IMG/VR virus record: IMGVR_UViG_3300043772_001630
Coordinates: 1-39,609 of that record
Origin: a virus
Reading direction: 5' to 3' (one strand)
Length of the DNA: 39,609 bases
In this document: piece after piece, positions 1 through 39,609 of the stretch
How the letters are laid out: the number at the start of each line of letters is the position of its first letter
Numbering within the stretch: position 1 is the stretch's first letter
Program-made: the position numbers and the translations under genes
Notes under the pieces: model-generated
Told to the model about the DNA's origin: nothing
Database searches by the model: none
The model's input: only the letters and a program-made list of their open reading frames with translations

Positions 1-140
1 ATTTTAAGAAACATGAGCAGTGGGAAGCTTTAATAGTATTTAAGAAAATAGACTGTGTTATATCTATAGCTATTCTTGTATGGTTATTCTTTGCACATTT
101 TCATCCTGAAGTTCTTGGATGCTGGAAAATTAACCTTTAA
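1..140 (+). CDS. C-terminal end of a membrane protein (5' truncated)
   Basis: The frame that starts at base 3 is open from the window edge to a TAA at 138-140 and has no ATG inside the window, so this is the last 45 residues of a gene that begins upstream. The visible part has a basic, polar stretch followed by a hydrophobic run (VISIAILVWLFFAHF), then a short polar tail containing one Cys. That looks like a single C-terminal membrane helix. The next gene starts 12 bases after its stop, so the two are probably co-transcribed. Function unknown. Several other single-helix proteins lie just downstream, so this may belong to the same group of small phage membrane proteins. Confidence 0.55.
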   Translation, partial: FKKHEQWEALIVFKKIDCVISIAILVWLFFAHFHPEVLGCWKINL

Positions 141-151
141 ATCAGAATAAG

Positions 152-1018
152 ATGGTGGTTGAGAAAGTTACCAGAAAATCTATGATTATAAGACCAAGTG
201 GGAGGAGTACTGATTTTATCAGTCCCTCCTTTGGTCATGGCTGTTTGTATAACTGTACTTACTGTTATATGAAAAGACATAAGCCGGAAGGATTATCTGT
301 AGCTACAAATACTATGGATATCCTGACAGAAATTAATTCACATGCTTATTTTTCTACAGTAGAGAAACCAAATCAAACAGGAGAGTATGTAACCTATGAT
401 ATCTCTTGTAATGAAGACTTTGCTCTGCATGCTAAATATCATGAATGGAAGACAATCTTTGGATTCTTTAGAGATCATCCACTTGCTATGGGTTCATTTG
501 CCACTAAATATGTAAATGGAGAATTATTATTATTTAATCCAGAAGGTAAAATTAGAATAAGATTTAGTTTGATGCCTGAGAAATGGAGAAAGATTCTTGA
601 ACCTAATACAAATTCTCTTGATGAAAGACTTAGAGCTGTAAAATGGTTTATTGATGCTGGCTATGAAGTACACTTAAACTTTAGTCCTGTAATAGTACAT
701 GATGATTGGTTAACAGAGTATGAGTTCTTATTTGATATAATTGACAAACATTGTTATATGTATCATTGGCCACAAAACTCTATCAAAGCTGAAGTAATAT
801 TTCTTACTCATAATGAAGATAAGCATCAGTATAATCTACAGCATAAACTTCCAGGTGAAGATTTACTTTGGGTACCTAAAATACAAGAAAGTAAAGTATC
901 TCAGTATGGTGGAAAGAATCTTAGATATGAACACAACAGAAAAGCAGATTACATCAAACAGTTTGTTGAGTTACATGATAAGATAATACCTTGGAATACA
1001 ATTAGATATATATTTTAG
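152..1018 (+). CDS. Radical SAM protein, spore photoproduct lyase-like
   Basis: This 288-aa protein has a radical-SAM cluster motif, C31-x3-C35-x2-C38, in the context CLYNCTYCYMK. The spacing and the Y-C-Y context match spore photoproduct lyase (SPL), which repairs the 5-thyminyl-5,6-dihydrothymine UV lesion with a 4Fe-4S cluster and S-adenosylmethionine. Forty-eight residues later, SCNEDFALH (C86) sits where SPL has its hydrogen-donor cysteine (C141 in Bacillus subtilis). The C-terminus resembles SPL as well: EVIFLTHNE, then YGGKNLRY, ending in RYIF. The protein is slightly shorter than the Bacillus enzyme (about 340 aa), mainly at the N-terminus. The ATG at 152 follows an A/T-rich leader without a Shine-Dalgarno sequence. 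Assignment to the SPL-like radical SAM group is firm; that it repairs this lesion in phage or host DNA is inference, because Bacteroidota do not make spores. Confidence 0.82.
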   Translation: MVVEKVTRKSMIIRPSGRSTDFISPSFGHGCLYNCTYCYMKRHKPEGLSVATNTMDILTEINSHAYFSTVEKPNQTGEYVTYDISCNEDFALHAKYHEWKTIFGFFRDHPLAMGSFATKYVNGELLLFNPEGKIRIRFSLMPEKWRKILEPNTNSLDERLRAVKWFIDAGYEVHLNFSPVIVHDDWLTEYEFLFDIIDKHCYMYHWPQNSIKAEVIFLTHNEDKHQYNLQHKLPGEDLLWVPKIQESKVSQYGGKNLRYEHNRKADYIKQFVELHDKIIPWNTIRYIF

Positions 1019-1020
1019 TT

Positions 1021-1302
1021 ATGAGACTTAGAGATACAGAACTTATAGGTAGGAGACTTGTAAAGTATGGGTTCTACAGATCTAAAACAGATCATCAAAA
1101 CTATAGATATCATAATCTTCAAGGAGCAATAACTATTCAGTTTCAAAGATATGGAGTTGTAGGGTGGTCAGCTTTAATAGTTCATGAGATAGATGCACAT
1201 ACTACAATTAAGTTTGATGAATATGAAGCTTTATTTACTCCAGAGTGGTTAGTAGAAGAACATAAGAAATTACAAGCAATGTTTAAATTTTTAAGAGGAT
1301 GA
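1021..1302 (+). CDS. Hypothetical protein, 93 aa
   Basis: A small soluble protein that I do not recognise. It is rich in aromatic and charged residues: an N-terminal basic stretch (RLRDTELIGRRLVKYGF), a central stretch that looks like beta strands (AITIQFQRYGVVGWSALIV), and a C-terminal amphipathic helix ending FKFLRG. No membrane segment or cysteine motif is visible. The ATG lies two bases after the TAG of the SPL-like gene, and its TGA overlaps the next ATG (ATGA), so it is an internal gene of the same transcription unit. The tight coupling supports a real gene. It could be an accessory to its neighbours, but nothing in the sequence shows this. Confidence 0.65.
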   Translation: MRLRDTELIGRRLVKYGFYRSKTDHQNYRYHNLQGAITIQFQRYGVVGWSALIVHEIDAHTTIKFDEYEALFTPEWLVEEHKKLQAMFKFLRG

Positions 1303-1706
1303 TAAAGAATTTTAGTGATCCAAAGATTAAGGGATTAATCGTGGGTATTTGCCATGAACATTGGCATGTTGCAAAACCAAGTGACAGTAATATTGGATAT
1401 TTATGGTATATGTATGCAGCAGGTACCAAAGTTGGAACATTCAGACCATTTATTTTCTTTGCAGAATTAAATTTACTTGTTAAGACAGGTTATATTACTG
1501 AAGAAGAGAAACTTAATTTGCTTGGAATGTTGGATAGTTCAGATGAAGACAATGCAAATATTATGGCTTTTTCTTTATTAACTTTGAGAAATAATAGGCT
1601 AAAAGACCTTGGTGTTTATACTTTGGATAATGATAAATACAAGGAAATTGACTATATTAGAGATATTATTAACACTGAAATATTTATAGGACAATGGCAG
1701 AAATAA
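1299..1706 (+). CDS. Hypothetical protein with S-x-D-x-D-N module, 135 aa
   Basis: Unrecognised 135-aa protein, translationally coupled to the previous gene through an ATGA overlap and overlapping the next gene by 13 bases. Residues about 75-91 read LLGMLDSSDEDNANIMA. This short module recurs in the proteins at 9893-10312 and 12744-14135, which makes it the only visible clue to function. The N-terminal part has a His/Cys-rich patch (CHEHWH, residues 18-23). That patch formally fits HExxH, but it lies in a context that does not look like a zincin helix. The middle (GYLWYMYAAGTKVGTFRPF) is aromatic-rich. No signal peptide or clear membrane helix is seen. Probably a soluble phage accessory protein. 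Confidence 0.65.
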   Translation: MIKNFSDPKIKGLIVGICHEHWHVAKPSDSNIGYLWYMYAAGTKVGTFRPFIFFAELNLLVKTGYITEEEKLNLLGMLDSSDEDNANIMAFSLLTLRNNRLKDLGVYTLDNDKYKEIDYIRDIINTEIFIGQWQK

Positions 1707-1918
1707 TTTTAAAATTCAAAGAAGATGAACTTGAAGATGCAAGAACTGCAATAGATGGTTGGAAATGGAAAGGTGCTATGTGGGAACTTGATCAATGGCT
1801 TAGAGGTGAGATAAAGTATAATGAAAAGATATCTGGAGAAATAGATGCTGCTTATCAAGCTGTTAGAGATAAGATCCGGGAGATTTTAAATGATGATAAC
1901 TTAAATATAGAATCATGA
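1694..1918 (+). CDS. Small conserved phage protein, 74 aa, unknown function
   Basis: A 74-residue acidic, helical protein. The central pattern D-G-W-K-W-K-x-A-M-W-E-L-D-Q-W-L-R (residues 20-36) resembles a short protein seen in many unrelated phages, with the form 'A..G.KY...L.E.D..LR...KY'. I know of no assigned function for that group. It starts inside the end of the preceding gene (13-base overlap), and its TGA overlaps the ATG of the next microprotein, so it is embedded in a chain of coupled genes. No membrane segment or metal motif. The family resemblance is from memory and should be treated as moderate. Confidence 0.65.
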   Translation: MAEIILKFKEDELEDARTAIDGWKWKGAMWELDQWLRGEIKYNEKISGEIDAAYQAVRDKIREILNDDNLNIES

Positions 1919-2007
1919 AAGAATTAGTTCAAATTATTGATACACTTTGTGTAACACTAGTAACACTGGTATTTATGTATGGAGTTTATAAACTGTTAAT
2001 GGATTAA
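1915..2007 (+). CDS. Single-helix membrane microprotein, 30 aa
   Basis: A 30-codon frame whose ATG overlaps the TGA of the preceding gene (ATGA). It stops one base before the next ATG at 2009 and exactly fills that gap. The product is MKELVQ followed by a hydrophobic stretch (IIDTLCVTLVTLVFMYGVY) and a short KLLMD tail, which reads as one membrane-spanning helix with an acidic or basic N-terminal end. The coupling at both ends is the main reason to believe it is translated. Function unknown; phage microproteins of this kind can be holin-like or affect superinfection, but nothing here chooses between these options. Confidence 0.5.
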   Translation: MKELVQIIDTLCVTLVTLVFMYGVYKLLMD

Positions 2008-2008
2008 T

Positions 2009-2191
2009 ATGGAATGTGTTAAATGTGGAGCTCCGGCAACCAAGAGATATAGTCCTGATCTTGATATCAAGGGTATAGGAATGTGTGCTGAGCATACTGA
2101 TGAAATTATGATGGATCTTATGGTTGCTCAGTTTGACAAGAAAGGCTGGGAGAAATTTGAGAAAAAGTATTTACCTAAAAAAGATAAGTGA
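2009..2191 (+). CDS. Small zinc-site protein, 60 aa
   Basis: A 60-residue protein with C3-x2-C6 near the N-terminus and C26-x2-H29 after a 19-residue spacer (CVKCG ... MCAEH), a likely four-ligand zinc site of zinc-ribbon type. The rest is a charged helix (KKGWEKFEKKYLPKKDK) with a very basic end. Small zinc ribbons in phages are often nucleic-acid or protein binding, but no specific role can be read here. The ATG follows the TAA of the preceding microprotein by one base, and its TGA overlaps the ATG of the next microprotein, so it is part of the same coupled chain. Confidence 0.65.
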   Translation: MECVKCGAPATKRYSPDLDIKGIGMCAEHTDEIMMDLMVAQFDKKGWEKFEKKYLPKKDK

Positions 2192-2286
2192 TGGAATTTG
2201 TGATTATAACAGTAGTAGTATTTGCAGTTGCAGGTTTAATAATTTATAACTTAAAAGATGAAAACTATCATAACTGGGATGATTGA
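2191..2286 (+). CDS. Single-helix membrane microprotein, 31 aa
   Basis: A 31-codon frame that begins in a TGATG overlap with the zinc-site gene. The sequence starts MEF and runs at once into VIITVVVFAVAGLIIYNL, an almost ideal membrane helix, followed by a short hydrophilic tail (KDENYHNWDD) rich in Asp, Asn and His. The likely topology is one pass with the acidic tail on the inside or the outside. No lipoprotein cysteine is present. The overlap with the upstream stop codon supports translation. Function unknown. Confidence 0.5.
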   Translation: MEFVIITVVVFAVAGLIIYNLKDENYHNWDD

Positions 2287-2335
2287 CTGTATGTTTACAG
2301 CGATCATCAGTATTATTTATAGAAATTTAGAATAA
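2258..2335 (+). CDS. Possible overlapping membrane microprotein, 25 aa
   Basis: A 25-codon frame that starts 29 bases inside the previous microprotein, in another reading frame, and ends one base before the ATG of the 83-aa gene at 2337. The product, MKTIITGMIDCMFTAIISII followed by YRNLE, is mostly hydrophobic and could be a membrane helix. It fills what would otherwise be a 50-base gap. A short A/T-rich frame of this length can occur by chance, so I hold it as possible only. Confidence 0.25.
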   Translation: MKTIITGMIDCMFTAIISIIYRNLE

Positions 2336-2336
2336 A

Positions 2337-2588
2337 ATGAGTGAACAAGAATTAATAGATCTCGGCTTTGAAAGAGTAGATATACTTGATGATGAAAGCC
2401 AAAATGGATATGATTACTACTACTATCATAAAGAACTATGTTCTGGGGTACTTTTACATAGTACAGATAATATTGATGTTAAAGATGACAAATGGGTATT
2501 AAAATCATTTGAGATTCCTGCATTAAATATCACAGAAAAAGCTCATTATGATCAGTTTCTAGAAATTATGGATAATATAACTTGTTAG
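2337..2588 (+). CDS. Hypothetical protein, 83 aa
   Basis: An acidic 83-aa protein. It begins MSEQELIDLGFERVDI and has a run of tyrosines (YDYYYYHKE, residues about 25-33) followed by alternating strands (GVLLHSTDNIDV, DDKWVLKSFEI). Small proteins of the form 'L..LGF.......YYY..' are common in Bacteroidota phages and have no assigned function to my knowledge. No membrane segment; two cysteines (CSG mid-protein and the final residue). It precedes the 117-aa gene by only two bases. Function unknown. Confidence 0.6.
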   Translation: MSEQELIDLGFERVDILDDESQNGYDYYYYHKELCSGVLLHSTDNIDVKDDKWVLKSFEIPALNITEKAHYDQFLEIMDNITC

Positions 2589-2590
2589 AT

Positions 2591-2944
2591 ATGTTTAGTG
2601 GTAAATTCATTAAGAAAAATGGAAAACTTATCTTTAATAGTCCACAAGATAAATTAGCTTATGAGATTTTTGTAGATAAGATTTCAGAAGGTCAAAAAGT
2701 AGAAATGTATATTGATCTTGCAAATACAGATCATAGTAAAGCACAACTTGCAAAAGTACATGCTTGTATTAGAGAAATGGCAAAAGAGTCTGGATACACT
2801 TTTGATGAAATGAAAGATGTAGTAAAAGATGCATCTGGTCTAGGGGGTAAATCCTTTGCAGATTGTAGTAAAGATGAACTTATGTTAGCTATAGAAGCTT
2901 GTATACAAATAGGAAGAGAACAGTTTAATCTTTCTCTAGGGTAG
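2591..2944 (+). CDS. Hypothetical protein, possibly NinB/Orf-like recombination accessory, 117 aa
   Basis: I start this gene at the ATG at 2591, two bases after the preceding stop. A TTG nine bases earlier overlaps that gene and is less likely. The 117-aa product begins MFSGKFIKKNGKLIF. Its C-terminal two thirds is helical (DHSKAQLAKVHACIREMAKESGYTF, shown here in part), with the later segment KSFADCSKDELMLAIEACIQ. The layout of N-terminal strands, 'S-K-A-Q-x-x-x-V-H', then 'T-F-D-E-M-K-D' and a C-terminal helix recalls NinB/Orf-type phage recombination accessory proteins, but the match is weak. Its 3' end overlaps that of the opposing gene at 2925-3242 by 20 bases. Confidence 0.55.
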   Translation: MFSGKFIKKNGKLIFNSPQDKLAYEIFVDKISEGQKVEMYIDLANTDHSKAQLAKVHACIREMAKESGYTFDEMKDVVKDASGLGGKSFADCSKDELMLAIEACIQIGREQFNLSLG

Positions 2945-3242
2945 GTGCTACGTAACCTTCATCTCCTGGTTCTAAGACTTCTTTTTCATCATATAGTTTT
3001 TGTTCACTTGCCTGTCTTTCTATTTCAGCAAGAAGAAGAACTATTGTATAAAATGTTCTTTGAGCAGAATCTAAATCTTCATATTTTTTATTCATGATGT
3101 CTTTAAAATAGTCATCACCTTTTTCGGGAATATTCATTGATTGAAGTACATGAAAAGATGCAGCTTTAGCCATTAAATAAAAACTTTTATTAACCTTGAT
3201 GTCTAATATTACATCATCTTTCAATTCTTTAACTTTTATCAT
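2925..3242 (-). CDS. Hypothetical protein on opposite strand, 105 aa
   Basis: This frame fills the gap between the rightward genes ending at 2944 and starting at 3274 and runs the other way. I place the start at the ATG with bases 3240-3242; a TTG further upstream would reach into the UDG leader. The product starts MIKVKELKDDVILDIKVN and is predominantly helical. It contains SAQRTFYTIVLLLAEIERQA in the middle and an acidic C-terminal tail (EPGDEGYVAPTLEKD). Amino-acid composition is ordinary for a soluble protein, which argues against a chance frame. Function unknown. The composition recalls small helical proteins that crAss-like phages encode beside structural genes, but I cannot place it. 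Its promoter must lie in or near the first codons of the uracil-DNA glycosylase gene. Confidence 0.6.
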   Translation of the reverse strand: MIKVKELKDDVILDIKVNKSFYLMAKAASFHVLQSMNIPEKGDDYFKDIMNKKYEDLDSAQRTFYTIVLLLAEIERQASEQKLYDEKEVLEPGDEGYVAPTLEKD

Positions 3243-3273
3243 AGTATTAATTTTAAACAAAAATAGAAAAAAA

Positions 3274-3972
3274 ATGGATTTAGAAGAAATTAAACAAAAA
3301 ATGTTTACTAAACTTGGACCCAGCGGCTGGGACAGGATATTTAAATCTTTTGTATTTAGCAGTGACTTTGATGATATACTTACTAAGTTGTATACACTGA
3401 GTCAAGAGGATAAAAGGTTTACTCCACCACTTAAACAAGTCTTTAGGGCCTTTGAGGAGTGTCCATATGATAAACTACAAGTAGTAATAGTAGGTCAGGA
3501 TCCATATCCACAGTTAGGAGTTGCAGACGGTATATCATTTAGTTGTGGTAACACAGGTAAATTACAACCAAGTCTTAAGTATATCTTAGGAGAAGTAAAC
3601 AGGACAGTATACAATGGTCATCCAGTAAGTGAAGATGTAGATCTTACCAGATGGTCTAATCAAGGTATACTTATGCTTAATACAGCTCTTACAGTTGAAG
3701 TAGGTAAGATTGGTAGTCATTATGATATATGGAAACCTTTTACTGCCTACTTGTTAGATTGGTTAAATAATTATAATCCGGGATTGATTTATGTATACAT
3801 GGGTAAAAAAGCTGAAGAATGGTCTGAACTTACTACTAACACTGAGTATAAGTTTACTGTTAAACATCCTGCTTCTGCTGCTTATAACGGTTCTAAATGG
3901 GATAGTAATGATATATTTGTTAAAATATCTTCAATAGTAAATAACACTAGTAATAATATAATAACGTGGTAA
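3274..3972 (+). CDS. ung: Uracil-DNA glycosylase, family 1-like
   Basis: A 232-aa enzyme predicted to cut uracil from DNA and leave an abasic site. Residues 74-79 are GQDPYP, the water-activating motif of family 1 UDGs (canonical GQDPYH), with catalytic Asp76. Then follow GISFS (86-90), the uracil-contacting Asn136 in GILMLNTALTVE (131-142), and H198 in HPASAAYNG, the DNA-intercalation loop (canonical HPSPxS). Length is close to that of bacterial Ung. I use the ATG at 3274, which lies in the A-rich leader. A frame upstream to 3196 would code a hydrophobic stretch overlapping the divergent gene and is not convincing. It opens the rightward replication unit. UDG is a common gene of crAss-like phages; the exact family and the reason a phage keeps it (uracil repair in its own DNA, or attack on host DNA) remain inference. 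Confidence 0.9.
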   Translation: MDLEEIKQKMFTKLGPSGWDRIFKSFVFSSDFDDILTKLYTLSQEDKRFTPPLKQVFRAFEECPYDKLQVVIVGQDPYPQLGVADGISFSCGNTGKLQPSLKYILGEVNRTVYNGHPVSEDVDLTRWSNQGILMLNTALTVEVGKIGSHYDIWKPFTAYLLDWLNNYNPGLIYVYMGKKAEEWSELTTNTEYKFTVKHPASAAYNGSKWDSNDIFVKISSIVNNTSNNIITW

Positions 3973-3973
3973 A

Positions 3974-4561
3974 ATGATAGAAATCTTCACTAAACTAATT
4001 CAGAATGATTTGACACCAAATTCATTCTATGTTTTGTACTGTATTAAAGAAAAAATAGTACCTCACAATTCAATTAATAAAGCACTTGAGTGCAAAAGAC
4101 TGCATATGAATCACTGGCTGTCAGAATCCTTGGAATTGACAGATAAAAGCATTATCTTTATGGCAGAAATTGATGGATATTTTAAGAAATCCAAGAAGAA
4201 AACTTCTAAAGATTTAATGGGGCAGAATTTCATGCAGAACATAGAGGCATATGTAAAAATATTTCCTAATAAGAAACTATCCTCTGGAAAATATGCAAGA
4301 GTTCCAGCCAAAAATCTTGAGAATGCATTTAGATGGTTCTTTGATAACTTCAATTATGATTGGGAAACTATATTTTTAGCAACACAAAAGTATGTACTAG
4401 AATATGAATCTAAAAACTATGAATACATGAGAAACTCTCAATACTTTTTGAGAAAACAAAATGTAGACAAAAGTTGGGATTCTGACTTAGCAACTTATTG
4501 TGAATATCTAAATGATAATCCTGATGAAGATAAAAATGTATTTAGTGACTTAATTGTATAA
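3974..4561 (+). CDS. Probable helicase loader / replication initiation accessory, 195 aa
   Basis: Starts one base after the UDG stop and ends 18 bases before the DnaB-type helicase gene. The N-terminus (LTPNSFYVLYCIKEK, about residues 13-27) looks like the first helices of a winged-helix domain. The C-terminal half, with FDNFNYDWETIFLATQKYV and YEYMRNSQYFLRKQ, has the 'helix, tryptophan, tyrosine' spacing of phage proteins that work as helicase loaders or DnaD-like initiation factors, where a helical domain contacts DnaB and ssDNA. No ATPase motif is present, so it is not a DnaC-type loader. Gene position directly before the helicase is the main support; the family is not certain. Alternative: a DNA-binding regulator of the replication unit. 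Confidence 0.5.
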   Translation: MIEIFTKLIQNDLTPNSFYVLYCIKEKIVPHNSINKALECKRLHMNHWLSESLELTDKSIIFMAEIDGYFKKSKKKTSKDLMGQNFMQNIEAYVKIFPNKKLSSGKYARVPAKNLENAFRWFFDNFNYDWETIFLATQKYVLEYESKNYEYMRNSQYFLRKQNVDKSWDSDLATYCEYLNDNPDEDKNVFSDLIV

Positions 4562-4579
4562 TTTAAATTTTAAAAGTTT

Positions 4580-5587
4580 ATGGGAAAACTATTTAATGGT
4601 GCACGACATCTGTTACCAGTTAGTGAAAGAAACAGTCTTGAAAAAGGTCTTGTTAAAATGAAGGCAAAGAGAGAAGGTAAAATACCTGCATTAATAACTG
4701 CATGGCCTAAATTTAATGATGCCTTTTGTGATGGACTTGAGTGGAGAACTATAACAGTTGTAGGTGCACGACCTGGTACAGGTAAGACCCTGTTTATGGA
4801 ACAGGTGGTTTCTGATATTATAGAAAAGAATCCAGATCAGAAATTTAGAGTACTTAAATTTCAAATGGAAATGGTTGATGAAACTAGTGCAATTAGAAAG
4901 TTTGGTCTGATTACAGGTGCTGATTACAATACATTAATGAGTAAGGATGGAAAGTTAGTTGACAAAAAATTATTTGAGAAGTGTGTAGAATACTACAAAT
5001 CAACAATAAATAATGATTTAATTAATGTCATCTACGATACGTGTACTGTCAATGAAATGTGTGCTACAATTCATTATGAATTGGAAAGATACAAGAATGA
5101 AGATGGTACTTATCCAAACATGCTTGTTACAATAGATCACTCTGCTCTATTCAAAAATGATGTTGGACAGAAAGACAAGTTTGATATGCTAGGTGCATTA
5201 GGTGAAGCCTTGACCTATATGAAGAAGAATTATCCCGTAGCATTTGTTGTCCTAAGTCAGTTGAATAGAAACATAGATGATGTTAAAAGACAAGTAGAAG
5301 CCAACTATGGCAATTATGTATTAGATTCTGACATTTATGGTTCTGATGCTTTATTACAACATGCTGATGTAGTTATTGGTATTAATAAACCCTCTATTAG
5401 AAAAATACAGAAATATGGTCCTGAGAAGTTCCTAATTGAAGATCCGGATACATTAGTGTTCCACTTCCTGAAGTCACGTAATGGTATGACCAGAATCAGT
5501 TTCTTTAAATTAGATAGAGCTACTATGAGAATAGTAGAAATACCAACACCTGCTAGGGAAACCACAGCAAAAATCCAAGTAAATTAA
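4580..5587 (+). CDS. dnaB: Replicative DNA helicase, DnaB-like (SF4) RecA core
   Basis: A 335-aa hexameric-type helicase core that would unwind the duplex 5'-3' at the phage fork. Motifs in order: Walker A GARPGTGKT (62-70), catalytic Glu region FQMEMVDETSA (94-104), Walker B LVTIDH (182-187), H3 LSQLNR (225-230), and arginine-finger region FLKSRNGMTR (296-305). Cellular DnaB is about 450-470 aa. This protein lacks the usual N-terminal helical domain, leaving only about 40 residues before the RecA fold. Another protein would therefore have to connect it to primase and loader; the gene immediately upstream is a candidate. The ATG at 4580 follows the leader TTTAAATTTTAAAAGTTT without Shine-Dalgarno. 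In crAss-like phages such a helicase is a core replication gene. Radical alternatives (RadA/KaiC-like) fit the H3 and arginine-finger motifs less well. Confidence 0.9.
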   Translation: MGKLFNGARHLLPVSERNSLEKGLVKMKAKREGKIPALITAWPKFNDAFCDGLEWRTITVVGARPGTGKTLFMEQVVSDIIEKNPDQKFRVLKFQMEMVDETSAIRKFGLITGADYNTLMSKDGKLVDKKLFEKCVEYYKSTINNDLINVIYDTCTVNEMCATIHYELERYKNEDGTYPNMLVTIDHSALFKNDVGQKDKFDMLGALGEALTYMKKNYPVAFVVLSQLNRNIDDVKRQVEANYGNYVLDSDIYGSDALLQHADVVIGINKPSIRKIQKYGPEKFLIEDPDTLVFHFLKSRNGMTRISFFKLDRATMRIVEIPTPARETTAKIQVN

Positions 5588-5592
5588 TTAAC

Positions 5593-6252
5593 ATGAATAA
5601 CAACAATTTAAGAAAAGAAAAAGAAAGAGAGTTCTATATGCAGCATATGGACACTTTCAAAGCAATTGGATTAGCAGATCCATTTTTTACTATTAAAACT
5701 GCTTTCTTTAAGAAAGGTAAGTTTGGAAAACAATGTCAGTTCTTTGAATGGGAATTGAAGAAAGGAGAAGACATCTATATTGAGTTCTACGAAAACGTGT
5801 ATGATGGAGCAGGAAAGAATACAGACATTGTACCAGGTATTGAAGACAGACAGTTGTTTAAACTTAAGTTTAATCCTTTTTACAATGAGGAGTATGATGT
5901 TACAGAAACAGTTGATGCTGACGGTAAAGTAGATAGAAAATATCTAGTTTCTTTAGGTGAGATGGTTGCTGTACTACCTAGTGGACAAGAGATTAGTTAT
6001 TCTCTTTATGAAAAGAGAAAAGAAGAAGCTAAACTTGAAGTACCACAGTTACAGAAGTCATTAAGTTTGTTTCCAGATTTTGAGCAAGAATTTGCTCCTA
6101 AAGTAGAAGCAGAGATTTTTAATGAAGAAATTGCTGATGCACCATTGTCAGAAATTACTATCAGAGATTTAGCAGCAATTATGTTACTAAAACCTGTTAG
6201 TGCTAGACCTTGGTTGAATGATCTGATTAAACAAACAAAAAGTGATATATGA
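5593..6252 (+). CDS. Conserved replication-module protein of unknown function, 219 aa
   Basis: A 219-aa protein between the helicase and the Sak4-like ATPase genes. I do not recognise the family. The N-terminus is a charged helix (NNNNLRKEKEREFYMQHMD). The middle consists of strands (FGKQCQFFEWELKKGEDIYIEF), suggesting a compact beta domain, perhaps an OB or similar fold. From about residue 140 on there is a charged linker holding QKSLSLF (154-160), which resembles a sliding-clamp binding peptide. The C-terminus ends in a small helical unit (SEITIRDLAAIMLLKPVS ... WLNDLIKQ). It starts five bases after the helicase stop and ends in an ATGA overlap with the next gene. The position suggests a role at the fork or in recombination; this is inference from context. 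Confidence 0.6.
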   Translation: MNNNNLRKEKEREFYMQHMDTFKAIGLADPFFTIKTAFFKKGKFGKQCQFFEWELKKGEDIYIEFYENVYDGAGKNTDIVPGIEDRQLFKLKFNPFYNEEYDVTETVDADGKVDRKYLVSLGEMVAVLPSGQEISYSLYEKRKEEAKLEVPQLQKSLSLFPDFEQEFAPKVEAEIFNEEIADAPLSEITIRDLAAIMLLKPVSARPWLNDLIKQTKSDI

Positions 6253-6968
6253 GTATAGTACTTCCAACTAAGAAAGTAAAAGCTGAAAGACAAAATCCTA
6301 AAAGGATTGTGATTTATTCTAAACCTAAGACTGGTAAAACAACAGCTTATGCAGGTTTAGAAGACAATTTAATTCTTGACTTGGAAAATGGTGCTGATTA
6401 TGTTGAAGCTCTTAAAGTAAAAATTGGTAGTTTACAAGAACTATTGGATACTGGTAAAGCAATTAAAGCTGCAGGTAATCCATATAAGTTTATTACTATT
6501 GATACTGTAACTGCATTAGAGGATATGATTATGCCACTTGCAATTAAACTTTACAGAGGTACATCAATGGGTAAAAACTATGATGGAGATAATGTAACTA
6601 CACTACCAAATGGTGCCGGATATTTATATATCCGTCAAGCATTCTTTCAAGTTTTAGATTTTATTGATACCTTAGCACCCACAATTATCCTATCTGGTCA
6701 TATTAAAGACAAGGTAGTTGATGATAAGGGAGAGATGGTCATGTCTGCAAATATAGACTTGACAGGTAAGATTAAATCTTTAATTTGTGCAAATGCAGAT
6801 GCTATTGGATATATGTACCGTAAGGGTAACAAGACCATTTTGTCTTTTAAGACTAATGAAGAAGTTACTTGTGGTGCAAGACCAGAGCATTTACGTAATG
6901 AAGAAATAGTAATTTCTGAGATGATTGATGGTGTTTTAAAGACATCATGGGAAAAAGTTTTTGTTTAA
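6249..6968 (+). CDS. Sak4-like RecA-fold ATPase (AAA_24 type)
   Basis: A 239-aa P-loop ATPase. Walker A is SKPKTGKT (24-31), followed by the typical strand LILDLENGADYVEAL (41-55) and Walker B FITIDT (81-86). The C-terminal half carries TIILSGHIKDKVV, a sensor-like segment. The size, the very short N-terminus before the P-loop, and the 'N-P-K-R-I-V-I-Y-S-K-P-K-T-G-K-T' pattern fit the phage Sak4 / AAA_24 group. These are RecA-fold ATPases that promote single-strand annealing together with a phage SSB. The gene is coupled to the previous one by an ATGA overlap and followed 23 bases later by the SSB-like gene, the arrangement expected for Sak4. The alternative is a generic phage nucleotide-binding protein with another role. 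Confidence 0.82.
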   Translation: MSIVLPTKKVKAERQNPKRIVIYSKPKTGKTTAYAGLEDNLILDLENGADYVEALKVKIGSLQELLDTGKAIKAAGNPYKFITIDTVTALEDMIMPLAIKLYRGTSMGKNYDGDNVTTLPNGAGYLYIRQAFFQVLDFIDTLAPTIILSGHIKDKVVDDKGEMVMSANIDLTGKIKSLICANADAIGYMYRKGNKTILSFKTNEEVTCGARPEHLRNEEIVISEMIDGVLKTSWEKVFV

Positions 6969-6991
6969 TAATTAAAAAAAAGTAAAGTAAA

Positions 6992-7675
6992 ATGGCTTTA
7001 AGTACAGAAGATCTTGGTACCGGTGGATCCGGCCTACCAAAAACAATTAGTCCAGGTAACAAAGTATTAAAAATCAACAACGTAGAACTGGAGGAGTTTA
7101 AATTTATTCCAGGTGCATATCATTTAGTATTGCACGTGGAAACTGAACCTATTCCAGGTTTTGAAGGTTTTGCTCTTGATAAAGATAATCCTGAGAAAGG
7201 ACACTTTAAAGGTCAGATTGGTAAAATTAAAGCTTCTCAGTATGCATTTGCAGATGGTGAAACTAAATCTGGTATTAAAATTCAAAGAGATAGATCTATT
7301 TTGATATTCTTACAGAATCTTTGTAAGACTATGGGTGTTAATGATTGGATGCAAGCTCAACATAACAAACATGATACTATTGAAGACTTTGTAGAATCAT
7401 TTAATGCATCTGCTCCTATTAGAGATATTTATTTGGAATTCTGTATTGCAGGTAAAGAATATGTGGGTAAAACTGGTTATACTAATTATGACATGTGGTT
7501 GCCAAAAGCAGAAAAAGGTAAGTATGCATTTGGTGAAGTAGAAGAAGGTAAAGTAATTAGATATGATGAAAAACTTCATTTGAAGAAACTTGAGAATACT
7601 GAGATTTCTAAATTTGGTGATGATGAGGATGTTTTTAAATCAAATAAACCTTCTACTGATTTCTCTCTAGACTAA
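6992..7675 (+). CDS. Putative single-stranded DNA-binding protein
   Basis: A 227-aa protein directly downstream of the Sak4-like gene and last in its transcription unit. The N-terminal 120 residues alternate beta strands (KVLKINNVELEEFKF, AYHLVLHVETEPI, RSILIFLQNL), as expected for an OB-type fold. After a segment with Gly and aromatic residues (KEYVGKTGYTNYDMWLPKAEK, here in part), the chain ends in an acidic tail, GDDEDVFKSNKPSTDFSLD. That is similar in kind, not in sequence, to the acidic tails of bacterial and phage SSBs that recruit partner proteins. The ATG at 6992 follows an A-rich leader. Proteins of this size and position in crAss-like phages are usually annotated as SSB. The fold is inferred from pattern and context, not from a clear signature. 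Confidence 0.6.
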   Translation: MALSTEDLGTGGSGLPKTISPGNKVLKINNVELEEFKFIPGAYHLVLHVETEPIPGFEGFALDKDNPEKGHFKGQIGKIKASQYAFADGETKSGIKIQRDRSILIFLQNLCKTMGVNDWMQAQHNKHDTIEDFVESFNASAPIRDIYLEFCIAGKEYVGKTGYTNYDMWLPKAEKGKYAFGEVEEGKVIRYDEKLHLKKLENTEISKFGDDEDVFKSNKPSTDFSLD

Positions 7676-7684
7676 AAAATAGTT

Positions 7685-7720
7685 AGGGGGAATCAACAGG
7701 GGTTCCCCCTTATTTTAAAT
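7685..7720 (+). terminator. Hairpin terminator after the SSB-like gene
   Basis: A perfect 8-bp stem, AGGGGGAA (7685-7692) with TTCCCCCT (7703-7710), and a 10-base loop (tcaacagggg), followed by a T-rich run TATTTTAAATTTT. It sits nine bases after the SSB-like stop codon and 19 bases before the next start. It looks like a Rho-independent terminator closing the first replication unit. Confidence 0.8.
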
Positions 7721-7728
7721 TTTAGAAT
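7711..7728 (+). promoter_or_regulatory. A/T-rich leader after terminator, possible promoter element
   Basis: The 18 bases between the hairpin and the primase ATG read TATTTTAAATTTTAGAAT. They contain the TTAAnTT pattern that also follows the hairpins at 12706, 16138 and 19373. No Shine-Dalgarno sequence is present. The element could serve as U-tract, as leader for translation in a Bacteroidota host, or as part of a phage promoter; the sequence alone does not decide. Confidence 0.3.
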
Positions 7729-8709
7729 ATGATTTCAACTACAACAATAATTTCTGATTTAAATGATGTACCTAGAGAATGGGTATTTGAACACTATCTT
7801 AAACTGACTGAAAGACTATCCGGTCAAAGTCTAAAAATCAAATCTATATTTAGTTCAAGAGACAAAGTTCCTTCTATGTGTATTTATACAGATAGTAAGG
7901 GTCACTACAAGTTTAAAGATTTTTCTTCAGGCTATGGTGGTGATGGACTTAATCTTGTAATGCATTTGTATAATCTAGAAAGTAGAGGTAAAGCTTCTTT
8001 TAGAATAATGGAAGACTATGCTATTTATATTTCTAATAATACTTATGTTCCTATTACATATAAACCACATAACAAATATGTAGTTTCTGATTATGAGATG
8101 AGACACTGGAATACATTAGATCAAGCTTATTGGAAAGGTTTTAAATTATCTTCTACTTTGCTAGAGGGTCATAATGTTTATCCACTGTCTTTTTATACTA
8201 TGATTAAGGAAGATGATGAAGGACGTATACTAGATACTGTACACATCAAAGGTAACTTTATCTATGGTTATTTTCGGGAAGATGGTACACTGTATAAGAT
8301 CTATACTCCAAAAAACAAAGACAACAAGTTTATTAAAGTACATGATTACATACAAGGTTCTGATCAACTTGAGTATAAGTCTAAGTATCTGATAATCACT
8401 TCTTCTCTAAAGGACTTGATGTGTTTTAAAAGATTGGGAATTAGTGGTATTGAATCTATTTCTCCAGACAGTGAGAATAGTGTAATACCAGAAAATTTTA
8501 TGAGACCACTCCTAGATAAGTATCAAAAGATTATTGTATTGTTTGATAATGATGAGCCGGGACTAAAGTCTGCTGATAAGTATAAAAAGAAATATGGTTT
8601 TAATTATGTAAATTTGGATATGTCTAAAGATTTATCAGATTCAGTTAGAGATCATGGTATTGAAGCTGTCAGAGATAAATTATTTCCACTATTAAAACAA
8701 GCATTATGA
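7729..8709 (+). CDS. DnaG-like TOPRIM primase
   Basis: A 326-aa protein predicted to make RNA primers for replication. The N-terminal part (about 36-90) matches the outline of a DnaG CHC2 zinc-binding domain, IKSIFSSRDKVPSMCIYT ... YKFKDFSSGYGGDGLNLV, but the metal-ligand cysteines and histidine are almost all lost. The TOPRIM part follows: IITSSLKDLMCF (222-233), then LFDNDEPG (271-278) with the D-x-D pair D273/D275, and later LDMSKDLSD. The usual TOPRIM glutamate (V-x-E-G-x-x-D) is replaced by serine in TSSLKD. There is no helicase-binding C-terminal domain; at 326 aa the protein is about half of bacterial DnaG. First gene of its transcription unit; coupled to the next gene by ATGA overlap. 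Primase is the best call, although activity with the substituted glutamate is uncertain. Confidence 0.78.
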   Translation: MISTTTIISDLNDVPREWVFEHYLKLTERLSGQSLKIKSIFSSRDKVPSMCIYTDSKGHYKFKDFSSGYGGDGLNLVMHLYNLESRGKASFRIMEDYAIYISNNTYVPITYKPHNKYVVSDYEMRHWNTLDQAYWKGFKLSSTLLEGHNVYPLSFYTMIKEDDEGRILDTVHIKGNFIYGYFREDGTLYKIYTPKNKDNKFIKVHDYIQGSDQLEYKSKYLIITSSLKDLMCFKRLGISGIESISPDSENSVIPENFMRPLLDKYQKIIVLFDNDEPGLKSADKYKKKYGFNYVNLDMSKDLSDSVRDHGIEAVRDKLFPLLKQAL

Positions 8710-9131
8710 GCTGGATGTATCAAGGTAGAGAGTTTACTAACAGTATGATTCCTGAAGGAGCTGTAGGATTTGTGTATGAGATGGAAGCCATTATTGATGG
8801 TAAGTCTGTAAGGTATGTAGGTAAGAAGAATTTTTACTCTACTACAAAGAAGAAGTTTGGTAAAAGAGCTGTTGCTCAGATGACTGATAAAAGAAACAAG
8901 AAATATGAGACTGTTTCTAAGGCTAGTTACCAAAACTACTATAGTAGTAATGCAGTTCTTAAAGAAGCTCACAAAGCTGGTATACCAATTAAAAGGTATA
9001 TAGTTAAGATATGTTTTTCTAAAATGGAACTCACATATTTTGAAACTAAGTATCAGTTTTTAAGAGAGGTTCTTGAAAAAGATGAGTATTTGAATGGTAA
9101 TATACTGGGCCGCTTCTTTAAGGTAAAATAA
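8706..9131 (+). CDS. GIY-YIG nuclease-like protein (SegE-like)
   Basis: A 141-aa protein with the layout of phage GIY-YIG endonucleases related to T4 Seg proteins. GFVYEM (21-26) takes the place of the 'GIY' strand, RYVGKK (36-41) that of 'YIG', and then comes a basic segment. YYSSNAVLKEAHKAG (78-92) corresponds to the 'YYGSS..L' helix, followed by Glu113 in LTYFETKYQF and Asn130 in EYLNGNI, matching the conserved Glu and Asn. The strict GIY and YIG triplets are altered (FVY and YVG), as in many family members. It could be a free-standing homing endonuclease or a domesticated replication/repair nuclease. Its tight ATGA coupling to the primase and lack of a separate promoter favour domestication; that is inference. 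Confidence 0.65.
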   Translation: MSWMYQGREFTNSMIPEGAVGFVYEMEAIIDGKSVRYVGKKNFYSTTKKKFGKRAVAQMTDKRNKKYETVSKASYQNYYSSNAVLKEAHKAGIPIKRYIVKICFSKMELTYFETKYQFLREVLEKDEYLNGNILGRFFKVK

Positions 9132-9138
9132 AATAATT

Positions 9139-9546
9139 ATGACAGAATTAGAATTAACAAGCCTCCTATTTAGGTTGGCTGATTTTGGTATTACAGGTGT
9201 TAAAGTAAAATATGATGGTGGAGGAGACTCAGGAGCCATAGAATGGATAGGTTATACAAAGAAACCTTGTGAAACTCCAGAAGATGTAAGTGATAATGTA
9301 GAAGATTGGGAAGAAGATTCAAAATTGTTAAATATTGATCATGATCTTTTTATGGAGCTTGAAACATTTGCAGAAAACAAACTTCTTGATGATATAGAAG
9401 ATTGGTGGAATAATGAAGGTGGTTGGGGAGAGTTATGTATTTGTGTTCCTTCAGGTAAGTATATTATTAATAATAATATTAGAATTACTGACCATGAGAC
9501 TCATTTTCATGATGGTAGTATTCTAGATAAAGCAGAAGAAGACTAA
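9139..9546 (+). CDS. DUF6878 family protein
   Basis: A 135-aa acidic protein that fits the DUF6878 outline. It has an N-terminal helix, then GITGVKVKYDGGGDSGAIE (residues about 17-35; 'v.v.YdG.GDSG'), an acidic middle, WWNNEGGWGELCI (88-100; 'WYnneGG.G'), and a C-terminal NNNIRITDHETHFHDG with several histidines. To my knowledge the function of DUF6878 is unknown. The GDSG sequence is not enough to claim a serine hydrolase. The stop codon overlaps the next ATG (TAATG), and the next gene is a DUF6915 protein, a pairing I recall from other phages and mobile elements. Confidence 0.75.
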   Translation: MTELELTSLLFRLADFGITGVKVKYDGGGDSGAIEWIGYTKKPCETPEDVSDNVEDWEEDSKLLNIDHDLFMELETFAENKLLDDIEDWWNNEGGWGELCICVPSGKYIINNNIRITDHETHFHDGSILDKAEED

Positions 9547-9893
9547 TGGCACATCCTTGGCAACATGCAAAATCATCAGCTAAGAAGTTTGGTGGTTCTC
9601 CTGTGGATTACCTAGCAATACATAACTGGTTTGATGAAACTAAGGCCTGGGTAGGTCATAGTATGCATAGAATGTTTAGACATCATAGTGAAGGTATATT
9701 TGAATGTGAGCAAAGATTTGGTATGGTAATTACCAACTCTGATGGCAAAGATGTATATGTAAGATATGTTGGTGAGCAGCATGTCAAGGAAGATTGTAAT
9801 AATTACATCCCTACTGCAAAAGAGTGGGTAGATATGATTGAATCTGGTAAACCACATATGTGGGCAATAAAAACATTAAAAATTGAAGACTGA
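9546..9893 (+). CDS. DUF6915 family protein
   Basis: A 115-aa protein that matches the DUF6915 pattern strongly from the first residue. MAHPWQHAKSSAKKFGG is followed by PVDYLAIHNWFDETKAW, HRMFRHHSEGIFECEQ, FGMVITNSDGKDVYVRYVGEQH and a Trp-rich C-terminus. Many His, Trp and Glu residues are conserved in the group (IHxWFD, RHHxEGI, GEQHVxED), suggesting a metal or nucleic-acid site, but no activity is known to me. The ATG overlaps the previous stop and its TGA overlaps the next ATG, so three genes are translated as a chain. Family call confident; function unknown. Confidence 0.82.
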   Translation: MAHPWQHAKSSAKKFGGSPVDYLAIHNWFDETKAWVGHSMHRMFRHHSEGIFECEQRFGMVITNSDGKDVYVRYVGEQHVKEDCNNYIPTAKEWVDMIESGKPHMWAIKTLKIED

Positions 9894-10312
9894 TGGCAAA
9901 GATGATTTTTAGTAAAGAAGAAACAAGGAACTTACTTATGATGTTACAATCTGAAGATGCAGATAATCATCTTATAGCATTTGAATCCTTGAAGAATGTT
10001 GATTATAATAAGTATATAGGAGAACTATTAGTTCTCTATAAGTTTAGTGGGCATAGTATGAGTAATTGGTTAGCAAACTGTAATAAAATAGCAATGAGAC
10101 TCCAAAATACATTTGTAAGTGAAGTACCACTTAGTAGTCCTAAGACTTTAAGTCTGATTACAAAACACAAAGGTTCTAAAGCTTCGGTTGAGCTATTTAT
10201 GGAATTCTTTATTAGGGATATGTCAAGGATGTTAGAGTCTATTGGCTATCCTACTGACAAATTTGAAATTGATATTAAATTTAAAGATGATGGACAAACA
10301 ACAGAGTCTTAG
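9893..10312 (+). CDS. Hypothetical protein with S-x-D-x-D-N module, 139 aa
   Basis: A 139-aa protein without a recognised family. Residues 14-50 (LLMMLQSEDADNHLIAFES and onward to LLVLYKF) carry the same short module as the proteins at 1299-1706 and 12744-14135. The similarity to the latter runs over about 36 residues: S-x-D-x-D-N-H-x-x-A-x-E-x-x-x-N-x-x-Y. The remainder is helical and moderately basic, ending in an acidic or polar tail (IKFKDDGQTTES). It is coupled at its start (TGATG) to the DUF6915 gene. Its last 26 bases overlap the start of the VWA-metallopeptidase gene. The module may be a small helical-repeat unit for protein contacts; that is inference. Confidence 0.65.
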   Translation: MAKMIFSKEETRNLLMMLQSEDADNHLIAFESLKNVDYNKYIGELLVLYKFSGHSMSNWLANCNKIAMRLQNTFVSEVPLSSPKTLSLITKHKGSKASVELFMEFFIRDMSRMLESIGYPTDKFEIDIKFKDDGQTTES

Positions 10313-11468
10313 TAAAATTGCAAAAGAGTTGATGCTGAAAGAGCCCTTTTATGGGTTCTTTCTTATTGCTCTAAATAAAGTCTGGGGTCAAAAGGTTCCT
10401 ACAGCAGGTGTAAGTAAGAATAATATTAATTATCAGCTTGCTATTAATCCTGAGTTTTGGGAATCTCTTAGTGATGACCACAAGCTTGGTTTACTTAAAC
10501 ATGAATTGCTACATATTGCATTTGGACATCTCACTACTTTCTTTAAGTTTAGTGATAGAAAACTTGCAAATGTTGCAATGGATATGGAGATCAATCAGTA
10601 TATATCTAAAGAATGGCTACCTGAAGGTGGTATTGATATAGATAATTATGCTGACTTAAATCTTGATAGAAAAGCTGGTTGTAGATATTACTATGACAAG
10701 CTAAAACAACTACAAGATGAGAAAAATCAAAAAGGTAGTTGTGGTAATGCTCCTATGGATCAGTTACTAGATGCTATGGCAAATGGTGAGTTAGATGAAC
10801 ATGCTACCTGGGAAGAGTTTGAAGATATGACTGAGGCAGAACAGAAGTTAATTGATAAACAATTACAAAAAGTTCTTGGTGATGCTAAGGAACAAACTGA
10901 AAAGAAACGTGGTACTATTCCTGGAGAAATTGAAGGAGTAATTATCATTGAAGAAGTTGTAAAACCTAAGTTTAATTGGAGAGGTTACATTAGAAGATTT
11001 ACTGGTGTAAGTACTAAGGTATTTACTAAGAAAATCAGGAGAAAAGAGAACCGTAGATTTGATGCTAATCCTGGTCTAAAAGTAAAAATGAGACAGCACA
11101 TGTTGCTAGCTATTGATACTTCAGGATCTGTAAGTGATTCTGAGTTACAAGAATTTATGAGTGAAATCTACCATATTTACAAATGTGGTGTTGATATTAC
11201 TGTAGTACAGTGTGATACTGTTATTAGATCTATTGAACCTTACAAAGGTAAATTTGAGATGGGTGTACAAGGTAGAGGTGGGACTGAGTTTGATCCCGTC
11301 CTGGAATATTTTAATGCCAACCTGAAGAAATATACAAGCCTGGTGTATTTTACTGATGGTGAATGTGGTTACTCTGTAAAACCTAGAGGTAATACTCTAT
11401 GGGTTTTGTCAGAACAGTCTTATATGAATACACAATTACCGGGTAAAGTTATTAAATTAGAATTATAA
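10287..11468 (+). CDS. VWA-domain metallopeptidase-like protein (DUF2201 type)
   Basis: A 393-aa protein. I choose the ATG at 10287 (or 10290 in the same ATGATG); a start at 10242 would lie deep in the preceding gene. The N-terminal half holds HELLHIAFGH (72-81), an HExxHxxxGH zincin-type site, as in the putative metallopeptidase domain of DUF2201 proteins. The C-terminal half is a von Willebrand A domain with MIDAS residues DTSGS (277-281), RGGTEFD (330-336) and FTDGECG (355-361). The middle is charged and helical. The following gene encodes a MoxR AAA ATPase. In known MoxR-VWA systems such pairs work as a metal-dependent adaptor with an unfolding or assembly ATPase. The combination is expected to act in protein maturation, disassembly or chaperoning; the phage target is unknown. 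Confidence 0.88.
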   Translation: MMDKQQSLSKIAKELMLKEPFYGFFLIALNKVWGQKVPTAGVSKNNINYQLAINPEFWESLSDDHKLGLLKHELLHIAFGHLTTFFKFSDRKLANVAMDMEINQYISKEWLPEGGIDIDNYADLNLDRKAGCRYYYDKLKQLQDEKNQKGSCGNAPMDQLLDAMANGELDEHATWEEFEDMTEAEQKLIDKQLQKVLGDAKEQTEKKRGTIPGEIEGVIIIEEVVKPKFNWRGYIRRFTGVSTKVFTKKIRRKENRRFDANPGLKVKMRQHMLLAIDTSGSVSDSELQEFMSEIYHIYKCGVDITVVQCDTVIRSIEPYKGKFEMGVQGRGGTEFDPVLEYFNANLKKYTSLVYFTDGECGYSVKPRGNTLWVLSEQSYMNTQLPGKVIKLEL

Positions 11469-11479
11469 AAATTAGTGTT

Positions 11480-12649
11480 ATGAATCAAGTACAATTAAAC
11501 GTAAACGAGTTAAAAGATTTTATTAAACATATGGTTAGTAATAACCAACATATCCAAGCTGAAGGTAAAGTACCTGTAGCTGTAAACATTGAGGGTGATG
11601 CTGGTTTGGGTAAAACTTCTGCAATCATGCAGTTGGGTAAAGAATTAAAAATGGATGTAGTTAAGCTTAATTTATCTCAGTTAGAAGAATTAGGTGACTT
11701 AGTAGGTTTTCCTGTAAAAGAATTTGAAATACAAAATGCTGAAGGTAAGAAGACCTGGATTAATGAATCTCAGATAAATGCAGCTAGTGCAAAAGGGTAC
11801 AAAGTTGTTGGAAAGAGAATGTCTCATGCTGCTCCTGAGTGGATTCAAGGTAAAGGTGAGGGTGGTTTCCTAATCTTGGATGACTATACTCGTGCTGATG
11901 CAAGATTTATGCAAGCAACTATGGAGATTCTAGATAGACAAGAATATGTATCTTGGAAACTACCAAAGAACTGGCATGTTATCTTGACTACTAATCCAGA
12001 CAATGGTGACTATAATGTAACTAGTCTAGATGTTGCTCAGAAGACTAGATTTATCTCTGTTGAGTTAAAGTATGATTCTGATGTATGGGCTAAGTGGGCA
12101 GAGAAAGCAAACATAGATGGTAGATGTATTAACTTCATGTTGATGCACCCAGAATTGGTAACTCAAAGAGTTAATCCAAGAGCTATTACTACTTTCTTTA
12201 ATGCTATTAGTTCTGTACCTAAGTTTGAAGATAGTTTACCACTAATCCAAATGATTGGTGAGGGTTCTGTAGGTGTAGACTTTAGTTCAATGTTTACTAT
12301 GTTTATTAATAACAAGTTAGATAGAATTATCAGTCCAGTTGACATCCTAACTAAAGATGAGCAGTATGTTATGAACTCTCTTACTAATGCAGTAGGGAAG
12401 GATGATGACTTCCGTGCTGATATCTCTAGTGTTATTGCAACTAGGGTAATTAACTATTCTCTTGCTTTGGCTGACAAAGGTTCAATAGGTAAACCAATCA
12501 TTGACAGGATAGCTAAACTTACTACTGACTGTGATGCATTTACTGATGACCTTAGATATTATATGGTTAAAGAGATTGTCAACGGTAACAAAGTTAAGTT
12601 CTCACAACTGATGATGAATCAGGACGTGGTGAAGATGGCTGTAAAATAA
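11480..12649 (+). CDS. MoxR-family AAA+ ATPase
   Basis: A 389-aa AAA+ protein. Walker A is GDAGLGKT (39-46), Walker B LILDDYTRAD (131-140), sensor 1 LTTNPDNGDY (169-178), and the arginine-finger region is QKTRF (187-191). The segment FLILDDYTRADARFMQATME, together with LDRQEYVSWKLPKNW, is characteristic of the MoxR branch, where the ATPase binds substrates after loading by a VWA partner. It starts 11 bases after the VWA gene and is last in the unit before a hairpin terminator. An N-terminal helix (NELKDFIKHMVSNNQ) precedes the P-loop, and a helical C-terminal domain follows from about residue 230. It probably forms a hexamer with the VWA protein; its substrate in the phage cycle is not shown by the sequence. 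Confidence 0.88.
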   Translation: MNQVQLNVNELKDFIKHMVSNNQHIQAEGKVPVAVNIEGDAGLGKTSAIMQLGKELKMDVVKLNLSQLEELGDLVGFPVKEFEIQNAEGKKTWINESQINAASAKGYKVVGKRMSHAAPEWIQGKGEGGFLILDDYTRADARFMQATMEILDRQEYVSWKLPKNWHVILTTNPDNGDYNVTSLDVAQKTRFISVELKYDSDVWAKWAEKANIDGRCINFMLMHPELVTQRVNPRAITTFFNAISSVPKFEDSLPLIQMIGEGSVGVDFSSMFTMFINNKLDRIISPVDILTKDEQYVMNSLTNAVGKDDDFRADISSVIATRVINYSLALADKGSIGKPIIDRIAKLTTDCDAFTDDLRYYMVKEIVNGNKVKFSQLMMNQDVVKMAVK

Positions 12650-12705
12650 GTCAACGTAGAAGGTTTCCCCTTTAATAAACCACTAGTCTAATTAAAAACA
12701 ATGAT

Positions 12706-12730
12706 AAGGGGAGGTAAAACTCCCCTTTAT
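12706..12730 (+). terminator. Hairpin terminator after the MoxR gene
   Basis: A perfect 8-bp stem, AAGGGGAG (12706-12713) with CTCCCCTT (12720-12727), and loop GTAAAA, followed by TTATTAAACTT. It ends the unit that starts with the primase. An upstream copy of the right arm, TCCCCTT (12666-12672), could compete for the left arm, which would give an alternative fold. Confidence 0.75.
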
Positions 12731-12743
12731 TAAACTTAAAAAA
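12728..12743 (+). promoter_or_regulatory. A/T-rich leader after terminator
   Basis: TATTAAACTTAAAAAA runs from the hairpin to the ATG at 12744. It carries the TTAAnTT pattern seen at the other unit boundaries and an A-run just before the start codon in place of a Shine-Dalgarno sequence. It may be a translation enhancer for a Bacteroidota host, part of a promoter, or both. Confidence 0.3.
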
Positions 12744-14135
12744 ATGAAAACATACTTACATATTTATGAAGTAGATGCAATGCATAATGAGCTAATCATA
12801 AAGGTTGAACCTTTATATTGTGCTGACAGTAGTACAAACATAGTAACTGTAACTGATAAAGATTATACCCCTTCAAAAGGAGATAAACTTTATTTTCTAC
12901 CCGGGGTTAATATTCCTAGAGTAAAACTAAAAGACTTGTCTTTGCAACATGGTATTAAAACTGTCAGAAATATAAATGATGCTACACATATCTTTGCTGG
13001 TAAGAACACTAAAGATAAGATTACAAGTGGAGCTTGGTATTATTCTATACAAACTTCAGCTGTTAGAGCTATTCTTCTAGACCCTGAACTAGCTATGGAT
13101 GACTATTATAAAGAAAATCTTACACAAGCTTTAGAGTTTTATACTGAAGATGTAGTTATTATAGATTATTCTGCAGCTGGTCAACTTAGAAATTCAGAAT
13201 TAGCATTTGTAAAAAGATACACTTATAATAGTATTTCTAGACACTCTAGTGCATATTATTCAGTAGATGATGACCATATAGATTTATTCCCAGATATCTT
13301 AACCATGGATGTTTACGATGAGAGTAAGTTAATTAAACATATTAATGGTGAAGATGCTGCTACTATAGATGCAACTATGTTCAATCAGATTTCTGACATG
13401 TTTAAGAGCTCAGATGGAGACAATCATGTACTTGCAATGGAGATTATGGCTAATTGTAATTATATAGATAGCTTATTGTATCTTGAAATGTTATTTAAAG
13501 ATCATGCTGGCAAAATGTATAACTGTCATACTAAGAACCATGTGAATTTCAAGTCTTTACTTAGTTATCTAGGTAAATGTAAAACCAACATGGATACAAG
13601 TGTGGATAATATTATGCAGTCTCTTATTAACAAAGATGTCCTTGATACAGATAAAATAGATATTCTTATGTTGCATTATTCTGATGAACTTGGTAGAAGA
13701 GGAGACAGCACATTCTTCAAAGTAAAAAGTATAACTGTCAATGAAGAAACTCTGCAGTTACTAAATACTAACTATGTTTATGAAGAGCTCCCAGATTTTG
13801 TTCCTGAAGGTGGTGTAGAGGTATCTGAAATACATGGAGACCTTGCTGATCTTAATTCTTTTGATAATAACTCTCCAGGGGTTGCGGGGGTTGCAGATGA
13901 CATTGAAATTTCTGATAAAGACATAGAAGATGCATTTACTAGAATTGAAAGAAATGAACTTAAGTCAGAGTTAATAGAATTAGAAGAAGAAAAAGAGTTT
14001 CCTGAAAATGAATCTGTCTTTACTGAAGCAGAAGACTATGCTCTAGGAGAGATAATAAGTAAACTTGCTGAAGAAGAGTCAAATAATAATCAAACAACAC
14101 AAACAAAAGATGACGATGGTTTTGAATGGTTCTGA
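12744..14135 (+). CDS. Unknown protein with S-x-D-x-D-N module and acidic tail, 463 aa
   Basis: A 463-aa protein that I cannot assign. Residues 1-75 are beta-rich (YLHIYEVDAMHNELIIKVEP, in part) and residues 75-200 mixed. The module MFNQISDMFKSSDGDNHVLA (212-231, and on to about 252) is shared with the proteins at 1299-1706 and 9893-10312. From about residue 350 the chain becomes very acidic and apparently disordered (ELIELEEEKEFPENESVF, EEESNNNQ) and ends DDDGFEWF. Such a long acidic tail with an aromatic tip resembles SSB-type partner-binding tails. It is first in its unit, 4 bases before the PD-(D/E)XK nuclease. A role as a replication or recombination scaffold is possible from context only. 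Confidence 0.65.
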   Translation: MKTYLHIYEVDAMHNELIIKVEPLYCADSSTNIVTVTDKDYTPSKGDKLYFLPGVNIPRVKLKDLSLQHGIKTVRNINDATHIFAGKNTKDKITSGAWYYSIQTSAVRAILLDPELAMDDYYKENLTQALEFYTEDVVIIDYSAAGQLRNSELAFVKRYTYNSISRHSSAYYSVDDDHIDLFPDILTMDVYDESKLIKHINGEDAATIDATMFNQISDMFKSSDGDNHVLAMEIMANCNYIDSLLYLEMLFKDHAGKMYNCHTKNHVNFKSLLSYLGKCKTNMDTSVDNIMQSLINKDVLDTDKIDILMLHYSDELGRRGDSTFFKVKSITVNEETLQLLNTNYVYEELPDFVPEGGVEVSEIHGDLADLNSFDNNSPGVAGVADDIEISDKDIEDAFTRIERNELKSELIELEEEKEFPENESVFTEAEDYALGEIISKLAEEESNNNQTTQTKDDDGFEWF

Positions 14136-14139
14136 TGAA

Positions 14140-15126
14140 ATGGAGAAATTCTATCAGAATAAATTTTATTTTAGCTATAGTGGGTTGAATAAATTACTTT
14201 ATTCACCTGCTGCATTTTACAATCATTATGTGCTCAACCAGCGGGAAGACAGTACAGACTCTCACCTTGTAGGAGGGAGAGTCTTACACTGTCTCTTGTT
14301 TGAACCTGAGAAATATGATGATTACTTTTTATCATTACCAGGGAAACTCCCTAGTGATAACCCAAAGAAAATTATTGATAATATTTTTAGAATACATCTT
14401 GGATATTCAAATAATTCATTAACTTTGGAAGACTACTCACAAGATATACTTACACAGCTACTTACAGCAAATCTTTATCAGAATCTTAAAACAGATCAAC
14501 AACGACTTGATAAGATACTTACTGATGACCACAAAGAGTATTTTGAATTCCTTAAACAAAGTCTAGACAAAACAGTAGTAGATGAACCTACTTTGAATGG
14601 CTGCAAAGCACAGGTTGAGATACTAAAAACTAATAGTGATGTGAGAACACTATTAGCACTAGATGTAACTGAGGAAGACACACACATTGATACCCATAAT
14701 GAGTTGCACATTAAAATGGATCATGAAAAATTACCTTTTGGTTTTCACGGAGTACTTGACAATGTTGTTGTTGACAATGAGGCAAAGGTGTTATTCATCA
14801 ATGACCTTAAAACAACTGGTAAGTCTGTCCAAGATTTCCCTGATGCAGTAGAATATTACAAGTATTGGATACAAGCAGTAATCTATACTATTTTAGCTTC
14901 AGATAAATTTTTGAAAGACAAACCAGATGCAAGAGACTGGCAAGTTCAAGTAACCTTTATTGTAATTGACAAATACAATTTAGTTTATCCTTTCCAAGTC
15001 TCTAAAGAATCAATGAGTCAATGGAAAAGTGATTTCGGAGAAGTTTTGAAAATTGCCAAATGGCATTATGAAAACAAAAGATATGACCTACCATATGACT
15101 TAGCAGTAGGTAATATTAAATTGTAG
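14140..15126 (+). CDS. PD-(D/E)XK exonuclease (RecB/Cas4-like)
   Basis: A 328-aa nuclease of the PD-(D/E)XK superfamily, probably a phage exonuclease that resects DNA ends for annealing. I start at the ATG at 14140, four bases after the preceding stop; a TTG at 14065 would overlap that gene heavily. The N-terminus YFSYSGLNKLLYSPAAFY (10-27) is the helix typical of Cas4/RecB-like phage exonucleases. GGRVLHCLL (45-53) supplies the first motif with His50. Asp207 in GVLDNVV and D222-x-K224 in NDLKTTGKS form the catalytic D...DxK set, and a C-terminal helix has YYKYWIQAVIY, the 'Q-x-x-x-Y' motif IV. With the Sak4-like ATPase and SSB-like protein it would complete a recombination system. Confidence 0.87.
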   Translation: MEKFYQNKFYFSYSGLNKLLYSPAAFYNHYVLNQREDSTDSHLVGGRVLHCLLFEPEKYDDYFLSLPGKLPSDNPKKIIDNIFRIHLGYSNNSLTLEDYSQDILTQLLTANLYQNLKTDQQRLDKILTDDHKEYFEFLKQSLDKTVVDEPTLNGCKAQVEILKTNSDVRTLLALDVTEEDTHIDTHNELHIKMDHEKLPFGFHGVLDNVVVDNEAKVLFINDLKTTGKSVQDFPDAVEYYKYWIQAVIYTILASDKFLKDKPDARDWQVQVTFIVIDKYNLVYPFQVSKESMSQWKSDFGEVLKIAKWHYENKRYDLPYDLAVGNIKL

Positions 15127-15131
15127 ATTTT

Positions 15132-15728
15132 ATGGCTTTAAATTCTGTTTATAAGAAGTACTTTCAAAAGTCCAAGGTGTTTTTATATCCAATCTTGGGC
15201 ATTAAAAGAGGGGTAAGTGTTGTTCCAATTGAAACTTATATAAGTTGGAAAGGATACTGCAACTCTGAGGATATGAAATTAATATGCGTGTATGATGTAA
15301 GAACAGATGATGAGTATAAACATTTTGAAAAGAATGTTTTACTTAACCACAACAGACTAAATGACTATGTAAAAATAGGCAATCAATTAGTTCTTACATT
15401 TGATTTATCTGATTTAGGGGATGACTGGTTCCATTTTATTAATGGAAAATACAGTAAAATAAGTATGAATTTAAAGCAAAAAATCCTTAACTTTTTTGAC
15501 AAATACAGTGGTAATTATGCCTATATGCACAGTTATTTAATACCTGAAAAGTATTTTAGTAACTATGCAGAACTATTAGGTGTAGAACCAGAAATGTTGA
15601 TACAAGTGGGAGAGTTATGTACTAAGCCTGACATGGAAAAAGAAACTTTATTTCTAGAACCTGCAGACTTAGATGATCTAAGTGAAAATAAATTATTAAA
15701 TTTGTCAAAACCAACAGAAAATGAATGA
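15132..15728 (+). CDS. Conserved phage protein of unknown function, 198 aa
   Basis: A 198-aa protein between the PD-(D/E)XK nuclease and a small conserved protein. The N-terminus contains basic and aromatic residues (YKKYFQKSKVFLYPILGIKR). The central segment, YDVRTDDEYKHFEKNVLL, leads to strands (QLVLTFDLSDLGDDWFHF). The C-terminal part (EPEMLIQVGELCTKPDM) ends in an acidic stretch (EPADLDDLSENKLLNL). I recall proteins of this outline near replication genes of crAss-like phages, without a known function. Its start lies 5 bases after the nuclease stop. Its last 8 bases overlap the next start if the ATG at 15721 is used. Possibly a replication cofactor; only context supports this. Confidence 0.6.
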   Translation: MALNSVYKKYFQKSKVFLYPILGIKRGVSVVPIETYISWKGYCNSEDMKLICVYDVRTDDEYKHFEKNVLLNHNRLNDYVKIGNQLVLTFDLSDLGDDWFHFINGKYSKISMNLKQKILNFFDKYSGNYAYMHSYLIPEKYFSNYAELLGVEPEMLIQVGELCTKPDMEKETLFLEPADLDDLSENKLLNLSKPTENE

Positions 15729-16077
15729 ATCAATGATGTTAGTTCAGGCCACATGGCAAGAACAACAAACCTTTAGAATGATCCCTATTAAAGATGAATG
15801 TCCATATGTGGAATGTATCTTTGATCCCGGGACAAAAGTATTTGTAATTATCTCTAAGATTAAGAAAACTAGTTTGCATATGCTCCCTAAATTAGATGAG
15901 TATGGTCAAGCTGTTTCTGGTACAAAAGGTGTAAAACAAGAAAGACACAAGATTGAAGTCTTTCAAGAGTTTTACATTGAACATACTGAATCTATGGAAG
16001 AACTAATTAAAACTTTTGCAGTTAATACAAAAAAGTTTGATTATAAGAAATTTATGGTGGATTCTAATCCAACATAA
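15721..16077 (+). CDS. Small conserved crAss-like phage protein, 118 aa
   Basis: A 118-aa protein of a small family I recognise from Bacteroidota phages but whose function I do not know. The hallmark pattern is LVQATWQEQQTFRMIPI, then CPYVECIFDPGTKVFVIISK, HMLPKLDEYGQ and a C-terminal FAVNTKKFDYKKFM. The first ATG (15721) overlaps the preceding gene; the in-frame ATGs at 15733 and 15736 (MLVQATW) would match the usual start of relatives better, so the N-terminal four or five residues are uncertain. It is last in its unit, about 60 bases before a hairpin terminator. The compact beta-rich fold and conserved PYVE and FDP motifs suggest a binding protein; I infer no activity. Confidence 0.7.
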   Translation: MNESMMLVQATWQEQQTFRMIPIKDECPYVECIFDPGTKVFVIISKIKKTSLHMLPKLDEYGQAVSGTKGVKQERHKIEVFQEFYIEHTESMEELIKTFAVNTKKFDYKKFMVDSNPT

Positions 16078-16137
16078 AACAAGGGATGGTACTTGCCGGA
16101 CATGGTGATGTATTCATGACTTAAGATTTAAAAGGTG

Positions 16138-16174
16138 AAAAAGGGAGACGAAGTATAGTAACCTCCCTTTTTTT
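16138..16174 (+). terminator. Hairpin terminator upstream of the DNA polymerase gene
   Basis: Stem AAAAAGGGAG (16138-16147) pairs with CTCCCTTTTT (16163-16172) across a 15-base loop and is followed by more T residues. It is a strong Rho-independent terminator pattern closing the unit 12744-16077. Confidence 0.82.
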
Positions 16175-16214
16175 ATTAACTTAAATGGGGGGACAGCTTA
16201 ACTGAACTTATGGT
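16173..16214 (+). promoter_or_regulatory. Leader of the DNA polymerase gene
   Basis: Between the hairpin and the polymerase ATG lie 42 bases, the longest leader of the four post-terminator leaders. It begins TTATTAACTTAAAT (with the TTAAnTT pattern), then has a run of six G and two short abortive ATG frames (16185 and 16210) before the ATG at 16215. The short upstream frames may lower polymerase translation; this is inference. Confidence 0.3.
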
Positions 16215-18113
16215 ATGAGAACACATTGGGTAATGGACTACGAAACTCTTAGTAATTGTTTTGTAGCAGTCTTTGAAGACGTAAAGTCTGAACACACAGA
16301 AGTATTTGTCTGTCACGAATCCAAAAATGACATATTAGAACTAGTTACTTTTCTAGAAAGAAATGTGACCCTTAATGAATGGCATGTTAGTTTTAATGGT
16401 CTTTCATTTGACAGTCAAATTACTGAACATATTCTACGGAATAAAGAACAGTTATTAGAACAAGATGGTGATACTATTGCTAGATTTCTATATGACAAAG
16501 CACAATTAGTTATTAGTAAATCTCGTGATGGAGAATTTCCTGAATTTGGTTCTAGAGACTTAAGTATTAGACAAGTAGATGTATTTAAACTTAATCACTG
16601 GGACAACCCAGCTAAAAGATCTAGTTTGAAATGGATTCAGTATACTATGGATTGGAAAAATATAATGGATATGCCTATTCATCATAGTTTCCATGTAATA
16701 GAATCTGAAATAAGTATGATTATTAAATACTGTATTAATGATGTCAAGTCTACTAAACAGATTATGCATTTGAGTAAAGAGCAAATTAATCTTAGAAGAA
16801 CTTTGACAGAAGACTATAACATAGATTTGTTCTCAGCCTCTGAGCCTAGAATATCTAAAGAGTTATTCTTGTATTTCTTAAGTAAATCTACTAAAATTAG
16901 AAAGTCTGATTTAAGAAAGATGAGGACTAGTAGAGAACAGATTATATTTAAGGATATTATTCTACCTTATATTAGTTTTGAGACAGCTACATTTCAAAAT
17001 CTTCTAAAGAAGTTTCAAGATGTAGTACTGTATCCTGGCCAAACAAAAGGTGGTTTTAAATATTCTGTGCAATATAAAGGAGTTAAGACAGATTATGGTC
17101 TTGGTGGTATTCATGGTGCTAGAACAAGTAAAGTTTATAACTCTACTGAAGATATGGTTATCATAACTTCAGATGTTATAAGTTTTTATCCTAATCTAGC
17201 TATTAGAAATGGATGGGCACCTGCACATTTACCAAAACAAGAATTTTCTGAACAGTATGAATGGTTTTTTGATGAAAGAAAAAAGATACCAAAATCAGAT
17301 CCACGGAATTATGTATATAAGATTATACTTAACTCAACTTATGGACTCAGTAATGATGAGAACAGCTTCCTGTATGATCCACAGTTTACTATGAGTATTA
17401 CTATTAATGGTCAGTTGTCTTTAACTATGTTGTATGAGATGATTTGTGAAGGTATTCCCGGAGCAATTCCTCTAATGCAGAATACAGATGGTCTTGAGAC
17501 AATAATACCTAGAGAGTATGTAGACAAGTATATGGAAATTTGTAAAATATGGGAAGGTATTACTAAACTAGAGCTAGAACATGATACATATTCTAAGCTA
17601 GTTCTTGGTGATGTCAATAACTATATTGCTGTTACAGAGAAAGGTAAATCTAAATGTAAAGGTAGATTTGAGTATGAGAATCTGGCATTACATAAAAACA
17701 AAAGTTTTTTAGTTATACCTAAAGCACTACATGCATACTTTGTAGAAGGTATTAAACCTGAAAAGTTTATTAAAGAAAATCTAAACATTTTTGATTTTTG
17801 TGGTGGTGTTAAGATAAAAGGAGATTGGGAATTTATTGAACGTAAAATAGAACTTGGAGATTATAGTGAAACAAAACTTCAAGAAACTATCAGGTATTAT
17901 GTGTCTAAACAGGGCTCTAAGATTATTAAGAAACATAACAGTGACGGGAGAGATATACAGATAGAAGCTGGAAGATGGTTACAAACTACAATGATTAATT
18001 ATGTAGAAAAACCATTTGACGAATATGATATTAATTATGATTATTATCTAGAGAAGATTAGAAAAGAAATAGAATCTCTAGATCCAAGTACAAATCAATT
18101 AAGTTTATTTTAA
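16215..18113 (+). CDS. DNA polymerase, family B, with 3'-5' exonuclease
   Basis: A 632-aa replicative polymerase. Exonuclease motifs: Exo I MDYE (D8, E10), Exo II SFNGLSFD (N61, D66), Exo III YCIND (Y172, D176). A YGLGGIHG segment (294-301) matches the YxGG link between exonuclease and polymerase parts. Polymerase motif A is DVISFYPNL (D320), motif B KIILNSTYG (K369-G377), motif C QNTDGL (422-427). Motif C keeps the second aspartate (D425) but has Asn423 where DTD proteins have the first. The final residues are QLSLF (628-632), the consensus bacterial sliding-clamp peptide. It is shorter than most cellular family B enzymes and lacks a recognisable terminal-protein region. Start: ATG 16215, directly preceding MDYE. 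Followed two bases later by the DUF932-like gene. crAss-like phages carry either family A or family B polymerases. Confidence 0.92.
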   Translation: MRTHWVMDYETLSNCFVAVFEDVKSEHTEVFVCHESKNDILELVTFLERNVTLNEWHVSFNGLSFDSQITEHILRNKEQLLEQDGDTIARFLYDKAQLVISKSRDGEFPEFGSRDLSIRQVDVFKLNHWDNPAKRSSLKWIQYTMDWKNIMDMPIHHSFHVIESEISMIIKYCINDVKSTKQIMHLSKEQINLRRTLTEDYNIDLFSASEPRISKELFLYFLSKSTKIRKSDLRKMRTSREQIIFKDIILPYISFETATFQNLLKKFQDVVLYPGQTKGGFKYSVQYKGVKTDYGLGGIHGARTSKVYNSTEDMVIITSDVISFYPNLAIRNGWAPAHLPKQEFSEQYEWFFDERKKIPKSDPRNYVYKIILNSTYGLSNDENSFLYDPQFTMSITINGQLSLTMLYEMICEGIPGAIPLMQNTDGLETIIPREYVDKYMEICKIWEGITKLELEHDTYSKLVLGDVNNYIAVTEKGKSKCKGRFEYENLALHKNKSFLVIPKALHAYFVEGIKPEKFIKENLNIFDFCGGVKIKGDWEFIERKIELGDYSETKLQETIRYYVSKQGSKIIKKHNSDGRDIQIEAGRWLQTTMINYVEKPFDEYDINYDYYLEKIRKEIESLDPSTNQLSLF

Positions 18114-18115
18114 TT

Positions 18116-19348
18116 ATGCCAAAGAAAATACAAAACACAACAAAGGCACATTTGGTAAGTGTGCCTTTACCAAATCATGCTGCTACTTATACAGTTATAA
18201 GTCACCAGTTTGTTATTGATTATGCTTATCAATCCCTTGCTGCTGCAGGGTTTGGTATTGTAGATGAGGAGTACAGATGTACTGCTGATGGACAGATTGC
18301 CCAGGGAATTTATAAACTAAATTTTAATAATGACCCTGAGTTGTCAATGATGTTTGCATGGACAAACAGTTATAATAAACAAGTAAAGTTTAAATGTGTA
18401 GTAGGTGCATATATAAACAATAGTGGTTCTGTTATGATTTCTGGAGAAGTTGGTAGCTGGGTTAGAAAACACACAGGTACGGCAGACACAGAGACAAAAG
18501 ATACTATTGATCAATATATCTCTAATGCATATATGTATTATAATCAGCTATGTTCTGATAAAGCTGCTATGGAAGTAGTAAGTTTGAATAAGAGAAAACA
18601 GTCTCAGTTACTAGGAGTATTATTTGCTGAGTATGAGATACTTACTACTGAGCAAGCTAGTATGATTAGAGATCAAATGAAAAGACCATTACAAGTATTT
18701 AAAAGTACTGATAGTTTGTGGGCCTTCTATAACTTTGTAACTAATGCATTACAGTCATCACATCCTAAGACTTGGATGGAAGACCAAAGAATCTTGCATT
18801 ATTTTATAGGTACAATTTGTGATTTTAGTGCACCACCTCAACCGGTAAGTACACCAGTCAACAATTTAAGTACACCAGTTGAAGATCCTTTATATGAAGA
18901 TCCAAATCAAACTAATATTCTAGATCAGATTGCTGAAGTTGAAAATTTGGAACAAACTGGAACAAAATATGATGAAAATGAAGTGATTTTGTACCAGTCA
19001 GAAGAAATCATTGAAGATGTTACTGAAGATGACACAGAATTAATTGAAGATGAAATTGTACAATATGTAGATCCAGCAGGTAATACATTTGAAGCTCCAG
19101 TAGTTGCTCCATGTGCTGCACATGATGCAGAAACAGAAAGGGAAATTCAGCAAGAAAATTTGGAGGACATTTTTCCCCAAGAAGTTAAAGTAGAACATGT
19201 ACAACTTAATGAAACTACTGTAGCTGCAGTTGTAGTTAATGAAGTTGCAGAAGACCTAGATGATGTATTTGCTGAGGCAGATAATTTTGATCTAGACTTC
19301 ACAGACGATACTGAAGAAGATAAGGATTCAATTCCTGACTTCTTTTAG
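18116..19348 (+). CDS. DUF932-like protein with SSB-type acidic tail, 410 aa
   Basis: A 410-aa protein. The N-terminal two thirds resembles DUF932 phage/plasmid proteins. It has GIYKLNFNN, then MMFAWTNSYNKQVKFKCVVG (89-108, the 'NS.d.s.....G' strand), ISGEVGSWVRKHTGT (123-137), and helices with YISNAYMYYNQLC and TWMEDQRILHYFIG. From about residue 240 follows a long acidic, low-complexity region with Pro-Thr-Val repeats (PVSTPVNNLSTPVEDP). It ends EEDKDSIPDFF, which resembles the D-D-I-P-F tip of bacterial SSB. DUF932 members occur beside recombination genes; no activity is established to my knowledge. It follows the polymerase by two bases and ends the unit with a strong terminator. The tail suggests recruitment of host SSB-interacting proteins, which is inference. 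Confidence 0.7.
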   Translation: MPKKIQNTTKAHLVSVPLPNHAATYTVISHQFVIDYAYQSLAAAGFGIVDEEYRCTADGQIAQGIYKLNFNNDPELSMMFAWTNSYNKQVKFKCVVGAYINNSGSVMISGEVGSWVRKHTGTADTETKDTIDQYISNAYMYYNQLCSDKAAMEVVSLNKRKQSQLLGVLFAEYEILTTEQASMIRDQMKRPLQVFKSTDSLWAFYNFVTNALQSSHPKTWMEDQRILHYFIGTICDFSAPPQPVSTPVNNLSTPVEDPLYEDPNQTNILDQIAEVENLEQTGTKYDENEVILYQSEEIIEDVTEDDTELIEDEIVQYVDPAGNTFEAPVVAPCAAHDAETEREIQQENLEDIFPQEVKVEHVQLNETTVAAVVVNEVAEDLDDVFAEADNFDLDFTDDTEEDKDSIPDFF

Positions 19349-19372
19349 TTGATGAATAATTATTTTTTTTGG

Positions 19373-19404
19373 AAAAGGGGTAGCTTAGGCTATCCCTTTT
19401 TTTT
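19373..19404 (+). terminator. Hairpin terminator after the DUF932-like gene
   Basis: A 12-bp stem, AAAAGGGGTAGC (19373-19384) with GCTATCCCTTTT (19389-19400), one G-U pair and a TTAG tetraloop, followed by eight T in total at the 3' side. It is the strongest terminator in the window and sits 24 bases after the stop codon. Confidence 0.88.
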
Positions 19405-19418
19405 CTTAATTTAGTATT
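19401..19418 (+). promoter_or_regulatory. A/T-rich leader of the MazG-like gene
   Basis: TTTTCTTAATTTAGTATT bridges the terminator and the ATG at 19419. It contains TTAATTT, related to the TTAAnTT pattern of the other post-hairpin leaders. No Shine-Dalgarno sequence. Confidence 0.25.
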
Positions 19419-19841
19419 ATGGAAAAACAATTACAAGCAGTGGCAGAGTTCCACAAAGCATTTGGTCAAATAGATGGTCAATGGCCTTCATTAGTATCTG
19501 ATGCAGAATACAATCTTAGACATAGTCTTATGAAAGAAGAGAATGATGAGTATCTTGAAGCATGTGAGAAACAATCTTTAGTAGAGATTGCTGATGCTTT
19601 AGGAGACCAGTTATATATCTTATGTGGGACTATTCTAAAACATGGTATGCAACATATTATAGAAGATGTATTTGATGAGATACAAGCAAGCAACATGAGT
19701 AAGTTAGGTGGAGATGGTAAGCCATTATTTAGACATGATGGTAAAATACTAAAAGGACCTGGATACTTTAAACCAGAGTTGAATAAACTTTTTAAACTTA
19801 GAAAAGATGCACCCAATAACATTCAGGAAAGCAATGATTGA
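19419..19841 (+). CDS. MazG-like nucleotide pyrophosphohydrolase
   Basis: A 140-aa all-helical protein of the MazG/HisE-type NTP pyrophosphohydrolase fold. Such enzymes split (d)NTPs or alarmone-related nucleotides to the monophosphate and PPi with Mg2+. Metal ligands are visible: the first helix LMKEENDEYLEA (37-48) gives E40, E41 and E44, and the second EIADALGDQLYILCG (56-70) gives E56, D59 and D63. ASNMSKLGGDGKP follows, as in phage members that close the site with 'N.sK....G'. The C-terminal part ends KGPGYFKPELNKLF, also typical. First gene of a short unit. The role could be dNTP-pool cleaning (compatible with the uracil-DNA glycosylase) or interference with host alarmone signalling; the sequence does not tell which. 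Confidence 0.85.
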   Translation: MEKQLQAVAEFHKAFGQIDGQWPSLVSDAEYNLRHSLMKEENDEYLEACEKQSLVEIADALGDQLYILCGTILKHGMQHIIEDVFDEIQASNMSKLGGDGKPLFRHDGKILKGPGYFKPELNKLFKLRKDAPNNIQESND

Positions 19842-19995
19842 AGCATACCTTGCAGGTGCTGAATCAGTAGTTGAGTCAGGTATAATAGAATCTCCTTCTA
19901 AAAAAGAGGCTAGAGATTGGTTTGACAATGAGTATGGATTAACAGTTACTAATGAAGAATGTGACTGCTGTGAAGATGAAGATGGAGACTCTTAG
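19807..19995 (+). CDS. Small hypothetical protein, 62 aa
   Basis: A 62-aa acidic protein starting inside the MazG gene. It has an N-terminal helix (TFRKAMIEAYLAGAESV), then SPSKKEARDWFDNEYGL, and ends in an acidic Cys-rich tail (NEECDCCEDEDGDS). The CDCC cluster might bind a metal, but the spacing does not match a family I know. The ATG at 19807 gives a 35-base overlap with the MazG gene. The ATG at 19834 (MIEAYLAG) would give an 8-base ATG..TGA overlap and is an equal candidate. Its end overlaps the next gene by 14 bases. Confidence 0.5.
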   Translation: MHPITFRKAMIEAYLAGAESVVESGIIESPSKKEARDWFDNEYGLTVTNEECDCCEDEDGDS

Positions 19996-20233
19996 ATGTT
20001 TTAATTGTGGTGTAGAAAAGCCATTAGAAAAATTTAAGGATAACACCAGAAAGTATCAAATAAAAAGTGCAAAGGGTAAATGTATTGTGTGTAAAGCATG
20101 TTCTTTTCACAAAGCATTAAGTACACTGTCTGTTGTAAGATATGATTTTAAAGAAAATAACTTTAAAGTAATACACTTTAAAGACAAATATGAAGTCTTA
20201 GACTTCTATGAAAATGAAGGAGGAGAACTGTAA
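19982..20233 (+). CDS. Small zinc-ribbon protein, 83 aa
   Basis: I place the start at the ATG at 19982 (METLRCFNCG); an ATG six bases earlier is possible, and one at 19952 lies too far inside the previous gene. C6-x2-C9 and C34-x2-C37 form a four-cysteine zinc ribbon, with another Cys at position 40. The context CFNCGVEKPLEKFKDN ... KSAKGKCIVCKAC is a pattern I have seen in phage and Bacteroidota small proteins without a proven role. The C-terminal half forms strands (VVRYDFKENNFKVIHF). The stop codon lies within the terminator hairpin that ends the rightward genes. Could bind nucleic acid; not shown. Confidence 0.65.
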   Translation: METLRCFNCGVEKPLEKFKDNTRKYQIKSAKGKCIVCKACSFHKALSTLSVVRYDFKENNFKVIHFKDKYEVLDFYENEGGEL

Positions 20234-20254
20234 AAGGTTCTCCTCTTTTTTTTT
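20220..20254 (+). terminator. Terminator at the convergence of the two gene blocks
   Basis: Stem GAGGAGAAC (20220-20228) pairs with GTTCTCCTC (20237-20245), with an 8-base loop, followed by nine T (20246-20254). The left arm and loop include the last codons and TAA of the zinc-ribbon gene. It stops rightward transcription exactly where the leftward operon ends at 20253. For leftward transcripts the hairpin lacks a strong U-tract, so it is mainly one-sided. Confidence 0.85.
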
Positions 20255-20393
20255 ACCTTCCTTGTGCTCTGTATGCTTTTTTATAATTCCTAGACTTTTT
20301 CATCTTAGAACTTTTAGTTTTAGAATGTACACCTGGACGGGATTTCTTAGTTTTCATGTAGGTCTTTACGGACCCTGTTGTTGTCTTTGCCAT
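20253..20393 (-). CDS. Small basic protein, 46 aa
   Basis: A 46-codon gene, ATG complement at 20391-20393, TAA at 20253-20255. The product begins MAKTTTGSVKTYM and continues KTKKSRPGVHSKTKSSKMKK, ending YKKAYRAQGR: extremely basic, with about one third Lys/Arg and a K-S-R-P-G-V-H-S-K core. I recognise small basic proteins with this core from crAss-like and other Bacteroidota phage genomes, usually beside structural genes. A nucleic-acid binding or virion DNA-condensing role is plausible but not established. The ATG lies two bases after the stop of the 2444-aa gene, so it is the last gene of the giant-protein operon. Confidence 0.75.
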   Translation of the reverse strand: MAKTTTGSVKTYMKTKKSRPGVHSKTKSSKMKKSRNYKKAYRAQGR

Positions 20394-20395
20394 TT

Positions 20396-23300
20396 TTAAT
20401 TTCCTTTAGATTGACTTTTAAATTGATTTTCAAATGATGTTACTGGATCTCCAGTAGAACCAGTGAACCCTATTGCTTTTCCTAATTTACTCCATAATTT
20501 TAAATCTCCTTCTTCTTTCCATGAATATGGACCTGTATCACGTTTATATCTATCCATTTCAGAGAATGTTACAAAATCTAATGCATCTCCAAAGATATCA
20601 ATATAAAGTACTACAGTGTTATACCATGCACTTGTTGTTTGTGTTAGCATCTTTACATAATCATCTGCACCAAAATTTACTCCTTTCATAGAAGGTAGTG
20701 GTACAAAAGCCGAAGTTTCTGCTTGTACACCCATCATCAAAAGTAACATGTGATTTGACATAAAACCATATGTGTTAAATGAATCTTGACCCATTGCACC
20801 AGACTTAGCTCTTAGTTTTTTCCATTTGTCATCATCATCTGGATCAAATCCAAACACCATTAGACCAATTAGAGCAAGACCAATTGCAAAGAATGCTTCA
20901 GCAGAAAGTTTTCTTACTGCAGTTTTTTCTTGATCAGTAAGATAGTTATAGTTTCTAAATCCAGATTTCATTGTTTTCAACATTGCTTGGAATGCTGTAA
21001 TATAAAAACCTTTTCCATAAGATGTAGTTGCCCAATCATATCTTTCACCACCTCGTGTCCAACCAATAGTTTTAGAATCAAATCCAAATCTATTCATCAA
21101 CATAGGAGTAAACCATTTTCTCATAAAGAAGAACATTCTATAGAGAAGTAACTTATTACCTTCAGGCTGTCCCATTTCATCATAAGTACCAAATAATTTA
21201 CGAGACGTACCTTGAATTCTATTTTTCAATCCCATAAATAACTCTGACTTAGATATAATAAGTTCTTGACCATCTTCAAGTTGTACTTCAGACTTAATTC
21301 TATTTTTAGCTTTTAGTTCTTCTAAAGGAATGTAGTATTTCTTAGCAATACTTTCAAGACTTTCACCTTTAGTATATTCATGATATACAGGAAGATTACT
21401 CCAACCAGGATGTATACCAGGTTTTAATCTAATGATACCTTCATCATCTTTTTCCCAAGCTTCAATATATCTTAAAGTCTTTTTAGAACCATCACTCATA
21501 ACTTGTTCTACTTTTTGACCATACATAAAAGCTCCAAATAAAGACATTGCAACTTGCATCTCACCAAATTTTCTATGCATGTATAACCATTCCATATTGG
21601 CAAGATCTTTTAACATAGATCTTTCTATCTCTCTACCAAACTCATCTTTAGACTTAAAGTTAGGATCAAAAATCTGAACAAGTTGAGTTGATATAGCTCC
21701 TGGACCTGTTTGGTAAATACCTTTTGTAGTCCATTCTAACATAGCTTTTTCTGCCCAAGGTCTTGCTAATGCAATATCTTTAAGATTTATAAACTCAGCA
21801 CCACTACCTTCAATGATTAACTGCACATATGCACCATACTTGTTTTTTAAGTCAGAAGGTAGATTGATAGCTAATGAACCTCTAGCAGATAAACCTTGTA
21901 ATCCATTTATCCATTTACCAAATTGTGGATGAGTTTCCTCTATACCTTCAACCATCTTACCATAGTACTCTCTTTCAATAAGAGATTTAACCTGACCAAG
22001 ACGGTTATTAGTTGAGAATTTTTTCTTTGCAAAAGTTAGGGCCCCTTTTAGACTATAAATATTCTTATCAAATTTTTCTAAATCTTTTGGAGCATTGTCA
22101 GGATCTTCTAATGTATCTAGTATAGAGTTAACAAGAGGTAAACTCTCTAAAAGTTTTCCTTGTGTCTGAATACTTAATGCATATTTAAATAATCCCTGGA
22201 AGATATCAGCATCTTGATTTTCTATATCAAGATTATAAATACCTGATACAGGAACATAAGTAATTTGATTACCGTCAAGATCTGTATTAACTAAGTTATT
22301 ATTTGGATCATAATTATTTTCATTAGAAATAGAATACTTATCTGAAGTTCTTTCAGAATCAGTAACTGATCTACCAATTAACTGCTTAGTCCACTCTTGA
22401 ATATTACTTCCTATTTCAGAAAACCTAGAACCATAATTTGCTTTTTGTAATGACTGATAAATGTCCCCTTTTCTAAGAGCATATCTAGGCATATCAAGAT
22501 AGAGTTTACTATAGTTACTCATACCTTTCTGATTCTGTAGATGATATTCTTTAATGGCTTCTAATAGTTGAAACTCTGCAGAATTACTAGCTTGCATCTG
22601 AAAGTATCTTTCATTCATGAACCTGTTATCCTTAGCACTATATTTTTGTCCAGGTTGATACATCCTTGGTAGCCATTGATTTTTATTATCAATAAACTTA
22701 CCTACATAATCTTCTTTAGCAGCTCCAAAAGGAATAGTTCTATACTGATCTTTTACTTCATATCTAGAGTGTCTAGCATTAGGAGCACCCATAAGTAAAA
22801 CCTCATTACCTTCTCTATTTAATATTCTAGTATATTTTATTTGAGAAGAATCTTTTGGTATAGCAACAGTATTTGCTTTTGTTCTTTTATATCTAGGTAT
22901 GTAACTTCTTGATTTTTCATCATATACATTTATTGTATAATGATTAAGATTAAACCATTCTTTAAATCCTTCATCAGCATCCAGCATGTCTTGGAACTCA
23001 TCTGAATTTATAAAATTATCAACGTCATCTTCATCAACTTCTTTTATATTTTGTTTAGAGAGATTATAGTTTAATGTCTCTATGTAATATACAGTAGGAA
23101 GATTTTCAGTTAATTGTGATAACTCAGTAAATATCTCTTGAATTCTTGCTGCATCTGCAGGATTAATACCTTCTTTTTCTTGCAGTTCTAATAGATAGAA
23201 ATATCTTTTAGATTCTGGAGAACCAGCTTGTAGTAAACCTTTTCTTGCTTTATACTGTAGATTTTTTAACTCCTCAGAATCTTCTTTAGAAAGACCTGTG

Positions 23301-26300
23301 GATATATCATACTGAAACTTAAAGTCTGCAATAGCTTGTTCTGCATCTTTAATTCTTTCAAGTCTTGTTTTACCCATTGCATTACTATCAGGTTCACCTT
23401 GTTCATCCCGATAGCTATATATTAAGTCATTTATGGTTTGAAATGCTGCAGCAACATCAAATCTAGAATTTGCAACTTCATTCATTTTTGCTTGAAGTTC
23501 CCTTAGTTCAGTTGTTAAAGCAACTCTAGAGTCCCAATATTCTTGGTTATACTCCATTCTAAGGTTTTGTCTTCTCCATTTTTCAAGTTCTCTTTTAAAT
23601 TCTCCGGATCCAGGAAAAATTTGTTTTGTTGCAAGTAAATCTATAAATTCATTGTAAGCACTTTGTAACATACCCTCAATTGGTCTCCATTCGTAGAACC
23701 CTTTTGTAGCTGCTCTATGTTCTTGCAATACTTTTGCAATACTTAAATCATAAACACCTCTGGCCGGATCATCAATTTTAGGAGTACCATCTTCATAGGT
23801 AAGAGAATATAACTGTTGGAACTCTCTAAATGCAGCTTGTATAGTTGAGTACTTCTCAAATCTTTCAAGCTCATTTTCCATGGAGTTAACCAAGTTATTA
23901 AAAGCCTGCAGTTTTTGTTTCCTTACATAGTATGCTAATTGACCTACCTCAGACTGTTTAAAGATATCATCTTTCTCATAGAACTCAGGAACAAACTCCT
24001 GCCACATGTAGTCTCTTTTGAATTCATCAAACTCCATCTGAGCTTGAGCAATTTTATTGACATCTTCAGTTTTCTTTGCTTCTTCTAAGTTATAGTCTAA
24101 TAAATCATAGTGATATCTATAATCTTTAAATGCACCTAAATAACTCCAAATTTCTTTTTCAACAGGTTTTCCTGTCTTCTTATCCATGTAGAATATTTTA
24201 TCCTTAAATCCCATTCTCTCTCTCATTGCAACGGAATTAAGTTTACTAAATCCTACTTTAGGTAAAAGTTTCTCAAGTTTATTTCTAAACTTCATAGACT
24301 GTTCCCAAACAAGATTCTGTACCTGGGTCTTTTCATTTTGAATAAACATTGCTAATGGTCCCACTATAACATCATTACTAGAGCTATAACTTTCCAACCA
24401 TCTATTAAACCAAGTAACATCATGAGCTCCTCCAGTAAGAGCAGCTTTGATTTTATCTTCATCAACAACAAGTTCTTTATATTCTTTTAAAAAGCCTGTT
24501 AGAACATTTTCAGGAACACCTTTCTTTACCAATGCATCTATATCATCTTCAGTAAGTTTTTGTTGAACTACTTTGTCATATAGGTCATTTACCTCACGTT
24601 CTAATTGTTCTGTTGGAAAAGTTTGTTTCAGTGCTATACCTAAGTTACCCTTAAGTCTATCTTGAACATACTTGGACATGTATCCCGTAATCTCTACATA
24701 AAACTGAACATTGTTATTCTTAAGAATATTTGCAATGTTAGTATTGACTCTTGTGATGTTTAATACTATTTCATTTAAAGTTTTATAGAAAGGATTATTA
24801 GTATCCACAAAACCACCTTCAGATGTCAATGCCTCATCTATTTCTTGAACCATTTTTAACCAGGCTTTTGAATTAGATTTGTAAAGCATCAATAGTGCAA
24901 TAGTACTTCTGTTATTGATATTAGTTCCACTAAGTTTAGATATATCTAATAACATGTTCTTAGTCATGCTATTGATTGTATCCAATGAATTTACCAGTGC
25001 CGTTGCTCTTTCTAAATCCACATCCATTTCTTCTCTAGCAGTATCTAATGCATTTTGTATGAGTTGATTTTGAGCTTGGTCTTCAATATTACTATCTAAG
25101 TTGTCTCTTAATGTTCTTAAGACTTCACGGATGTATCTATTAGTACCTTTTTCAAATAAAGATTCTCTTAATAATTTTCTAGATGCTTTATCTCCTTTAA
25201 ATCCTTCAGCTTCAGAGAGTACTCTTCTAGTTGTTTCAAAAGTACTTTTAACAACTTTCTGCATAGACTCCTTATTAGAAAACTTGTTTAGTTCACGAGC
25301 CCTTTCAACAACTTCCCTGGAAAACATTGCAAGGTCTTCTTCATTTATTCTATCTGTCTTGAATTCAAAGTCTTTATCCAAGAGCATATCTGCCATCTCC
25401 TCTAATGAAGTATCTACATCTAACTTAGCTACATCTATTTTACTACCAAATAGTTTTCTAAGTAGTTGTTTGATAGCAGCAAGAAGTTTATTCATGAAGT
25501 TTTGATACCCTTCTGTCTCAATGTCATTGTTGATTCTGTTGAGTGCTTTTAACTGCATTGCATAAGCAAGTACTTCCTCTTTGAATAGATCTGAGTTTTC
25601 TTCTAGTTCTGGATAGTTGTTTACTACATAGTAATAGATACCCTGACCTTCTTCAGTAGCAAGTGCTTGATTATAGAGATTCTGAAATAGGATGTTGTTG
25701 GTCTGTCTTAATGCATTCAAGACCGGATGTGAGAATTCATGTAGTACAGTCCTCACATTAATATTTTCTCCTACTACATAAACTGTTCCTGCATAGTAAA
25801 ATGCTGGTTCTCCGTTATACTTAACAGGTCGGTTCTTTAAAATATTTGCAGCCTCTTCAGCTGATACATTTCTAAACTGTGTATTAGTACTAAGTGATAA
25901 TCTTTGAGCAAGTACTTCAGCAATTTCTTTTGATCTTTGATCTTGTAATTGATCTAGATTTACATCCATAAAAAGAACTCCGTTGATCTCTTGAAGAGCA
26001 GGGTTTACATTTTCTCTCATAAAAGCTATAGGAGATGTATCTCTTGTTTGATCTATAGTAATTTCATTCCAAGTATTACCATACTCATCTGTAATTTTTT
26101 TAGGACTATAGCCTTGTTTTTTAAGAATATTAGTTACAGTATTTTCATAGAAGTTATAGATAGGTTTTAAAGCACCAAAACCTTCTCTCTCTACTCTTTC
26201 AAGTTCTTGTTTAACCTGTTCTTTTTCTTTTTTAGCTTCTTCAATTCTTCTTTCTATATTTTCAGGGTCATTAATTTCACCATCTAAAAATCTAATTCTA

Positions 26301-27730
26301 TCCTCTTTTTGTTTTTTAAACTCTTCTAAAGTAGTGTGTCCTTCTACTTTACTAGCTGTATTACCAGAAGGAAACAATACTTTTTCATATCCTTTCTTAG
26401 CACTATCTTGTATAATAGACTTAGTAAAGAAATTAATCCAGTTATTGTCTTTGTTTAGTAGTTGTAGGAATTGGTTTCCTTTTGTATTAGAACTAGGTAA
26501 TCCATATTTTAAATAGTTATCTGTAAAGATGTCTTGAAAATAATTTACACCTTTATAAGTATATGATAAATTTCCTTCTTCATCTTCTTCTTCAATTCCT
26601 AATCTTTTTGCAACTTCAAATTCTTCTTTATTAGAATCTGTTATGTTAGAAGACATGTTTTTATCTTCTATTAAATTTTCTCTATCTCTACCTTTCTGAA
26701 ACAAATCAGATTGTACTTCTAGTACTCTACGGGTTTTTGATAATATAGAAATATATGTTGAAGATTTTACTATTTCAAATTTTAATTCAGGATAATCTTG
26801 TGACCATTTTTTTTGTAATTTTTTAGCTTCTTCTATATTAGTAAATAACTCAGATTGTATATCTTCAAATGCATTTTCTACAAAATATTTAATAGGACCA
26901 GTTTCTTTAATAGATTGCTCATCACTTCTAAACCAACCTATACCTTTATCTGTAGCAAACTGAGCATGTCCTTTAATACTTGGTGTAATTGCTGGTGTAG
27001 CTATTTCTTGTTCTGTATAGTTAGTACCTCCGGGAACTGTTAGATTAGAATAATATTGAGTATTTAAATTATTATCTACAAAACCATCATTAATTTGATT
27101 TTGTAAAGTTTCTTCTGTCACTTCTAATTCATAACCATATTCTCTATCTAAAAATTTTTCACCTACTTTTGGTGTTTTAGCAGTATTAATCTCAATAGTA
27201 TAACTATAAGTAGCAGCAATAGCAGCAGCTATTTCATCTTTAGTCATACCTGGTTTAGCTACTTCTTTAAAAAGTTCTAATTGTTGAGCAGATACTCCTT
27301 GTTTCTGAAGATCATTTAACCAACCTTGTAATTTTGAAGATTCAAATTTATTTCTATTAATTTTATTTAAAGCATTAACAATCTTTAATGAATAATCCAC
27401 TTCTGGAGCTTTCATAAACATCGGTTTGTCATTACGTGCATTAAAAAGTTCCTGAAGTCTTTCAAAAAGTTTTACATTAGGTTCAGCTCTTAGTACTCTA
27501 ACCTTAGCATCTCTCCAGTAGGTTGATCTATATGGATCAATATGTTCAGAAGTATTTACACTAAAAAGTTTACTACCATTAGTTTCAAGACCATATATTC
27601 TTTCTGCCTTATCAGTAAGGCTATCATTTAATTTATTAAACAGATCTTCATTGATAATTCTTCTTATATCATCTGTAGCTCCATTTTTTTCTAAAAACTT
27701 TATTGAATTTAATTGTACTTGGCAAACCAT
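20396..27730 (-). CDS. Giant virion-associated protein (2444 aa) with LPD, zincin, LysM and hydrophobic segment
   Basis: A 2444-aa multidomain protein read leftward, probably one of the co-packaged, ejected proteins of the crAss-like transcription module. Regions: residues about 254-348 (GHAQFATDKGIGWFRSDE to VLEVQSDLFQKGR) match the EIQSD-type large polyvalent-protein associated domain, and about 440-560 (AKKGYEKVLFPSGNTAS to GNTWNEITID) a second such domain. H664-E-F-S-H668 in TVLHEFSHPVL is a zincin site followed by a basic helix (IKQLLRKLFG). Then come over 1000 residues of charged helices. LysM-like repeat at about 2118-2161 (GESLESIAKKYYIPLEELKA); hydrophobic segment 2279-2295 (AFFAIGLALIGLMVFGF) followed by an acidic DPDDDDKW. 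ATG at 27730, one base after the RNA polymerase gene. I call it from domain patterns and context; processing by its own or the neighbouring zincin is possible. Confidence 0.8.
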   Translation of the reverse strand: MVCQVQLNSIKFLEKNGATDDIRRIINEDLFNKLNDSLTDKAERIYGLETNGSKLFSVNTSEHIDPYRSTYWRDAKVRVLRAEPNVKLFERLQELFNARNDKPMFMKAPEVDYSLKIVNALNKINRNKFESSKLQGWLNDLQKQGVSAQQLELFKEVAKPGMTKDEIAAAIAATYSYTIEINTAKTPKVGEKFLDREYGYELEVTEETLQNQINDGFVDNNLNTQYYSNLTVPGGTNYTEQEIATPAITPSIKGHAQFATDKGIGWFRSDEQSIKETGPIKYFVENAFEDIQSELFTNIEEAKKLQKKWSQDYPELKFEIVKSSTYISILSKTRRVLEVQSDLFQKGRDRENLIEDKNMSSNITDSNKEEFEVAKRLGIEEEDEEGNLSYTYKGVNYFQDIFTDNYLKYGLPSSNTKGNQFLQLLNKDNNWINFFTKSIIQDSAKKGYEKVLFPSGNTASKVEGHTTLEEFKKQKEDRIRFLDGEINDPENIERRIEEAKKEKEQVKQELERVEREGFGALKPIYNFYENTVTNILKKQGYSPKKITDEYGNTWNEITIDQTRDTSPIAFMRENVNPALQEINGVLFMDVNLDQLQDQRSKEIAEVLAQRLSLSTNTQFRNVSAEEAANILKNRPVKYNGEPAFYYAGTVYVVGENINVRTVLHEFSHPVLNALRQTNNILFQNLYNQALATEEGQGIYYYVVNNYPELEENSDLFKEEVLAYAMQLKALNRINNDIETEGYQNFMNKLLAAIKQLLRKLFGSKIDVAKLDVDTSLEEMADMLLDKDFEFKTDRINEEDLAMFSREVVERARELNKFSNKESMQKVVKSTFETTRRVLSEAEGFKGDKASRKLLRESLFEKGTNRYIREVLRTLRDNLDSNIEDQAQNQLIQNALDTAREEMDVDLERATALVNSLDTINSMTKNMLLDISKLSGTNINNRSTIALLMLYKSNSKAWLKMVQEIDEALTSEGGFVDTNNPFYKTLNEIVLNITRVNTNIANILKNNNVQFYVEITGYMSKYVQDRLKGNLGIALKQTFPTEQLEREVNDLYDKVVQQKLTEDDIDALVKKGVPENVLTGFLKEYKELVVDEDKIKAALTGGAHDVTWFNRWLESYSSSNDVIVGPLAMFIQNEKTQVQNLVWEQSMKFRNKLEKLLPKVGFSKLNSVAMRERMGFKDKIFYMDKKTGKPVEKEIWSYLGAFKDYRYHYDLLDYNLEEAKKTEDVNKIAQAQMEFDEFKRDYMWQEFVPEFYEKDDIFKQSEVGQLAYYVRKQKLQAFNNLVNSMENELERFEKYSTIQAAFREFQQLYSLTYEDGTPKIDDPARGVYDLSIAKVLQEHRAATKGFYEWRPIEGMLQSAYNEFIDLLATKQIFPGSGEFKRELEKWRRQNLRMEYNQEYWDSRVALTTELRELQAKMNEVANSRFDVAAAFQTINDLIYSYRDEQGEPDSNAMGKTRLERIKDAEQAIADFKFQYDISTGLSKEDSEELKNLQYKARKGLLQAGSPESKRYFYLLELQEKEGINPADAARIQEIFTELSQLTENLPTVYYIETLNYNLSKQNIKEVDEDDVDNFINSDEFQDMLDADEGFKEWFNLNHYTINVYDEKSRSYIPRYKRTKANTVAIPKDSSQIKYTRILNREGNEVLLMGAPNARHSRYEVKDQYRTIPFGAAKEDYVGKFIDNKNQWLPRMYQPGQKYSAKDNRFMNERYFQMQASNSAEFQLLEAIKEYHLQNQKGMSNYSKLYLDMPRYALRKGDIYQSLQKANYGSRFSEIGSNIQEWTKQLIGRSVTDSERTSDKYSISNENNYDPNNNLVNTDLDGNQITYVPVSGIYNLDIENQDADIFQGLFKYALSIQTQGKLLESLPLVNSILDTLEDPDNAPKDLEKFDKNIYSLKGALTFAKKKFSTNNRLGQVKSLIEREYYGKMVEGIEETHPQFGKWINGLQGLSARGSLAINLPSDLKNKYGAYVQLIIEGSGAEFINLKDIALARPWAEKAMLEWTTKGIYQTGPGAISTQLVQIFDPNFKSKDEFGREIERSMLKDLANMEWLYMHRKFGEMQVAMSLFGAFMYGQKVEQVMSDGSKKTLRYIEAWEKDDEGIIRLKPGIHPGWSNLPVYHEYTKGESLESIAKKYYIPLEELKAKNRIKSEVQLEDGQELIISKSELFMGLKNRIQGTSRKLFGTYDEMGQPEGNKLLLYRMFFFMRKWFTPMLMNRFGFDSKTIGWTRGGERYDWATTSYGKGFYITAFQAMLKTMKSGFRNYNYLTDQEKTAVRKLSAEAFFAIGLALIGLMVFGFDPDDDDKWKKLRAKSGAMGQDSFNTYGFMSNHMLLLMMGVQAETSAFVPLPSMKGVNFGADDYVKMLTQTTSAWYNTVVLYIDIFGDALDFVTFSEMDRYKRDTGPYSWKEEGDLKLWSKLGKAIGFTGSTGDPVTSFENQFKSQSKGN

Positions 27731-27731
27731 A

Positions 27732-30700
27732 TTATGAACATTTAAAAGGGTCTTCTTCTAATTCTAATTGCATTTCTATTTCTTCATCAGAGATTCCTTG
27801 AGTTTTTATTATCATTTCTCTTACCTGGTTATATTTTGTAGAACCAGGATTGATATATCCAAACTCTTCAAACAATCTCTTACTTAAATATACGAATAAT
27901 TCTTGAGGCATGGTGTTAGGATCACCAAAACCATACTCAGGAAATGCAAGTTTACCACCTTTTTCTTGAATTTGTTTAAGTATATTAATTCTTTTCTCCC
28001 AAATATTTTTAAGTGTTTGATATTGATCTGATGCAATGTCTATCTTTCTACCATTAACAACACTTGCAAATAAATCAGTTGGGAAATTAACTGACATATC
28101 TCCTACTTCTGTCATAAAGTAAGCAGAACCTCCAAGATTTCTACCTGCAGCAATTTGTTCCGGTTTAATTTCATAAATACTTATGTTATGTACAAAGACA
28201 ACATCAGGATTATTTTTACCAAGATTTAAATAGTAAGTTGCATTTGTAGCATTCTTATCATTGTAAGTATAAACATTAGGATCATCTGTATTCTTAAGAT
28301 TAAATCTTTTTACTTCAGCTATTGTATCTTGATTAGTAGAATCTAAAATAACTTCTTCTACATCTGATTCAGCATTTCTATCTTTCTTTATAGTAGGATT
28401 TTCTACAGGAAGTATTCTTTCTACATTTTCATAATCAATAGTAGATAAATAATCTTTAAATCGATCTCTATTTGGACTAATTTTTTTATTATTCTCTCTT
28501 ATGAATTGATCATAGAAATTATCTAAAAGTGTAAATCCTTTTTTATTTAAAGCTTCAATAAACTTACTAGACTCACCTTCTACAATAGATAAAAAGTCTG
28601 TATAGTCCACTACATTAGTAAAGCTTAACTTAGTCTTGTTTAATCCGGTTTGTAAAAAAGCAAAAGTGTTTAAGTATTTAAACATGTCACTTAGTCTAGC
28701 ATTTTCTTCTGGGTCAGTTAATTTTACAACTGTTCTATCAGAAAGTTTTTTTAAATCTTGTGTATAAAGATTTGATTTATCATTATCAAAGTCTTTATCA
28801 GCAAGTAATATATTAAATGCATCATTCTCTTTAGTTGAATCAAGTTTTAATTTACCTATAATAGGATAATTTTTAGCTAGTTCAGGATAGTTTTGTATCA
28901 ACTTAGACAATCTTACAGAAAATGAATTATCATCATCTCTAAAAAGATGGAAGAAATTATATGAATTATCTAATGCTTTTATAGCAATCAGTTTTTCATA
29001 TGTATACCTTACAGCTTTTTCATTAGTTAAATCTGGAAATAATTCTTTAGTGCTATCAAGTTCTTCTTGAAATTCAAATGAATTTGTAAACTCAGTATTC
29101 AATGGTTTTATATATCTAATATATTCTCTCTCAGCAACAAATTTTAAATATTCATCAAAGTTTGCACCGTAATGATTCATGAAAGTAGAAGGATCTAATT
29201 CATAAAGTTCTCTGTCTTTATAACTGTTCTCTACTTCAGAGTTTCTAACCCAAGCACTATCTTTAAATTCTTTTTTAATCTGCTTCATATCCATGTACAA
29301 AGTACCGTTCTTTACAAAGGCTCCTCTTTTTAATTCTTTAGCCATTGATACAGGAATAGTTGTTTCCATATCTAAAGACATAAATCCATCCTGTTTTTTA
29401 TATTTTCTAATAGCATTTTGCAGAATAAAACTTACAAGGTCATTTCTAAAGATATTACTAAACATCTCAATATTCTGTCCAGGGAATGTAGTTTGAAGAT
29501 CATTATTTATTTGACCTTTTCTAGCAATTAAATATTCACTAATTTCCTTGTGATATCTTAATTTAAATAAAGGTCTACTTACAGCTAGTGCAAGGGGACC
29601 ATTAAAGAATGACTTTAAAATAGAATCCTCCATCATAGCTTCAACAATCTCTAATGGAACTCTTGGGTCAAAGAATAAATTCTCAATATTAGCCTCTGTC
29701 TGTTCTACATCAGAAAGAGTAGACTTAGTAGCAGTATCTGGATTAGATGCCATTTTAAGTGCAGTATAACCAGCAATCTGTTGTTCTAGTTCTAGATAAT
29801 GTAAGAACATAGCTTTTGCCATATTACTTTTTCTATCATCCGTTTGAATAAGATTCAACATGTTTTCTTCAGTAAAATGCTTTTGTTTTTTATCTTTAAA
29901 ATAATCTTCTAAAAGTTCTTGTCCTTTTAAATATCTATCATCATTTTTTGAATTACCTGCAAGTTCATCTTTAGTAAAGTATTTTTTAATTACTTCAGAT
30001 GCTGCTTTATATTTTGCAAGTCCTGGACCGTCAGGTTTTTTGTTAAGTACATCGGCAAATGTAGATTTTGCAAGACGTTGCTCATCTACATACTCTCTAA
30101 CCAATGGATTAGATACAAAGTAAATTGCTTCTTTTACAGGTACACCAGCTTTAATAAGATATAATAATGTTGGAGCAACCTCATAGTTACCCTGGATAAA
30201 GAAGATCCATGCATCTTTTTCAACGTCCACCCATCCATTGATCATCTGAGAAATAACATCTGATATTTTATTTGTTCCATCAACATCGTAAAGGTCTGAC
30301 ATAGAGATGACCTCTTTACCTCTTCTTTCCATCTTATTATGTCTCAGCCTCATGTTACTTTTTCTTGTTACTTCTTTTATTACATAAGTATCTGGCATAT
30401 AAGCACCAATGGTATTCATGATAACATTAAATGTATTTTCAATTGCACCAAGACCTAGAGTTTTCTTACCTACAATATTAGATTCATGTTTGTATACGTT
30501 ATACAATGATTCTAATACTCTTGTAGGACTGATCTCCCCAGTATCATCTGTCATTCTATTTTCTTTTGGATTATATTCCATTACGTCTGCAGATAATTTT
30601 TCTGCAATTTCTTTAAGAATGAAAGTACCATTTGGCATGATCAAAGAAGCATAGTTCTCAGGAAGTTCAAGAATATTTTTAATATCTTGAATTAGTTCAT

Positions 30701-33700
30701 TTTCTAATCCTGCTTTCTGAGCTTTAACAGCATTTTCAAATTCATCAGTACCTCTAAGTTTTTTAATGTCATTGTTGTCTTTGTACTGTCTTTCAATAAC
30801 TTTCCCATCTTCATCAAGTGTATTCATGAAGATTGTAAGTTTATCAATGTCAAAGTCACCACCAGACTTAGCAACTATCTCAGCAGGAGGAACAATAATA
30901 TTACCGGCTTGTGGTGGTAAGAATTCAAATACCTCAGCAAATTCCATAGAGTTTAGACCCTGAACAGGAATCCTAACACCAACTAATGTTATTGCTTTTC
31001 TGTTAGCTTCATTATTAGCATCTAACCATTTGTCATCTTTAATCTTCTCATTTAATCTAGCTAAAGATTCATCCATATTTAAAACACCACTCTCATCATA
31101 AACACCAACAGTTTCATCATTATCATATTCTAGATTAAAAAGATTATAATAAGTCCCTTGCATTGCAATCATAACTTTTGCAGCTGCAGTATAACCATTT
31201 GACTTTCTATGATAAGTTGGAAGTGTATATGTTGTAGAAGCCCATTTTTTAATCTCATCTTTAGTTGCTTTTTTTAAGTCAGGTTTAGAAAATTGATTAG
31301 CAGTTAGTCCAACAGATACTTGTACAAGTGGTTCTCCGGCAACTTTCTGTTTAATAATTCTCTTATTAATCATAGATAATAATAACTTCTCTATTTTAGC
31401 AGCCTCTGGATGAAATGATAAGTCATGAACTAAGTCTCCACTATTATCATACACATCAATAAACTCAATAAGATTATCACTTAAAAGATCTTCTCTTTCA
31501 AGATTAGTTCTGATAATGTTTATTAGTTTAGCTGTACTTGATTTATCTTTTGCTTTATATTCTCCAGGGGATGTTTCTTCATATCCCATTTCTTCTAGAA
31601 GTTCCAACTTTAATAGCTCAGTATACTCTTCTACGTGGTCTATATATTTTTTAACTCTAGTATTTGTTATGTCTTTATATTTTGTAGACTTAATTGAACC
31701 TTGAGCATAAAGACCCTCTAAAATTAATTTTCTTAACTGAGTTGAGAAGATTGATTTTTGTTTATAGGTAGAGTTAATTTCTGTTTGGTTTTTTAAGAAT
31801 TCAGCATAGACAATATTCTTAGTAAATTCTGCCTTTTTGTTTAGACTACCGTCTTCATTAAGCATGTTATCTCCATTTCCAATATGACTTACTTTTGATC
31901 CTGACTCAAATAAAACATAATCTACTTGATCTTTCATCATTTTTTCATGTAAATCATAAATTGGTGTACCAGATTTCCATACTCCAGGAATTAACGGAGC
32001 AAGTGAAAACTTATGGAATGAATTTACAGGAAGACCCTCTGATTGAATATTACCAAAGTACTGTAATTTATAAGGTGGAAAAAATTCTACTACATTTTCT
32101 GCAGTTATATTTTCTCCCATAGAAATTTTTCTATAAAGTAACTCTTGTTGATCACTCCAGTTACCTTCAGCTTTCTTAAGGATCCTGTAGTATTCCATAG
32201 TAATAAAACCCTGACCATCAGCAATCTTCATCTGAGGTTTGTTAGATCCAAAGTATTCTGATGCTGCTGTATCTGCAATTTGTTTTGCTTTCTTTCTATC
32301 TTTAGTTCTTTCATAGGTTGCTTCTTCAATGGCATCTCTGTATTCATTATACATTACAGAATTAAATGTCATTTCTTTCATGATAGCAGTTACAAGAGTA
32401 CCATCATAGTTTCTAGTTTCATAACCTTGTCTATCAGCATAATAGTTTTTCAAAGAACTTAAATATATCTGAGCTCTTTTATCTGCACGGAATCCTCTAC
32501 CTCCAGAACCTAAACCAGCATTTCTTTTATGGAATTCTTCTTTAGCATGATTATATTGTGCTAAGTCACCATATGCAAGTATTACTGTTTCCATCTTATG
32601 GATGAAAGAGTTATATGTATATGCTTTCATTAGTGCACGTTCTATATCTTTATCTGTAAGATCTTCATTTGTAACACGGATTCTTTCCATTAATCCATTA
32701 TCTACATACTTAGCTTTTTGTAATCTAGCTAAGTTTTTATTAGTCTCAAGATTAAAATATTGAGCTACATCTTTTCTAATTCTGTTTCTTATTTCAGGAT
32801 TGTTATCCAATTCTTTCATAAGATCAAAATCAGTTAATGGATTTTCTGAAGCTGCATCTAATATAGAATAAAGATCTGCTTGTAGATCCTGAGACAATAT
32901 ATCATCAAATGCTGTAAATGCTTGACCAGCCATTACAGGAGTTTTTTTATTGTCTTTTCTTTTTACTTTTCTATTGTAGCCGGCATAGTTTTTAAACTTA
33001 TCAATTCCTTGTTGGAATCTAACTATTCTGTTTGCTTCTGCAGCAATATATCCTTCAACAATATCATACCCTTTTATTTCTCCATCAGCATACTCTAAGA
33101 AAGATTCAACATCTATATATAATTTAGAAGCTTTTTTACCATTGTATGTTTTAACTTCACCGTCAAGAGTCATACCCATAGATGTATTCTTAGAAGCATG
33201 TCTCATAAACTCTTCAACACCACTTAACAACATTGTATGAAACTCTTGCAAAAACTTACTTGTTGCATCCATAGCAGCTGTAGAAGTTCCACCTTCATTT
33301 CTTTTACTCACCATTTGAGTACCAGCCACATGTTGTAGTAGTATTTTAGTATCAGTAATTTTTTGACCATATGTATCTGACATAGGATCTAAATCAAAGA
33401 TAGAGTTAAGTAGTTTTGAAAAAGGACTAAATGTATTATTCTTTTCATTTAGCCATCTCATATGTTGGAATCTACGTGCAGGATCCCCTTCATCAGTAGT
33501 TAGTTCTTCCCAAGACTCTGCATGATTAATTGCAGTTACAATTCTTGTAATAGTATTGTCTACCATATGTTCCCAAACTCTATTTCCTTCTGGAGTCTGA
33601 ACACTAAAGTTAGAATAACTATCAGAGAATGCATTTTGTATCTCTGCAAGAGCTCTGATTCTACCTCTTACTTCTTCACTTTCTTCCTCATTATCTCTTA

Positions 33701-36700
33701 ATGAAGTTGGAAGACCGTTGATAAAATATGTAAGTGGATCTCTTTTAAATTGAAATGCATCAGGAGATGTACTCTTATTTACTTTTTTGATTACTTCATA
33801 CATTCTGTCTACACCAAATGTAGTTCCAAATGGTTCTGACGTACTGTTTATAATTGATCTTATAGCTGCACTAGATGGGTCTAGTACTATACCAATTGCT
33901 CTTAAAAATTCATCTGCTTTTTTATAATTAAATACACCATTTACTCCAAAGTCTTTTACAATCTTACCAGTGTTTAAAATGTTGTAACCTAGTTTTGAGT
34001 GTTTAGATACATATGGATTAACTGTAGAATCTGCAGTAGTAAAGTTATTTTTCCAGTCCTGGATTACTTGATACACATCAAAGTTTGCTTTTGCAACCCG
34101 TGCTTCAAATGCTCTTACAAGTACATCTTTAGATTTTATTTCTTCCTTATTTAAGTTTAATTGAATAAACGGCACCCTTGGTTTTTTAAAGTCTTGCCAG
34201 AAATTTGTTTCTGCTTCAAACTCTAAAGGATTATACATACCCATAGCACTTTCAATTGTAAAGAAAGGATTAGGTAATAAAGTCTGAAGTTGTTGTAGCT
34301 CAGGATAGTTTTCAGAATTTTCAAAAATTCTTACATACATATCTATTTCATCAAATGAACCCTCTAAAATTTTAGCAAGTCTATTCCACGTAATAGTTAT
34401 ATCTTGTAATTTAGGAAGACCAAACAAACCATCTCGATTATAAATGATCTCTCCATTTTCTCTAGTTACATCAAAGATACTTGCCAATAACATCATAGTT
34501 TCTTGACTAGCAAGTTCTTTAGATGAAACTGTATTACCTCCTTCATTTAATCTAAACAAATAACTCTTCTCAATATTACTTGGATCTTCGATCTCATCAT
34601 ATTCATCAGCAAGTACTTTGTATCTAGATTTTTCTAAATGATATGCAATAACATTATTCTTTTCTTTACCACTAAGTGAATCAGTAAGATTTCCAAAATT
34701 GTCTGTTATCTTAATTAATAATTCAAACTCTTTGCTAAATTGTGGATCAATAATAAGATCAATATTCTTTTCAGCTTCTTCAGCATATTTTATTCTTAGT
34801 CTTTCAAATCTGTCATAAATATCTTTGTAAAGATCTTTTTTGTTTTCCGGATCTTTTAAAAGTTTTAATGCTGCAGATGTAGTATTAAAGTCTCTGTTAT
34901 AGTTTTGGAAAATAACAGCCATCATACTATCTATAGCATCTGCAATTTCTTTAGACTCTTCTAATGTAAAATTATCATTGATGACTTTGCTTCTATTTAG
35001 TTTCCCAAACATTACATTATCCATAGAAGGTTTTAGATTAGATAGAATCTCTGGATTTTCAGAGGCTCTGTATAGTTTGTCAAATAATTCTTTGACAGAT
35101 TCAATATCTTGAAGTTTTGTTGCTACTTCTTTCTTAGTAGTTTTTCCAAAAAGCTTTTGTATAAACTGATAAATCTTATCAAAGATTTTACCTAAGAAAC
35201 CACGAGTTGCTTTTTTACCTTTAGATTTTGCATACCCTCTAAACTCTTCAGCTAAATCTTCTTCTATATCAAAGAAACTTTTTCCTTTATATTTAGGAAG
35301 ACTTTGTATTTCTTCATAAAGTTTTACTTTCTCATCTTTAGTAAGTAATAGTTGAGAGAATCCATGCCATGCTTCATGGTATAAATCTACAGATGTCCCA
35401 CCATCAGCTTCATATAATGTAATACCATAACCTGACCATGTTGCAAATGCATCAGAGTTCACTACTTCAGTAATTCTTTCAAGAGAAATGAACTTACTTA
35501 ATGGAGAATTATTCCACCATTTTTCTGCTGCAGCTCTATCTGATTTTGAAGTAAATACTTTATCAAGAAACTTATTACGGAGTTTATCTCTGTTAAGTTT
35601 ATCTCTTTTATAAAAAGCCGAGTTAGAAGAACCATTAATAATATCATCTACTAATGTTATTCTAGTAGAAGGATTACTTTGTATATTAACTTCTTTAGCT
35701 TCTGGTGCTGTTAATGGTTCTGGTTTTACTGTAGTCTTAGTATCAGCAGTAGCTTCTAATGCAATAGACCTAAACTCAGTTATTTGTTTTTCAGTTAACC
35801 CAACTGCTTCAGCTAAATCAGCAACCTTCATTCTAGTTTTATAACCTTCAACTTTTCCACCTGCATCTTTAATTTGTTTCTTCATAGAAATCTCATATGC
35901 AGACACTTCTTTTGATGCACCAGTAGTTACAGGTTTAGTTCTTGCTTGTTTTTTAGGAGCTTTTTTAGTTTCTTCTTTATCCTTTTTAGTTTTCTTTTCA
36001 GGTTCAGCTTTTGGTTTAGGTCTTCCTACAGGTATATATCCTTCATACTCAATTGTTCCTTCTGGGATAACATAATTAAGATATGCATTAATACCTTTTT
36101 CTTGTGCTAATACCTCATCTGTATATGTAATCTTTACATAAGGTTTAATTACATCAAAGTATTTTCTACTTGTACTAATAATCTTACCATCCTCAATTGT
36201 ATAATCAGTGAATGTAGTGTTTCTATATTTATTATTGTATTGAACATTTGCTGGCCAATATCCATTAGAACCTTCTTCTTTACCTTTACTAACTTTCTTA
36301 GGTCTAGCTGCAAGTAAATGATTTAAAATCATTTGTTTACCTTCTTCAGTATAAAGAATAGCATCATCAATTTTTTTACCATTTATTTCTACAACTAATG
36401 TCTTTTGATTATTAATTGTCAATACTTTAGCTTGAATTCTATCACGGTTTGTATTAGATTTTTTTGCACGAGCATTATTAATAAAGATTTCAAAGTATGA
36501 TTTTCTTTCATCTGGAGAAAGTTGTCTACCTTTTAACTCAACTGTGGTAGTTAAGATAGTAGCAATTTTATCTGCTAATTCAGGATCTATATCTGATCGT
36601 TGTAAAAATAACTGTTGACTAACTGTAAGACCACCGGCTTTTTGTTTGTTTACAATAATGTATTGTAGACCCTTTTTTTCACCAGTAGTAATTGGAGTAT

Positions 36701-37886
36701 AACTTTTTAAATCAGTTTCAGTTACTCCAGCCTCTTCTAAAGTTACAGTTTTAACTGATGTTGTTGGAATACCAAATGTTCCTCCTGTAATAGGAAGAGT
36801 TAATTGTAGATTTTGTTCCGATGATTCTAGTAATGTTCTAAGTTGATATAAATCATTTAGTTCTTTTTCTTGACGGGCAGCAATATCTTTTACAAGTTGT
36901 TTAAACTGTGTTTCAGTAACTTCTCCTTTAGCTTCAACTATTTGATCTCTTTGTCTTTCAGCTATTTTAACTGGATCAACTAAATTATATAATCTGTTAC
37001 TTCTATTAGAAAGCAGTAATTTACCATCTACAAGATTTACTCTACGTAAATATTGATACACTATCCTACCCTCAGATGGGTTATCAGTCAAAGAACCATC
37101 TGGTTTAAAGTATAAATTGTTACCTTTCTCATCAGTAAGAATTACAATTACACCATTAGTATTTGGATATTTTTCTAAATGATCTCTATCATTTTGTACA
37201 AGAAGTTCTTTTGGAACACTTCTAGTTAACTGAGCAGTAAGTGCAATTGTTTTACCTTGATATTGTATATCTTCAGTACCAACTCTATCTTTAGATATTT
37301 GAGATATAGCTTTTATTACATCACTAAAAAGTATTTTTTCTGGATCAATTTTATTCCTGTCTTCTTCAGATACTTCTTCAGGATTTTCAGAGTAGGCAAT
37401 TTGAATAGATGTAGTCCATGCACTAGTAACTTTAGCACCATTGTATTCATTATATGACCAAAGTGTTTCGTTATCAATATCAATCTTAGGTACAAAATCT
37501 TTTTTAGTTTTATTTGTATCTTTTATTTCAGAATCAATTTCGTCCTTGCTCTTTTTTTTAGTTGCAACAGTTTTACCAACTTCAGCAAGATCAGCAAACT
37601 GTTTTCTCATTTTTGCAAGACCAGTAAAGTCAAAATTATTATCAACTAAATAATCATTTACTTCTGTGTCTTGTGTTACTAAATGAAATACATCAGGAAC
37701 AGCCTGTGCATATAACATAGCCTTTACTTGATCTTCAGAATTAAGTTTTACAACAGCATATGCTGATTGTACTAATTGATTTAAATCAACAGGAGGTAAC
37801 GATGAGTCTTTTAATCTATCTGCTACTTCTCCATAAAGTGCTTCATAAAGATCTAATACTTGATCTTTATCTAGTTTACATGCCAT
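27732..37886 (-). CDS. Giant virion RNA polymerase protein (3384 aa)
   Basis: A 3384-aa protein carrying the signature of the crAss-like virion-packaged RNA polymerase. Residues 2344-2348 are DFDID (in AKSGGDFDIDKLTIF). The three Asp bind the catalytic Mg2+ in a double-psi beta-barrel, and VRIPVQGLNSMEFAEVFEF precedes them. The other barrel is likely about 1950-2005 (FHKFSLAPLIPGV, K1959; IYDLHEKM; DYVLFESGSKV). Upstream are a Lys-rich hinge (about 621-650) and a zincin module, H837-E-A-W-H841 with the downstream helix EEDLAEEFRGYA. The C-terminal about 170 residues form a separate conserved-looking domain (NLGGSAYFMTEVGDMSVNF). ATG at 37886, one base after the preceding stop. By analogy with phage phi14:2, the enzyme is ejected with the DNA and transcribes early genes. 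Much longer than phi14:2 gp66 (about 2200 aa), so extra domains are fused here. Confidence 0.88.
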   Translation of the reverse strand: MACKLDKDQVLDLYEALYGEVADRLKDSSLPPVDLNQLVQSAYAVVKLNSEDQVKAMLYAQAVPDVFHLVTQDTEVNDYLVDNNFDFTGLAKMRKQFADLAEVGKTVATKKKSKDEIDSEIKDTNKTKKDFVPKIDIDNETLWSYNEYNGAKVTSAWTTSIQIAYSENPEEVSEEDRNKIDPEKILFSDVIKAISQISKDRVGTEDIQYQGKTIALTAQLTRSVPKELLVQNDRDHLEKYPNTNGVIVILTDEKGNNLYFKPDGSLTDNPSEGRIVYQYLRRVNLVDGKLLLSNRSNRLYNLVDPVKIAERQRDQIVEAKGEVTETQFKQLVKDIAARQEKELNDLYQLRTLLESSEQNLQLTLPITGGTFGIPTTSVKTVTLEEAGVTETDLKSYTPITTGEKKGLQYIIVNKQKAGGLTVSQQLFLQRSDIDPELADKIATILTTTVELKGRQLSPDERKSYFEIFINNARAKKSNTNRDRIQAKVLTINNQKTLVVEINGKKIDDAILYTEEGKQMILNHLLAARPKKVSKGKEEGSNGYWPANVQYNNKYRNTTFTDYTIEDGKIISTSRKYFDVIKPYVKITYTDEVLAQEKGINAYLNYVIPEGTIEYEGYIPVGRPKPKAEPEKKTKKDKEETKKAPKKQARTKPVTTGASKEVSAYEISMKKQIKDAGGKVEGYKTRMKVADLAEAVGLTEKQITEFRSIALEATADTKTTVKPEPLTAPEAKEVNIQSNPSTRITLVDDIINGSSNSAFYKRDKLNRDKLRNKFLDKVFTSKSDRAAAEKWWNNSPLSKFISLERITEVVNSDAFATWSGYGITLYEADGGTSVDLYHEAWHGFSQLLLTKDEKVKLYEEIQSLPKYKGKSFFDIEEDLAEEFRGYAKSKGKKATRGFLGKIFDKIYQFIQKLFGKTTKKEVATKLQDIESVKELFDKLYRASENPEILSNLKPSMDNVMFGKLNRSKVINDNFTLEESKEIADAIDSMMAVIFQNYNRDFNTTSAALKLLKDPENKKDLYKDIYDRFERLRIKYAEEAEKNIDLIIDPQFSKEFELLIKITDNFGNLTDSLSGKEKNNVIAYHLEKSRYKVLADEYDEIEDPSNIEKSYLFRLNEGGNTVSSKELASQETMMLLASIFDVTRENGEIIYNRDGLFGLPKLQDITITWNRLAKILEGSFDEIDMYVRIFENSENYPELQQLQTLLPNPFFTIESAMGMYNPLEFEAETNFWQDFKKPRVPFIQLNLNKEEIKSKDVLVRAFEARVAKANFDVYQVIQDWKNNFTTADSTVNPYVSKHSKLGYNILNTGKIVKDFGVNGVFNYKKADEFLRAIGIVLDPSSAAIRSIINSTSEPFGTTFGVDRMYEVIKKVNKSTSPDAFQFKRDPLTYFINGLPTSLRDNEEESEEVRGRIRALAEIQNAFSDSYSNFSVQTPEGNRVWEHMVDNTITRIVTAINHAESWEELTTDEGDPARRFQHMRWLNEKNNTFSPFSKLLNSIFDLDPMSDTYGQKITDTKILLQHVAGTQMVSKRNEGGTSTAAMDATSKFLQEFHTMLLSGVEEFMRHASKNTSMGMTLDGEVKTYNGKKASKLYIDVESFLEYADGEIKGYDIVEGYIAAEANRIVRFQQGIDKFKNYAGYNRKVKRKDNKKTPVMAGQAFTAFDDILSQDLQADLYSILDAASENPLTDFDLMKELDNNPEIRNRIRKDVAQYFNLETNKNLARLQKAKYVDNGLMERIRVTNEDLTDKDIERALMKAYTYNSFIHKMETVILAYGDLAQYNHAKEEFHKRNAGLGSGGRGFRADKRAQIYLSSLKNYYADRQGYETRNYDGTLVTAIMKEMTFNSVMYNEYRDAIEEATYERTKDRKKAKQIADTAASEYFGSNKPQMKIADGQGFITMEYYRILKKAEGNWSDQQELLYRKISMGENITAENVVEFFPPYKLQYFGNIQSEGLPVNSFHKFSLAPLIPGVWKSGTPIYDLHEKMMKDQVDYVLFESGSKVSHIGNGDNMLNEDGSLNKKAEFTKNIVYAEFLKNQTEINSTYKQKSIFSTQLRKLILEGLYAQGSIKSTKYKDITNTRVKKYIDHVEEYTELLKLELLEEMGYEETSPGEYKAKDKSSTAKLINIIRTNLEREDLLSDNLIEFIDVYDNSGDLVHDLSFHPEAAKIEKLLLSMINKRIIKQKVAGEPLVQVSVGLTANQFSKPDLKKATKDEIKKWASTTYTLPTYHRKSNGYTAAAKVMIAMQGTYYNLFNLEYDNDETVGVYDESGVLNMDESLARLNEKIKDDKWLDANNEANRKAITLVGVRIPVQGLNSMEFAEVFEFLPPQAGNIIVPPAEIVAKSGGDFDIDKLTIFMNTLDEDGKVIERQYKDNNDIKKLRGTDEFENAVKAQKAGLENELIQDIKNILELPENYASLIMPNGTFILKEIAEKLSADVMEYNPKENRMTDDTGEISPTRVLESLYNVYKHESNIVGKKTLGLGAIENTFNVIMNTIGAYMPDTYVIKEVTRKSNMRLRHNKMERRGKEVISMSDLYDVDGTNKISDVISQMINGWVDVEKDAWIFFIQGNYEVAPTLLYLIKAGVPVKEAIYFVSNPLVREYVDEQRLAKSTFADVLNKKPDGPGLAKYKAASEVIKKYFTKDELAGNSKNDDRYLKGQELLEDYFKDKKQKHFTEENMLNLIQTDDRKSNMAKAMFLHYLELEQQIAGYTALKMASNPDTATKSTLSDVEQTEANIENLFFDPRVPLEIVEAMMEDSILKSFFNGPLALAVSRPLFKLRYHKEISEYLIARKGQINNDLQTTFPGQNIEMFSNIFRNDLVSFILQNAIRKYKKQDGFMSLDMETTIPVSMAKELKRGAFVKNGTLYMDMKQIKKEFKDSAWVRNSEVENSYKDRELYELDPSTFMNHYGANFDEYLKFVAEREYIRYIKPLNTEFTNSFEFQEELDSTKELFPDLTNEKAVRYTYEKLIAIKALDNSYNFFHLFRDDDNSFSVRLSKLIQNYPELAKNYPIIGKLKLDSTKENDAFNILLADKDFDNDKSNLYTQDLKKLSDRTVVKLTDPEENARLSDMFKYLNTFAFLQTGLNKTKLSFTNVVDYTDFLSIVEGESSKFIEALNKKGFTLLDNFYDQFIRENNKKISPNRDRFKDYLSTIDYENVERILPVENPTIKKDRNAESDVEEVILDSTNQDTIAEVKRFNLKNTDDPNVYTYNDKNATNATYYLNLGKNNPDVVFVHNISIYEIKPEQIAAGRNLGGSAYFMTEVGDMSVNFPTDLFASVVNGRKIDIASDQYQTLKNIWEKRINILKQIQEKGGKLAFPEYGFGDPNTMPQELFVYLSKRLFEEFGYINPGSTKYNQVREMIIKTQGISDEEIEMQLELEEDPFKCS

Positions 37887-37887
37887 T

Positions 37888-39609
37888 TTAACAAAATTTT
37901 GAGTTGTTTCCTAATTTATTCCATCTTGATTGACTATCTGATGTTTTTGCTTTTTCTTTAGCTTCAGCAATAGCATCTTGTCCATTTTTAATTAAATCAT
38001 CAATAGTATCTTTTGACTCTTTAGAATCTTCTATATCTACTGGTGTTAATTCTACTTCTGGTTCTGGTTGTGTTGCTTCCATAGTTGTTTTTTCAAAATT
38101 TTCTGCAAAGAATGCGTCTGTAAATTCTTTAACTTCTCCGGTTTTAATATTCTTTAAAGTAACAGTACTTTGAGTTCCTGGAGGATAAGCAACTTCTTCT
38201 TCATATATATCAAAAATATCTACTACTTGTACTATTTCTCCAGAAATATCTGTAAAGATAGGATTTTTACTGATAAGATACTCTCCAATTTCTACATTTG
38301 AAACAGCATTAATTGTTTTTAATTCTTGCAATCTTTTCTTATATGATTTAGTAAGTTCAGTTGCATCCTCTCCTCTTTCTTGTGCCTCTAAAAATGCTTT
38401 TTGATAGATTAATTCTATAGTATTTAATTTAGCTATATTTTCTATAGTACCTATATCGTTTAACATAGCTTCACTAAGAGTACCTACTTCTTCAAATACT
38501 ACTGGTTCATCAAAAACATCAGTTAAGATTTCTTCTCTTGCTTGTTTGACAAGGTCTTTAAGTTCCTCTCTTGTAGCTTGTCTAGGAACTCCTTCTGTTT
38601 TTCCTCTGGTAGTCCTTTCATTCTTAGGTACACTAGTCCCTTCCTGTACTCGTTGTCCTTCTGTAAAGATTTTTCTGACTTCTGCATAATTTTTAATTTT
38701 ACGTTCTCTTGTTAATTTAATTAATGTTAGATCATTTTTTAATTCTAACAAAGCATTAATTTGATTTTGTATATCATCAACTAGATCACCTCTGTTTATA
38801 ACAGTATAACCTAGTGCATATAATTTTTCAATAGATGTATCTATCCACTTGTTGATTTTTGGTTTAGCTTTAAACTTGTAATCAAAAGTACCATCAAATA
38901 ACATATCTAATTCTGCAGGATAGTTTTCTGATAGTATTTCAGTAATAGTATCTGCAATAGCTGTACTCAATGATAAGTTACTAATAGATTTAAGATCTTG
39001 AGTTTCTTGAGCTTTTGTATTTTCTTTAGTTAATCTTTGAAAGTTATTAGGTAATCTGTTTAATGCAAATATATAATCATTAGCATTCTCACCATATAAA
39101 TACATCTTCTTATTAGTTTCTGAAAGAAATGTCTTTTTACCAGTAAGAGTTCTTACTTGATTTTGTAAATCAGCAATACGTGTTATAATTGAATCTTGTT
39201 TATAATTCCGACTTACTGTTCCATCTGTTTCTTCTACAGCTTGATTATTACGTAACTTAGTAATCTTATCATTTATATCTTTGATTTCTTTGTTTAGTTT
39301 ACTAATTGCTTGATCATTAATCATATAACTAAGAGTAGTTATATTTCCTGAAGCATCACGTAATACATCATATCTAACACCATTAATACTAGCTATTGTT
39401 TCTTCTTTATTAGAGAAAGATGCATTAATGACTTGGCCTTTAACAGTTGATAACTGACCTACTTTATCAATTGGTATTACAAGTTGAAGACCCACTTTAT
39501 CAAAAGAAACATCTCCATTAGTAACTTTATTTAGATTTTCTTGTAATGGAAATATTTCTGTAATACCTTTATTAGATTCAATAGCATCAGATATTCTTTT
39601 GATATCTCT
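37888..39609 (-). CDS. Large helical protein of the virion RNA polymerase operon (5' part beyond window)
   Basis: The frame is open from the TAA at 37888 to the right edge of the window with no stop (573 codons visible), so the gene starts outside. A GTG at 39493-39495 is a possible internal start but has no special context, and the coding pattern continues past it (ESNKGITEIFPLQENLNK). The protein is mostly helical, with coiled-coil-like stretches (SKLNKEIKDINDKITKLRNN, DLVKQAREEILTDVFDEP) and a short beta unit (QVVDIFDIYEEEVAYPPG) near the C-terminus. The end is acidic, then polar (SRWNKLGNNSKFC). It precedes the RNA polymerase gene by one base and is in the same operon. In crAss-like phages the gene at this position encodes another large, co-ejected virion protein. 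No catalytic motif seen. Confidence 0.7.
   Translation of the reverse strand, partial: RDIKRISDAIESNKGITEIFPLQENLNKVTNGDVSFDKVGLQLVIPIDKVGQLSTVKGQVINASFSNKEETIASINGVRYDVLRDASGNITTLSYMINDQAISKLNKEIKDINDKITKLRNNQAVEETDGTVSRNYKQDSIITRIADLQNQVRTLTGKKTFLSETNKKMYLYGENANDYIFALNRLPNNFQRLTKENTKAQETQDLKSISNLSLSTAIADTITEILSENYPAELDMLFDGTFDYKFKAKPKINKWIDTSIEKLYALGYTVINRGDLVDDIQNQINALLELKNDLTLIKLTRERKIKNYAEVRKIFTEGQRVQEGTSVPKNERTTRGKTEGVPRQATREELKDLVKQAREEILTDVFDEPVVFEEVGTLSEAMLNDIGTIENIAKLNTIELIYQKAFLEAQERGEDATELTKSYKKRLQELKTINAVSNVEIGEYLISKNPIFTDISGEIVQVVDIFDIYEEEVAYPPGTQSTVTLKNIKTGEVKEFTDAFFAENFEKTTMEATQPEPEVELTPVDIEDSKESKDTIDDLIKNGQDAIAEAKEKAKTSDSQSRWNKLGNNSKFC

Follow-up and report, generated by a model that had tools for sequence, protein, structure and literature searches.

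Large multidomain RNA polymerase (RNAP) proteins are already in print for crAss-like phages (PMC7886860, PMC10136315), where lengths of up to ~6000 aa are given (PMC10136315) and fusion of the virion RNAP to large proteins is mentioned (PMC10770324). The crAss-like virion RNAP of solved structure is phi14:2 gp66 (gp077 in KC821624; PDB 6vr4). In the same record phi14:2 gp076–gp078 are annotated as structural from MS/MS, and crAss001 gp47, gp49 and gp50 were detected in virions by MS (PMC10172136). A preprint on the N4 structure places an HExxH motif in the C1 domain (PMC12633501), and zincin-like metallopeptidases are the commonest domain of phage polyvalent proteins, for which processing and conflict roles have both been proposed (PMC5512222). 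Among the papers listed, none named a zincin together with crAss-like phages or Crassvirales, although some mention crAss-like phages alongside a metallopeptidase, PMC10770324 among them. Annotators know of the zincin, which is named in the record of CrAssphage ZA, and we do not claim the zincin–RNAP link as unpublished.

The window analyzed here, a 39,609-nt stretch of viral DNA, carries a 3384-aa open reading frame (ORF2; Table 1) that a preliminary description had read as a virion RNAP fused to additional domains on a chain far longer than the phi14:2 enzyme. The frame is intact, and its product exceeds gp66 by 1204 residues. A single base separates it from ORF1 upstream and a single base from ORF3 downstream. 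Counterparts share 99.94% identity in L001 (an 85.8-kb contig) and 79% in L002, while best-segment identity is 49% in L008 and L011 and 31% in L012 and L013. Across 13 loci (best-segment identities 31–99.9%), ORF2 is unbroken within the fetched stretch, which together with the L001 copy argues that it is no assembly accident. The dN/dS of 0.14 against L002 points to purifying selection; among the segments compared, the zincin-like segment gave the lowest value (0.086) and the Lys-rich linker the highest (0.30). Searched as a whole protein against Pfam, PHROGs and PDB sequences, ORF2 gave nothing usable, and one PDB sequence row at E 0.16 was taken as chance. One DNA spelling of DFDID had no exact match in the window because the codons differ.

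Table 1. Features of ORF2 and neighboring genes. Positions refer to the window unless a locus is named; residue numbers are those of ORF2 except in the ORF3 row.
Feature	Position	Strand	Remarks
ORF1, upstream protein related to crAss001 gp47	37888..39609	-	cut by window end; 2490 aa in L223
ORF2, virion RNA polymerase polyprotein (predicted), 3384 aa	27732..37886	-	ATG start
N-terminal part, residues 1-620	36027..37886	-	helical 1-120, alpha/beta ~165-620 (model)
Lys-rich linker, residues 621-670	35877..36026	-	13 Lys in 40 residues; pLDDT <50 at 626-660
Zincin-like segment, residues ~780-940	35067..35549	-	profile matches; predicted fold
HEAWH, residues 837-841	35364..35378	-	
E876 to E880, candidate third metal ligand (E880 or E876)	35247..35261	-	
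Low-confidence linker after zincin, residues 941-966	34989..35066	-	pLDDT <50; candidate cleavage zone (conjectural)
Two-barrel RNAP core, residues 1560-2700	29787..33209	-	model pLDDT 86.1, pTM 0.81; 6vr4 match
K1959, invariant Lys N-terminal to DFDID barrel	32010..32012	-	within SFHKF; A3 column K400
DFDID, residues 2344-2348, catalytic Mg loop	30843..30857	-	three Asp invariant in 49/49
C-terminal region, residues 2701-3384	27735..29786	-	conserved in clade
ORF3, downstream protein, 2444 aa	20396..27730	-	LysM at 2121-2159; C-terminal 600 aa gp49/gp076-related
~105-aa inserted domain	L057:9699-10022 (same contig as L009, L114); L070:9774-10097; L060:3703-4023; L239:3001-3315		

The polymerase core was modeled for residues 1560–2700 from a 49-sequence alignment, A3 (minimum row identity to the window 31%; 21% in the companion alignment A4). 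A Foldseek comparison of this model with the PDB gave 6vr4, the phi14:2 virion RNAP, as the sole match at E≤0.001 (E 1.3e-30). VIA-align superposed the two over 921 residues (Z 23.2, rmsd 3.1 Å, 19% identity); QDE-1 followed at a best Z of 15.6, then RDR2 (12.2), the phage gp62 and gp64 RNAPs (9.6) and P23-45 gp96 (8.9). Chains of the AR9 and PhiKZ non-virion RNAPs (subunit unnamed in the output) scored Z 7.1–7.5 over model residues 620–861, which contain DFDID, and the cellular RNAP chains among the rows shown scored 6.3–6.6 around the DFDID region; VIA-align values below 8 would be weak on their own. Since 6vr4 aligned across model residues 1–1141 (chain 660–1729) and QDE-1 across 1–1024, the model puts both barrels on one polypeptide, as judged from whole-length alignments. 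By its modeled fold, ORF2 is a two-barrel RNA polymerase of the single-chain phi14:2 gp66 kind. A single-subunit, T7-like polymerase domain of the N4 type was considered and set aside, because the catalytic core follows a two-barrel enzyme, 6vr4, over those 921 residues.

The preliminary description had rested its polymerase assignment on DFDID and the region around K1959. DFDID lies where it had been placed, and its match to the double-psi barrel was upheld by the 6vr4 superposition. K1959 and K1998, candidates for the catalytic Lys of the second barrel, are each invariant in 49 of 49 sequences and aligned in sequence with a Lys of phi14:2 and crAss001. Distant relatives carry DFDGD, DFDVD, DFDAD or DFDFD in place of DFDID. 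The core profile matched phi14:2 gp66 in four colinear pieces (682–1783, 143.8 bits), and it also matched crAss001 gp50, DAC15, crAss002, ZA, cr10_1, cr108_1 and cr116_1. A tblastn search with residues 1501–2800 returned 109 phage records at E≤0.01, every one below 60% identity.

Upstream of the core, residues ~780–940 probably form a zincin-like metallopeptidase, as judged from the sequence. An HExxH motif followed by a downstream Glu is present in all 47 aligned sequences, and H837, E838, W840, H841, E876, A879 and E880 are invariant throughout, against a mean column identity of 25%. The N-terminal model (pTM 0.47) contains both expected helices, the HExxH helix at 833–847 and a second at 871–887 that bears E876 and E880, with the beta strands poorly modeled. 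It had no structural match at E≤0.001 in the PDB or BFVD, and its best structural match was a designed protein (Z 6.2). At the loose limit of E≤1, tblastn with residues 741–1074 found 62 phage records.

The preliminary description had listed a zincin module among extra functions "fused to the polymerase here". An HExxH segment does lie on the polymerase chain; it is not an addition peculiar to this genome. A polymerase scan covered 82 loci (the window, L029–L108 and L012), and ORF2 is complete in 62 of them. All 62 carry HExxH within the first 1300 residues, so that the zincin–RNAP unit is usual in the clade, although these ORFs are not independent: some contigs are near-identical, L029 hardly differs from the window, and in L089 the gene is split, its DFDID half lying on the next ORF. 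HExxH and DFDxD are 1432–1669 residues apart in the 61 clade ORFs with both motifs readable. A scan selected on the zincin, which has many contigs in common with the polymerase scan, found the RNAP core in the same ORF at 77 of 80 loci, and the remaining three run off the fetched stretch. The zincin–RNAP layout is thus shared by many related phages, and this genome is one case among them.

The same arrangement extends to named Crassvirales. Of 19 named genomes, 12 (11 Suoliviridae and cr108_1) encode zincin and core in a single ORF. Two others, crAss001 and cr128_1, have the zincin on a separate gene, and there the profile matches towards the C-terminal end of crAss001 gp47 and of the corresponding cr128_1 protein. 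The fraction with a zincin is biased upwards because the 11 Suoliviridae and cr128_1 were chosen after appearing in the zincin tblastn. What the 19-genome count shows is that the zincin, where it occurs, is usually on the polymerase chain. HExxH-to-DFDxD spacing in the 11 Suoliviridae, seven of them read with TAG as Gln, is 1431–1773 residues. In cr108_1 the core continues onto the next ORF: the polymerase gene is broken at DFDxD (L015:18406-18685), with profile positions up to 764 on one ORF, those from 790 on the next, and a gap between. The zincin profile had no match at E≤1e-3 in the other five genomes, phi14:2, DAC15, cr116_1, crAss002 and ZA. HExxH motifs without a profile match do occur among these: towards the C-terminal end of the upstream protein in ZA and crAss002, on the polymerase chain itself in cr116_1, and in the downstream gp076 in phi14:2; the ORFs of DAC15 above 1000 aa contain none. 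The module may therefore be dispensable, given five genomes with no profile match and DAC15 with no HExxH.

The clade-specific portions of ORF2 appear to lie elsewhere. No phage record was found by tblastn against 'phages' at E≤1 with residues 1–740 or with residues 2634–3384, and neither residues 1–620 nor the C-terminal region (2701–3384) had a profile match in nine named genomes. In the searches made, only residues 1–620 and the C-terminal part look clade-specific; the C-terminal part is conserved in the clade, with no relatives detected outside it. The Lys-rich hinge of the preliminary description was found at residues ~621–670, in a stretch modeled at low confidence. As a guess, residues 1–620 and 2701–3384 might serve in packaging, channel passage or promoter choice.

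Why is the chain so long? Measured by ungapped distance to DFDxD, the RNAPs of phi14:2 and DAC15 start at about window residue 983, whereas those of crAss001, cr128_1, ZA and crAss002 start at about residues 830–912 and therefore hold some more N-terminal sequence. By this simple distance, the start lies directly behind the post-zincin linker in phi14:2 and DAC15 only; the other RNAPs begin inside the zincin equivalent. ORF2 is thus longer than phi14:2 gp66 mainly because its gene begins upstream of the zincin. The phi14:2 RNAP is a short form and a poor yardstick, as complete ORFs of named Crassvirales reach 5443 aa.

Comparison with crAss001 suggests that related material has been cut into genes at different places. 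There, gp47 joins an ORF1-like domain (1593–1879) and the zincin (2135–2234) on one chain, whereas the window places the former on ORF1 and the latter on ORF2. Read from the sequences, the gene break falls after the zincin in crAss001 and cr128_1, before it in the window clade (behind an added N-terminal part), and nowhere in Suoliviridae. On the other side, the last 600 residues of ORF3 find a match in ZA and crAss002 at the C-terminal end of the polymerase chain, and the ORF3 boundary therefore appears to move too.

The polymerase chain itself varies among relatives. Some carry an extra in-frame domain of ~105 aa within the core, shortly before DFDxD, and it occupies one of about three sites. 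The L057 and L070 copies are 95% identical in DNA (dS 0.11), whereas the flanking polymerase is 64–68% identical (dS 1.2–1.3); the domain, far more alike than its flanks, seems to have moved recently. Among 37 loci with a match, it is inside the core in eight (several of them from the same contigs) and between zincin and core in 29, and a scan of the collection placed it within the polymerase chain in all 11 loci found. The L057 and L070 copies had no Pfam match, and the absence of Cys at their junctions, in the sequences inspected, disfavors an intein. In L089 two ORFs that overlap by the 4 bases GTGA (L089:9257-9260) take the place of a single polymerase ORF; the split is ~224 residues before DFDID, with core profile positions 1–552 on the first ORF and 557–1143 on the second; this is either a natural two-subunit form or a sequencing frameshift.

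ORF2 lies in the middle of a recognizable block. Each of ORF1, ORF2 and ORF3 matches one crAss001 cargo protein: the ORF1 profile matches gp47 at residues 1593–1879 (E 4.8e-27), and the ORF3 C-terminus matches crAss001 gp49 (E 2.9e-35) and phi14:2 gp076 (E 2.2e-28), E-values that come from a small set made up of the long ORFs of nine named genomes and the window. In the same profile search of nine genomes, ORF1 had no match to phi14:2 gp078. Assignment to the order Crassvirales rests on this cassette and on relatives, as far as sequence comparison goes. Searches of 20 clade contigs, a set that stands apart from the window itself, matched crAss001 TerL in 13 and crAss001 MCP in 13; G002, whose polymerase core is 83–84% identical to the window's, is in both groups, and G001, the contig nearest the window, which may be incomplete, matched neither. 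The G002 TerL found 126 phage records. The 20 listed have 23–25% identity, 18 of them being 'cr' crAssphage records, and given these low identities among the matches listed the lineage looks distant from named families. The + strand of the window encodes DnaB, a primase, an ATPase, a PDDEXK nuclease and a family B DNA polymerase, and crAss-like replication blocks of similar make-up have been described (PMC7886860).

Several further observations concern the window and its downstream gene. A radical SAM protein resembling spore photoproduct lyase (PF20903, E 1.4e-22) is encoded at window positions 152-1018 (+), near the replication genes. ORF3 adds a second HExxH to that of ORF2, HEFSH at its residue 664. 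HExxHP occurs in 56 of the 74 downstream ORFs of the clean set, many of which are cut by the stretch end and one of which, that of L089, is really the second polymerase half; it was not found in the downstream ORFs of L012 and several of its distant group. An ORF3 block of 400–450 residues (~166–573) is present in the window, alignable in L006, and missing in L002, L005, L007 and L010.

We consider it highly probable that ORF2 is an ejected early-transcription polymerase, the middle member of a three-protein cargo cassette, that also carries a probable zincin. ORF1, ORF2 and ORF3 would be carried in the particle and leave it together with the DNA, which is likely because the phi14:2 and crAss001 homologues are virion proteins by MS. 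Once inside, ORF2 would transcribe early genes without the host polymerase. That the polymerase is instead made after infection and never packaged seems very improbable: many viruses with two-barrel RNAPs do encode two (PMC10770324), yet virions contain the closest characterized homologues (phi14:2 gp66 and the crAss001 cassette), and an ORF3-like cargo gene comes next after the polymerase gene, as in phi14:2. For the ejected cargo polymerase, the zincin would be an active metallopeptidase during or just after delivery, and it would most likely trim cargo polypeptides, perhaps including its own chain near residues 941–983. Self-cleavage of ORF2 by the predicted zincin is possible. A cut there would fall near a gene boundary of other crAss-like phages, so that boundary shifts and proteolysis would converge; we regard as rather doubtful the fuller proposal of a self-processing cargo polyprotein, cut at ~941–983, in which shifting boundaries and proteolysis lead by separate ways to the same mature parts, an outcome that N4-type phages, with their unrelated polymerase, would have arrived at on their own.

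The substrate of the zincin could also lie in the host. After ejection the module might act on transcription, defense or envelope targets rather than on cargo, in the manner of other early effectors in phage polyvalent proteins, and its presence on a separate chain in crAss001 and cr128_1 means that action in cis is not required there. We judge this plausible though the less favored reading, as the narrow spacing and the single chain in 12 of 19 named genomes suggest a link to the polymerase, and no host target is known. It is unlikely, in our view, that the HExxH segment is purely structural, a helical part of the delivery apparatus whose motif is kept for metal binding or folding. The mostly helical model, in which the zincin sheet was not modeled, and the lack of a convincing PDB match would suit such a role, but none of the 47 sequences departs from H837, E838, H841, E876 or E880 in an otherwise divergent alignment, and the dN/dS of this segment is the lowest of those compared. 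Cargo processing by an ejected zincin–polymerase chain remains our preferred reading.

Set beside known systems, ORF2 is closest in its core to phi14:2 gp66. The two share a single-chain two-barrel core with DFDID, a large virion protein gene before and an ORF3-matching gene next. Unlike ORF2, gp66 has 2180 aa, lacks HExxH on its own chain and in the upstream protein, and has no detected counterpart of window residues 1–620 or 2701–3384. The giant transcription proteins of Suoliviridae (cr10_1, cr55_1, cr109_1, cr7_1 and others) resemble ORF2 in carrying zincin then RNAP on one chain, and differ in length (4272–5443 aa in nine complete ORFs, two more being cut by the fetched stretch) and in having no match to window residues 1–620. 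In crAss001, gp47, gp50 and gp49 are counterparts of all three cargo proteins and the zincin lies near the gp47 C-terminus, but zincin (gp47) and polymerase (gp50) are on different chains, with the genes on opposite strands. CrAssphage ZA (MK238400) shares the RNAP core and its record names an 'RNAP associated protein fused to zincin protease'; there the zincin is on the neighboring gene, unmatched by our profile, and the polymerase chain ends in a gp49-like part. A poorly annotated 10-kb gene of an environmental crAss-like lineage is thereby placed, through its modeled core, in an RNA polymerase family of solved structure. The long form, with its zincin, is widespread, and the enzyme of solved structure, that of phi14:2, is a short form; delivery models that start from phi14:2 thus omit a probable protease that is conserved.

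Two more distant polymerases invite the same comparison. The N4 virion RNAP (gp50, Schitoviridae) is an ejected polymerase of ~3500 aa, similar to ORF2 in size and in having an HExxH domain within the chain (PMC12633501, PMC5512222), but it is a single-subunit T7-like enzyme in which that domain is C-terminal to the polymerase, and the resemblance is likely to be convergence. P23-45 gp96 is likewise a two-barrel virion RNAP on a giant chain with a metallopeptidase domain (PMC10770324); it differs in being a tape-measure protein with a clamp-less core, and it reached only Z 8.9 against the model. An HExxH or metallopeptidase domain thus accompanies an ejected polymerase in N4 and P23-45 as well, on different polymerases or scaffolds, which makes a role in delivery directly testable.
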